DNA of 48,026 bases from a virus. Shown here piece by piece: positions 1 to 48,026 of this stretch (its first letter is position 1; each line of letters begins with the position of its first letter). Where the stretch lies: positions 1 through 48,026 of IMG/VR virus record IMGVR_UViG_3300037585_002041. One strand, 5' to 3'. Below the pieces are notes generated by a model. That model was not told where the DNA came from and searched no databases. It saw only the letters and a program-made list of their open reading frames with translations. A program made the translations under genes and the position numbers.

Positions 1-143
1 CTTTTTGAAGCTTTTGTTGATGACCATATAGAATTATCTCTTAGTAAGTTATTACTTGATCCTGAAGACATTGCTGTATGTGTATATTTGTTTATAGTTT
101 TATTTAGATTTTTACAAATCTCTAATGCTTTTGCTATTGCCAT
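1..143 (-). CDS. Partial hypothetical protein, N-terminal 47 aa
   Basis: An open frame on the minus strand starts with ATG at 143 and runs off the window edge with no stop. It begins MAIAKALEICKNLNKTINKY. The start follows an A-rich leader (aaaaaaacaatt) like that of most genes here, and it lies 10 bases downstream of the HNH gene stop, so it would be the next gene of the leftward operon. The visible part has a short helical N-terminus followed by a Ser/Asn-rich stretch. No family is recognised. The call depends on frame openness, leader and operon position only. Confidence 0.45.
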   Translation of the reverse strand, partial: MAIAKALEICKNLNKTINKYTHTAMSSGSSNNLLRDNSIWSSTKASK

Positions 144-153
144 AATTGTTTTT

Positions 154-417
154 TTAAGTTCTTTTGATTGAGAACCCTAATTCTATTGATTCAGGTTCAT
201 TTAATTCTATCCAAGTGTGACATGATCTACATACTGATAACCAAGTGGTTACATCATTATGATATTTACCACGTCCTTTTTTGTGGTGTACTTCAGATGA
301 CCTTAATGTACAACCAGGTAAACTGGCCATACAATTAGGTTTATCTGTAAGGAATTGTATTCTAAGTTTAGAATATTCCCTATTAATTTTTGCCATCTTT
401 TTAGATTGACTATTCAT
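154..417 (-). CDS. HNH-type nuclease-like small protein
   Basis: An 87-aa protein with the metal-binding skeleton of HNH domains: a first Cys pair (CMASLPGC, residues 29-36), a central VHHKKGRG (43-50) and a second pair CRSCHTW (about 63-69). HNH proteins are metal-dependent DNA endonucleases; in phages, small free-standing ones act in packaging or recombination, or are homing enzymes. At 87 aa it is little more than the core domain. The start codon overlaps the stop of the upstream gene as ATGA (414-417), which supports this start and translational coupling. The fold is fairly sure; the biological role is not known. Confidence 0.7.
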   Translation of the reverse strand: MNSQSKKMAKINREYSKLRIQFLTDKPNCMASLPGCTLRSSEVHHKKGRGKYHNDVTTWLSVCRSCHTWIELNEPESIELGFSIKRT

Positions 418-914
418 GCAATATTTCTTAGTTTTAAGAAGTTTTTAGGTAGTAAACCTTCTGCAATGAATTTTACAATGACATCTTCATAAGTTATTTT
501 GAGATCTTTGAGTGACATTTTATTTGTATATGTTGGATCAGTATCTTTAGGATCCATTGCTGCTAATTTCATTGCATCTTTACTGTTTACAAAGATAGCA
601 AAAATTTTATTAGCTTCTCTATTACATATTTCTTGTTTCCAACAATTTAGAATTGATTGTGCACGTTTCCAGACTTTAGATATTCTTTTCTTTTTGTCTC
701 TATGCATTGCATTCAGTTCTTCTTTCTTATACATATTAAATCCATGTAATACTCTTTTAAATAAAAAGTGTTGTTGTTGGTTTAATCTTGAATAATCCAG
801 TGGTTGTACTAAATCTTTAGTAATTGTTTGATATTCAGATAACATACCTAAGTACATATATCTTTCTTCTCTTAGTCTGAGTTTTATTTTTTTTAATTGT
901 TCTTCATTAAGCAT
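414..914 (-). CDS. Hypothetical protein, basic and helical
   Basis: A 166-aa protein, Lys/Arg-rich and predicted mostly helical, with a basic central stretch (HRDKKKRISKVWKRAQ, about residues 70-86). There is no membrane segment or recognisable catalytic motif. It begins 50 bases after the hairpin terminator at 964-999, so it probably opens its own leftward unit, and it is coupled to the HNH gene by an ATGA overlap. The HNH partner and basic character fit nucleic-acid binding, but that is only inference. Confidence 0.6.
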   Translation of the reverse strand: MLNEEQLKKIKLRLREERYMYLGMLSEYQTITKDLVQPLDYSRLNQQQHFLFKRVLHGFNMYKKEELNAMHRDKKKRISKVWKRAQSILNCWKQEICNREANKIFAIFVNSKDAMKLAAMDPKDTDPTYTNKMSLKDLKITYEDVIVKFIAEGLLPKNFLKLRNIA

Positions 915-963
915 TTTTATTAAGTGTATTTGAGTGAGGTTATTAATTAAGTGTGAGATATAA

Positions 964-999
964 AAAAGAGAGGTCTGTATTATGAGAGACCTCTCTTTT
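964..999 (-). terminator. Perfect 13-bp hairpin terminator
   Basis: A perfect inverted repeat: AAAAGAGAGGTCT (964-976) and AGACCTCTCTTTT (987-999) around a 10-base loop. The A/T flanks give a U-tract on either strand, so it could work in both directions. It sits directly after the acidic-tail SSB-like gene (stop at 1017) and ahead of the next leftward gene, so its natural reading is leftward. Confidence 0.85.
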
Positions 1000-1016
1000 C
1001 ATTGAGAAAACAAGTA

Positions 1017-1667
1017 TTATAGATTGAAGCCTGTTTCTTCTTCAACAACTTCAACTTCTTCAGTTTCAGGTTCTTCTACAATTTCTTCTGCAGTATCTAC
1101 TTCATCAGTAACCTCATCCTCAGTAACTTCTTGAATTGCATCTTCAAGATCTATTTGATTTGGGTCTACTTCTTCAGTATTTTCTACATTTTTTTCTAAT
1201 ATAGCCATATTTCCAGAAGCATTAGCATCTCTGATTTCTTGACTATTTGTATGAGGAACTAAAGTATCTACCATAGTACCTGTTGGATCATAATATGATT
1301 TTCTATATATAGGCATGTTCATTTCTCCTGTTTCAGTATCAGTACCTTTACAGATAACATTTGTAGTACCTGCCATTTTTAGATCATAATCTGGGTTATT
1401 TTCTGAAAATGGTTTAAATTGCTCTACAATATATATAGATCCTTGCAATGTTTTATTCTTTAATTGCTTTTCATCTTTTAAATCCTCTACAGTACCGTGT
1501 AATAATGTACTTTTAGTTACTTTTTTTATCCATCCTGTTTGTGTAAACATAGTATCTTCTTGTGATAGTACTACATGTCCATACTCTGGATTATTCTTTG
1601 AAATTCTGATTGCATTTCCCATTTCATCTGGGACAATACATACTTTACCCTGTTTTGCCATAAGCAT
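1017..1667 (-). CDS. SSB-like protein with long acidic C-terminal tail
   Basis: A 216-aa protein. Residues about 1-150 look like a compact beta-rich domain containing segments such as LHGTVEDLKDEKQLKNKT and GSIYIVEQFKPF. Residues about 160-216 are almost all Glu/Asp/Val/Thr and end in ETGFNL. A DNA-binding OB-like core plus an acidic tail ending in a hydrophobic/aromatic tip is the architecture of single-stranded DNA-binding proteins, where the tail recruits replication partners. The usual DDDIPF tip is absent and the OB fold is inferred, not recognised by alignment. The start is either the first ATG or the third codon (MAKQGK, 1661); many genes here begin ATGGCA. It lies upstream of a strong terminator. 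Confidence 0.5.
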   Translation of the reverse strand: MLMAKQGKVCIVPDEMGNAIRISKNNPEYGHVVLSQEDTMFTQTGWIKKVTKSTLLHGTVEDLKDEKQLKNKTLQGSIYIVEQFKPFSENNPDYDLKMAGTTNVICKGTDTETGEMNMPIYRKSYYDPTGTMVDTLVPHTNSQEIRDANASGNMAILEKNVENTEEVDPNQIDLEDAIQEVTEDEVTDEVDTAEEIVEEPETEEVEVVEEETGFNL

Positions 1668-1704
1668 TAATTAAAATTAGTTAATAAAATTGTTTGATTA
1701 ATTT

Positions 1705-1965
1705 CTAGATGTCATCTCTATGGAAATACTCATCATTGAGTTTTTCCTTGTTAGATGCGTTATCAACTCCATGTTTTTCATCTGCACTTTGAGGTTTTTT
1801 CTTTGGAGCTTTACCCTTTGAATAAGGTTTATAAAATGGATCATTCATTTCCATAGTGTAAGAATCACTGAGACAGTCTAATTCTGATAACTCATCATCA
1901 GTCATGTCTAGATATGTATCTATTGGTATCTCTATTGTTCTTCCGCTTGGTAATTGATATAACAT
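1705..1965 (-). CDS. Small acidic hypothetical protein
   Basis: An 86-aa protein. Its N-terminal half (MLYQLPSGRTIEIPIDTYLD, then MTDDELSEL) forms a small well-packed domain; its C-terminal half is Lys/Pro/Asp-rich and probably disordered. N-termini of this kind (YQLPSG..I.I....YL.MTD) are familiar from hypothetical proteins of Bacteroidetes phages, but I know no function. It lies 38 bases upstream of the SSB-like gene and probably shares its transcript. A promoter-like element on the minus strand (2011-2025) and a repeated 10-mer lie just upstream of it. Confidence 0.6.
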   Translation of the reverse strand: MLYQLPSGRTIEIPIDTYLDMTDDELSELDCLSDSYTMEMNDPFYKPYSKGKAPKKKPQSADEKHGVDNASNKEKLNDEYFHRDDI

Positions 1966-2003
1966 TTTATTATATAGATTAATTGTACAAATCTACATAA
2001 TTA

Positions 2004-2040
2004 AACCATGTAATATACATAAAAAGCTTGAACCATGTAA
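2004..2040 (-). promoter_or_regulatory. Repeated AACCATGTAA flanking a leftward promoter-like box
   Basis: The 10-mer AACCATGTAA occurs exactly twice, at 2004-2013 and 2031-2040, 27 bases apart. Between the copies, read leftward, lies TTTTTATGTATATTA (2025-2011), which resembles the rightward promoter family of this phage. The arrangement suggests a promoter with flanking operator sites for the 1705-1965 gene and its downstream partner. This is inference from sequence pattern only. Confidence 0.4.
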
Positions 2041-2068
2041 ACTTTTCAGGAGTTATATAGCTATCTAA

Positions 2069-2314
2069 CTATAAAATAATTAGAAATCTTCCTGATCTTC
2101 TTACATAATTCTTACTTTTTAACTCTTTTATCTTTCTGTCTACAGTTCTTTGGCTAACATTTGCTGTGTCAGCTATAGTAGCTATAGAAGGAAAACATTT
2201 TCTATTTTTATTTGCATATGTACATAATATGCTATAGATACCTTTGGCTTGTATGCTAAGTTCAGGATCACCTATAACTTTATCATTAACAATACCAAAT
2301 TTATCTATATTCAT
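2069..2314 (-). CDS. Winged-helix (HTH_36-type) DNA-binding protein
   Basis: An 81-aa protein with the pattern of replication-initiator or primosomal winged-helix domains: 'LSIQAKGIYSILCTYANKNR' (19-38), the Cys-Phe-Pro-Ser segment and 'IATIADTANVSQRTVDRKIK' (44-63), the latter being the helix-turn-helix with its recognition helix. In this family residues of the type 'CFPS...IA...VS.RTV.R.I..L' contact DNA. It is only the DNA-binding domain, shorter than full initiators, so it could be a regulator or an origin-binding protein. Its ATG overlaps the stop of a 22-codon micropeptide frame as ATGA (2311-2314). Confidence 0.7.
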   Translation of the reverse strand: MNIDKFGIVNDKVIGDPELSIQAKGIYSILCTYANKNRKCFPSIATIADTANVSQRTVDRKIKELKSKNYVRRSGRFLIIL

Positions 2315-2379
2315 CCTAATATAAGATTTATTAGTAATGTTAGGATCATTCCAACTACTCCTACACTAAATCCTAACAT
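2311..2379 (-). CDS. Putative 22-aa transmembrane micropeptide
   Basis: A short frame starts at 2379, one base after the stop codon of the upstream gene (stop at 2381-2383). It ends in a TGA that overlaps the start of the winged-helix gene as ATGA. The product (MLGFSVGVVGMILTLLINLI plus Leu-Gly) is entirely hydrophobic, enough for one membrane span. Close spacing on both sides is what a translationally coupled gene would show. The small size makes chance possible. No family is known. Confidence 0.4.
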   Translation of the reverse strand: MLGFSVGVVGMILTLLINLILG

Positions 2380-2380
2380 A

Positions 2381-2905
2381 CTAGAACGGTAACTCTGGTC
2401 TTCCCTCTTTGATTGCTTCATATACTTTTTTTATTTGATCACGCATTACTGTCTCTGAACTTACAATATCTAAATCTTCCCATTTAACATCTTTCTTTAT
2501 TAAGATTAGATTTCCTTTGTCATCATTAGTAATAACTGATACATTAAATTTATAACACCAAGGATTAAAGTCATCTCTATAAGATGAGTCACCAGTTATA
2601 ATTGCATAAAATAATTTCTTACCATGAATATCATTGTCACAGTATACATTATGATCTTTCAATACATCTTTATCATAATCAATTGTCTCATATCTATCAG
2701 ATATATAACGAATAACATCTCCTATTTTAGGTAATTGAGGTTTATCCTCATCTGTCATTATCTGTAAGAAAGTAGCAATAGCATGTTCATCTAATGATTT
2801 AAATAATAAATCAATTATATATTTTCTATTAGGTGTGTCCTTTTTTAATGCACTTAACATTATGTGTGCACCTACGTCCTCTGGTATATTAATAGTTTTA
2901 CTCAT
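2381..2905 (-). CDS. Hypothetical protein
   Basis: A 174-aa protein beginning MSKTINIPEDVGAHIMLSAL. A helical N-terminal half (to about residue 70) is followed by an acidic, beta-prone part with YCDNDIHGKKLFYAIITGDS and a C-terminal helix ending in ELPF. The frame is open 12 codons further upstream to an ATG at 2941. I prefer 2905 because its ATG overlaps, as ATGA, the stop of a 45-codon frame that occupies the upstream region. No family or catalytic motif is recognised. Confidence 0.6.
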   Translation of the reverse strand: MSKTINIPEDVGAHIMLSALKKDTPNRKYIIDLLFKSLDEHAIATFLQIMTDEDKPQLPKIGDVIRYISDRYETIDYDKDVLKDHNVYCDNDIHGKKLFYAIITGDSSYRDDFNPWCYKFNVSVITNDDKGNLILIKKDVKWEDLDIVSSETVMRDQIKKVYEAIKEGRPELPF

Positions 2906-3039
2906 TTTTTGATATTTTTTAATGTTTCTTTTGTAATCCATATTGTTGGTTTTGGATATACTTTTATTCTCCAGTCAGATTTAGCTTTCCCTACTGTCTC
3001 TAACTTCTTTTCTTTATACTTGTCTTTTAAGTTCTGCAT
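2902..3039 (-). CDS. Putative 45-aa basic protein
   Basis: A small frame from ATG at 3039 to TGA at 2902. The product begins MQNLKDKYKEKKLETVGKAK and continues SDWRIKVYPKPTIWITKETL, a strongly basic helix followed by an ordered hydrophobic/aromatic segment rather than random composition. Its stop overlaps the next gene's start as ATGA. It lies 28 bases after the terminator hairpin, so its promoter must be very close or transcription must read through. No function is known. Confidence 0.45.
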   Translation of the reverse strand: MQNLKDKYKEKKLETVGKAKSDWRIKVYPKPTIWITKETLKNIKK

Positions 3040-3067
3040 GTCGTAATACTTGTTTTAGTTTAGAAGT

Positions 3068-3099
3068 AAAAAGAGGAGACTATTACATCTCCCCTTTTT
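3068..3099 (-). terminator. Bidirectional hairpin terminator
   Basis: AAAAAGAGGAGA (3068-3079) pairs with TCTCCCCTTTTT (3088-3099) with one mismatch around the 8-base loop ctattaca. Read leftward it ends in CTCTTTTT. It lies downstream of the leftward gene ending at 3187 and separates the 3.2-4.6 kb membrane-protein cluster from the 1-3 kb genes. Confidence 0.75.
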
Positions 3100-3186
3100 C
3101 CCACTCAAATGTAGTTCTGTGGTATTTCCACCTAACTACTCTCACTTAACTCTTATGTATATAATAGTAATATAATACTGGTACTG

Positions 3187-3756
3187 TTAGTACGTCATGT
3201 CTGGCGTATTTGGCCACAGTGTATATACATTTTTATCATCAACAGAAGATGATTTTCTCATATCTTCTATTGACATATGTTTAATTAAGTTCCTTGTTTT
3301 AGCTAGTTGATGCTTATAATCTTTAAGATTATTAAGATGATCATAACTATCTAATACATTTATTTCATCAAACCTTTTAATGATTCTAAAAGAATACTGA
3401 TATTCATTGAAGTTCATTTCTCCATCTTTTAACTTTACTACTATAAGTCCTGGAACAGAGTTGTTATCAGTTAAATCAAATAATTTCTTTCTTAACCATT
3501 TAGGTCCTTGATAAAATCCACTATAATCAGTTTCTAAAGTACCATTCTTAAAGTTAATAGTATCTTGTACACCTAAGTTATAGAAGTTCTTATAGATTCT
3601 TATACTTTGTTTATCCGATTGAATATTTAAACCTACTTTAACACGACTATTTTGATGAATCTTTGCTATTGTAGTAGGTCTAAGAAGTGGATTTACCTCT
3701 GCTCCAAAGTATTTTTCTTCTTCCGTAAGTTCTAATTTTGTCTTTCTAGTCTTCAT
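3187..3756 (-). CDS. Hypothetical protein
   Basis: A 189-aa protein, basic at the N-terminus (MKTRKTKLELTEEEKYFGAE) with a beta-rich middle (residues about 45-135, for example VPGLIVVKLKDGEMNFNEYQ) and a helical C-terminus containing a Lys/Arg-rich stretch. It has no membrane span. Its start lies inside the end of the upstream membrane-protein gene (11-base overlap), so the two are probably translated together. It is followed by a terminator at 3068-3099. I do not recognise the family. Confidence 0.6.
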   Translation of the reverse strand: MKTRKTKLELTEEEKYFGAEVNPLLRPTTIAKIHQNSRVKVGLNIQSDKQSIRIYKNFYNLGVQDTINFKNGTLETDYSGFYQGPKWLRKKLFDLTDNNSVPGLIVVKLKDGEMNFNEYQYSFRIIKRFDEINVLDSYDHLNNLKDYKHQLAKTRNLIKHMSIEDMRKSSSVDDKNVYTLWPNTPDMTY

Positions 3757-4093
3757 AGTCTATATCTTCATGGTGTTTGTGAAATGGTGAATTAAATGGA
3801 TCTATCCATCCAAATGCAAATACACAAAATGGTAATATTATTCCTATTGATCCTTTTTCTATTCCAATACCTATACAAAATAATGGTACATATTCAAAGT
3901 TAACTGAAAATATATAATCTTTATGTTGATTAAAGATAAACATACATACCATTAGTAATGATAGATCTACTACTACGGTTGATATGATTATCCATAAACT
4001 CATGTCTACATTAGTACATAGTATAAAGTTTGAATAGATTACTGCTGCTGGTATCACGATAAGTGATAACAGTTTTTTGATAGTGACTTTCAT
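3746..4093 (-). CDS. Multi-span membrane protein
   Basis: A 115-aa protein with three likely transmembrane segments: residues about 6-26 (KLLSLIVIPAAVIYSNFILC), 31-55 (SLWIIISTVVVDLSLLMVCM) and 70-95 (PLFCIGIGIEKGSIGIILPF). It ends in an acidic/His-rich hydrophilic tail (HKHHEDIDYED). The start follows the A-rich leader cacttaaaaattaaatt. It belongs to the same leftward cluster as the single-span protein 4128-4379. Phage membrane proteins of this kind include superinfection-exclusion factors and holins, but nothing here distinguishes them. Confidence 0.65.
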   Translation of the reverse strand: MKVTIKKLLSLIVIPAAVIYSNFILCTNVDMSLWIIISTVVVDLSLLMVCMFIFNQHKDYIFSVNFEYVPLFCIGIGIEKGSIGIILPFCVFAFGWIDPFNSPFHKHHEDIDYED

Positions 4094-4127
4094 AATTTAA
4101 TTTTTAAGTGATTATTAATTGAGTTTG

Positions 4128-4379
4128 TTATTTTATTCCGTATCCACATTTTCTATGAGGTCTATAGAATGTATCTAATGTATACCATCTGATACCATCC
4201 TCTTGGATAACCTCAACAGTATCTATTACATACTGAGTTGAATCATTTGAACCATTATATCTATCTTCATTATCTGGATATTCTGGTACTATTGTTGCAT
4301 AGTATCCTAAGATTACTATGGCTATAGATAGTATAAGCATTGAACCTATACCTATAGACTTTGCTATTGTCTTTCTCAT
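4128..4379 (-). CDS. Single-span membrane protein
   Basis: An 83-aa protein with a basic N-terminus, one hydrophobic span at about residues 8-30 (IGIGSMLILSIAIVILGYYA) and a roughly 50-residue hydrophilic C-terminal domain. This is either an uncleaved signal anchor or a cleaved signal peptide; there is no lipobox cysteine. Its start overlaps the stop of the upstream 74-aa gene as ATGA (4376-4379). The topology would place the C-terminal part in the periplasm. Function unknown. Confidence 0.6.
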   Translation of the reverse strand: MRKTIAKSIGIGSMLILSIAIVILGYYATIVPEYPDNEDRYNGSNDSTQYVIDTVEVIQEDGIRWYTLDTFYRPHRKCGYGIK

Positions 4380-4600
4380 CTCTTAAGTCCTTTGATTAAC
4401 TTAACGACCTTAATTAGATCATCCATCATAACATCAAGACCTTTTGTTTCTACATCACCACTTCTGATTTTGATTATCTTCTTAGCATTAATGTAATCAA
4501 GAGCTCTTTTTATACTATGCAAGTGATAGTCCATGTTTATGTTATATTTCTCTTTATCTTCAATATTTAACTGATTTAAAATTCTTTTATCTATATTCAT
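4376..4600 (-). CDS. Hypothetical small helical protein
   Basis: A 74-aa soluble, Lys/Asp-rich protein (MNIDKRILNQLNIEDKEKYN start), predicted helical throughout, with a C-terminal amphipathic helix (DVMMDDLIKVVKLIKGLKR). It is the first gene of the 3.2-4.6 kb leftward cluster and lies next to the 660-base gene-free region. It is coupled to the membrane-anchored protein by a 4-base overlap. No family is recognised. Confidence 0.5.
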   Translation of the reverse strand: MNIDKRILNQLNIEDKEKYNINMDYHLHSIKRALDYINAKKIIKIRSGDVETKGLDVMMDDLIKVVKLIKGLKR

Positions 4601-5261
4601 TTGATAGTACCTGTATTATCAGGATTTTATTAAGAGTATACAAAGACCAAGTGAGTGATCAAACCCACTTGTCTGAATGAGATTACGTTTCTATTCAGTT
4701 AACTTTGTTATGTTATTATATCCATTGCACCAATCAGGTGACTAACTAATATTTTCAATGTTGCGGTAACTAATACTCTTATCCTATAGAGAGAGAGTAT
4801 AAGAATAACTATACATGAGACACAACTAGTGTGCTTCACTCACCATGCTTCATCACCACCCATAGTGTAGGGTATAGATGTGCTCATGATAGCTATATTA
4901 TATATAATGTACCATATAACTAGTACAATGTGGTAAAAGGTGGTAATATGTGGTAAATAGACTACACATTCACAACTTAACACACATAATTAATTAATTT
5001 AATGTGAATTAAATAGATTAACTTGATTTCTTCCTGTTCTTTCTGGGAAAGGACAAGGTTATGGTAACATAGTGGACAAGTAACCACAATTCTTATTAAA
5101 TTGCGTTACAATGTCCATTATATACTCACTGTGAGAATAGTATGACCTTTAATACTTATCAGGTAGAAGGTGATTGACTACAGTTGAGTGAGATAAATTG
5201 CGTATGTTACTGAGAAAGTTTATGGAGTGTATATCATTTCAACTCCATATGTCAAACTATA
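4601..5261. other. 661-base gene-free region with short repeats; candidate control or origin region
   Basis: No convincing coding frame, tRNA or rRNA is visible on either strand. It holds phased TGGTAA repeats (4931-4956, with a further copy at 5062-5067); two copies of AAATTGCGT (5098-5106 and 5195-5203) and a related TTGCGGTAAC (4761-4770); and small inverted repeats such as CAAGTG..CACTTG (4648-4673) and GTGG..CCAC (5072-5086). This is by far the longest gene-free stretch in the window. It lies in the leftward arm near the replication-type genes, so an origin or a multi-operator control region is plausible but unproven. Confidence 0.5.
4930..4960 (+). repeat. Three tandem 10-bp iterons (GTGGTAA core)
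   Basis: GTGGTAA occurs three times at exactly 10-base spacing (GTGGTAAAAG, GTGGTAATAT, GTGGTAAATA, from 4930). One helical turn of spacing would place three identical half-sites on the same DNA face, as in operators or initiator iterons. A fourth TGGTAA is at 5062-5067. Confidence 0.65.
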
Positions 5262-5570
5262 CTACTCTGGTGTTACCCATTGTAGTGTAGTATCTTTGAA
5301 AGAACCATCTTCATTCTTTTCATTTCTGTCTTTGACAAAGATACCAGACATTTTAAACCCTTTTAATTCCTGATTAGGTTTAAGTTTGAGGGACCTTGGG
5401 TCAATATCCACAAGACACAACAACCCGAATTGTAGGTTTTGTTGGTCTCTGGCTTTGACCTGTTTAGGACCGTCTGGTGTTTCTACTGTGACAGTTGTAG
5501 TTGACTGAACATCTGATTTACAAACGATAGTGTTTGACCCTTCAGGGATTTTGTGAAAGAATACTGACAT
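5262..5570 (-). CDS. Small beta-rich hypothetical protein
   Basis: A 102-aa protein, first gene of the leftward arm next to the divergent control region. The composition alternates polar and hydrophobic residues as in a beta-barrel (TVTVETPDGPKQVKARDQQN, then LQFGLLCLVDI). It ends in an acidic/polar segment and TLQWVTPE. No nuclease or membrane motif is visible. An OB-like nucleic-acid binder is conceivable from size and strand pattern, but this is weak inference. Its DNA is less AT-rich than the neighbouring genes, and a long gene-free stretch follows it. Confidence 0.6.
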   Translation of the reverse strand: MSVFFHKIPEGSNTIVCKSDVQSTTTVTVETPDGPKQVKARDQQNLQFGLLCLVDIDPRSLKLKPNQELKGFKMSGIFVKDRNEKNEDGSFKDTTLQWVTPE

Positions 5571-5852
5571 GATATATGTTTTATTGACTGTGAACCCATT
5601 GGGGGTACACTCCTGTCATTTTTAAGCTGGGGAGCAGAACAGTAGGACCTAACGTACATGCCATATACACAAATTTTTGATTTACCTATTTTTATATGTG
5701 GGGGGATTTTTGTATATTAGGTATGTAGGGGGGAACGTTAAATACAACCCCATCCTTTAAAAGAAGGTTTTACTAACACAAAAAAAATAATGGAACTTTC
5801 CTCAATATTTAGATTTTTTTTTATTAATTTTGACACCAAAAAAATAGAACAT
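5571..5852. promoter_or_regulatory. Divergent control region between left and right arms
   Basis: The left-arm genes face away from the right-arm genes here. The stretch has several G-runs in an AT-rich genome (near 5601, 5631, 5698 and 5728) and a promoter-like element TTTTTGTATATTAG (5707-5720) directed rightward. It should hold the early promoters for both arms. No leftward box could be assigned with confidence. Confidence 0.55.
5706..5720 (+). promoter_or_regulatory. Promoter-like element, first rightward unit
   Basis: TTTTTGTATATTAG matches the TTGTATATTA core seen before the genes at 16417, 23541 and 28856. It lies 130 bases upstream of the preferred start at 5853 (about 70 from the alternative start at 5790). 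Confidence 0.5.
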
Positions 5853-6152
5853 ATGTCCGTAAATGACCCACTAGAGAATTATGATAAATTAGATGAATCC
5901 CAACAATGGGAGGCAGAACAGATGATAATGGATAAAGCGTTTAGAAATTCTTTTCTGATCGTTACTAAAAAGAAAACCTTTGATCAAGTAATGCAATCAA
6001 AGAATGGTGCTTTATTAGCACATGATCCTTCATCAGGTATTACTGATTATGAACTAGAAAATATGATGCAACATTTTATTGATGAGGAAGAATATGAGAA
6101 ATGTGCATCCATTAGGGATCTAAATCCTAAATTATTTAAAACAAAAAAGTAA
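5853..6152 (+). CDS. Hypothetical acidic helical protein
   Basis: A 99-aa protein beginning MSVNDPLENYDKLDESQQWE, with an acidic helix pair and a C-terminal basic end (LNPKLFKTKK). The frame is open upstream to an ATG at 5790. I prefer 5853 because the extra 21 residues are a Phe/Ile-rich stretch unlike a folded domain, while 5853 is preceded by caccaaaaaaatagaacat, very close to the leader of the 20237 gene. The stop overlaps the SNase start (TAATG, 6150-6154), so the two are coupled. Function unknown. Confidence 0.55.
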   Translation: MSVNDPLENYDKLDESQQWEAEQMIMDKAFRNSFLIVTKKKTFDQVMQSKNGALLAHDPSSGITDYELENMMQHFIDEEEYEKCASIRDLNPKLFKTKK

Positions 6153-6514
6153 TGTATACATATAGAGCAAAATTAGATAGAGTAGTAGACGGGGATACCC
6201 TGGATGCAAATATAGACCTAGGTTTTGACGTCACTGTTCGTAAAAGAATAAGACTGGCAGGAATCAATACTCCAGAGTCTAGAACTAGAGATCTTGAAGA
6301 AAAGAAACGTGGCCTAGCTGCTAAAGAAGCGTTATTAACAATGTTAACAGAGACAAACCAAAATGATTATTTTGTTTTGGAGAGTAATAAGGTTGGTAAG
6401 TTTGGTAGAGTATTAGGGACACTCCATATAGAGGTTGATGAAGGGGGGTGTTGTATCAATGAGCAGTTGATTAAAGATGGTCATGCTGTAGAATACCACG
6501 GAGGTAAAAGATAA
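6152..6514 (+). CDS. Thermonuclease-like (SNase) nuclease
   Basis: A 120-aa SNase-fold nuclease, which hydrolyses phosphodiester bonds in DNA or RNA with Ca2+. Visible landmarks are VVDGDTLD (11-18, Asp13 as metal ligand), IRLAGINTPE (33-42, with catalytic Arg34 and Glu42) and GKFGRVLG (82-89, catalytic Arg86). The position of the usual second metal ligand Asp before Thr-Pro-Glu is Asn39, which may reduce or change metal use. There is no signal peptide, so it acts in the cytoplasm, perhaps in host DNA breakdown or genome processing. It starts in a TAATG overlap with the upstream gene. Confidence 0.88.
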   Translation: MYTYRAKLDRVVDGDTLDANIDLGFDVTVRKRIRLAGINTPESRTRDLEEKKRGLAAKEALLTMLTETNQNDYFVLESNKVGKFGRVLGTLHIEVDEGGCCINEQLIKDGHAVEYHGGKR

Positions 6515-6519
6515 TCTGA

Positions 6520-7179
6520 ATGGCAAATAAAGAAAAGACTCCTCCCAAAGGAGCAATAAGATTCTCTTTGAGCTTATCTGAGGAACAGAAGAAAGCTAAG
6601 ACAGAGATTTTAAAACATCCCTTTAACTTTCTAGTGGGTAAGGCGGGATCAGGTAAGACGTTATTAGCTGTACAGATAGCGTTAGATCAATTTTTTAAAC
6701 GTCAATTCAATAAGATAATAATTACAAGACCTACTATATCAACAGAAGATAATGGGTTCTTACCAGGATCTGAGCGTGAGAAAATGGAACCGTGGCTTGT
6801 TCCTATCCGTTCTAATATGCGTAAGATCTATAATAAACCATCTATACTAGAAAAGATGGAGAAGGATGAGAAGATAGAATTAGTATCCTTAGCACACTTT
6901 AGAGGACGTACGTTTGATAATGCAGTAGTCATTGTAGATGAGTTCCAGAATCTTAGTAGATCACAACTAGCAATGTGTATTGGTAGATTAGGTAAAGATT
7001 CAAAGATGATATTCTGTGGAGACTCATATCAAATAGATCTAAAAGATAAGAACTGGTCAGCATACCATGATATGGCTAAACTAACTAATTCAAAGTTTGT
7101 ATATAAAACAGTATTAGAAGATTCACATAGACATGATGCTATAGATAATCTTCTAGAATTACTAAATGGGTATCACTAA
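6520..7179 (+). CDS. phoH: PhoH-like P-loop ATPase
   Basis: A 219-aa protein with the PhoH ATPase/helicase-like domain: Walker A GKAGSGKT (about residues 39-46), IIITRPT and a GFLPG segment (about 67-86) typical of the family, Walker B VIVDEFQN (about 137-144), and the GDSYQIDL motif (about 168-175). PhoH proteins are very common in marine phages; an RNA-related ATPase role is suspected but the precise phage function is unsettled. It lies 5 bases after the SNase gene in the same unit. Confidence 0.92.
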   Translation: MANKEKTPPKGAIRFSLSLSEEQKKAKTEILKHPFNFLVGKAGSGKTLLAVQIALDQFFKRQFNKIIITRPTISTEDNGFLPGSEREKMEPWLVPIRSNMRKIYNKPSILEKMEKDEKIELVSLAHFRGRTFDNAVVIVDEFQNLSRSQLAMCIGRLGKDSKMIFCGDSYQIDLKDKNWSAYHDMAKLTNSKFVYKTVLEDSHRHDAIDNLLELLNGYH

Positions 7180-7189
7180 AACAAAACCA

Positions 7190-7402
7190 ATGGCAAAATA
7201 TGAATGTAAAAAATGTAATGAATCATTAGAAATCTATAAGAGAAGTCTAGTAATTAAAGATGGTAAGTTAGTATGTAAGGAAGCAAAATGTAAATGCGGT
7301 ACTTATATGGACCAGGTAATTACTGAAGAGTATGAAGGGTTGCCTGATATACAAAGAAATGAAGGAGGAGACTCTGCATTTAAATCAAATCTATCTAATT
7401 AA
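7190..7402 (+). CDS. Zinc-ribbon protein
   Basis: A 70-aa protein with a Cys4 zinc ribbon: YECKKCNES (CxxC, residues about 4-8) and CKEAKCKCG (about 29-37), followed by an acidic tail. An in-frame ATG exists at 7166 inside the phoH gene, but 7190 is preceded by aaaacaaaaccaATGGCA, the leader type used throughout, so I chose 7190. Such ribbons bind nucleic acid or protein; no specific role can be given. It ends the first rightward unit. Confidence 0.65.
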   Translation: MAKYECKKCNESLEIYKRSLVIKDGKLVCKEAKCKCGTYMDQVITEEYEGLPDIQRNEGGDSAFKSNLSN

Positions 7403-7410
7403 TATATAAA

Positions 7411-7426
7411 ACGTCATCCATGACGT
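7411..7426. repeat. Perfect small palindrome ACGTCAT-cc-ATGACGT
   Basis: A 7-bp perfect inverted repeat with a 2-base centre, lying between the zinc-ribbon gene stop and the next promoter. The loop is too short for a good RNA hairpin, so a protein-binding operator is at least as likely as a terminator. Confidence 0.45.
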
Positions 7427-7465
7427 ATTTAATAAAAAAAGTAATTTAAACCTTTTTTATTTAAA

Positions 7466-7482
7466 CTTTTTTTGTATCTTTG
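7466..7482 (+). promoter_or_regulatory. Bacteroidetes-type promoter
   Basis: TATCTTTG at 7475-7482 is an exact match to the Bacteroidetes -7 consensus TAnnTTTG and is preceded by a T-run. The start codon is at 7522, giving a leader of roughly 35 bases. The box is repeated at 33219-33226. Confidence 0.65.
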
Positions 7483-7521
7483 TCATATAAATCAATTTAA
7501 TAATCATTTAAAACCAAAATT

Positions 7522-7875
7522 ATGGCAAATGAAAATGTTAATCCTACAGAGAATTTTTCTGATGAGGATGTTCAACTATCAAAAGAAGAGTTGAAAAAAA
7601 GAAGAGCTGAAGTAACAGCTTATTACAAAGATCATATTAAAGATCTTAAAGTTCAAAAGGAATATGAAGAACTTTTAAGAGACATTGAGAAAACACGTGC
7701 TGAAAGAGTTCAAGCACAGATGTTTCTTGCCCAAGCAATGGCTGGACCTCAAGAAGGTACACCAGATGAGATCAATCAAGAAAGAGCAGCAGCAGTTCAA
7801 CAAGCAGCAGCAGATTGGAATGCAGATCAGAATGGTGCTCCCCCAAAGAGAACTTTAAAACGTACGGAATCATGA
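7522..7875 (+). CDS. Coiled-coil hypothetical protein
   Basis: A 117-aa, highly charged, helical protein. A long helix (about residues 18-72, LSKEELKKRRAEVTAYYKDH and onward) is followed by an Ala/Gln-rich helix and a Pro-containing tail. It has no Cys or membrane span. It is first in the unit driven by the promoter at 7475 and is joined by ATGA overlap (7872-7875) to the peptidoglycan-active candidate. Its position between DNA-metabolism and packaging genes is compatible with a virion or scaffold-related helper; function unknown. Confidence 0.65.
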   Translation: MANENVNPTENFSDEDVQLSKEELKKRRAEVTAYYKDHIKDLKVQKEYEELLRDIEKTRAERVQAQMFLAQAMAGPQEGTPDEINQERAAAVQQAAADWNADQNGAPPKRTLKRTES

Positions 7876-8498
7876 AATATGGAAGAGAGGTAATTAAGAG
7901 AGCAATGGATTCCAAAGGATATAAGTACTTTGAGAATGGTGATTATAATTTAAATATTATAGGAATTAGAAATTCTGCTACTGCTAATATGGTAACCAAT
8001 AAGTTTGATGATACTATTACAGTATCATACAAGATAGATGGTGAATGGCAGTATCATGAGTTTGATTGTACTACAGATCCAGGAACTCATTATATGGATA
8101 GTCCAATATTAAAGAATACAGGGTGTGCAATTTTAAAACCTGGACAATATCCAAAGTCACATAAGATTAGAAAACATCAAGGTAGATATGAGGCATTAGG
8201 TCAACAGAATGATGTAACAGTATATAGAGATAATAATAGAGATGATATTTATAATCTAAATCAAGAAAATACTGATACAGGATTATTTGGTATTAATATA
8301 CATAGAGCTACTAAATATGCTGGAAAAAAATCTTCACAAGTAGACAAGTGGTCAGCAGGTTGTCAAGTAATTGCAGCTAATGATGATTGGACTAAATTTA
8401 TGAAGATATGTAGAAAGGCAAGAGATAAATGGAGTAATAATTTTACATATACCCTACTAGAAAGTAATGATACTGATAGAACTAAAACATGGATTTAA
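7872..8498 (+). CDS. Putative peptidoglycan-active protein (YkuD-like His/Cys motif)
   Basis: A 208-aa protein with FGINIHRAT (139-147, His144) and KWSAGCQV (159-166, Ser161, Cys164). This spacing recalls the HG..SxGC catalytic signature of L,D-transpeptidase (YkuD-like) folds, which act on the peptidoglycan stem peptide; in a phage it would most likely serve lysis or wall penetration. There is no signal peptide, so export would need a holin or another route. An upstream in-frame ATG exists at 7815, but the ATGA overlap at 7872 and the nearby A-rich codons favour this start. Family assignment is by motif only and no lysis cassette partner is adjacent. Confidence 0.55.
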   Translation: MKYGREVIKRAMDSKGYKYFENGDYNLNIIGIRNSATANMVTNKFDDTITVSYKIDGEWQYHEFDCTTDPGTHYMDSPILKNTGCAILKPGQYPKSHKIRKHQGRYEALGQQNDVTVYRDNNRDDIYNLNQENTDTGLFGINIHRATKYAGKKSSQVDKWSAGCQVIAANDDWTKFMKICRKARDKWSNNFTYTLLESNDTDRTKTWI

Positions 8499-8857
8499 TG
8501 AAAGTTAAAAAAGTAGAAAAAAAAGTAAAGACAAGTAAGGATGAGGTTATCAAATACCAAATCCTTACTTATTGCTTTCTTAATGAGATACAAATAAGTC
8601 TATCAGATCTATTATGTTTAACTGAATTAGCTAAATTAGAAGTATCTGAACTTACAAAGTTTTGTTCTTTCATATCAGATAAAGGAATATTTAAGAGTCC
8701 TCAATCTTGTAGGAATGCAATAACAAAAGCAAGTAAGAAAGATCTAATTGTTAAGACAGGTGTAAATAAGAAAAGTATTCAACTTAATCCTAATATAGAA
8801 ATACAAACAGAAGGTACTATACTATTAGATTATAAATTACTAGGAGTTGAATCCTAA
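8498..8857 (+). CDS. Putative helix-turn-helix protein
   Basis: A 119-aa protein beginning MKVKKVEKKVKTSKDEVIKY. The N-terminal basic helix is followed by an all-helical region with a possible helix-turn-helix (SPQSCRNAITKASKKDLIVK) and a short beta hairpin, the outline of a winged helix. The start at 8498 forms a TAATG overlap with the upstream stop; another ATG lies 9 bases upstream (8489). It precedes the IHF-like gene with an overlap, and crAss-like phages often keep chromatin-like proteins near their head genes. Regulatory role inferred. Confidence 0.5.
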   Translation: MKVKKVEKKVKTSKDEVIKYQILTYCFLNEIQISLSDLLCLTELAKLEVSELTKFCSFISDKGIFKSPQSCRNAITKASKKDLIVKTGVNKKSIQLNPNIEIQTEGTILLDYKLLGVES

Positions 8858-9206
8858 AAATTATAAAGATTTTTATCCTGAGATTGCAGAGGAATGCAAT
8901 GCTCATGTAGATTTAGTTGGAGATTTGGTATCCTTTTATTATGGTAGAGTTAGAAAAGCTTTATCTGATTTAGAAGGAAGTAAAGTGTACTTACCAAACT
9001 TAGGAACTTTCTCATTAAGGAGAAGAAGACTTGAAAAGAGTATTAAGAGAAATAAGGATATTCTTGGAAATATTCAAAAGAATACTTATAAAGGTTATGG
9101 TAAATATATACCCATAAAAGAAAAAATAGACATATTAGAAAATGCGCTATCTGTAATGAAAAAAGAACAAGAAACCAAAAAAAAGTTTAAAGATGAAAAT
9201 AGTTAA
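8847..9206 (+). CDS. IHF/HU-like DNA-binding protein
   Basis: A 119-aa protein. The segment VSFYYGRVRKALSDLEGSKV then YLPNLGTFSLRRRRLEKS (about residues 29-66) matches the helix-to-beta transition of IHF/HU proteins (..V.LPGFGTF..R.R..). These bend DNA as dimers; crAss-like phages encode IHF-like subunits near packaging genes. It lacks the complete second arm seen in full-length HU/IHF and has instead a Lys-rich C-terminal helix. There is no in-frame ATG before the domain, so it must start at a rare codon: TTG at 8847, inside the end of the upstream gene (11-base overlap). Confidence 0.7.
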   Translation: MNPKNYKDFYPEIAEECNAHVDLVGDLVSFYYGRVRKALSDLEGSKVYLPNLGTFSLRRRRLEKSIKRNKDILGNIQKNTYKGYGKYIPIKEKIDILENALSVMKKEQETKKKFKDENS

Positions 9207-9513
9207 GTTATTGAAAGCTATTAAAAATGTTGACCAAATATTAGAAGGTGTTAAAAATAAGATATTTAAGTCTGATGATGTTGAAGCTGTTGCTGATGAA
9301 AGATGGTTACACTGTAAAGAATGTGAAGTATTAGATATGAGTGGTTTAAATTGTGCAGCACCTGGGACACAACCTTGTTGTGCAGATTGTGGATGCTCAT
9401 TAGGTATTAAACTTAGAGCACTATCAGCATCTTGCCCTAAAGGTAAATGGGATGCTGTACTATCTGGTGAACTTGAACAAAAATTTAAGAATGAAACAGG
9501 ATATAAAGAATAA
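9193..9513 (+). CDS. Cysteine-rich, probably zinc-binding protein
   Basis: A 106-aa protein with a basic N-terminal helix (to about residue 35) and then a dense Cys cluster: HCKECEVL (40-47), NCAAPGTQPCCADCGCSLG (about 53-71) and SCPKGKW (about 80-86). The CxxC / CCxxCGC arrangement indicates one or two metal sites. Proteins with this cluster are common as hypotheticals in Bacteroidetes phages. Its start overlaps the IHF-like gene by 14 bases and the nuclease gene follows after 3 bases, so all three are co-translated. Role unknown. Confidence 0.65.
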   Translation: MKIVKLLKAIKNVDQILEGVKNKIFKSDDVEAVADERWLHCKECEVLDMSGLNCAAPGTQPCCADCGCSLGIKLRALSASCPKGKWDAVLSGELEQKFKNETGYKE

Positions 9514-9516
9514 ATT

Positions 9517-10350
9517 ATGGCAGTAATATTTAAAGAAGAGGGTCATATCTATGAGAGTTTAGATGATAACCTTGAGAAAGATAAAATAAACTGGACTAGT
9601 GTTACAAGTTTTGTAGGAAAATTTAAACCTAAATTTAATGCAAAAGCTCAAGCAAAAAAGTCTGGTAAGAATAAGAGATCTAAATGGTATGGTATGAAAC
9701 AACAAGAAATATTAGATGCATGGAATTCTGAAACTGAAAGAGCTATTACATTAGGTAATTGGTATCATAATCAAAGAGAAGAAAATATTTGTGAATTTAA
9801 TACTATTGAAAGAGATGGAGTTAATTTACCTATCATTAGACCTATTATAGATCAAGCTGGTATAAAAATTGCACCAGAACAAAAACTTAATGATGGTGTA
9901 TATCCTGAACATTTTGTATATTTGAAGTCATTAGGTTTATGTGGACAAGCTGATTTAGTTAGTATTGCTAACGGAAAGATAAATATACTTGATTATAAAA
10001 CTAACAAGGAGATAAAAGAAAAAGGATTTACAAATTGGGAAGGTATAACATCCAAGATGTATAATCCAGTTAGTAATCTTGATGATTGTAATTTGAAACA
10101 TTATAACCTACAATTAAGTTTATATGTTTATATAATAAAGAAACATAATCCTAAACTTAAGATAGGTAAGTTACAAATTCAACATGTATCTTTTGAAAAG
10201 GAAGGTGAAAATAAATTTGGTTATCCTATAACTAAGTATAATGATCAAGATGAACCTATAATAAAAGAAATAAAGATGTATGAATTACCATATCTAAAAG
10301 ATGAAGTTAATAGCTTAGTAATGTGGTTAAAAGATAATATGAAATGTTAG
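9517..10350 (+). CDS. PD-(D/E)XK nuclease (RecB-like)
   Basis: A 277-aa exonuclease-type protein. The core motif is visible: CGQADLVSIANGKINILDYKTNKE (about residues 141-163), that is GxxD...hhDYKT, where Asp and the D-x-K pair bind the metal and cleave DNA. An early His (WYHNQREENI, about 84-93) fits the N-terminal helix of the Cas4/RecB clade. These enzymes process DNA ends in replication, recombination or packaging. It lies in the operon leading to the terminase genes and overlaps the next gene by 7 bases. Confidence 0.85.
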   Translation: MAVIFKEEGHIYESLDDNLEKDKINWTSVTSFVGKFKPKFNAKAQAKKSGKNKRSKWYGMKQQEILDAWNSETERAITLGNWYHNQREENICEFNTIERDGVNLPIIRPIIDQAGIKIAPEQKLNDGVYPEHFVYLKSLGLCGQADLVSIANGKINILDYKTNKEIKEKGFTNWEGITSKMYNPVSNLDDCNLKHYNLQLSLYVYIIKKHNPKLKIGKLQIQHVSFEKEGENKFGYPITKYNDQDEPIIKEIKMYELPYLKDEVNSLVMWLKDNMKC

Positions 10351-10862
10351 TAAAATTATTTGATGTACAAAATGGAAAGGTTATACCTTCAGAACATTGT
10401 TACTCTATAAAGAGTTTAAAAAATATTATGGATAAATATCCAGATACATATATGCAAATATATCTATTTGTATTTTATATGACTTGTCCAGATCCAGATA
10501 TGAATCCTTTTTTCAATATGACAGAGCATGAAAAAGAAGAACTTATCATAGATGAGATAGGATTAGAAGAATCTCCAGAAGATGAATCTATAAGAAATGC
10601 TATAAGACTTTGTGAAGAATTATATCATACACCAACATTTAGAGCATATAAAGGAATTAAGACAATGCTAGATAGATTGGCAAGATATATGGAGAAAACT
10701 CAAATAGAACATGGTAGAGATGGTAATCTTACTGCTTTAGTAAATACAGCTGCCAAGTTTGATAGTATAAGACAATCCTTCAAAGGAGCATATAATGATA
10801 TGAAGGATGAACAAAAAAGTCAAGTCCGTGGTGGACAAGGACTTGCATATGATCAGATGTAA
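10344..10862 (+). CDS. Conserved helical protein; small terminase candidate
   Basis: A 172-aa, acidic, largely helical protein. Landmarks are FVFYMTCPDPDMNPFFNM (about residues 41-60), a middle acidic linker, and a C-terminal helix bundle with YKGIKTMLDRLARYMEKT and HGRDGNLTALVNTAAKFDSI. Proteins of this character sit just upstream of the co-chaperonin and large terminase in related Bacteroidetes phages. Small terminases are helical DNA-recognition oligomers encoded next to TerL and no other TerS candidate is present, so this is the best candidate by position. That function is inference. Confidence 0.6.
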   Translation: MLVKLFDVQNGKVIPSEHCYSIKSLKNIMDKYPDTYMQIYLFVFYMTCPDPDMNPFFNMTEHEKEELIIDEIGLEESPEDESIRNAIRLCEELYHTPTFRAYKGIKTMLDRLARYMEKTQIEHGRDGNLTALVNTAAKFDSIRQSFKGAYNDMKDEQKSQVRGGQGLAYDQM

Positions 10863-10948
10863 TGTTATTAAATTATATAGTATGTATATTACTTATAGGA
10901 ACGCTTATATGGGCAGTTCTTACTGATCATACAGATAATTATTATTAA
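10862..10948 (+). CDS. Putative 28-aa membrane micropeptide
   Basis: A short frame in the gap before the GroES-like gene. Its ATG overlaps the upstream stop as TAATG (10860-10864). The product is MLLNYIVCILLIGTLIWAVL followed by TDHTDNYY: one hydrophobic span of about 19 residues and a short polar tail. Coupling plus a clean membrane segment argue for a real gene. Possible roles include a small holin-like or membrane-modulating peptide, but nothing proves this. Confidence 0.5.
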   Translation: MLLNYIVCILLIGTLIWAVLTDHTDNYY

Positions 10949-10965
10949 TTTTTAAAACCAACAAA

Positions 10966-11241
10966 ATGAAGAAAGTAATTCCAATGGGTAATAGAGTTTT
11001 AATTAAACAGGACCCAAAAATTGAAACAGTACAAAATGGTTTAATCTATTTACCAGAAACAGAACAACATCAACCACCTTTAGGTATTGTAATTTCTGCA
11101 GGACCTAAATGTGAACAAGTAAAAGAAGGTGATTATGTACAATGGCCAATGGAGGTTAATGCTACTGCTTTTATGCATGATGATGAAGAGCATATAGTAC
11201 TAGCTGAAGGTGCTATTATTGCAATACTAGTAGATGTATAA
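10966..11241 (+). CDS. GroES-like co-chaperonin
   Basis: A 91-aa protein of Cpn10/GroES size and pattern: PMGNRVLIKQDP at the N-terminus, a mobile-loop-like segment (residues about 19-33), LGIVISAGPKCEQVKEGDYV and a C-terminal strand EGAIIAILVDV. It would cap the host GroEL ring and help fold phage proteins, in the manner of phage T4 gp31. No GroEL partner is in the window. The start follows tttttaaaaccaacaaa, and the gene overlaps TerL by 8 bases, so it is made together with packaging and head proteins. Confidence 0.85.
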   Translation: MKKVIPMGNRVLIKQDPKIETVQNGLIYLPETEQHQPPLGIVISAGPKCEQVKEGDYVQWPMEVNATAFMHDDEEHIVLAEGAIIAILVDV

Positions 11242-13423
11242 AAAAATTCCAAAATATCAAGATGGTGAATGGGGATATAAAGAGTTTGAAACAAAAGAAG
11301 ATTTTAATACTTATCTTTTAAATATCTTTAAAGAACCTGGTCAATATAATTTTGATGAGACTGCTCTATTATTTAATGAACAAGCAGTCTTATTTAATTC
11401 ACAAGGATTTTATTGTGATAAACCATTTAGATCTAAAGATTATATTAAATACTGGAATGATGAAAAGGAAAAATGTAGAGAAGGAGTTCTATTTATAGGA
11501 AAGAAAAACACATGGTATCTCACAAGAGATTATTATATGTGGTTAAACTTTCTTCCTATTTTTGATAAAGAAGAAAAGAAGTATGGTTTTGCTAAAGTCA
11601 GAGATGCTCAATATCATATGGCACTTTATGAAATATTAGCAGAACTACAACATAAACATGCAGCTATATTAAAGAAAAGACAAATTGCTTCTTCTTACTT
11701 TCATATGGGTAAGATTATAAATCAATTTTGGTTTGAAGAAGGATCAATATGTAAAATAGGTGCATCACTTAAAGATTATATTAATGATAAAGGATCCTGG
11801 AAGTTCCTAGATGAATATAAGACGTTTCTCAATGAGCATACTGCATGGTATAGACCTTGTACTCCAGAGAAAGTTTTATTATGGGAACAAAAGATTGAAG
11901 TTAGAATAAATAATAGAAAAACTAATAAAGGTCTTATGTCAAAAATACAGGGTGCATCATTTGAGAAAAATGCAACAACAGGTGTTGGTGGACCATGTAC
12001 TTATTTCTTTCATGAGGAGGCTGGTATTGCTCCAAAGATGGATCAGACATATGAATATATTAGACCTGCAATGACATCAGGTATGATGACTACAGGTATG
12101 TTTATTGCAGCAGGATCTGTGGGTGATCTTGCCCAATGTAACCCATTAAAAGAATTTATACTTAACCCACAAGCAAATGATATATATGCTATAGAAACAG
12201 ATCTAATGGATGATAAGGGTAAGATTGGTGTTGCTGGTTTATTTATACCAGAGCAATGGTCAATGCCTCCATTCATTGATAAATATGGAAATTCACAAAT
12301 TAAAGAAGCATTGAAAGCTGTATATGAAGAAAGAGCACAATGGCAGAAAGATCTAGCACCTGAACAATATCAATTACGTATATCTCAGAAACCTGTTAAT
12401 ATTGCAGAAGCATTTGCGTATAGACAAGCTGCAATATTTCCACAAGGAGTAATATCTAAACAATTAAAAAGGATTGATGATAAAGAATATGGTTATGAGC
12501 ATATAGAATTAGAAAGAACAGAAGAAGGTATAGAAGCTAAAAGAAGTAGGAAATTACCTATAATGGAATTTCCAGTAAAGAAAAAGCAGGAAGATAAAAC
12601 AGGAGTATTAGTTGTATGGGAAAGACCTATAGATGATCCTACATTTGGAACATATTATGCATCTATTGACCCTGTTTCAGAAGGAAAGACAACTACATCA
12701 GATTCATTGTGTAGTATTTTTGTATATAAAAATGCATGTGAAGTTACAAGAACAAATGAGAAAGGTGAGACAGAAACATTTATTGAAAGAGAAAAAGTTG
12801 TTGCATCATGGTGTGGAAGATATGATGATATAAATAAAACACATGAACAATTAGAATTAATTATAGAATGGTATAAAGCATGGACATTGGTTGAAAATAA
12901 TATATCATTATTTATACAACATATGATTGCTAAACGTAAGCAGAAATATTTAGTTCCAAAACAACAGATTTTATTTCTTAAAGATTTAGGTTCTAACAAT
13001 AATGTATTTCAAGAATATGGATGGAAGAATACTGGAACGCTATTTAAAAGTCATTTAATTTCTTATGCTATTGAATACATTAGAGAAGCAATAGATGAAG
13101 AGTTAGATGATAACGGAGAAGTAATATCACAAACATTTGGAGTACAAAGAATACCAGATAAAATGTTACTAACAGAGATGATGCAATATTATCCTGGATT
13201 AAACGTGGATAGATTAGTTGCATTTTCAGCTTTAGTTGCTTTTGTTAGAATTCAACAATCAAACAGAGGATATACTAAAAGAAGAGAGAATCAAGACTCA
13301 AATAACTTGGATAAGTCACAAAATTTGTATAAATTAAATATGAGACCTTTTAGAAACATAGGAGGTAAAAGATCAACAAAAGGAAGTAGAATAAAGAAAT
13401 CACCATATAAAAACTTTAAATAA
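11234..13423 (+). CDS. terL: Terminase large subunit (TerL)
   Basis: A 729-aa packaging motor: an N-terminal ATPase drives DNA into the procapsid and a C-terminal RNase H-like nuclease cuts the concatemer. The ATPase region has ILKKRQIASSYFHMGK (about residues 144-159, a divergent Walker A of the sort seen in crAss-like TerL) and a Walker B-like CTYFFHEEAG (about 255-264). The nuclease begins with YYASIDPVSEG (about 473-483; Asp as first metal ligand). Length and divergent Walker A fit the crAss-like group. Its stop forms TAATG with a 31-codon frame, and the portal follows. Confidence 0.9.
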   Translation: MYKKIPKYQDGEWGYKEFETKEDFNTYLLNIFKEPGQYNFDETALLFNEQAVLFNSQGFYCDKPFRSKDYIKYWNDEKEKCREGVLFIGKKNTWYLTRDYYMWLNFLPIFDKEEKKYGFAKVRDAQYHMALYEILAELQHKHAAILKKRQIASSYFHMGKIINQFWFEEGSICKIGASLKDYINDKGSWKFLDEYKTFLNEHTAWYRPCTPEKVLLWEQKIEVRINNRKTNKGLMSKIQGASFEKNATTGVGGPCTYFFHEEAGIAPKMDQTYEYIRPAMTSGMMTTGMFIAAGSVGDLAQCNPLKEFILNPQANDIYAIETDLMDDKGKIGVAGLFIPEQWSMPPFIDKYGNSQIKEALKAVYEERAQWQKDLAPEQYQLRISQKPVNIAEAFAYRQAAIFPQGVISKQLKRIDDKEYGYEHIELERTEEGIEAKRSRKLPIMEFPVKKKQEDKTGVLVVWERPIDDPTFGTYYASIDPVSEGKTTTSDSLCSIFVYKNACEVTRTNEKGETETFIEREKVVASWCGRYDDINKTHEQLELIIEWYKAWTLVENNISLFIQHMIAKRKQKYLVPKQQILFLKDLGSNNNVFQEYGWKNTGTLFKSHLISYAIEYIREAIDEELDDNGEVISQTFGVQRIPDKMLLTEMMQYYPGLNVDRLVAFSALVAFVRIQQSNRGYTKRRENQDSNNLDKSQNLYKLNMRPFRNIGGKRSTKGSRIKKSPYKNFK

Positions 13424-13518
13424 TGGATAACTATTGGACAACAGACACAACATTTGACTCACAATACTTTACATATATATATGTTGAATTAGATAACATT
13501 ATTAAAATTAAACACTAA
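13423..13518 (+). CDS. Putative 31-aa peptide between terL and portal
   Basis: A small frame whose ATG overlaps the TerL stop as TAATG and which ends 5 bases before the portal start. The product begins MDNYWTTDTTFDSQYFTYIY, is aromatic and Thr-rich, with an alternating pattern and a basic end. It exactly fills the gap between two major genes, which supports coding or at least ribosome relay. No homology is recognised. Confidence 0.4.
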   Translation: MDNYWTTDTTFDSQYFTYIYVELDNIIKIKH

Positions 13519-13523
13519 ATAAC

Positions 13524-16304
13524 ATGCAATTATATAATGCTCTTCAGTTAAAAAACGGTGCCAAGGTTAAAGGTGAAGGTTTAACCAATAGTAGTCTTAC
13601 TCAACCTCTTCAATTTATCAAAGCTAAAGATAAAGATGAAGAATGGGCAGCATGGAATTTAGATTGGATAGAAATGAGAGGTATGGAATACCTAAGAAAA
13701 AATGCAAGGAAATTATTAAAAAATTATAAACTTGCTAAAGGTATTATTGATAAGAAAGATTACATTGTTGAAGAAGACAATGAGTATAAAGAAATAATGG
13801 ATGTTTTAACTGAAGAAGATAATTCTGCATTAGAACTTAAATTCTATCCTATAATCCCAAATGTTATAAATGTATTAACTGGAGAATTCACAAAGAGATT
13901 TCATAAAGTACAATTTAGGGCAGTAGATGATCTATCCTATAATGAAATGCTTGAAGCAAAAAGATTACAAATAGAAGAAAATCTATTAGCTGATGCTGAG
14001 TCTAAAATTTTAATGAAGATGTTAGATGCTGGTTTAGATCCTAACTCAGAAGAAGCACAAGAAAAACTTTCACCAGAAAATTTAAAATCATTACCTGAAA
14101 TAGAAGATTTCTTTTCCAAAGATTATAGAAGTCTAGTTGAAGAATGGGCAACACACCAATTGGCTGTTGATGAAGAAAGATTTAAAATGAATGAACTAGA
14201 AGAAAGAGGATTTAGAGATATGCTTATTTCAGATAGAGAATTCTGGCACTTTAAAATGAATGAGGATGATTATGATGTTGAACTCTGGAATCCTGTATTA
14301 ACATTCTACCATAAATCTCCTGACTCAAGATACATATCTGATTCTAATTTTGTAGGTAAATCTGATATGATGTCACCAGCAGATGTTATTGATAAGTATG
14401 GTTATTTAATGACAGATGAACAATTATTATCTTTACAAAATATTTATCCTGCTATTTCTGCAAGATATATGCAAACTGGAGTACAGAATGATGGATCTTA
14501 TTATGATGCTAGTAAATCACATAAATGGAATGTAGGAGCCCCTTCATTACAATATAGACAATATATGAGCCATTGGGATTCTGATCCATCAACAGGAGGT
14601 GATATTGTTAATTGGATACTTAGAGAAGGTGATGATATATATAATTGGGGTGATGGGGATATGATGAGGGTTACTACAACATATTGGAAAACTCAAAGGA
14701 AAGTAGGACATCTCACAAGACTTACAGAAGAAGGTGATGTAATGCAAGATATAATTGATGAAACATATAAAGTTACTGAAAAACCTATTTACAATACAAA
14801 TTTATTTAGAGAAAAAACAAAAGATAATCTAGTACAAGGAGAACATATAGATTGGATATGGATTAATGAAGTTTGGGGTGGTATTAAGATTGGTCCAAAT
14901 TTACCTAGTTATTGGAAGCAAAATAATGATGGAGGTTTTAATCCTATTTATTTAGGTATTAATAGAAGTAAGCCAGGAAGAATACCTTTCCAGTTTAAAG
15001 GAGATACTAGTTTATATGGATGTAAACTTCCTGTTGAGGGAAGAGTATTTTCTGATAGAAATACAAGATCAACTTCATTAGTTGATTTAATGAAACCTTA
15101 TCAAGTAGGATATAATATGGTTAATAATCAAATAGCAGATATACTAGTAGATGAACTAGGTACTGTTATTATGTTTGATCAAAATGCTTTACCACGTCAT
15201 TCAATGGGTGAAGATTGGGGTAAGAATAATCTTGCTAAAGCATATGTAGCAATGAAGGATTTTGGTATGATGCCTTTAGATACATCTATTACTAATACAG
15301 AAAATGCTACAAACTTTAATCATTATCAGACACTAAATCTTGAACAATCAGGAAGACTAATGTCTAGAATTCAATTAGCTAATCATTTTAAACAACAAGC
15401 TTTTGATGCTATTGGTGTAAATCCACAGAGATTAGGAAGTCCAATTGGACAAGAAACAGCAACAGGAGTGATTAATGCAATGAACCAGTCATATGCACAA
15501 ACTGAGATTTATTTTGTAAATCATTCAGATCAACTTATGCCACGTGTTCATCAAATGAGAACAGATCTTGCACAATACTATAATAGTACAAACCCAAGTG
15601 TAAGGCTTACATATATTAATTCTGAAGCAGAAAAAGTTAACTTTGTTATTAATGGAACTGAATTATTAATGAGAGACTTTAATATTTTCTGTACAACTAA
15701 AACAAATCATAGAGCTACTCTTGATCAATTAAAACAATTAGCTCTTCAAAATAATACTTCAGGAGCATCTATATATGATCTTGGAAGTATTGTTAAAGCA
15801 GATTCAATTGCTGAAGTTACAGATATTCTTAAAGATGCTGAGACTAAACAAGAACAAATGCAAATGCAACAACAACAATCTCAACAGCAAATGCAAGAAC
15901 AACAACTTCAAGCTGCAGCTGCAGAAAAACAAGCTGAACGTGATTTCAAAGTGCAAGAAGGTGAAGCTGAAAGAAGAAAAGATCTTATGGTTGCTGAAAT
16001 TAGAGCTGCTGGTTATGGTGCACAAACTGATATTGATCAAAATCAGGTAAGTGATTTTCGTGATGCAATGAATGATATGCAGAAGAGAGATCAATATAGA
16101 GAGCAAATGGATTTCAAAAGAGAAGAGTCTATAAATAAAAATGCACAGAACCGTGATAAGTTAGCAGTAGAAAGAGAAAAAATAGCTGCAACACGTGATG
16201 TAGCTAATACAAATCTTGAAATTGCACGTGAAAATAAGAATCAATATGATGTAAAATCAGTTGATAAAGAAAAGAAAAAGAATAAGAAGAGTAAAGAAAA
16301 ATAA
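13524..16304 (+). CDS. Portal protein
   Basis: A 926-aa portal, the dodecameric ring at the capsid vertex through which DNA enters. It lies directly after TerL and before scaffold and capsid, and has the size of crAss-like portals. The N-terminal two thirds carry the aromatic-rich portal body (for example IDWIWINEVWGGIKIGPNLP, about residues 446-465). After about residue 770 comes a long Gln-rich coiled coil (EQMQMQQQQSQQQMQEQQLQ) and then a basic helical end (DKEKKKNKKSKEK). The identification rests on synteny, size and this architecture. Confidence 0.85.
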   Translation: MQLYNALQLKNGAKVKGEGLTNSSLTQPLQFIKAKDKDEEWAAWNLDWIEMRGMEYLRKNARKLLKNYKLAKGIIDKKDYIVEEDNEYKEIMDVLTEEDNSALELKFYPIIPNVINVLTGEFTKRFHKVQFRAVDDLSYNEMLEAKRLQIEENLLADAESKILMKMLDAGLDPNSEEAQEKLSPENLKSLPEIEDFFSKDYRSLVEEWATHQLAVDEERFKMNELEERGFRDMLISDREFWHFKMNEDDYDVELWNPVLTFYHKSPDSRYISDSNFVGKSDMMSPADVIDKYGYLMTDEQLLSLQNIYPAISARYMQTGVQNDGSYYDASKSHKWNVGAPSLQYRQYMSHWDSDPSTGGDIVNWILREGDDIYNWGDGDMMRVTTTYWKTQRKVGHLTRLTEEGDVMQDIIDETYKVTEKPIYNTNLFREKTKDNLVQGEHIDWIWINEVWGGIKIGPNLPSYWKQNNDGGFNPIYLGINRSKPGRIPFQFKGDTSLYGCKLPVEGRVFSDRNTRSTSLVDLMKPYQVGYNMVNNQIADILVDELGTVIMFDQNALPRHSMGEDWGKNNLAKAYVAMKDFGMMPLDTSITNTENATNFNHYQTLNLEQSGRLMSRIQLANHFKQQAFDAIGVNPQRLGSPIGQETATGVINAMNQSYAQTEIYFVNHSDQLMPRVHQMRTDLAQYYNSTNPSVRLTYINSEAEKVNFVINGTELLMRDFNIFCTTKTNHRATLDQLKQLALQNNTSGASIYDLGSIVKADSIAEVTDILKDAETKQEQMQMQQQQSQQQMQEQQLQAAAAEKQAERDFKVQEGEAERRKDLMVAEIRAAGYGAQTDIDQNQVSDFRDAMNDMQKRDQYREQMDFKREESINKNAQNRDKLAVEREKIAATRDVANTNLEIARENKNQYDVKSVDKEKKKNKKSKEK

Positions 16305-16371
16305 GACTTAGCTATATACTCCTGAAAAAAATATTTTTATACAAAATGTTTAAGGTTTATACTTTAAAATG

Positions 16372-16387
16372 TTGTATATTATTAGTG
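16372..16387 (+). promoter_or_regulatory. Promoter-like element before scaffold
   Basis: TTGTATATTATTAGTG here is identical over 16 bases to the element at 23493-23508. It lies 30 bases upstream of the chosen scaffold start at 16417, after the portal gene stop, and would start a separate head-gene transcript. Confidence 0.6.
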
Positions 16388-16416
16388 TAATAATTAAAAA
16401 CCAACAATTAGAAATT

Positions 16417-17736
16417 ATGGCAGAAATAGAAAAAACTGTAGAAACCAATGTCCAAGAAGTAGACATTAACCTGGATGAGATCTTTAGTGGAGCTCCAGGT
16501 GCAGGTAGTGTAACATTACCTGAAGAAACAAAAGAAGAAACAAAACCTAATGTATTTTCAAGAGCAGGAAAAGTAGATATGTCTTTTCTTAATGATGATG
16601 ATTTAGGAGAAAAAGAAGAAGCAACTATTACAGAACCAACTGATGATTCTACTGATCTTAATAAGAAAGAAGAAGTAGTTGAAGCAAAAGAAGGTGAAGA
16701 AGTAAAAGAACAACCAACACCTGTAGCAAAAGAAGAACTTGATGAATTATTAGCACCTGAAACTGATGAGACTCCTGAAGAACCATCTAAAAAGAGAGGA
16801 AGAAAACCTATAGCAGGAATGGCTGATATGATTAATAAGTTAATTGCTGATGATAAATTAGTAGGTTTTGATGATGAAAAACCATTAGAAGAATATAGTG
16901 CAAAAGATTTTGAAGAATTAATTCAAGCAAATCTAGATGAAAAAGCAAATGCAGTAAGAAGAGAAACTCCTGCACAATTCTTTAATAGTTTACCACAAGA
17001 ATTACAGATAGCAGCTAAGTATGTTGCTGATGGTGGTCAAGACATGAAAGGCTTATTTAAAGCTTTATCACATGTTGAAGAATCATATCAACGTGATATT
17101 AAGAATGAAGGTGATCAAGTACATATTATTAGAGAATATCTAGGAGCAACAGGATATGGAACAGATTCAGAAATTGATGAAGAGATAGAAATCTGGAAAG
17201 ATCTTGGTAAACTTGAACAACAAGCAGGTAAGTTTAAACCAAAGTTAGATAAGATGCAGGAAAAAGTTGTAGCTGCAAAACTTCAAGAACAAGAAATGAA
17301 GAAGAAGCAACAAGAGCAAGCATCTCAAAACTATATGGCAAACGTATATAATACATTAAAGGATGGTAGAGTAGGTGATCTTAAAGTAGATAAGAAGATT
17401 CAGTCTCTTATTTATAATGGTCTTGTTAATCCAGCATATCCATCAATTAGTGGTGAAAATACAAATCTATTAGGTCACTTATTAGAGAAGTATCAATTTG
17501 TAGAACCTAATTATAATTTAGTATCTGAAGCATTATGGTTATTAGCTGATCCTAATGGTTATAAATCACAGATAATGAAGAAAGGAGAAACTAAAGCTGT
17601 GGAAAAAACTGTTAGAAAACTTAAGACATCACAGTCTGATAAAAGTGCATCTTCAACTCCAACTAGCAGAAGTACATCAAAACCAACCAAAAGAAAAATT
17701 CAACGAGGTGGTGGAAATATATTTAAAAGATTTTAA
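16417..17736 (+). CDS. Scaffold-like protein
   Basis: A 439-aa protein between portal and capsid, the usual scaffold position. Residues about 1-125 are very acidic and disordered (Glu/Asp/Thr-rich). A Lys/Arg-rich hinge KKRGRKPIAG follows, then a helical core, a coiled coil around GKLEQQAGKFKPKLDKMQEK, and a basic Ser/Thr-rich end (PTKRKIQRGGGNIFKRF) of the type that contacts the capsid shell. The frame extends 16 codons upstream to 16369, but those residues overlap the promoter element and the A-rich leader, so 16417 is the better start. The scaffold role is inference from place and shape. Confidence 0.7.
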   Translation: MAEIEKTVETNVQEVDINLDEIFSGAPGAGSVTLPEETKEETKPNVFSRAGKVDMSFLNDDDLGEKEEATITEPTDDSTDLNKKEEVVEAKEGEEVKEQPTPVAKEELDELLAPETDETPEEPSKKRGRKPIAGMADMINKLIADDKLVGFDDEKPLEEYSAKDFEELIQANLDEKANAVRRETPAQFFNSLPQELQIAAKYVADGGQDMKGLFKALSHVEESYQRDIKNEGDQVHIIREYLGATGYGTDSEIDEEIEIWKDLGKLEQQAGKFKPKLDKMQEKVVAAKLQEQEMKKKQQEQASQNYMANVYNTLKDGRVGDLKVDKKIQSLIYNGLVNPAYPSISGENTNLLGHLLEKYQFVEPNYNLVSEALWLLADPNGYKSQIMKKGETKAVEKTVRKLKTSQSDKSASSTPTSRSTSKPTKRKIQRGGGNIFKRF

Positions 17737-17760
17737 TAACATTTATAAAAAAATAAAAAA

Positions 17761-18447
17761 ATGAGTGCAAATGCAAATGTAGGAAATACAAATCTGAATA
17801 ATTCAGAAAAATGGTTAGCTTTTGATGTTAACGATGGAAGGTCAAATGGGGGAATGGTGTACGTATCAGCAACTGATATAACAATGGTACATCAGGATGC
17901 TGCGTTAAATACAGCAACATATATATTCTATAAATCTGGAATAGGTACAAGCACAATAAAACTTGTACATCCAGCTGATGCTAATAAATTATTAGTTGAT
18001 GATATTTATAAAGCAATATTTAAACTTAATTCACTTGAGAAACAAGTTACTACTGAAGTAAATAGTACTATTGTACCTACTGGAATTGAGACAGGATGTA
18101 GTATTTGTCCAGCAAGTCCAATAAAACAATCAGTTGCTTCAGGTGCTCTTGATCCTAGAATTGCTATAGCAGAATTATCTATAAGTGGTACTCAAGCTTA
18201 CACATTAGCAGATGGAGAAGAAAATGGTCAGAAAATGAGTATTATGGTTACAGGAGCTCAGAGTACTCCTGATGGAACACTTACACCTGTAACAACATCT
18301 GGTGCTTATGCAAAAATAGAACTTGATACAATAGGTCAAAGTATAGATTTACAATGGGGTACTAAAGGTTGGGCAGTAATGGCAAGAAGTTCAGGAGCTG
18401 TAGCTGCAGCAGGTGTTGTAGCAGGTTTACCTGTATTAGCATCATAA
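17761..18447 (+). CDS. Putative capsid decoration protein
   Basis: A 228-aa protein. The N-terminal part (about 1-95) is a beta/helix domain (LAFDVNDGRSNGGMVYVSAT). The C-terminal part (about 135-228) is a beta-rich module with TLADGEENGQKMSIMVTGAQ and WGTKGWAVMARSSGAV. Modules of the form '..TLPDG.EG....I.....G..T......W.....GWYV' are common in phage head-fibre or decoration proteins. The single CSICP motif may bind metal or form a disulphide. It sits between scaffold and capsid, the position of auxiliary head proteins. Role inferred. Confidence 0.55.
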   Translation: MSANANVGNTNLNNSEKWLAFDVNDGRSNGGMVYVSATDITMVHQDAALNTATYIFYKSGIGTSTIKLVHPADANKLLVDDIYKAIFKLNSLEKQVTTEVNSTIVPTGIETGCSICPASPIKQSVASGALDPRIAIAELSISGTQAYTLADGEENGQKMSIMVTGAQSTPDGTLTPVTTSGAYAKIELDTIGQSIDLQWGTKGWAVMARSSGAVAAAGVVAGLPVLAS

Positions 18448-18506
18448 AAATATAAAACAAAAAAACAACAACAACAATAATTATTAATTAAAAAAAGAGT
18501 GAAATT

Positions 18507-20147
18507 ATGGCAACTCCAGTATTAAACAACGGCTTGTTCTTAAGAGATACAAGCTACAAAGCGAGTTCACACATAGATTCATATCACTTAGCAAGTATGC
18601 TTGGTAATGCAGAACCAATGGACATGGGTCCAGTTGATCTGTGGGCAATGACGCAAAAGGTAGAAATGCCTTTATACCAAATGGCATCTTTCGGTGGTAA
18701 GAATACTATCATGGTGGACAATGCAAGAGGTGAATACAAATGGCAAACACCTATTGCAATTGACCTTCCTTTCATTACAGATGACATTACGGCATCTGAT
18801 ACTGTAGGAAAAGATGGTCAAAAGTTTAGAATTAAACTTTCTAAACGTACATTTGGGCACGGGGACATTATTACTTATGATAAGTATAATGGACTTGAGC
18901 TTTACATTACAGCTGATGATATTCTACCAGCAGGTAATGGATTTATCTATACTTGTCAACTTGTAAACAATGCAAGTAATACAGGTTTAGATACAACTAA
19001 ATATCTTGTAGCAGGAACTAAATTCTTTAGAAAAGGTTCTGCAAGAGGTGAGTATGGAGAAAGATTCTCTGATATTGAAACAAGTGCAGGTTTCCGTGAA
19101 TTCTACAACTTTGTAGGAGGAGCAGAAGCACACGTACATTATTCAATTTCTTCTAGAGCAGATTTAATGATGAAGGGAGGAATGAATGCTGACGGTACTG
19201 TACCTGTAACTGAGATATGGAGAAACTTTGATAAAAACATTGATCCATCTATTTCTACATTAGAAGGTATGGTTACAGCAATGGGTAAAGATTATATTAA
19301 GAGAGCGTTTGATAATGGATCTCTTTCTAGAACATTCTTAACTTCTATGGAAGCTGCACACCTTACTAAAGTAGCAAATGACATTGAGACTTACTTAATG
19401 TGGGGTCATGGTGGTAGAGTTAGACAAGACGGTCCAGATGATATTAGATTATCAGTTGGTCTTTGGAAGCAGTTAGACAACTCATTCAAAAGAGTATATA
19501 ACAAAGCTTCATTTGATCTTGACATGTTCAAGAATGAACTTTACAACTTCTACCAAGGAAAAGTTGAATTAGAAGGACCAGATCCAGGACGTACTTTAGT
19601 AGTACAAACAGGAATTGGTGGTATGAAACTTATCAATGAAGCTATTAGAGCTGAAGCAGCTGGTTTAACTGGTGGTGGTGCTCTAGGTACTGGTGCAGTT
19701 ATAAATGCTGATAACTTAGGAATTGTTAAAGGTAATCCAATGGACTTAGGTTTTGGATATGCATTTACTTCTTATGTGATTCCGTTCTTAGCTAATGTAC
19801 AGTTTGTATTAAACCCAGCGTTTGACAACTTACATACTAATGACATTGAGAATCCATTAGTAGATGGAAGACCTTTATCTTCTTACAGCTTTATCATCTT
19901 TGATGTAACTGATAATGTTCAAGATAATATCTTCTTATTGAAATTATCTTGGGATAATCAATTGAAATGGTTCTACCAAAATGGTACTATGGACTATATG
20001 GGACGTAGTCAAGGATTTGCTTCATCAGGTAACTTTAATGGATACCGTGTAATGATGACACAGACCATGCCAGCTATTTGGGTAAAAGATCCAACTAAAG
20101 TTCTTAAGATTGTTATGAAGAATCCTGTAACAGGAGGCTCATTCTAG
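18507..20147 (+). CDS. Major capsid protein (HK97-like)
   Basis: A 546-aa protein placed after the scaffold and followed by its own terminator, as expected for the most abundant virion protein. The composition (low Cys, rich in Gly/Asp/Phe, with extended segments such as GRTLVVQTGIGGMKLINEAI and FAFTSYVIPF-like strands near residues 415-435) fits the HK97 fold. Length and context fit crAss-like capsids. Codon usage is noticeably richer in C-ending codons (AAC, TTC, TAC) than its neighbours, a sign of high expression. No protease gene is visible nearby. Confidence 0.85.
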   Translation: MATPVLNNGLFLRDTSYKASSHIDSYHLASMLGNAEPMDMGPVDLWAMTQKVEMPLYQMASFGGKNTIMVDNARGEYKWQTPIAIDLPFITDDITASDTVGKDGQKFRIKLSKRTFGHGDIITYDKYNGLELYITADDILPAGNGFIYTCQLVNNASNTGLDTTKYLVAGTKFFRKGSARGEYGERFSDIETSAGFREFYNFVGGAEAHVHYSISSRADLMMKGGMNADGTVPVTEIWRNFDKNIDPSISTLEGMVTAMGKDYIKRAFDNGSLSRTFLTSMEAAHLTKVANDIETYLMWGHGGRVRQDGPDDIRLSVGLWKQLDNSFKRVYNKASFDLDMFKNELYNFYQGKVELEGPDPGRTLVVQTGIGGMKLINEAIRAEAAGLTGGGALGTGAVINADNLGIVKGNPMDLGFGYAFTSYVIPFLANVQFVLNPAFDNLHTNDIENPLVDGRPLSSYSFIIFDVTDNVQDNIFLLKLSWDNQLKWFYQNGTMDYMGRSQGFASSGNFNGYRVMMTQTMPAIWVKDPTKVLKIVMKNPVTGGSF

Positions 20148-20161
20148 TCTTATTATAATAT

Positions 20162-20199
20162 GAAAGAAGGGGGAGCCTAGTGCTCCTCCCTATTTCTTC
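20162..20199 (+). terminator. Hairpin terminator after the capsid gene
   Basis: GAAGGGGGAGC-ctagt-GCTCCTCCCTATTTCTTC forms a strong stem with one bulge, about 15 bases after the capsid stop. The following T-tract is interrupted, so partial read-through into the next gene is likely. Confidence 0.7.
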
Positions 20200-20236
20200 T
20201 AAACCAATAATTATTAATAAACCAAAAAAATTAGTT

Positions 20237-21259
20237 ATGAGCACAATGACAAAAGACTTTACAATTAACGAGAAGTATCAAACAGGCAAAGAAAAAACAA
20301 TTGCCATCCGTCCTTTTTTTGATAATCAAAAAGAAAATATGGGATTGGAAAAATATGGTATGACCTTACATGAAGGTGTATATCACATGGAAGACTTAGC
20401 TTGTCTTGAGTTAAATGGTATAAAAAGATATGAAACAGGATTAAATGAATTTGCTCCTGCCGTAAAACTTTTACCTGATGCTGAAAGAAAAGCAAAGATT
20501 AAAGAAATTAGAAAGGTTGTAATACAACTTGAAAAAGAATTAGCAGCAAATGTTCTTAAAGAAGATGATCCAGAGTTCTGGAATAAAGTACAAGTATTAA
20601 GACCAGATAATCATATATTCTGGAGTAAGATACACCTTAAAGTAGGAAATGATCCATACTTTTTAGATCCTAAAAAAGATCCATATGATCTTATAAAACT
20701 TTATGCAATTAAAGCAGGAGGTTTTTCTATTGTAGCAAAAGATTATGAAACTGCACAATCAACTCCAAATTGTAGATTTTATTTAGATCAGGTGAGAAAA
20801 ACTATTAATACAAAAACTAAATCTTCTAAATTGAAAAATAAAGCATTATCAATGCTTCAGAAATTATATGATGAAGACCAAGATAAATTATTTTATGTAA
20901 CAAAAATGATTGATCCTAATAGTTATCAATATATTAAGAGCACTCCTATTGATGTATTATATGAAAATATGGATGCTTATATAAATGGTGAAGGTAATGA
21001 TAAAGCTACTGTTGCTGCATCAACATTTTCATCTGTAGCAAATGATACAATGGAAAACTTAACTCTTAGAACGTTAATGAAAGATGCATCATATTATCAA
21101 TTTATTACAAATGATAATAAAGGATGGATTATAGAATCTGAAACTAAAGTTAAGTTAGGTAAAAATAATGAAGAAGTTTTAGAGTATTTTAAGAATCCTT
21201 TAAATGAGGAAATTTTAGATAGACTTTTAACACAAGTTAAGAATTACTGGGAATCATAA
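20237..21259 (+). CDS. Conserved structural-region protein of unknown function
   Basis: A 340-aa soluble protein with a beta-rich N-terminus (TIAIRPFFDNQKENMGLEKY), a charged helix at about 80-110, and mainly helical C-terminal parts. An in-frame ATG at 20180 lies in the terminator hairpin; 20237 follows the leader aataaaccaaaaaaattagtt and is preferred. It sits between capsid and the first ring-like protein. No enzymatic motif is seen. It could be an auxiliary head or internal protein; this is position-based only. Confidence 0.6.
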   Translation: MSTMTKDFTINEKYQTGKEKTIAIRPFFDNQKENMGLEKYGMTLHEGVYHMEDLACLELNGIKRYETGLNEFAPAVKLLPDAERKAKIKEIRKVVIQLEKELAANVLKEDDPEFWNKVQVLRPDNHIFWSKIHLKVGNDPYFLDPKKDPYDLIKLYAIKAGGFSIVAKDYETAQSTPNCRFYLDQVRKTINTKTKSSKLKNKALSMLQKLYDEDQDKLFYVTKMIDPNSYQYIKSTPIDVLYENMDAYINGEGNDKATVAASTFSSVANDTMENLTLRTLMKDASYYQFITNDNKGWIIESETKVKLGKNNEEVLEYFKNPLNEEILDRLLTQVKNYWES

Positions 21260-21261
21260 TC

Positions 21262-21969
21262 ATGTTAAATCAAACTATTCAAATAAAATTTAGACAAAGG
21301 CTTAATAAAATAGCTAGTGATGACTATGATAATATAGAATGCTGGCAGATTGTTGAGGCTTTTAATAAAGCACAAGTTGAATGGTGTAGAAGAAATTTAC
21401 ATGGTAATAATATGTTTCAAGAAGGTGATGAACAATCTAAAAGGCGTATAGATGATTTACAATTACTTTTAACTGATCTACCTCTAAATATAGCAGATAT
21501 GGGTAATCATGTGGCAACAACAAATTTTCCAGATAACCAAACATTTTTGGAATTTAAAAGGGTCAGTGTAGATGCTACATCTGAATGTTGTCCAGAACCA
21601 AGATCTATGACTTGTTATTTAACAGAGGAAGCTAACATTGATATGATACTTAGAGATGAGTTAAAGAAACCTGATTTTGATTGGGGTGAAACTGTATGTA
21701 CAATTGCAAACAATGTAATTAAGATCTATAAAGATGATTTTAATATTGTTAATCCAACTCTTACATATTATAGACAACCAACATTAATTGAGATTCAAGG
21801 ATGTGTAGATCCATATACAGGTAATACATCTGCAGCAGATATTGAATGTGAATTTAAAGATGATCTAATAGAAATATTTATTGATGAGGCTGTTGCAATT
21901 ATTGCAGGAGATATTGCTGATGTAAATAATTATAGTAGAGAAATGCAATCTGCAGAAAGAAATAATTAA
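21262..21969 (+). CDS. Ring/adaptor-like connector protein
   Basis: A 235-aa protein. The N-terminus (FRQRLNKIASDDYDNIECWQ, about 9-28, then FNKAQVEWCRRNLHG) is a helical pattern I associate with crAss-like connector (ring) proteins, which stack below the portal and lead to the tail. The C-terminus has an acidic helical segment (IEIFIDEAVAIIAGDIADVN). It lies two genes after the capsid and 3 bases after the upstream gene. Six cysteines lie in the beta-rich middle. Confidence is moderate for a structural connector and low for its precise position. Confidence 0.6.
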   Translation: MLNQTIQIKFRQRLNKIASDDYDNIECWQIVEAFNKAQVEWCRRNLHGNNMFQEGDEQSKRRIDDLQLLLTDLPLNIADMGNHVATTNFPDNQTFLEFKRVSVDATSECCPEPRSMTCYLTEEANIDMILRDELKKPDFDWGETVCTIANNVIKIYKDDFNIVNPTLTYYRQPTLIEIQGCVDPYTGNTSAADIECEFKDDLIEIFIDEAVAIIAGDIADVNNYSREMQSAERNN

Positions 21970-21977
21970 AAAAATTG

Positions 21978-22112
21978 TAATATAACATATAAAAGTGTTA
22001 TATTATATATGTACTATCATTAAATACCAAGTCCAGATAGTACATTAAAAAAATGGACATTATTATTAATTAAAAAAAAGACCTCTGAATACATAAGGAG
22101 GCATTAGAAAAA
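21978..22112 (+). promoter_or_regulatory. Structured leader before the 432-aa structural gene
   Basis: A 143-base gap holds two perfect inverted repeats: TAATATAACA (21978-21987) with TGTTATATTA (21996-22005), and GTACTATC (22011-22018) with GATAGTAC (22036-22043). It also has AAGGAGG (22095-22101), a true Shine-Dalgarno sequence 11 bases before the ATG, rare in this genome. CCTC at 22082-22085 could pair with GGAG in that site. This looks like a terminator/leader that stabilises mRNA or controls translation. Confidence 0.6.
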
Positions 22113-23411
22113 ATGGCTTATTTTAATCACGCGTTTCAACAAACGTTTGCTCCTACAGCTTTTGCAGCTGAAAACAGTGGGGAAGATTCTTCTGTTTTAA
22201 TCCAATTAGAAGGTGCATTTATACAAGCAGATACGTATAATGTTGCCACTAATGCAGTTTTAGCTGCTGGTAAAACCCCTGTAATGTTTGCAATGGGTTC
22301 TCCTCTAGGAAGTGCTACTGGTGTTGCTGGTGCTGCAGATGACATCTTAGGTGGAAATAGATTCCACGGTGGATATGCAGAATCATGGAAATCAAAAGTA
22401 ATTAACCCAAGATATGTTAGATTTATTGGTAAACAACCTGTTGTTGGTGCTGCTACTGGAAAAGTAACATTAGTAGCAGATGGAGAATGTTTTCCATGTG
22501 CAGGAGATCCAAGCATTAGACTTGATTTTAAAGGTGCTCCAATTCTTAGAGCATTAAACAGAAATGGTTACAAAATTTTAGGTGGTCAAGGATACTGTTG
22601 TCCTACTGGACAAACTCATAAAGATCCAGCTAAAGTATTTGCTGAGATGGGTGCTCAATTACTTAAAGATCCTATTCTTAGTCAATTAGTTGATGTTGCA
22701 CTTAGAAAAGATGTTGGTGCAGGATGGGTTGCAGTTACTGATTCAACAACTGCTGCAGGTAACACTAGATGGGAAAAACAACAAGCTGCTATTGCAATAC
22801 TTGATGCTTTTACTGCTGATACAACTGTTGTTGCTGGTAATAAAGGTGAATTAGTTATTACTGATACTAGCTCAGAGACTGTATTTGGTGACTGTTCATT
22901 TGATACTAGAGATTATTATCAAACTGAACCACTTCAAATATATGCATCAGAAATGGATGAAGATGGTGATCCTTGTACTAATGGTTGTATTACAATTACT
23001 AGAGTAAAAGGTAAATCTTCTGAAACTAAAGGTGAATTGATTCTTAGAGATACTATGATGTATCAAAGATATATGCAGCATCCTACTAATCAAGGAAACT
23101 TAGATTCAGCTAGAATGAGAGAAGTAGAAAAAGTTGGTCCTGCTGATGGTGGTTTAGGTATCACACGTACAGCTGATTATACTTGTTACTATATCTTACA
23201 TACTGTACCACGTTTTAACAATCCAAGTGGAACTTTTGATAATGATCAATATCTAATCAAAATTGCTACTAATGGTGTTGTTGCTGCTTGGGAAACTACA
23301 TTAAATAAACTTGCTGTAGGTTGCTTTGGTGTTGGTTCAACTATGACAGATATGTCTGCTAACTTCTTACCTACTGAAGGATTCCCAGTTGGAAATTCTC
23401 AAGGAGTGTAA
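22113..23411 (+). CDS. Abundant structural protein candidate
   Basis: A 432-aa, Gly/Ala/Thr-rich protein with beta character and scattered Cys pairs (CFPCAGD about 130-136, YCCPTG about 159-164, CSFDTRDYY about 266-274, DPCTNGC about 289-295). It has its own structured leader and Shine-Dalgarno site, and a strong terminator directly after it, a layout only the capsid gene approaches in this window. That suggests large amounts of product, for example a second shell or tail-surface protein. I do not recognise the family; a tail-tube role is unlikely if the phage is short-tailed. Confidence 0.6.
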   Translation: MAYFNHAFQQTFAPTAFAAENSGEDSSVLIQLEGAFIQADTYNVATNAVLAAGKTPVMFAMGSPLGSATGVAGAADDILGGNRFHGGYAESWKSKVINPRYVRFIGKQPVVGAATGKVTLVADGECFPCAGDPSIRLDFKGAPILRALNRNGYKILGGQGYCCPTGQTHKDPAKVFAEMGAQLLKDPILSQLVDVALRKDVGAGWVAVTDSTTAAGNTRWEKQQAAIAILDAFTADTTVVAGNKGELVITDTSSETVFGDCSFDTRDYYQTEPLQIYASEMDEDGDPCTNGCITITRVKGKSSETKGELILRDTMMYQRYMQHPTNQGNLDSARMREVEKVGPADGGLGITRTADYTCYYILHTVPRFNNPSGTFDNDQYLIKIATNGVVAAWETTLNKLAVGCFGVGSTMTDMSANFLPTEGFPVGNSQGV

Positions 23412-23445
23412 GTATTAGTCTAGTAGAATTACTATTATATTTAAG

Positions 23446-23480
23446 AAGAGTGAGATTTAAACGTCTCACTCTTTTTTTTT
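23446..23480 (+). terminator. Strong intrinsic terminator
   Basis: AAGAGTGAGA (23446-23455) and TCTCACTCTT (23464-23473) form a perfect 10-bp stem with an 8-base loop, followed by a T-run to 23480. It closes the 432-aa structural gene unit; the next promoter-like element begins 10 bases later. Confidence 0.92.
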
Positions 23481-23490
23481 ATTATATATT

Positions 23491-23508
23491 TTTTGTATAT
23501 TATTAGTG
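23491..23508 (+). promoter_or_regulatory. Promoter-like element TTTTGTATATTATTAGTG
   Basis: It shares 16 identical bases with the element at 16372-16387. It lies right after a strong terminator and 33 bases before the next start codon (23541), which makes a promoter role likely. Confidence 0.65.
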
Positions 23509-23540
23509 AAGAGTAGTCCTATTTTAAATAAATAAATGAT

Positions 23541-24182
23541 ATGGCAAATAAACATATACTTAGCCTTGAGGTCCCTACAGTAGCAAACTGTGAGATTTTT
23601 AGGGTTAAAGACACAAGTCAATACACAGATAGTTTATATGTAGATTGTGGAGAATTACTTATAACTCCACCAGGTTTTAACCAAGGAAATCTAATAAAAG
23701 TTCAACCAGGTTTTGATCTAGCAATAAACTCATGTTCACTAGGAATTCAAACAGCAGGTTGTACAGGGACATCACAATCAGGCCAATTAACTTCAACTGT
23801 AGATGCATGTGGTAATACAGTAACTACTGTTGCAGCAAACGCATTAACTGGATCAAGTAGTAGAGCTGCTATTCCAGATGGAATATATGTAATAAGATAT
23901 AGTGTAGCTCCTAATGATAGAACTTATGTTGAATATAATCACTTAAGAATTACAGGGATTATGAAATCATACTATAAGAAACTTTGTGATATGGATATAA
24001 CACCATGTGAACCAAAGAGTAAACAAAAAGATTTATATAGAGAATTAAATTTCATTAGATTGATGATTGATGCAGCAAAAGCAAAAGTTGAATATTGCCA
24101 GAGTCCAAATGAAGGAATGCAACTCTATGATTATGCAAAGAAAAAATTAGAAAAAATCACTTGTAGTAACGAGTGTTGTTAA
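23541..24182 (+). CDS. Structural protein of the tail/fibre region, unknown role
   Basis: A 213-aa protein. The N-terminal half is beta-rich with several Cys (LYVDCGELLITPPGFNQGNL). Around residue 118 is PDGIYVIRYSVAPNDRTYVE, a phrase I associate with conserved proteins of marine Bacteroidetes phages. The C-terminal third is helical with KAKVEYCQSPNEGMQLYDYA and a CSNECC end. It is first in the unit with the large surface proteins and may serve as their base or adaptor. Function not established. Confidence 0.55.
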   Translation: MANKHILSLEVPTVANCEIFRVKDTSQYTDSLYVDCGELLITPPGFNQGNLIKVQPGFDLAINSCSLGIQTAGCTGTSQSGQLTSTVDACGNTVTTVAANALTGSSSRAAIPDGIYVIRYSVAPNDRTYVEYNHLRITGIMKSYYKKLCDMDITPCEPKSKQKDLYRELNFIRLMIDAAKAKVEYCQSPNEGMQLYDYAKKKLEKITCSNECC

Positions 24183-24200
24183 ATATAAAACCAAGAGAAT

Positions 24201-24386
24201 ATGAAATGCACACATTGTGATAAAACAATAGGATGTGGATGTAACAAAGCAGTTGCTGGTGATGGATCTACAGTATGTAAAGGATGTTTAAATGTATATA
24301 ATCAGACATTAACTTCAACTACTACTACTACTACCACACCATTTAATCCAGGAGTAGTTGTTATTCCTCCTACAACAGCAAGATAA
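24201..24386 (+). CDS. Small Cys-rich protein with poly-Thr linker
   Basis: A 61-aa protein with a probable zinc ribbon: CTHCDKTIGCGCNK (3-16) and CKGCLN (27-32). A linker TSTTTTTTT and a Pro-rich end PFNPGVVVIPPTTAR follow. Zinc ribbon plus a stiff Thr linker, sitting between virion-surface genes with spacings of 18 and 5 bases, suggests a small attachment or accessory virion part. No family is known to me. Confidence 0.55.
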   Translation: MKCTHCDKTIGCGCNKAVAGDGSTVCKGCLNVYNQTLTSTTTTTTTPFNPGVVVIPPTTAR

Positions 24387-24391
24387 AAAAT

Positions 24392-27300
24392 ATGGCAACT
24401 TCACCTACATTATGTTTAAGTGGTACTAGCGTTGGAAAATGTAATATACAACATTCATATAGTTGCGGACCTCTAGCAGGAGGTGGTTATGGTGTGAGTG
24501 TAAATTTAGTATTTGATCAGAATGTACATCATGTTTCAATTAATAACAATGGTGTTATAGATAACAGTCAATATGTTAATCATTCTAGTATGAATGCTAA
24601 TTATGTTGTTCAAGCAACACAAACTGGTTCTAATCCTACAACATGGGGAACAGTAGCTTGGCAATGGATATGTGATCCTTTTACTCAAGTATCAGTATTT
24701 AGTGGTTATGGTGATCCAATGCCATGGCATCAAGATTGCCATAGTACTGTAACTACATTACCTTATGATAATATATATATTTATTATAAAGGAGGAAGAG
24801 AGTATTATAAAACTGATATTCAAACCCAATATTGGGGGATAATGGCATGGTTACAAAATCAAGGTTGGGTTGACGCTACTACAGGACTATATACTTCACA
24901 AGCAGGAAATGTATATCATACTATGATTGGAGGTGGGGGAGAACGTTGGTTAGACTGGGCTACCTCAGCATATACAGGTCTGTTAAATAATGCTGGAACA
25001 AATATAAATTGGCCTGGTGCTCCAAGTAATCATCCAAATGGAGATTGTGATACAACTGGATGGGATGAATATGGTACTAGTTTTGCTGCAGGTGCAGTAG
25101 GTGATGTAATTGATTGGTCACATAATACTAGTGGAGTTTATGACTTTTATTCTAGTACTAATGCAGGTTTAACAACATCTGCAACATCAACTGGTAATAC
25201 AATTACTTCTTTAGGATTACCTCCTGCAGCAGGAGCATCTGATAGAGTTTTAATTGTAGTTTTAAATGATGATTCTGACTGTGCTTATCATGGTGCAAAG
25301 TCAGTAGCTAGTGCAACTATTAATGGTGTTACTTATCAAGGTTGTATTGATTTTAATGGAAATTGTGGAACTGGTGGTGATATAGTTAATGATGGTTATC
25401 AAGGAGCATGGAAAGCAGATCATGTTTCTCACTTGGCTGCATTAACTACTCATATAGGTGGAGGTGGAACTCATAATGGAGTAAATTGGCCAACAATGCC
25501 AATGGGTGATATGTCACAACCTAAAGATCACAGTTATATATTACATGTTGCAGCATCTATTACTAGTGGTAATAAAACTGTACCAGATGGTACATTTACA
25601 GCAGGTTGTCCAAAATATCATCCAACTATATCAAATGGTATGTGGGATCCTACAGGACTTCCAACATTTAATATGCCTCCTGGTGCAACAGCTAATGGTC
25701 ATCCTTGTATAAGAGTGTTAGAAAATAGTAATCCTTATGTAGCTGCTGGTGCAGGTATGTTAGATCAAAATGGTTGGACTTTCCCTAAATTATTTGGAGG
25801 TAGTGAATTTAGTCTTTATTCATCTCCAGGTACTATAACTCAACCAGGTTTACCTGGAGGAACTTATGTCATTCCTGCATTTGAAGTACAAATTCAAGAA
25901 ACATTAGTAAATGATTTTGGTATAGGTGGTGGAAGTAGTGTTTCTTGTACCCCTCCATCAGATTGTATAACTGTACAAGCAGTAGATATAGTAACAGGTG
26001 CACTTCTACCAAATATTGATATTGAATTTGGTGCATTAGGTACACAAACAACAAACGCAGCAGGTTATGCATTTTTTAATAATGTATTACCAGGAACACA
26101 TTATTTATTTGGAGATCCTTTTGTAACTACTGGTCAATGTTTTGAATGGTTATTACAAGTAAAAGTTGGAACATGTCAAGTAACACCAGATATAGACTGT
26201 GAGTGTGGATGTGATGACCCAAGTGCTACTAATTATAATCCTAGTGCAAATTATTATGATCCTAATGAATGTCCTTGTGTATATGATGTATATGGTTGTA
26301 CAGACCCAACAGCATGTAATTACAACTCACTAGCTACTATTGATGATGGTACATGTTGTTACCCTGGTTGTATGGACCCTACTGCCCCTAATTATAATGC
26401 AACTGCATGTTGTGATGATGGAAGCTGTGAAGAGTCAGTACCTCCTTGTGATATAGCTTATGGACAAAATGATCCAGCAGAACATTTAACAGATGTAGAT
26501 ATTAAAAGAATTGAAACAGAAGCTTTATTTGCAAATGATATATATAAACATTTTCAAGCAATGAGGTTTGGTATGACTAGCCCGTGTATAAATACTATAG
26601 ATAGAAGAACAGCAGAGAAATACTTATGTTATTGGGAAGATAAAAAAGAAAAAGAATATACAGGTTTAGCATTTGAAAGAGAAGTGTTTAAACCAGAAGA
26701 ACCTGGAACAGTGCCAGATTCAGGAACATATCCATCTTGGGTAGATCCTTTATGTGGACTTACTGAAAAAGGTAAATTAACAGTTTATTTCTTTTATGAT
26801 GGTACTTCATTAGGTCAAGCACAGGTTAAAGCTATTCATGCAACAACAGAGTTGTGGATACAAACATTAGTGGGTCAAGGTTTTACAGGTGATCATTATC
26901 ATACTATTGTACATGGAGAAAGATGGATAGATTGGGCTACTTGTGCAATCACAGGTGAATTTAATAATGCAGGAAAAAATTGTACACCTGCAGGTACACA
27001 ATCATTAAACCCACCATGTACAGGAACTAGTGAAGCAGCATGTAGAGGTGGTTGTTATGCAATGTCAGAATTTGCTACAGGAGAATGTGGATGTCATCAG
27101 AATGGTTCTTTTAATACTAATCCAACTGTTATTATTCAAGATTGGGCACAAAATGGTGATTGTCAAACTGTATGGCATGATGCAGCAGTAGCAGGAACAA
27201 CATGTGATTTATTTACAGCTCCAAATTACACACCTATAGGAACATCAGTAACATGGGGTGGTCCTCCTCCTGCTTGTTCTACAGAACAAGTATTAGTAGT

Positions 27301-28792
27301 ATGTTTTGCAGATGAAACAGAAACAAATTATAATAAGGTTGCTAATGATATTGATGCTATGTGTTATCATCAAGGTGGTTCATTAGGTGGTGGTATTGGA
27401 GATTGGAATATTGCTACAGTTAGTGGAAGTCCTTCTCCAGCATATAAAGCAGATTATGATAAGTATTTAGAAACTTACAGTAATTTTACATCAAGATCTT
27501 GTAATCATGAAATGAGTTGTTTCTTATATCCATCATATCCTAATCAGGTTTGGAGTCCACATAAACCATTTCCATTACATGCTTTAGGAGCTATATCTAG
27601 TGGTAATAAAGCTACACCTGATGGAACATGGAATACAGGAACAGCTCCAACTAATGCAATAAGTCCAATGACTGCTGCTGAACTTAGTAATCCATATTGG
27701 ACAGAACCTAATCCAAATAATTTAGTTTCTGGTTATGGTGGTCTTGATGGTTTTGGATGGGGTGTTAATGTAGCACAAGTAGCTTTTACAGATAGTATAT
27801 TTACAAATGATTTAAATGCATTTTTTAACTTAAATCTTTATCAATGTGATGATAATGAATGTTTAGTGTTTGATGTTGTAAATCAAGATGGTAATCCAGT
27901 AGAAGATTATCAAATATATTTAGATGGTAAAGATGTTGGTAAAACAAATGAGATTGGAAGATATACTCATATAATACCTAAAGCATCAGTTAATACTGAT
28001 CATACGGCACAATTATGTGAATGTTTCAAAACATCAGGAGAGTGTGCACAACAAAGAATAAAAATAACAGCAACAGAATTATGTCCTGATATAACTTGTA
28101 CTACGCCTGATCCACAATGTACATGTAATGCACCAGGTAATTTACAAGTTACAAGTCTTACTGATAACTCAGTTACATTAGTTTGGTCAGCAACAACTAC
28201 AACAGAAACTTCAGTAACATATGATGTAAGATATAGAGCTGTAAATATTACTACTCCTAATACATGGACAGAAGTTAATGGTATAACTAATAAATATTAT
28301 GCATTAACAGGGTTAACTGCAGAAACTAAATATGAATTCCAAGTAAGAGGTGAATGTCTTGATGCAGATGGAATTGTTAAGAAAACTTCAGAATGGAACG
28401 CATTACAACAATTTACAACTAATGGCATATGTCCTCAGATTGAAGGTTTATTAGCAATATGTGATACTGCAACTAAATTTAAACTTGGATGGCAACTTAC
28501 TGCTATAAATACTTTAAGCCCAACATCTTCAAATGGTACATGGGGTATTATATGGGGTACTGATGCAAATATAACATATACTGGTGGAACTCCAACAGGT
28601 GGTGGTATGACTACTACTACCATGGTTCCAGGTAATGCAGCCACATATCCAGCAGCTGGAGTAGTAGATACAATAATAACTGAAAATGCAACACCATTAG
28701 CAGCAGCAACAACTTATTATTGGAGAGCATATATTAACATGACTGGATGTGGTGTGATACAGTCAGAAATAAAATCATTTAGCACTGCTTAA
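24392..28792 (+). CDS. Large modular surface protein: two vWA-like modules, Ig-like, GCxDPxAxNYN repeats, FN3
   Basis: A 1466-aa virion adhesin candidate. Modules in order: N-terminal beta region (about 1-125); vWA-like module A (about 128-500; GERWLDWAT at 183-191, RVLIVVLNDD near 285); Ig/carboxypeptidase-regulatory-like domain (about 512-600); three GCxDPxAxNYN repeats (about 605-682, Cys/Asp-rich, probably Ca2+-binding); helical spacer (688-760); vWA-like module B (about 790-1130; FFYDGTSLG with Asp803, GERWIDWAT at 842-850); a second Ig-like domain (1150-1240); two FN3 domains (1250-1466). FN3 and vWA folds commonly bind carbohydrate or protein, so receptor binding or virion decoration is likely. 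It has no signal peptide, as expected for a virion part. Confidence 0.7.
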   Translation: MATSPTLCLSGTSVGKCNIQHSYSCGPLAGGGYGVSVNLVFDQNVHHVSINNNGVIDNSQYVNHSSMNANYVVQATQTGSNPTTWGTVAWQWICDPFTQVSVFSGYGDPMPWHQDCHSTVTTLPYDNIYIYYKGGREYYKTDIQTQYWGIMAWLQNQGWVDATTGLYTSQAGNVYHTMIGGGGERWLDWATSAYTGLLNNAGTNINWPGAPSNHPNGDCDTTGWDEYGTSFAAGAVGDVIDWSHNTSGVYDFYSSTNAGLTTSATSTGNTITSLGLPPAAGASDRVLIVVLNDDSDCAYHGAKSVASATINGVTYQGCIDFNGNCGTGGDIVNDGYQGAWKADHVSHLAALTTHIGGGGTHNGVNWPTMPMGDMSQPKDHSYILHVAASITSGNKTVPDGTFTAGCPKYHPTISNGMWDPTGLPTFNMPPGATANGHPCIRVLENSNPYVAAGAGMLDQNGWTFPKLFGGSEFSLYSSPGTITQPGLPGGTYVIPAFEVQIQETLVNDFGIGGGSSVSCTPPSDCITVQAVDIVTGALLPNIDIEFGALGTQTTNAAGYAFFNNVLPGTHYLFGDPFVTTGQCFEWLLQVKVGTCQVTPDIDCECGCDDPSATNYNPSANYYDPNECPCVYDVYGCTDPTACNYNSLATIDDGTCCYPGCMDPTAPNYNATACCDDGSCEESVPPCDIAYGQNDPAEHLTDVDIKRIETEALFANDIYKHFQAMRFGMTSPCINTIDRRTAEKYLCYWEDKKEKEYTGLAFEREVFKPEEPGTVPDSGTYPSWVDPLCGLTEKGKLTVYFFYDGTSLGQAQVKAIHATTELWIQTLVGQGFTGDHYHTIVHGERWIDWATCAITGEFNNAGKNCTPAGTQSLNPPCTGTSEAACRGGCYAMSEFATGECGCHQNGSFNTNPTVIIQDWAQNGDCQTVWHDAAVAGTTCDLFTAPNYTPIGTSVTWGGPPPACSTEQVLVVCFADETETNYNKVANDIDAMCYHQGGSLGGGIGDWNIATVSGSPSPAYKADYDKYLETYSNFTSRSCNHEMSCFLYPSYPNQVWSPHKPFPLHALGAISSGNKATPDGTWNTGTAPTNAISPMTAAELSNPYWTEPNPNNLVSGYGGLDGFGWGVNVAQVAFTDSIFTNDLNAFFNLNLYQCDDNECLVFDVVNQDGNPVEDYQIYLDGKDVGKTNEIGRYTHIIPKASVNTDHTAQLCECFKTSGECAQQRIKITATELCPDITCTTPDPQCTCNAPGNLQVTSLTDNSVTLVWSATTTTETSVTYDVRYRAVNITTPNTWTEVNGITNKYYALTGLTAETKYEFQVRGECLDADGIVKKTSEWNALQQFTTNGICPQIEGLLAICDTATKFKLGWQLTAINTLSPTSSNGTWGIIWGTDANITYTGGTPTGGGMTTTTMVPGNAATYPAAGVVDTIITENATPLAAATTYYWRAYINMTGCGVIQSEIKSFSTA
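26206..26440 (+). repeat. GC[TM]DPxAxNYN coding repeats (three copies)
   Basis: Three consecutive units of the form C-D/T/M-D-P-[ST]-A-x-N-Y-N-x-x-A-x-x-D-D/P-x-x-C lie within the 1466-aa protein (about residues 605-682). Such units are typical of secreted and surface proteins of marine Bacteroidetes and some phages. They point to shared evolution with host surface proteins. Confidence 0.75.
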
Positions 28793-28811
28793 CTTGGTTA
28801 ATAAATAAAAC

Positions 28812-28824
28812 TTTTGTATATTAT
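28812..28824 (+). promoter_or_regulatory. Promoter-like element before second surface gene
   Basis: TTTTGTATATTAT shares the core with the elements at 16372 and 23491. It lies in the 63-base gap after the 1466-aa gene, 32 bases before the ATG at 28856. Confidence 0.55.
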
Positions 28825-28855
28825 AATGTATAGTGGTAAAAACAAATATTAAATT

Positions 28856-31800
28856 ATGATCCCTTATAACTCTAATAAATCTGGAGGATGTAACAATGTT
28901 TCATCCAATTGTGTAGTTTGGCAAGGCCCAGACTTACCATGTATTGATCTATGTCACGGTGACACAATTAGTGATGTAATAGCAAAATTATGTGAAGAAC
29001 TAGTAGAATTATCTAAACTTCCAGGAGGAAGTGGATCAGGTGGTCATACTATGCAAATGTCTAGAATAAATCAGACTGGTTTAGAAAATCAATCTGGTCA
29101 AGCAGCTCAACCAGCAACAAATGAAACAGAACTTACTAATTTAATTATTGCAAATGTTGTTCAAGCACGTCAAGCAAATCAATCTGAATTTGGTTCAGGA
29201 GATGTTTTAACAACTCCTATTACTTTACCAACATCAATGCAGTATACAGATCCTAATACATCTTCAATTGTAAGAGCATTACCATTACAACAATATGCAG
29301 AATTAGTAGGAACAAGAATTACAAACACGGTAGCTGAAGTTACAACGTTACAAGGACAAGTAGGAAGTCATGAAGGAAGAATTGTTCAATTAGAAAATTC
29401 AGATAGAAAAAGAAAAACAAATCCTACAGAGAAACAAATAATAACAACATGTGTTGGAGATAAAGGAAGATTAACAAATGTAAGTACAGCATTATCACAA
29501 GTTGAAAAAGCATTTTGTGGATTACAAACAGGAACAGGAGCACAAGCTGATCTAGCATCATCTATAGGTTATCAGGGAGCATCTATGGCTAGTGCTAAAA
29601 GATTAAATGGAGCAGGAGATTTAGGAACATATGTTGGTTTTGTAACTAGTCCTCAAAATTTAGCACAATCATTTACAAATGCATGGATAGTACTTAATGA
29701 TGTAAGAGCAGCTGTTGAGTCATTAATTGATGATGTAGTTCCAACTGCATGTGCAGATATTGTTTATGGATTCTTTGGTAATGTAGTTGGTACTCCAGGT
29801 GCAGCAACTGGTATTAATATGAATTTTACAGAATCTTCTATTCCATCAACTTTTTATGATTGTGATAGATCTCAAGGTTCTAAGATTACTGTAACAGATG
29901 ATGCAGGAAGTACACAAACATTTCATAAACAAATACATCAATTACAGACTACTCAAAATGGTACAACATTAACTTTATCATCATTAGATGCAGCAAGTAC
30001 AAATTATACAGTTACAACTGCTTTCTGCTTTACAAATGGTGTAGGTACAGAATGTGCTAATACTATAACTAAAACATTAACCGCTACAAATATATGCCCA
30101 ACATTGACACTAGGAACTCCAGGATTAACATCCATATCATGGACAGTAGATGCAGGTTATTTACCAAATAATTATACTGCAGCTATTGTATTAACTAATT
30201 CACAAGGTTCAACAATTGCAAGTCAAATGGGAAATCCTCCAATTGGAAGTGGTTGGACAGGATCCTTTACAGGATTAACAGAAGGACAACAATATCAACT
30301 TCAAATATACTATGGTCCATGGAATCCAGCTGCAATGAGTCTACAAGGAATGACTCCATGCCCAGCTCATACATTTACTACACAAGGAACAACTTGTGCA
30401 GATAATAAAATATTAGCAGCAGCATTTAAATCAACTCCAGCTGATCTACAATATTCAACTGCAGGATCATTTGTAGCTATGGCTTGTGATGATGTAAGAA
30501 ATCCAGGTGCATCTATGGGAGATATTTATATAGCTGGATTTACAACTGCAGATGGGGAAGTTGCAGGTGTCTTAAAGAATAATACAATATGGGCAGAAAC
30601 TTTAACTCCATGTGCTTCATCTAAGATTAATTCAATAGGAGTATCAATTGATTATAATAATCCAGTTAAGTCACTTGTTACAAATGGTGTAACTACTGCA
30701 AGAACAGATGCAACAACTAACACATTAGGAGATGGATGGAGATATATGGATGGTATAACATCAACAAATGGTAAAAATTATTTTGTATATAGTGAAGTAA
30801 ATACAGATGCATCTGCAGCTCCAATTATACCACAAACATATTTCTCATGTGTTGGAGATGAAATTAATATAAGTCAAGCTGCATGGACAACATGGGTTCC
30901 ACGTTCAGATGCACAATATGCATTTGCTGCAAATTATAATTATCATATTGCTCATGGAAGTTCAGCTTCTAGTTCATCTTATAGTTATTCTGTAGGAGCA
31001 GGATCATTTGGTACAAATAGTTTTGTTCCAAATGTAGTACCTTCTGAAACACAACAGTTTACATATGCACCTTTAACAACTGGATCATTTCATAATACAG
31101 ATTCTAATACAACAAATTTAACTATAGGTTCTAAAAGTAGTGGTGATTATATGTCTTCTTTTTCAAGAGGATTTTGGTTACAAGATTTAACTACAGATAT
31201 TGTTGTATTTATTGATACAGATCAATATACAACTGCAGAAGGAGCAGCTATTAAAACAGCTATGACTGCAGTACATACAGAAATAACAACTAGATATGCT
31301 GGATATACAGGTAATTTATATATTCTTCCTTTAAAATCTGATGGTGGTTTTGATGGAACAAAACAAAAAGCAGGATCTAATGCTGCATATTTATCACATC
31401 ATAAAATTATAGCATTAAGAGGAGATGGTGTAACATTAAATACTACAGGAGATTGGGGTACTATAAAACAAACATATGAATCTGGTACTTCACCAGTTGG
31501 ATGGTGGGGTAATGATGCAGCTTCACTTTCAACAAATATGATGTTATTCTCTTTTATACATCAATCTGATAAGTCTCAAGTAGGAGATACTGTTACAGAT
31601 TTATACACTACAACTACTGCAGGAGCGGCACCAGGTGCTCCAACTACAAGATTTAAAGATGATTATGATGATGTAATGAATATTCTTGTAGATAATAACA
31701 GAAATACTACAGGAGATGCAGGAACATTTAAGGGGCCATCTACATGGGCAGCTTTAGGAACTGTAACTCTTAATACAGCATATTCTACACTTGATAATGC

Positions 31801-32554
31801 AATATATAGATGTGATGGTCATTATGTAATACCTAAACAAACTGGATTACATGCAGGTACAGATGGAGATGATAAAGCATTAATAAGACAAATGATATTA
31901 GCATGTAATGCAACTGCTAATGGAACAACAGCAGCACTTACTGCAAATCAATATAACGCTTATAGATTTGGATCAGATTATTTAAATGTTGAAGCTATTG
32001 CCAATTGGAAAACTAATTTAATTACAACTGCTAATCCTTATAATGCTACGGTTACTACAACAAATAGTAATGCATTAGCTCCATTATTAAATCTTAATAT
32101 AACTGTTGTTCCTTATATGGATGGATATTTTGAAATACCAATTACAGGTGCTAATTTAAATGAACCATTTAAGAATGAATTAATTAAATTAACTTGTTTA
32201 GACTCTGTAGTAAATGCATCTGCATCACCTACAGCTGGAACAGCATCACAAATGGGAGGAGCTGGTGTTCAGTATGGAGAATCTCCAATTGCAGGAAGTA
32301 ATACTTCTGGTGGAGCATGTAATGAAGTAGCAAAAGGAGGAGCTGCTCTCCAAACATTGTTTAACTCTACAGGAGTTCAATTTGATGGAACAGTTAGATG
32401 TTATAAAACTTCTGCTGGTGCAATAGCACGTGATTTTAAAACTGAATTGATACATGATAGATGGTACGCTTTAGAGGATGGTTCAGCAGGTAAAGCTGTA
32501 TCTCAGTACTCTAGAACATATCCACATTGGAAGAATCAAACTGTATGTTCATAA
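28856..32554 (+). CDS. Large fibre-like surface protein with vWA-like region
   Basis: A 1232-aa protein. The N-terminus (NNVSSNCVVWQGPDLPCIDL then CHGDTISDVIAKLCEELV, about 13-49) looks like a particle-attachment segment. A Gln/Asn-rich helical shaft follows (about 60-320). FN3-like beta modules occupy about 325-515 (for example TLTLGTPGLTSISWTVDAGY). Around residues 780-900 a vWA-like strand and helix appear (TDIVVFIDTDQYTTAEGAAI; then HKIIALRGDG near 848). The rest is beta-rich and Thr/Ala-rich. This is the layout of a receptor-binding fibre. The vWA assignment is weaker than in the muzzle-like protein. The last 300 residues may hold the host-contacting tip. Confidence 0.6.
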   Translation: MIPYNSNKSGGCNNVSSNCVVWQGPDLPCIDLCHGDTISDVIAKLCEELVELSKLPGGSGSGGHTMQMSRINQTGLENQSGQAAQPATNETELTNLIIANVVQARQANQSEFGSGDVLTTPITLPTSMQYTDPNTSSIVRALPLQQYAELVGTRITNTVAEVTTLQGQVGSHEGRIVQLENSDRKRKTNPTEKQIITTCVGDKGRLTNVSTALSQVEKAFCGLQTGTGAQADLASSIGYQGASMASAKRLNGAGDLGTYVGFVTSPQNLAQSFTNAWIVLNDVRAAVESLIDDVVPTACADIVYGFFGNVVGTPGAATGINMNFTESSIPSTFYDCDRSQGSKITVTDDAGSTQTFHKQIHQLQTTQNGTTLTLSSLDAASTNYTVTTAFCFTNGVGTECANTITKTLTATNICPTLTLGTPGLTSISWTVDAGYLPNNYTAAIVLTNSQGSTIASQMGNPPIGSGWTGSFTGLTEGQQYQLQIYYGPWNPAAMSLQGMTPCPAHTFTTQGTTCADNKILAAAFKSTPADLQYSTAGSFVAMACDDVRNPGASMGDIYIAGFTTADGEVAGVLKNNTIWAETLTPCASSKINSIGVSIDYNNPVKSLVTNGVTTARTDATTNTLGDGWRYMDGITSTNGKNYFVYSEVNTDASAAPIIPQTYFSCVGDEINISQAAWTTWVPRSDAQYAFAANYNYHIAHGSSASSSSYSYSVGAGSFGTNSFVPNVVPSETQQFTYAPLTTGSFHNTDSNTTNLTIGSKSSGDYMSSFSRGFWLQDLTTDIVVFIDTDQYTTAEGAAIKTAMTAVHTEITTRYAGYTGNLYILPLKSDGGFDGTKQKAGSNAAYLSHHKIIALRGDGVTLNTTGDWGTIKQTYESGTSPVGWWGNDAASLSTNMMLFSFIHQSDKSQVGDTVTDLYTTTTAGAAPGAPTTRFKDDYDDVMNILVDNNRNTTGDAGTFKGPSTWAALGTVTLNTAYSTLDNAIYRCDGHYVIPKQTGLHAGTDGDDKALIRQMILACNATANGTTAALTANQYNAYRFGSDYLNVEAIANWKTNLITTANPYNATVTTTNSNALAPLLNLNITVVPYMDGYFEIPITGANLNEPFKNELIKLTCLDSVVNASASPTAGTASQMGGAGVQYGESPIAGSNTSGGACNEVAKGGAALQTLFNSTGVQFDGTVRCYKTSAGAIARDFKTELIHDRWYALEDGSAGKAVSQYSRTYPHWKNQTVCS

Positions 32555-32571
32555 TATAAAAAATAAATAAA

Positions 32572-33126
32572 ATGGGATGTAATTGTAACTCTAGTAATTG
32601 TAAATCAACACCTTGTGCATGTAAAGACACAGGATTAACAACACCTTGTGCATATTCAGAATGTACAGGAGTTAATGTTGAGGTATGTGCAGAATGTTTA
32701 TGCATGGAATGTATAACTTGGTGTCAAGATACAATTGAAGCAAAAGACTCTTCTAATAATATATTTACTATTGCAAAAGGAGAAAGACTATCAGCAATAA
32801 TGCAAAGAGTAGCATTATTCCTAAAAGATCCAAATACTGCAACTAAATCAGTACAGTATTTATATATAATTAATAAAACATCAACAACAGTAACATTAGG
32901 ATGGGCAGGTGTACCTACATCAGCAGCATCATTAAATGTAAAATATAAAGTATCAACAGCGGGTGCTTATTCTGCAGCACCAAGTGGAACAGGAGTTGCA
33001 ACATCAGCAGCATCATTTACTGTAACAGGATTATCTCCTAATACAGTATATAAATTCCAAGTTGATGCAGTTGTAGGTGGAACGCCATATGGTTCTGTAG
33101 AAACATATTGCACAACAACAATATAG
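32572..33126 (+). CDS. Cys-rich FN3 protein with fibre-type N-terminus
   Basis: A 184-aa protein. Residues 1-55 contain 14 Cys (CNCNSSNC, CACK, CAECLCMEC, WCQDTI), then a helix with AKGERLSAIMQRVALFLKDP (about 66-85), and an FN3 domain (about 92-184) with TVTLGWAG and the signature SPNTVYKFQVDAVV. The 'C..DTI..(insert)..L...' part resembles the N-terminus of the 1232-aa protein, suggesting both dock on the same partner. It is followed by a hairpin terminator, so it closes the surface-protein unit. Confidence 0.65.
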   Translation: MGCNCNSSNCKSTPCACKDTGLTTPCAYSECTGVNVEVCAECLCMECITWCQDTIEAKDSSNNIFTIAKGERLSAIMQRVALFLKDPNTATKSVQYLYIINKTSTTVTLGWAGVPTSAASLNVKYKVSTAGAYSAAPSGTGVATSAASFTVTGLSPNTVYKFQVDAVVGGTPYGSVETYCTTTI

Positions 33127-33166
33127 CAAGAGAGTAGTGTTTTGTTGGTTTTCATTGCTTGTTTGC

Positions 33167-33199
33167 AGAGAAGGTCCTATGAAAGTAGGGCCTTTTCTC
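33167..33199 (+). terminator. Hairpin terminator after surface-protein unit
   Basis: GAGAAGGTCCTA-tgaaag-TAGGGCCTTTTCTC pairs with a small bulge, lies 40 bases after the FN3 gene and ends in TTTTCTCGT. It separates the surface genes from the metallophosphoesterase unit. Its T-tract is imperfect. Confidence 0.7.
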
Positions 33200-33211
33200 G
33201 TATTATCAAAC

Positions 33212-33226
33212 TTTTTTATATCTTTG
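33212..33226 (+). promoter_or_regulatory. Bacteroidetes-type promoter
   Basis: TATCTTTG at 33219-33226, exact -7 consensus for Bacteroidetes, preceded by CTTTTTTA. It lies 28 bases before the start codon at 33255 and just after a terminator. Confidence 0.65.
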
Positions 33227-33254
33227 TAGCATATTAACTTAAAAAAAATTATAA

Positions 33255-34436
33255 ATGGATTCATTATTTGAAAAAATTAAAGCATCATTTAAATGGAAAA
33301 AAACATCTGATTATTGTGCAGAAAAACTAGATATGACAGTAGAGGATTATGACAAACTAAAAGACTATGTTAAGTCACAAGAATTGTTAGAAAACTCTGC
33401 AACATCATATGAATACAATTTAGAGAAAGGTGAAGCAAAAATGGAAACAATAAGTTCTTCTGAACCAAAATCTCCTGAAGAAATAATTGATGTATTAAAC
33501 ATTGACACTACACAATGGAAACTGTCAAGCTATTGGAATAAACAAATGGGTGATCATTGGAGAGTATCTGCAATGGTTACAAGACTAAAAGATAATGAAG
33601 TAGATAATGTTGCTGAATTATTAAAAGGATTCAAACCAAAAAAACATAAATTAGTTAAAAGGATTAAAACTCCAGGTAAAATAAAAACGGCTGGAGTTTT
33701 ATCATTACAGGATATACATTTTGGAAAAGAAGGTAATGAAACTATAGATAAAGATTTTGAAGAAACAATTATAGATCTTGCTGATAGAGCAACTAGTTCA
33801 CATCATCTTGAAAAATTATACTATGTAGTAGGGGGTGATTTAATTAACATGGATACATGGAATGGATCTACAACTAGTGGTACTCCATTAGATAATTGTT
33901 CTACTGCTACAGAAGCTTATATGCAAGCATTTGATGCATTACAATGGAGTATAAATTATCTTAAACAATTTTGTGATGAATTACAAATAGTTTATATACC
34001 AGGTAATCATGATAGATTATCATCATTTCATTTAGCACATGCTCTCTCAAAATGTTTTAATGATTCTAATATAATATGGGATGTAGTTTATCTTGAGAGA
34101 AAAGTATTCACATATGGAGATAATTTCTTTGCTTTTGAACATGGTGATGTTAATACTAAGAATTCATTATTAGTATACTCTATGGAATATCCAAGAGAAT
34201 GGGGTAAGACATTGTATAGAACATTATATACAGGACATTATCATCATAAGAAAAAAATAGAATACATAACTGAACATGAAAAGACTGGTTTCATGTTAAA
34301 GATTTTACCAAGTTTATCACGTACAGATTATTACCATTATCATAATAAATTCATAGGATCAAGAAGATCTGGTGTGTTATCTTTACATACACCTAATAAA
34401 GGAGAAATATGTGAATTAACTTATTCTCCAGAATAA
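33255..34436 (+). CDS. Calcineurin-like metallophosphoesterase
   Basis: A 393-aa enzyme with all core motifs of two-metal phosphoesterases: DIHFG (about 153-157), GGDLIN (about 193-198), GNHDR (about 249-253), EHGD (about 295-298) and GHYHHKK (about 326-332). These hydrolyse phosphomono- or diesters. Residues 1-145 are a helical extension with a Lys-rich hinge. The protein lies in the tail-gene region with its own promoter, so it may be a virion enzyme or late gene, or it may act on DNA/RNA ends or nucleotides. The exact substrate is unknown; no exonuclease partner (SbcC/Rad50) is in the window. Confidence 0.85.
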   Translation: MDSLFEKIKASFKWKKTSDYCAEKLDMTVEDYDKLKDYVKSQELLENSATSYEYNLEKGEAKMETISSSEPKSPEEIIDVLNIDTTQWKLSSYWNKQMGDHWRVSAMVTRLKDNEVDNVAELLKGFKPKKHKLVKRIKTPGKIKTAGVLSLQDIHFGKEGNETIDKDFEETIIDLADRATSSHHLEKLYYVVGGDLINMDTWNGSTTSGTPLDNCSTATEAYMQAFDALQWSINYLKQFCDELQIVYIPGNHDRLSSFHLAHALSKCFNDSNIIWDVVYLERKVFTYGDNFFAFEHGDVNTKNSLLVYSMEYPREWGKTLYRTLYTGHYHHKKKIEYITEHEKTGFMLKILPSLSRTDYYHYHNKFIGSRRSGVLSLHTPNKGEICELTYSPE

Positions 34437-34465
34437 TCTAGTTTTAAACTTTTATAACTGACTTA

Positions 34466-34480
34466 TTTTTTGTAAATTAT
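34466..34480 (+). promoter_or_regulatory. Promoter-like element with very short leader
   Basis: TTTTTTGTAAATTAT (34466-34480) fits the family, with one change in the core. Start codon ATG lies at 34494, so the mRNA leader would be under 10 bases, close to leaderless. Confidence 0.5.
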
Positions 34481-34493
34481 AACTGTATAATGT

Positions 34494-35012
34494 ATGTTAA
34501 ACAACTTTAAAAAACCTAATTTAAAAAAACCTAGGTATAGAGAAAAAGTATATGGACTATTAAACTTAAAAACTTTAGCAGATTTTAAAGAGAAATTTCC
34601 AATATACGCAAATATAGATGATAGTAAACTTAAAAAAATAATAAAATCTTTTAATGGTAAAATATGGAGTAATGTAATAGATAATAGAAACGGTGTTAAA
34701 CTACCTGATAGCCTAGGGTACTTATTTATAGGAACCTGTCCTCCACCTAAGAGTGTGAATACAGATTATTCAGTTTCCAAGAAGTATGGAAAAGTAATAC
34801 AAAATAAGAACTGGGAAACAGATGGTAATATAGGTAAAATCTTTTACACAAATTATTCAACTAAGTACCGTTTTAGAAATAGAGAACTCTGGCAATTTAC
34901 TGCCATTAGACAATTTAAGAGAGCTGTTGCAAAGATGTATCCTAAACAATGGAAAAAATATATTGTGATGGGTAATAAAAAAAGAGTTGCAGATATGTAT
35001 AAAAAAGAATAG
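34494..35012 (+). CDS. Hypothetical basic protein
   Basis: A 172-aa basic protein. Around residue 50 is LKKIIKSFNGKIWSNVIDNR followed by GVKLPDSLGYLFIGTC, then GKIFYTNYSTKYRFRN and a Trp/Lys-rich end. Proteins with this pattern occur in the structural region of related Bacteroidetes phages, but I know no function. Its pI would be very high, consistent with nucleic-acid or capsid-interior contact. It ends 2 bases before the ring-like gene, so it belongs to the tail-assembly unit. Confidence 0.55.
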   Translation: MLNNFKKPNLKKPRYREKVYGLLNLKTLADFKEKFPIYANIDDSKLKKIIKSFNGKIWSNVIDNRNGVKLPDSLGYLFIGTCPPPKSVNTDYSVSKKYGKVIQNKNWETDGNIGKIFYTNYSTKYRFRNRELWQFTAIRQFKRAVAKMYPKQWKKYIVMGNKKRVADMYKKE

Positions 35013-35014
35013 AA

Positions 35015-35689
35015 ATGACAACTATAGGAGAAATTATATCAAGAGTAAGGAATCAAATAAAAGGAGAAATTCAGGATGCTTTTTTAACTGACAGATTTCT
35101 CTACAGTATGATAATAAAGTTTGCGCAAACATTAATGAGAAGACAAGACCACGTCAATAAACTCATGAAATTTAATAGTGTTTGGCAAACTTTACCTTTT
35201 TTAGAATTAATAGATGTAGATAAAGTTGAAGCAGATTGTTGTGGTGTAGTAAGTGGAGTGACTATTAAAAGAACTAAAGATAAACTTCCAACATTCTTTG
35301 AAGGATATTGGGGACCTTTAATTAGAACAATATCATCTATAGATGGATCAATAGAATGTCAACCAACACAACCTGGTACATTTACATCTATGAGTAAGAC
35401 AACTTCTTTTAGATATAATAAATCAAAGTATTTCTGGTTTCTAAATGATTATATATACTTACCAAATGTTGATTGGGATGCAATAAAATTAGAAGGTGTA
35501 TTTGAAAAAGACATATCAAGTATAACATGTGATGGAGCTGATGATTGTATTCCAAGATATAAACAACAAATTAACATTCCTGAATTTCTTTATTCTGAAA
35601 TAGAAGCTCAAATAATACAGACATTAGCTACTAGAATGCAAATACCTCAAGAAGATGCAAGTAATAATAAAAATGTAAATAGATATTAA
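35015..35689 (+). CDS. Ring (neck/tail) protein-like
   Basis: A 224-aa protein directly before another ring-like gene and the muzzle-like gene, the order found in crAss-like phages. The N-terminal helix (IGEIISRVRNQIKGEIQDAF, residues 4-23) and the helical C-terminus (PEFLYSEIEAQIIQTLATRM) enclose a beta region with SFRYNKSKYFWFLNDYIYLP. In crAss-like virions several such rings stack between portal and muzzle. The assignment rests on gene order, size and recognisable style. Confidence 0.65.
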   Translation: MTTIGEIISRVRNQIKGEIQDAFLTDRFLYSMIIKFAQTLMRRQDHVNKLMKFNSVWQTLPFLELIDVDKVEADCCGVVSGVTIKRTKDKLPTFFEGYWGPLIRTISSIDGSIECQPTQPGTFTSMSKTTSFRYNKSKYFWFLNDYIYLPNVDWDAIKLEGVFEKDISSITCDGADDCIPRYKQQINIPEFLYSEIEAQIIQTLATRMQIPQEDASNNKNVNRY

Positions 35690-35691
35690 AA

Positions 35692-36606
35692 ATGGGTTTA
35701 TCACATAAATATAGAACGTTTGATCAATTACTAGAAGATGTAAAAGTAGATTTCTCTACATATGATCTAGAAGGTATGATTGAACCTCAACAATTAATTA
35801 AAGTTGCTACTAAAGTAAATTATGATCTAGGTTTAAGAATTCATCAGAGTAAAGAATCTATTATTGATGTTGAACATAATAAAGCTCAACTCCCTTCAGA
35901 CTTTAAAACACTTAATTATGCTTTTGTATGTAGTAATTATCAAGTAGTAAATACAGCTCCATCAGGTACACATACAGATACTACACAACCAAAGTGGACA
36001 CCAGATCCAAGTCAACCACATGTGTGTACAACGCCTGAAGATTGTGAAAATGTATGTGTTGTTAAAACATGCCCAACAGATATAGGTAAAGGTGTTACTA
36101 CATATAGTGGAGAATATATTGTAATACAAAGAATGAATGCATCAACATATAGAGAATATACAAGTTTCTTTCCTTTACGTATAACAAATACAGCTCATGT
36201 TAGTTGTGAATGTCCAAATTTAAATACACAGTCTCATAATCTTGCTGAAATACAAGATGATTATTTACTCACAACATTTACTACAGGTAAAGTATATTTA
36301 AGTTATCAAGGTATATTAGAAAATAATGATGGAGAATTATTAGTTCTTGATCATCCCTATTGTAATGAGTATTATGAGTATGCCCTTAAAGAAAGAATCT
36401 TAGAAAATATGATATTTGGTGGAGAACAAGTAGCACAACAATTAGGTTTAATTCAAGCTAAGTTAAGAGCTGCAAGAAATAACGCACTTAGTTTTGTTAA
36501 CACTCCTGATTTTGAAGAAATGAGAAAGCTATGGGAAGTTAATAGAAGAGCTCAATATCATAATTATTATGATATGTTTAGAAGTGAAGCTCCTAATAGG
36601 AGATAA
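35692..36606 (+). CDS. Ring (neck/tail) protein-like
   Basis: A 304-aa protein. Its N-terminus (HKYRTFDQLLEDVKVDFSTY, then MIEPQQLIKVATKVNYDLGL, residues 5-52) is a hallmark I associate with crAss-like connector/ring proteins. The middle (about 95-190) is a Cys-rich insertion (CTTPEDCENVCVVKTC) that looks like an added loop. The C-terminus is helical with RILENMIFGGEQVAQQLGLI. It lies 2 bases after the first ring gene and 11 before the muzzle-like gene, so the three are co-produced. Confidence 0.75.
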   Translation: MGLSHKYRTFDQLLEDVKVDFSTYDLEGMIEPQQLIKVATKVNYDLGLRIHQSKESIIDVEHNKAQLPSDFKTLNYAFVCSNYQVVNTAPSGTHTDTTQPKWTPDPSQPHVCTTPEDCENVCVVKTCPTDIGKGVTTYSGEYIVIQRMNASTYREYTSFFPLRITNTAHVSCECPNLNTQSHNLAEIQDDYLLTTFTTGKVYLSYQGILENNDGELLVLDHPYCNEYYEYALKERILENMIFGGEQVAQQLGLIQAKLRAARNNALSFVNTPDFEEMRKLWEVNRRAQYHNYYDMFRSEAPNRR

Positions 36607-36617
36607 TTAAGTAAGAA

Positions 36618-39600
36618 ATGGCAAAAAAACAAAAGAAGCAGCAAGCAGCTAATAATAGCTTACCGCAGAATACTTCATCAACAGAGTCTAACTTGTTCAT
36701 GAAAGGTATGATTAAAGATACCTTTAGTTCAATATCATCAAAGGAAGTATGGGAGCATGCTGTTAATGCCATTAATAATTCCATTGATGGAGATACAGGA
36801 GTCATAGGAAATGAACCTGCAAATTTTGAATGTGCAGAGATACCATATACAATAATAGGTTCAATACATATATATGGAGATCATTGGGCTATATTCTCTA
36901 CAGATAATTTCTCTTCTGAAATAGGAACTTTTGATGATAGTAAATGTGAATACATAAGATTAGTAAATGATCCTTGTTTAAATTTTAATAAGGAACATTT
37001 AATTATAGGAGCATCTAAAGAAAATTTTGAATGTAAATACCAATTATATTGGGATGATGGTATAAATCCTTCTAGAACAATAATATTAGAAGATCCTCCA
37101 TATTTACAAGTAGAGACATCTGGGCCAACTATAGATGGTACTGCTTGTTCAATATATGTAAATGCAGAACCATTAACATTAGATTGTGAAAGAATTAGAC
37201 TAGCCCCATTAGTTGATACACCATGTCTTGATCTACAAAAAGCTCCAGAAGGAGGTCAACTTAGAAATGGTATGTATCAAGCATTTATAGCTTATACAAT
37301 AAATGATCAGGTGTATGGAGATTATATTGGTATATCTAATCAACAATCTTTATTTGAACATGAAGATAATGCAGGTTCATTAATATTAAGACTATCTAAT
37401 TTAGATAAAGAATTTGATCAATTCCAACTTGTAATACTTAGTAACAATCAAGAAGAAGTAGCTGCAAAAGTATTAGGTGAATATTATACAGAACAAACAG
37501 TAATCAAAATAGATTATATTGATCAGAAGTTAAAATCACTTCCTCTTGATTATCTTCCTTTACGAAGAAGTGCATATGAAAGATCTAAAGGTATGTTTGT
37601 TGTTAATGATTATTTAGTTAGAACACAACCAACAAATCAATTTGATTTTAACTATCAACCTTTTGCAAATCAAATACAAGCAAATTGGGCATCAATAGAA
37701 TATCCTGCTGACTACTATTATAACGGAGGAAATAAACCTACATTTTTGAGAGATGAGGTTTACTCATTCTTTATAAGATTTATATATAATACAGGAGAAC
37801 GTTCATCTTCATATCATATACCAGGAAGAATGCCACAGTTCTTTAATGCAGGTGGTGTAATGATAATGGAAAATAATGTAATACCTGGAGATCCTAATGC
37901 ATTAGATCCTACTGATCCTATATTTAAAGTATACAATACAGCTTGGGTATCATCACCAGCTATTAATACAACACAACCTGATGGTGGTATTTTAAGAAGT
38001 AGAGGTGCATTAGCCTATTGGGAATCTACAGAACTTTATCCACAGGATGTAACTAGATATGGTGCTAATTGTGGTATGCCAATTAGACATCATAAAATGC
38101 CTGATGAAAATACAGCTAACAATGGAACAACAGATAGAGCAACAGCAGCAGGGGATGGTATACATAATATTGCAATAGAGTTTACAAATATAGCGTGGCC
38201 TAGAGATAATGATAATAATCTTATAACTAATATAGTTGGTTATGAATTTTTAGTAGGATCACGGGAAGGACATAAATCAATCCTAGGAAAAGGTATCTTA
38301 AAGAATATGATGCAATATCAACCTACTACTCCAGGAGGAGCAGATGGTTCTTCACAATTTTTTATTCCAAATTATCCATATAATGATACAACACCTGATC
38401 CATATATAAAAGGACCTGGTGGAGGTGGAGGTGGAGCTGGAGGTTATAATAACTGGTCTGGTTCTGGATATACTGATTGGCTTTCTGGTTGTCCAGATGC
38501 AACTACAGGTATGTATAATATTTATTCAAATACTACATGTACATTTCATTCTCCAGATTTAATGTTTAATAGACCTTATTTAAATGCATGGGAATTAAAA
38601 TCATACGGTGTTTTGACAGGAACACAGACAGGTAGTTTTAAACCTTCTGAAAGACATCCAGGTGAAAAGTTGTTACGTAACTCTACAGCCGTTCTAGCAG
38701 CCTTTGTAGGTATAGGGTATGCTATATATCAAATGCGTGGTAAAACAAACACACAGATGACTACAGGACGTGTATTAGATATGGGTTATAGAGAACAAGG
38801 TTCTATTACTGCACATGGTGGAAATAGTGGTACTTTTGCTGGAGGTGGTGCAGGAGCTTGGTCACCTGTTGCTGGTGCATCATCAAATTATAATACTGGA
38901 ACTTGGACACCAAGAAGTGGGGGTGATGGTACATTTGATGCCTCAGCACCTAATCAAAATAGATGGCAATATGGTAATAGTATGGGTACTCCAACTGTGC
39001 CTATGTTTGGTGGTGGTACTGGTACTGGTGCACCTGGTACAGGAACTTATGATAATGCCTCTAATACCATGTTTCTTGGTTTTGGTGGTACTGCTGGTGG
39101 TACTCTTTCAAATAAAATGGGTTCTGATACATGGATAAATGCCCAGATCGGTCAATGGAATAATTCACCTGGATCAATAGGACCTGGTGTTACCCAAGTT
39201 CAAGAAGGATCAAGATTTAGTAATAAGCCTTTTTGGATGGGTATACTTAGTGGTGCTCAAGAATTTATGAGTTTTATAGCTGAAGGTGGTCAAGAGATAA
39301 TTGATTTAATTTATAATCTTACAAGTTGGAAACAATATGTATATAAATATAATAGTCATGGTTGGTATAGAATTACAAATCAATTACCACCAGGTACAGT
39401 ATTTAGACATCAAGTAAATACAGCAAGATATTTAAATGGAGCTATATCACAACTTACTCCTAATATTAGAATTAATAACTTAAATAGACCTACAACAGTA
39501 GCTGTAAATCTTAATGGTGCAGGATTACAAAATCCTTTTATGTTAGGGTTTGCTAATGATCAATCAAAGTTTACAATTGGAGGTGCACCAGGAACAGTAG

Positions 39601-42600
39601 ATTGGTATAATCCAGGAGGAGCAGCTACTACAGGAATTGCAGCACATTACTGTGCATTAAAATTTAATATAGATAATCAATACGGGCAATTAGAAGATAT
39701 AAAACAAATACCTATTAGAGGATGTATTGAACTTTTTGAAGATCAATTAGTTTTAGATGGAGCAGGTGATCCTATTATAAATGAATTAATAAGGTTTAAT
39801 TCTCAAATACTATTTGGAGGTGATTGCTTTATTAATAGATATACAGAAAAAGCTATTATGCCTTTCTTCTGGGACTATCTACATAAAAGAGAAAGAGATG
39901 GATTTGTTTGGGATTATAGATTATATCCTAATGTACCATATCCAAGATATTGGATGAATACAGAAAAATATAGACTTGATGAATTAACTAGACAATTAGG
40001 AGGTGTTGCCTTTATTGGTGCTGTTGCTGGTGGTTTTAATGGTGCTTTCCCTAATGATTATTATCATATGGATAGAGATCCAGCTTCTTGTGGAGGAGGG
40101 TTATGGAATGCAATAGCTGGTCTAGGTACACCAGGTTCATTATTTACTATACATGATGCATACATGTATTTACATTGTAATGGTGTTAATGATTTCTTTG
40201 TTGAATCTGAATTAAATTTAGCTCAGAGAGATCATGGAGATGACATGGAAAAAAGACATTATGATAGATTAACATTTACAGCAACAAATGATTTATTTGA
40301 TGTAGATATTTTAAAAGCAGGTAACTATTATAAGTATGATAAATCATTAAGTATAGATCAAAACTTATTCCAAACAGTAGGTTGGGGTGCTATACAAGAT
40401 AGAACTTATGATCCATTAGTAGCAGAAACATGTTATACAACATGGCATAAAAGACTTATATATTCATTACAAGCTAAGAAAGAAGCTAAGAAAGATTTTT
40501 GGAGAGTATTCCTTCCACTTAATTATAAAGAATTTAAAGATGCTGTAAACACTGTTAAACCAATTAATAAAACTGGTGCTTTAGTATTATTCCCTAAACT
40601 ATCACCACAAATATTCACAGGTAATGATGTACTTACAACTGATGCAGGAACTAAGGTTACAGTTGGTGATGGAGGTTTATTTGTAGATAGAAACTGGAAA
40701 GAATTAGTGAACTCTGATGTATCTCATGAATATGGATCATCTGAAAGTTCAAGAGGTGTATTAAATACACCAATGGGATTATTTTATATATCTCAAGAAC
40801 AAGGAAAAATATTTCAGACACAAGGAAGTCAATTAATTAATATTACTAATACAGGAATGAAGTGGTGGTTTAATAAATATTTACCATCTCAACTATTAGC
40901 AAATTTTCCTGAAATAGAACCTTGTCCATCAATGATAGATAATCCTGTAATATCTGCAGGATGTCAAACAGTATATGATACTAATAATGATATAGTATAT
41001 TTTTCAAAAAGAGATTGGTCTATGACAGATCAATACTCAAATAGTGAATGTATAGAGTATATTCCATGTGAAGGATTTTATGTGAATGAAACATTATGTA
41101 GTAGTGTAGCTCAGAATATAACATGTCCTGACGGATATAATTATAATGCAGTTACACAGATGTGTGAAAAGATTTGGACTGATGTTCCGTTTGGACCTCC
41201 CCCTCCAGCATGTGAACTTGATATTATGCTTGCTATAGATTGTTCAGGATCTGTTCCACAAAATACTAATGTTACAGCAATGCGAAATCTTGTACAAGGT
41301 ATAATTAATGTATTCTCACCTAGTATGGCATTAGGTAATACACAAATTGGTATTATGGGATGGGGTACTAGAGCTTTTGCAAGAGGTGAGTATAGTGCAG
41401 CAGCAATTGCCACTAATCCTTTATTAGGTCCTGTAGGATTAACTTATAATCCAGGATTATTAGATACTACAACAGGATGGATGAATGCATATACATGTGC
41501 TGTATATCCTACTACTTGTAATGTTACTTCAGGTACTGGATATGGAGATGCAATTTGGTCAGGTACAAATGAATTATTTAATCCTACTCCAGATACAGGA
41601 GGTGTAGGTACTAGAAATGGTGTACCTAAAAAGTTAGTAATATTAAATGATGGATGGGATGCTACTACTACTGGTACAGGTAATGTAGGATCTACTAATC
41701 CAACTGGTACTGATAGATCTGTTACACGTCCTATTTACACTAATACAGGTCAAACAGCTTCATTTGTTGCAATCCCTACAACACCACCTATGATACCAAC
41801 AGCACCTGATACTGGAGTTGTAGGTAGAATAAGTAATCCACAACCTGATAATTTAATTCAATGGATACAAACTTTTGTACATGCAAATCCACAATATCAA
41901 GATCCTATTGATCCAAATTTTATAGGACAATTTGAGATAATTCCAGGATGGTTAAAAAATAATAATACACCAACAACAGCAGAATTAAATTATGCACAGT
42001 CTGTTGCAGGAAATGATTATATTACAGGAGATCCAAATCCATTTATGGCTGGTGATTTTCAAGCTGCTAATATACCAGGAATTATAAATGATCTTGTAGA
42101 AAAGATATGTCCTGGTGTTTTACCAAACTGTGGACCTAATTGTACATATAATGCTGTAACAGAAGAATGTGACTGCATAGAAGAAGTAGATCCTATATTA
42201 GAAGATGTATTAACTTATATACCATTCCAATTAGAAAATCCAACATATTTCCAAGATGTTTCTTGGACAGTTAGTTATGATCCAAAAGCAAAAGCTTGGA
42301 TTTCATTTCATGATTGGCATCCTGAATTAACATTCAATAGTATCAATCATTTCATGACTTCTAAGACAACTACTACTGAGACACCACAATGTCCTCCAGG
42401 ATACTCATTTGTTAACGGAGAGTGTTGTCTTACAGTATCAGGTTCAGATCCTGCTAATGTATTTGTTGATTATCAACCTTCAAATGTTACTCTAGTAGAT
42501 GCTAATAGAACTGCATTTAGTCAACCTTTAGATATTGTATTTTCTATTGATTATTCAGGAAGTACAGCTGGAGGAAGTTTATATCAAACTCAAGGACAAT

Positions 42601-44168
42601 TTGTTGAGAGAATGATAGAATTATTATCACCAGGTATGCTTAATGATGTTTCTACTGCTCCTTGTCCATTAGGAGGTCAACCTGCAGGTACAGGAGTAAT
42701 TAATGTAGGTGTTAATGTATGGAGTTCTAATGGTATGACAAATTTAAATTCAGGTGCATTAACAGGTAATCCTTGTACTGCTATAAATTGGACAAATACT
42801 AATATGACTAGTGCTGCAGCTCCAAATCCAGCAAATTTAACAACATATGGTATTGCAGTTAATCAAAGTATAGCACAATTAGCTACTGGTTCTGCTGCTA
42901 GACAAATGGTAATATTTATTACTGATAGTGGGTGCAATAGTTGTACTACGGCTTGTCCAGGAGGTGCATTAAATACATTTAACGGTGGTCAATGGAGTCC
43001 TGCAAATATGACTGCTAATTTCTGGGGAGCTGGTATTGAATCAAAATCTGTATTCTCAAGTACGGGAGCACCTCCAGCAGGATGGCAAGTTAATTCTGCA
43101 TGTTTAGTAAATGATCCTAATGAACAATATGCTGTAACACCAGCTACTTTTGGTAATGTTGCTGTAACCATAATAGATTCATTAATAGGTTGTGATTGTG
43201 ATGGTCTTGGTGTACCAGACATTCCATTAAATTGGGCTCCTCTTGTACCATGTAGTCCAGTTGATAGTGATCCAATACCACAATGTGCATCATGTGAATG
43301 TCCTGATGGTTATACAGAAGTACCTGCAGCGCAACCATGTAATTCAATGACTCCACCAACATGTAAAAGAGTATGGTGTGAATGTCCTCCTATACCTGTA
43401 GTAGATCCAACTCAAGCGTTAACATGGTTAACAGGAAATTGTGATGATCTTATCTTATATGATACTCCTGGTTATATAAATACTGACCCTCAAATTTGTC
43501 ATTGGGAATATGAACAATGCGTACCTGCAAATTATGATGTAGGTGGTATATGGAAACATAATGTTAGAAATGACTTATTTACAAATTATTATGGTCAAGA
43601 TTATCCTTGGGAAATTTCACTAATAGAAAATTCAGGACAAGTAGTTAATACTTTAAGAAGTATAGAATATCAAATGGAGTCTTATGTATATAAGAACTTT
43701 AATTTACCACGTCCACAACAACTTATAGGTACAGATAGATGGCATGATTTAGATTGGAATTTTGATGAAGCAGTAATATATAATTCAGAACAAGTATCAG
43801 GATTACTTACACTTGATCTTACTCCTAAAAATAATATTGTATTATTGAACCAGTATCCTATAATCAATGCTACGGATATACAGATACTGTACTCTAAGGA
43901 AGAACAAAAATATAGATTCAATCAATTCTGGGATGTAACAGATGATAGAGGAGAATTTACAGGTATAGAAAGACCAATATGGGTAACATCATTAAATGGA
44001 TATATTAAACAATTGAATGCTGCTAATCTTAATTATGCAAAAGCTGCAATGCAACACAAGAAGTTTAGACACTATTATAATGTAGTAGTGTTAAGAAAGA
44101 ATGTATCAGGTGATAGAAAGATGTTATTAAAATTAAATAATAGTAAAATGAATGTATCTTTTAGATAA
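36618..44168 (+). CDS. Giant muzzle-like tail protein with two inserted vWA domains
   Basis: A 2516-aa protein. The N-terminus (FMKGMIKDTFSSISSKEVWE, about 27-46, then GDTGVIGNEPANF) and the later SWTVSYDPKAKAWISFHDWH (about 1885-1904) are typical of the crAss-like muzzle/tail-nozzle. Gly-rich segments lie at about 597-612 and 733-860. Two vWA-type domains with MIDAS motifs are inserted: DCSGS at 1541-1545 with LVILNDG near 1671, and DYSGS at 1978-1982 with MVIFITDSG near 2095. Each is bounded by CPxGY..C cysteine knots (about 1500, 1840, 1927, 2230). The C-terminal 250 residues return to muzzle-type sequence. It would form the tail exit and, by its insertions, contact host or environment. 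The stop overlaps the next start (TAATG). Confidence 0.8.
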   Translation: MAKKQKKQQAANNSLPQNTSSTESNLFMKGMIKDTFSSISSKEVWEHAVNAINNSIDGDTGVIGNEPANFECAEIPYTIIGSIHIYGDHWAIFSTDNFSSEIGTFDDSKCEYIRLVNDPCLNFNKEHLIIGASKENFECKYQLYWDDGINPSRTIILEDPPYLQVETSGPTIDGTACSIYVNAEPLTLDCERIRLAPLVDTPCLDLQKAPEGGQLRNGMYQAFIAYTINDQVYGDYIGISNQQSLFEHEDNAGSLILRLSNLDKEFDQFQLVILSNNQEEVAAKVLGEYYTEQTVIKIDYIDQKLKSLPLDYLPLRRSAYERSKGMFVVNDYLVRTQPTNQFDFNYQPFANQIQANWASIEYPADYYYNGGNKPTFLRDEVYSFFIRFIYNTGERSSSYHIPGRMPQFFNAGGVMIMENNVIPGDPNALDPTDPIFKVYNTAWVSSPAINTTQPDGGILRSRGALAYWESTELYPQDVTRYGANCGMPIRHHKMPDENTANNGTTDRATAAGDGIHNIAIEFTNIAWPRDNDNNLITNIVGYEFLVGSREGHKSILGKGILKNMMQYQPTTPGGADGSSQFFIPNYPYNDTTPDPYIKGPGGGGGGAGGYNNWSGSGYTDWLSGCPDATTGMYNIYSNTTCTFHSPDLMFNRPYLNAWELKSYGVLTGTQTGSFKPSERHPGEKLLRNSTAVLAAFVGIGYAIYQMRGKTNTQMTTGRVLDMGYREQGSITAHGGNSGTFAGGGAGAWSPVAGASSNYNTGTWTPRSGGDGTFDASAPNQNRWQYGNSMGTPTVPMFGGGTGTGAPGTGTYDNASNTMFLGFGGTAGGTLSNKMGSDTWINAQIGQWNNSPGSIGPGVTQVQEGSRFSNKPFWMGILSGAQEFMSFIAEGGQEIIDLIYNLTSWKQYVYKYNSHGWYRITNQLPPGTVFRHQVNTARYLNGAISQLTPNIRINNLNRPTTVAVNLNGAGLQNPFMLGFANDQSKFTIGGAPGTVDWYNPGGAATTGIAAHYCALKFNIDNQYGQLEDIKQIPIRGCIELFEDQLVLDGAGDPIINELIRFNSQILFGGDCFINRYTEKAIMPFFWDYLHKRERDGFVWDYRLYPNVPYPRYWMNTEKYRLDELTRQLGGVAFIGAVAGGFNGAFPNDYYHMDRDPASCGGGLWNAIAGLGTPGSLFTIHDAYMYLHCNGVNDFFVESELNLAQRDHGDDMEKRHYDRLTFTATNDLFDVDILKAGNYYKYDKSLSIDQNLFQTVGWGAIQDRTYDPLVAETCYTTWHKRLIYSLQAKKEAKKDFWRVFLPLNYKEFKDAVNTVKPINKTGALVLFPKLSPQIFTGNDVLTTDAGTKVTVGDGGLFVDRNWKELVNSDVSHEYGSSESSRGVLNTPMGLFYISQEQGKIFQTQGSQLINITNTGMKWWFNKYLPSQLLANFPEIEPCPSMIDNPVISAGCQTVYDTNNDIVYFSKRDWSMTDQYSNSECIEYIPCEGFYVNETLCSSVAQNITCPDGYNYNAVTQMCEKIWTDVPFGPPPPACELDIMLAIDCSGSVPQNTNVTAMRNLVQGIINVFSPSMALGNTQIGIMGWGTRAFARGEYSAAAIATNPLLGPVGLTYNPGLLDTTTGWMNAYTCAVYPTTCNVTSGTGYGDAIWSGTNELFNPTPDTGGVGTRNGVPKKLVILNDGWDATTTGTGNVGSTNPTGTDRSVTRPIYTNTGQTASFVAIPTTPPMIPTAPDTGVVGRISNPQPDNLIQWIQTFVHANPQYQDPIDPNFIGQFEIIPGWLKNNNTPTTAELNYAQSVAGNDYITGDPNPFMAGDFQAANIPGIINDLVEKICPGVLPNCGPNCTYNAVTEECDCIEEVDPILEDVLTYIPFQLENPTYFQDVSWTVSYDPKAKAWISFHDWHPELTFNSINHFMTSKTTTTETPQCPPGYSFVNGECCLTVSGSDPANVFVDYQPSNVTLVDANRTAFSQPLDIVFSIDYSGSTAGGSLYQTQGQFVERMIELLSPGMLNDVSTAPCPLGGQPAGTGVINVGVNVWSSNGMTNLNSGALTGNPCTAINWTNTNMTSAAAPNPANLTTYGIAVNQSIAQLATGSAARQMVIFITDSGCNSCTTACPGGALNTFNGGQWSPANMTANFWGAGIESKSVFSSTGAPPAGWQVNSACLVNDPNEQYAVTPATFGNVAVTIIDSLIGCDCDGLGVPDIPLNWAPLVPCSPVDSDPIPQCASCECPDGYTEVPAAQPCNSMTPPTCKRVWCECPPIPVVDPTQALTWLTGNCDDLILYDTPGYINTDPQICHWEYEQCVPANYDVGGIWKHNVRNDLFTNYYGQDYPWEISLIENSGQVVNTLRSIEYQMESYVYKNFNLPRPQQLIGTDRWHDLDWNFDEAVIYNSEQVSGLLTLDLTPKNNIVLLNQYPIINATDIQILYSKEEQKYRFNQFWDVTDDRGEFTGIERPIWVTSLNGYIKQLNAANLNYAKAAMQHKKFRHYYNVVVLRKNVSGDRKMLLKLNNSKMNVSFR

Positions 44169-47100
44169 TGAAATTAAGTAGAGACGGATATAAGAGAAAT
44201 AGTAAGGATGTAAACAATCCTTACAATGTAATACCATCAGGTGATATAACTATGAAAGGTGTTGATTTTCCTGTAATGGGAACAGATAATCTTGGTAATC
44301 AACAAGTTATGCAACCTGGTTTTGATTATAAATTTCCTGGTAATATGGTATTTGAACAACCTGTTCAAGATAAACCAAAGAATCAAGTAAAGCAAAGAAG
44401 AGTAGATAGAGATAATAAATTAATGCCAAACTGGACAAAAGAAATGGGGGATGTATCATCACACCTTATGACTACTATGCAATTTACAGATGATGATGGA
44501 AGTCCTATATATATTGCTATACCAACTTTATTTCCTACAACTGAAGGGCAAGAAACACCTGATCCAGCATCATGGACTCAGTTTGCAAAAGGAGATGAGA
44601 TGAGTGCTTTTGAGATGGCTATGGAAAGAGGTGAAGTATATTATTTTAGTTCTGCAGAAGAAGCCAATGCATTTGCTAAAGGAGGTTATAAAACTCCAAA
44701 CTTAAAAAAGAGAGATGGTGGATCATTACCAAAGGCTCAATTGCAACTTATTGATGATGCATACCAATGGGGAAAGAGTTTATTTTCTAAACCAACAATT
44801 GGTTTACAATATCCAACAGGAGGGTTAACTCATAAGTTTACAAATGCTCCAAAATTCCCTATAGAAGGACGAGCTTCAGATCATTTTGGATTGTTAAAGA
44901 ATTTTGATTATACTTCTTTTCCAGATTGGCAGAGATATATAGCTGCATCTCAACCTCTTAGTTCAAGTTATCAATTTCCAACACTTGTTAATGATGCTGC
45001 TTTTAATAATCTGGTTAATAACAAAAATTTAATTAATGTTAATTTATTAAGCCAATATCTAGATAAAACTAAAGGTTTAAATTCAACGCAGTTATATGAT
45101 AGACAAAGAATAAAAAGTGCATTTAATGATTTAAATTTACAACAAAAATATGTAGATAAAGATTTATTTCTTGAAGAAGTTAATAAAACATTAAATCCAC
45201 AATTAACGATTCCAAGTCTTACATCATTACCAATGAAAACTGGTACAGACTATGCAGACTATTGGATGGGTAAAGGTAATCCACATAAAACTTTTTCATT
45301 CATGGCTAACAGGGAGGAGTTTACTCCAACTAATTGGGATAACATGAGTGCAGAATCTCAAAAAAAATGGATAGAAGAGAATTATCCTGATTTATCATCT
45401 ACTATAGTTAAGCCTAATACAGATCCTCATGTTTTACAAACATTTATACCTAATAGTCCAGGAGTACCAATGTGGGATAGGAGTGTAGGTTCTTCTCATT
45501 TTAACCCAATGGTAAATGATTCCTATGAAGGTGGTTTAACATTAGGTCATAATAGAATATCATTTGATCCTGCGTTTCCTAAGACAACAGTATCCTTGGA
45601 GAGACAGTCAGATTATGCCCAAAGATATAATGTAAAAAGTAGAAGTGGTAGTGGACTAGGAGCTTTTGATGAATATATGAATACATTAAAAGATACAAAA
45701 CCTCTCCAAACAGAGCTAGCCATAGAAAGGTCAAAAACTAATTTGGATAATACTACAAAATTTATTGAAGAAATAGATAAAGGTGATGATGCTATTAGAA
45801 AATTATTACACTCAGAAGCTCAAGTAGAACATTGGACAGGTAGAACTTTTCATGAAGCAGTCAAAAACTTTTATAATGGTAGGGATTTTAGACCTAGATT
45901 TACAGCAAGAGGTCCAGATATGCAAAGTATTGATATGAATAAAAGTAATTATAAAATTAATAATAACGATGTATCTTTTGATGCAACATATTTAAATTTT
46001 AATGATCTCACACATGATCAAATAATAGAGATAGTTAATTTACCTCAATTTAGAAATTACATAAAAGAAAATAAGAAATATTTTAAATCAGAATATGATG
46101 AAAATATTATTAAACATAAAGAGCAAGTTGCAAAAAATGAAAAAGAAATATATGATATTGAAAATTGGAGCCCACTTAAAACAAATTTAGAGAGATATAA
46201 AAAAAATGCTCCTACAATATTATTAAATGAGTTAATAGACTATAGTACAAAAATAGGTAATACACACGTACACCTCCCATTATCATCAACAGTTGCAAAA
46301 ACTCAAGGGTATGATGCAAATAAATGGGGAGCACCTAATCCTTTATTTCATCAGTTTAAATGGACAGGTCATGATTGGAATAGTTTTAATAATGATATTA
46401 ATGACCTAAGAAAAATAATGAAGTTAGATTTAACTGAAGGTAATACTAAATCTATAGGACCTTTTAGTTTTAAAGTAATAAAGGGTGAACCATTATTGTC
46501 AACTCCATCCCAAAATCATCCTAATGAGATAATTACTATTTATAAAAATCCTGAGACTGGTGAAGTAACTGAATTTCTTGGAACGGCTCAAGAACAAATG
46601 AAACAAATGGAAACTATTAGAAATGAGTTCTTAACATCTAAAGGGTATAATCCAGAAGTAGATTATAAAAATGTAGAAGGAGCATATAAACCAGAACATC
46701 AAACTATATTAAATAAATCTTCTGAAACACAACTTAAAAAAGATATTGAACAAATTTTTGGAAAGGGTTATCCATATGAAATTATTACAGATGGCCGTGG
46801 TAATCAATATATTAGATTAGATCATACGGGTACCAGGCTTCCAATTAAGAATATTCATGAATATAAAAGTGGTGGGGAATCTCTACCTAAAGCACAATGG
46901 TGGAATCCTAAAAATGCTTATAATGCATTTAAAACTATGAAGAATTCTTTCTCTCCAGGAATTAAACCTATGAATGTTAGAAAAGTTGGAGATTTTGGAA
47001 AACCACGTTCACAATATATTTTCCAAGCTCCACATGGAGATCGTGTACAATCATTGAAGAATTATTATAATCCAGATTTTACAAAGTTTTCTGAACTTAG

Positions 47101-48026
47101 AACACATCCAAATGTAGGAGATTATACGTATGACAAAATGATTGATGAATTTACTTGGCTTAATGATGCTGCTAAAGTATCTGATAGAGTTATTAAACCA
47201 TATAATCCTATATATGATGAAAGTGGAGATCTTATATCTTATGATATGCCTAATCTTAGAGACTATGTATCTGCAGGATATGTAGTAAATAATAAAACTA
47301 TTTTTGAATTAGATCCAATATTTGGAGAAGATCTTACTTCTGAAATTAGTAAACTTAATGCTAGTGGATTTATTCATGGTGATCTTCATTCTGGTAATAT
47401 CATGGTTAAACTAAATGCATCTAAAAATAAAGTTTTAGATTTTAAAATAATTGATCCATCAGGCTTCCCACAATTAACATCAGATATTAATTATAAGACA
47501 GCACCATTTTTACAGTCTAGACAAAAATCATGGAATATAGATAAAACTGATAATCCTTTATTTCAAAGAATGAATGTATTAAATAAAGCATCAGATATAG
47601 ATAAAAAGAAATTAATAGAGTTAGAAAATAAAAAACCAATTGAGTTTGCTGATTATCAACAAGGAGGTTCATTACCAAAGGCACAGGATGGAAAAGAAGT
47701 TAAAGATTACTTTACAGCTTACTTAAATAGTGATTTATTTAAACGTAGAGCAATAGATTTACATGGTGAAGAAAATTGGGAAAAAGTAAGAGATGGTAAA
47801 CTAAAAAGATTAGGAGATACAGAAGTTGATTTTAGTGGAGAAGAAGAGTGGGCAGATATATATGCTACGGATTATAGTCAATCCAATCTACTGGCTGTGA
47901 TAGGTTTAAAGGAGAAGTTTGATAGACTACAATCTAGATATATGAGACCTGGTTATGATGGTAATACAAATCCTATAGTTAAAGTAAACCCAGGACAAGC
48001 TGTAACAATGGCAGAAGATCATGAAT
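44168..48026 (+). CDS. Giant virion/cargo protein candidate with kinase-like domain (partial, 3' end beyond window)
   Basis: At least 1286 codons without a stop from ATG at 44168, which overlaps the muzzle stop (TAATG). Parts: a region at about 113-178 with PTLFPT and FSSAEEANAFAKGG, resembling a module of phage internal virion proteins; GGSLPKAQ at 184-191; a large helical/mixed region; GGESLPKAQ at 902-910; a protein-kinase/APH-like C-lobe with HGDLHSGN (1070-1077) and DPSG (1096-1099); GGSLPKAQ at 1166-1173; then an acidic region to the window edge. It looks like an ejected or internal protein of the tail/head, comparable in place to crAss-like cargo proteins. Kinase activity is inference: HGDLHxGN plus a D-P-S-G metal motif are visible, but an N-lobe lysine is not clearly assigned. 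Confidence 0.75.
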   Translation, partial: MKLSRDGYKRNSKDVNNPYNVIPSGDITMKGVDFPVMGTDNLGNQQVMQPGFDYKFPGNMVFEQPVQDKPKNQVKQRRVDRDNKLMPNWTKEMGDVSSHLMTTMQFTDDDGSPIYIAIPTLFPTTEGQETPDPASWTQFAKGDEMSAFEMAMERGEVYYFSSAEEANAFAKGGYKTPNLKKRDGGSLPKAQLQLIDDAYQWGKSLFSKPTIGLQYPTGGLTHKFTNAPKFPIEGRASDHFGLLKNFDYTSFPDWQRYIAASQPLSSSYQFPTLVNDAAFNNLVNNKNLINVNLLSQYLDKTKGLNSTQLYDRQRIKSAFNDLNLQQKYVDKDLFLEEVNKTLNPQLTIPSLTSLPMKTGTDYADYWMGKGNPHKTFSFMANREEFTPTNWDNMSAESQKKWIEENYPDLSSTIVKPNTDPHVLQTFIPNSPGVPMWDRSVGSSHFNPMVNDSYEGGLTLGHNRISFDPAFPKTTVSLERQSDYAQRYNVKSRSGSGLGAFDEYMNTLKDTKPLQTELAIERSKTNLDNTTKFIEEIDKGDDAIRKLLHSEAQVEHWTGRTFHEAVKNFYNGRDFRPRFTARGPDMQSIDMNKSNYKINNNDVSFDATYLNFNDLTHDQIIEIVNLPQFRNYIKENKKYFKSEYDENIIKHKEQVAKNEKEIYDIENWSPLKTNLERYKKNAPTILLNELIDYSTKIGNTHVHLPLSSTVAKTQGYDANKWGAPNPLFHQFKWTGHDWNSFNNDINDLRKIMKLDLTEGNTKSIGPFSFKVIKGEPLLSTPSQNHPNEIITIYKNPETGEVTEFLGTAQEQMKQMETIRNEFLTSKGYNPEVDYKNVEGAYKPEHQTILNKSSETQLKKDIEQIFGKGYPYEIITDGRGNQYIRLDHTGTRLPIKNIHEYKSGGESLPKAQWWNPKNAYNAFKTMKNSFSPGIKPMNVRKVGDFGKPRSQYIFQAPHGDRVQSLKNYYNPDFTKFSELRTHPNVGDYTYDKMIDEFTWLNDAAKVSDRVIKPYNPIYDESGDLISYDMPNLRDYVSAGYVVNNKTIFELDPIFGEDLTSEISKLNASGFIHGDLHSGNIMVKLNASKNKVLDFKIIDPSGFPQLTSDINYKTAPFLQSRQKSWNIDKTDNPLFQRMNVLNKASDIDKKKLIELENKKPIEFADYQQGGSLPKAQDGKEVKDYFTAYLNSDLFKRRAIDLHGEENWEKVRDGKLKRLGDTEVDFSGEEEWADIYATDYSQSNLLAVIGLKEKFDRLQSRYMRPGYDGNTNPIVKVNPGQAVTMAEDHE
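44717..44740 (+). repeat. GGSLPKAQ boundary motif, copy 1 (coding)
   Basis: Encodes residues 184-191 of the giant open frame. The same octapeptide (or with one inserted Glu) recurs at 46871-46897 and 47663-47686, each time at a change of sequence character. Confidence 0.75.
46871..46897 (+). repeat. GGESLPKAQ boundary motif, copy 2 (coding)
   Basis: Encodes residues 902-910, just before the kinase-like region of the giant frame. It carries one extra Glu compared with copies 1 and 3. Confidence 0.75.
47663..47686 (+). repeat. GGSLPKAQ boundary motif, copy 3 (coding)
   Basis: Encodes residues 1166-1173, after the kinase-like region. The protein sequence is identical to copy 1 although codon choice differs (GGA-GGT and CAG here), so the peptide rather than the DNA is what is conserved. 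Confidence 0.75.

What the first reader, a model, noticed from the sequence alone, without database searches (positions are those of the whole stretch)
47090..47475. Protein-kinase/APH-like catalytic loop inside a giant phage virion protein
Seen: residues 1070-1077 read HGDLHSGN and residues 1096-1099 read DPSG, 19 residues apart. In the aminoglycoside-phosphotransferase / choline-kinase / RIO-type clade of the kinase fold, HGDxHxxN is the catalytic loop and D-[FP]-x-[GD] the metal site. Upstream there is a helix with Glu (KMIDEFTWLNDAAKVSDRVI) and a hinge-like DMPNLRDYV. Known: such kinases phosphorylate small molecules or proteins. Inference: the phage may carry and eject an enzyme that modifies host targets at entry. 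I know of no established description in crAss-like virion proteins.
Basis: partly seen in the sequence, partly recalled or inferred. Interest (0 to 1): 0.82.

Follow-up and report, generated by a model that had tools for sequence, protein, structure and literature searches.

The report
Swappable kinase module in phage cargo protein
A relative of crAssphage carries, inside a long protein that is probably packed in the particle and pushed into the bacterium at infection, a small kinase-like enzyme flanked by repeated 'GGSLPKAQ' tags; the same enzyme sits in a different tagged protein of a related virus, so it looks like an exchangeable injected enzyme cassette.

Summary
In detail: HGDLHSGN (aa 1070-1077) and DPSG (aa 1096-1099) lie in an ORF of at least 1286 aa (44168-48025+, cut by the contig end); no shuffle of the window's ORFs gave the pattern. 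It belongs to a kinase-like domain: a homologue at 46% identity in a related virus (G051) keeps HGDLHSGN, the DPxG Asp and the helix-C Glu; the 60 best PDB hits of a two-sequence profile are all kinases; a moderate-confidence model matches kinases best (PRPK/Bud32, TTK, RIO2). The C-lobe after DPxG is truncated and the ATP-anchoring Lys unresolved, so activity is inferred.
The context changes the picture. The domain lies exactly between two GG(E)SLPKAQ tags, in a protein encoded directly behind the muzzle-like tail protein, the place of crAss001 cargo C1. A related virus has the same N-terminus (78% identical) but other tagged modules; in G051 the kinase module sits in another tagged array gene at another locus. 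Best reading: an exchangeable kinase effector in a virion cargo array, a new variant of the 'polyvalent proteins' of Iyer et al. 2017. The published polyvalent kinase family (PF18762) does not match. Packaging, cleavage and substrate are unproven.

The parts
44168..48025 (+). Cargo-array ORF P0001, at least 1286 aa, open at the contig end
   Evidence: starts inside the stop codon of the muzzle-like gene 36618-44168
44168..44722 (+). Conserved N-terminal tag (GYKRNSKDVNNPYNVIPSGDITMKGVDFPVMG...MQPGFDYKFPGNMVFEQP), shared by other giant ORFs
   Evidence: 78% identical in L002; the same tag occurs in several other tag-bearing giant ORFs; N-terminal 35 aa match Cellulophaga phage phi4:1 gp040, annotated from MS/MS as a virion protein
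44717..44740 (+). Delimiter 1, GGSLPKAQ (aa 184-191)
44741..46870 (+). Module 1 (aa 192-901), no known family; its last ~80 aa resemble the end of a module in L002
46871..46897 (+). Delimiter 2, GGESLPKAQ (aa 902-910), followed by a basic amphipathic stretch WWNPKNAYNAFKTMKNSF
46940..47662 (+). Kinase-like module (aa 925-1165)
   Evidence: 46% identical homologue in G051; Pfam, PDB and Foldseek kinase matches
47147..47149 (+). Helix-C Glu994, conserved in the homologue and aligned with the helix-C region of TTK
47243..47269 (+). Beta-5/hinge DMPNLRDYV (aa 1026-1034)
   Evidence: strand 98-102 of the model
47375..47398 (+). Catalytic loop HGDLHSGN (aa 1070-1077)
47453..47464 (+). Metal site DPSG (aa 1096-1099), DPAG in the homologue
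47663..47686 (+). Delimiter 3, GGSLPKAQ (aa 1166-1173), ends the kinase module
36618..44168 (+). Upstream muzzle-like giant tail protein (2516 aa); gene order as crAss001 muzzle then cargo C1
   Evidence: 72% identical, same order in G001; C-terminus weakly matches structural proteins of Cellulophaga, Flavobacterium and epsilon crAss-like phages; 'muzzle' is inferred from position and this match, no PDB hit

Best explanation
Residues ~925-1165 form a minimal kinase-superfamily phosphotransferase that is one exchangeable module of a virion cargo polyprotein in a crAss-like phage. Most likely course: the array protein is made late and packed in the particle (capsid or tail lumen, like crAss001 gp45) with the help of its conserved N-terminal tag [inferred]; it is extruded into the host ahead of the DNA [inferred]; the GGxLPKAQ tags with their basic amphipathic stretch serve as packaging and/or cleavage elements that free the modules [inferred]; the kinase module then binds ATP-Mg and phosphorylates a host protein early in infection, working like T7 kinase in chemistry and like the ejected ART T4 Alt in timing [inferred]. 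Shown here: kinase-type catalytic motifs conserved in two divergent homologues, kinase profile and fold matches, exact placement between tags, and presence of the same module in two different array genes of related phages.
For: Homologue with 46% identity, all catalytic residues kept. Profile of the two sequences: the 60 best PDB hits shown are all kinases, best E 1e-4; the TTK alignment (E 2e-4) runs from helix C to the DFG region. APH PF01636: E 9.5e-6 in the window genome, 1.4e-6 in G051 where it just reaches the cut-off. Model with strand-strand-helix C-beta4-beta5-helix E-catalytic loop order; the top Foldseek hits in both libraries are kinases (PRPK, TTK, RIO2; viral kinases), probability up to 1.00, none with E below 1e-3. 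Tag-to-tag placement; polymorphic arrays behind a 78% identical N-terminus; kinase module in a different gene in G051, at a locus where window and G001 have no array. Cargo position behind the muzzle (PMC10172136). phi4:1 gp040, sharing the N-terminal tag, is annotated as a virion protein from MS/MS. Tags followed by basic amphipathic 28-mers (mean charge +3.2 versus -0.1, p 5e-5).
Against: No recognisable Gly-rich loop and no certain beta-3 Lys (Lys939 and Lys973 are both invariant but of unclear role). About 70 residues follow DPSG, so no full C-lobe. Model confidence is moderate (pLDDT 54, pTM 0.46) and its alignment contained 13 kinases picked by the motif; the single-sequence model failed (pLDDT 33). 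Only two close members known. Virion presence rests on gene order and a weak (E 0.02) match of 35 residues to a proteomics-confirmed protein. Cleavage at the tags is untested. No substrate evidence.
Confidence: 0.6

Rival explanations
1. Active phosphotransferase, but on a small molecule (nucleotide, sugar, lipid or antibiotic), as in APH/choline kinase, rather than on host protein.
For: Best Pfam matches are APH and APH_6_hur; DPxG rather than DFG; HGDLHxGN is typical of APH-type kinases.
Against: APH enzymes use a large helical C-lobe for substrate (own knowledge); this module has only ~70 residues after DPSG. Two-sequence profile and Foldseek hits are mostly protein kinases and PRPK/RIO.
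Confidence: 0.2
2. Pseudokinase: a kinase fold kept as a binding or structural module, without catalysis.
For: No certain beta-3 Lys or Gly-rich loop; degenerate N-lobe.
Against: All catalytic-loop and metal residues (H, D, N, D) are invariant at 46% identity, which pseudokinases usually lose.
Confidence: 0.13
3. Not a kinase: chance HGDxHxxN motif in a structural protein.
For: Single-protein Pfam scores are below cut-off; single-sequence model failed.
Against: No hit in 300 shuffles, conserved homologue, kinases only among the PDB profile hits shown and kinase folds at the top of the fold searches.
Confidence: 0.05

Closest known systems
Polyvalent proteins of phages and conjugative elements (Iyer et al. 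2017, PMC5512222)
   Same: Very long multidomain proteins by late virion genes; varied effector domains incl. kinases, ARTs, metallopeptidases; kinases with lost C-terminal subdomain, also in Bacteroidetes (pro)phages; proposed packaging and injection.
   Different: Main text does not mention crAss or Cellulophaga phages or tag-delimited modules; its kinase family (PF18762) does not match here, and HGD has no insert between His and Asp.
crAss001 cargo protein C1, gp45 (PMC10172136)
   Same: Encoded directly behind the muzzle gene; virion cargo in capsid and tail.
   Different: No homology shown; gp45 is thought to help form the ejection channel; no kinase or tagged modules in the passages read.
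Cellulophaga phage phi4:1 gp040 / phi17:2 gp041
   Same: N-terminal tag; gene near the muzzle homologue; phi4:1 gp040 annotated as virion protein from MS/MS.
   Different: 895 aa, no kinase motif, no clear GGSLPKAQ array; similarity limited to ~35 aa.
APH family PF01636, PRPK/Bud32 and RIO kinases
   Same: HGDxHxxN-type loop and metal-site Asp; HMM and Foldseek matches.
   Different: Shorter after DPSG; window copy scores below the Pfam cut-off; little similarity outside the loop.
T4 Alt and T7 protein kinase (PMC5512222 and own knowledge)
   Same: Phage enzymes that modify host proteins early; Alt is packaged and ejected, T7 kinase phosphorylates.
   Different: Alt is an ART; T7 kinase is expressed after entry and not packaged; no homology shown.

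Membership tests
Protein kinase/APH superfamily (kinase fold) | Catalytic loop HxD..N and metal Asp (DFG/DPxG) | tested here: met
   HGDLHSGN and DPSG, conserved in homologue
Protein kinase/APH superfamily (kinase fold) | Helix-C Glu | tested here: met
   Glu994 invariant and aligned in the TTK helix-C region
Protein kinase/APH superfamily (kinase fold) | Beta-3 Lys and Gly-rich loop | tested here: inconclusive
   Invariant Lys candidates but no confident strand; no Gly-rich loop seen
Protein kinase/APH superfamily (kinase fold) | Two-lobe fold incl. C-lobe | tested here: inconclusive
   Kinase-like order up to the metal site; C-lobe after DPxG truncated, pLDDT 54; top fold hits are kinases
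APH family PF01636 | Score over curated cut-off | tested here: not met
   Window 20.4 bits versus 23.2; homologue just reaches 23.2
Kinase-PolyVal PF18762 (Iyer et al. 2017) | Profile match; insert between His and Asp | tested here: not met
   No match at E 10 in G000, G001, G051; His-Gly-Asp without insert
Polyvalent proteins (class) | Multidomain protein with varied effector domains by virion genes | tested here: met
   Tagged arrays with kinase and ART-like modules by late genes; the ART assignments are weak
Polyvalent proteins (class) | Packaged and injected | not testable with these tools
   Only gene order and a distant proteomics-confirmed relative
Crassvirales cargo C1 (gp45) | Homology to gp45 | tested here: inconclusive
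   Positional correspondence only; tblastn of the whole ORF against phage records found nothing; gp45 itself was not aligned profile to profile

The most novel reading that the evidence does not exclude
These crAss-like phages run a combinatorial effector-delivery system: virion cargo polyproteins built of interchangeable enzyme cassettes (kinase, ART-like, peptidase-like), each preceded by a GGxLPKAQ tag plus a basic amphipathic helix that acts as packaging or cleavage signal, with cassettes moving between array genes.
Probability: 0.4. Interest if true: 0.78.

Novelty: new variant of a known kind. Interest (0 to 1): 0.62.

Why it matters
crAss-like phages are very abundant and carry large, mostly unexplained virion cargo. 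A kinase cassette with clear, movable boundaries suggests what part of that cargo may do (modify host proteins before any phage gene is expressed) and gives a simple tag by which further cargo enzymes can be found and tested.

Tried and rejected
Single-sequence structure prediction failed. Searches for closer kinase relatives in bacterial genomes, phage records, 50 contigs picked by portal similarity and 49 tag-bearing contigs with G051 as control gave no member beyond G051. FKIIDP[SA]G scan: only G051 plus two unrelated proteins. Kinase-PolyVal membership rejected; strict APH membership not claimed. A profile of all HGDLHxGNI kinases gives very strong PDB hits, but these are driven by the other kinases in it and are not used as evidence. 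The hhalign match of 97.8% covers only the loop by which those sequences were picked, so it carries little weight. ART or peptidase roles of the other modules: no Pfam match on most modules, so kept as weak.

Full report
Observation. The ORF 44168-48025 (+) encodes at least 1286 aa and runs off the contig (the record is exactly the window). HGDLHSGN stands at aa 1070-1077 and DPSG at 1096-1099. A general pattern for this pair occurs once in the window's six-frame ORFs and never in 300 shuffles.

Is it a kinase? Single-sequence searches are suggestive only: Pfam hits fall on the catalytic loop, led by APH PF01636 (E 4.7e-4, below cut-off), and PDB phmmer hits are weak kinases. A scan of IMG/VR for HGDLHxGNI brought a true homologue (L163, genome G051; 157 bits, E 2.5e-46). 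The two share 46% identity over ~240 aa, far outside the motif, with invariant H, D, N, DPxG Asp and Glu994. The two-sequence profile finds kinases (STK33, TTK, RIO2, BUB1, JNK) in the PDB, and the TTK alignment runs in register from helix C to the DFG region. PF01636 just reaches its cut-off in the homologue, over the hinge-to-DPxG stretch. AlphaFold with 15 sequences gives a moderate model (pLDDT 54; about 60-83 from helix C to the loop) with kinase element order; the top Foldseek hits are kinases in the PDB and in the viral library, none with E below 1e-3. Caveat: 13 of the 15 sequences were kinases picked by the motif, so the model leans towards a kinase. Not settled: the beta-3 Lys, the Gly-rich loop, and activity. 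Only ~70 residues follow DPSG, so the usual C-lobe is truncated.

Where does it sit? The phage is crAss-like: TerL, portal, MCP and tail genes match head and tail PHROG families, and the TerL matches listed are mostly crAss-type phages at ~25% identity. The array gene overlaps the stop of a 2516-aa muzzle-like gene. In crAss001 the muzzle is followed by cargo C1 gp45, found in capsid and tail (PMC10172136). The N-terminal tag recurs in other giant ORFs and in Cellulophaga phage phi4:1 gp040, annotated as a virion protein from MS/MS, though that match is short (E 0.02).

Modules. P0001 has tags GGSLPKAQ, GGESLPKAQ and GGSLPKAQ at aa 184, 902 and 1166, and none occur elsewhere in the window. The kinase fills 902-1166. 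In G001 (portal 88% identical) the N-terminal 185 aa are 78% identical, but the rest is a different set of modules, each behind a tag. In G051 (portal 75%) a 2658-aa array with tags GGELPKAQ holds the kinase module, an ART-like module (DUF3990 E 0.004; ART-PolyVal E 0.001; both below cut-off) and two HExxH-like motifs (read). That gene lies at the strand switch ahead of the terminase block, where window and G001 have no such gene. G051's own post-muzzle gene is not on its contig. So the same module occurs in two different genes of related phages, which is best explained by movement of the cassette. Tags are followed by basic amphipathic stretches (mean charge +3.2 versus -0.1, p 5e-5; helical moment p 5e-4); these are 13 tags in three related proteins, so not fully independent, and the last tag in two of the three proteins lacks this feature.

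Known or new. Iyer et al. 2017 (PMC5512222) described polyvalent proteins, multidomain phage and plasmid proteins with kinases, ARTs and peptidases thought to be transferred with the DNA, and noted kinases lacking the C-terminal subdomain in Bacteroidetes (pro)phages. The class is therefore known. New here are the crAss-like virion setting, the tag-delimited layout, and a kinase that does not match the published polyvalent kinase profile. The literature searches run found no paper on it, within an open-access library only.

Mechanism. Packaged, ejected and released as a free kinase that phosphorylates host protein is the reading I judge most likely (0.6 as stated; kinase fold ~0.9; virion cargo ~0.75; protein rather than small-molecule substrate ~0.65; these are judgements, not computed). 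Shown: motifs, homologue, placement, the module in two genes. Inferred: packaging, ejection, cleavage, activity, substrate.

Noticed in passing
window 36618-44165 (aa 1535-1580): The muzzle-like tail protein carries a von Willebrand factor A-like stretch (PF00092 E 0.0015, below cut-off); the G001 homologue reads DIALVMDVSGSTA.
   Followed up: no
L009-L075 (about 60 viral contigs): GGSLPKAQ-type tags occur in many giant viral ORFs, often two or three per protein; function unknown, candidate packaging or cleavage signal.
   Followed up: partly
L194:3289-11265: The G051 array has HExxH-like motifs EHELRH and THEYGH that may be metallopeptidase modules, perhaps able to process the array.
   Followed up: no
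L081:1-14052 (reverse strand): A 4684-aa viral ORF holds two kinase-like catalytic loops (HTDMQNQN and HGDFHSGN), possibly another polyvalent protein.
   Followed up: no
L079:3107-6565, L106, L145: Viral ORFs of about 1150-1220 aa end in a kinase-like domain (VSHGDLHPGNIM...IIDFG).
   Followed up: no
L002:10012-10695: Last module of the G001 array (after tag GGSVKAQ) looks lysozyme/transglycosylase-like by eye (YAESLNG...ATGLYG); no Pfam match.
   Followed up: no
L059 (IMGVR_UViG_3300031578_000105): Close relative (portal 88%) has the same N-terminal tag, followed at the first GGSLPKAQ by a different sequence than in the window, another sign of polymorphism.
   Followed up: partly
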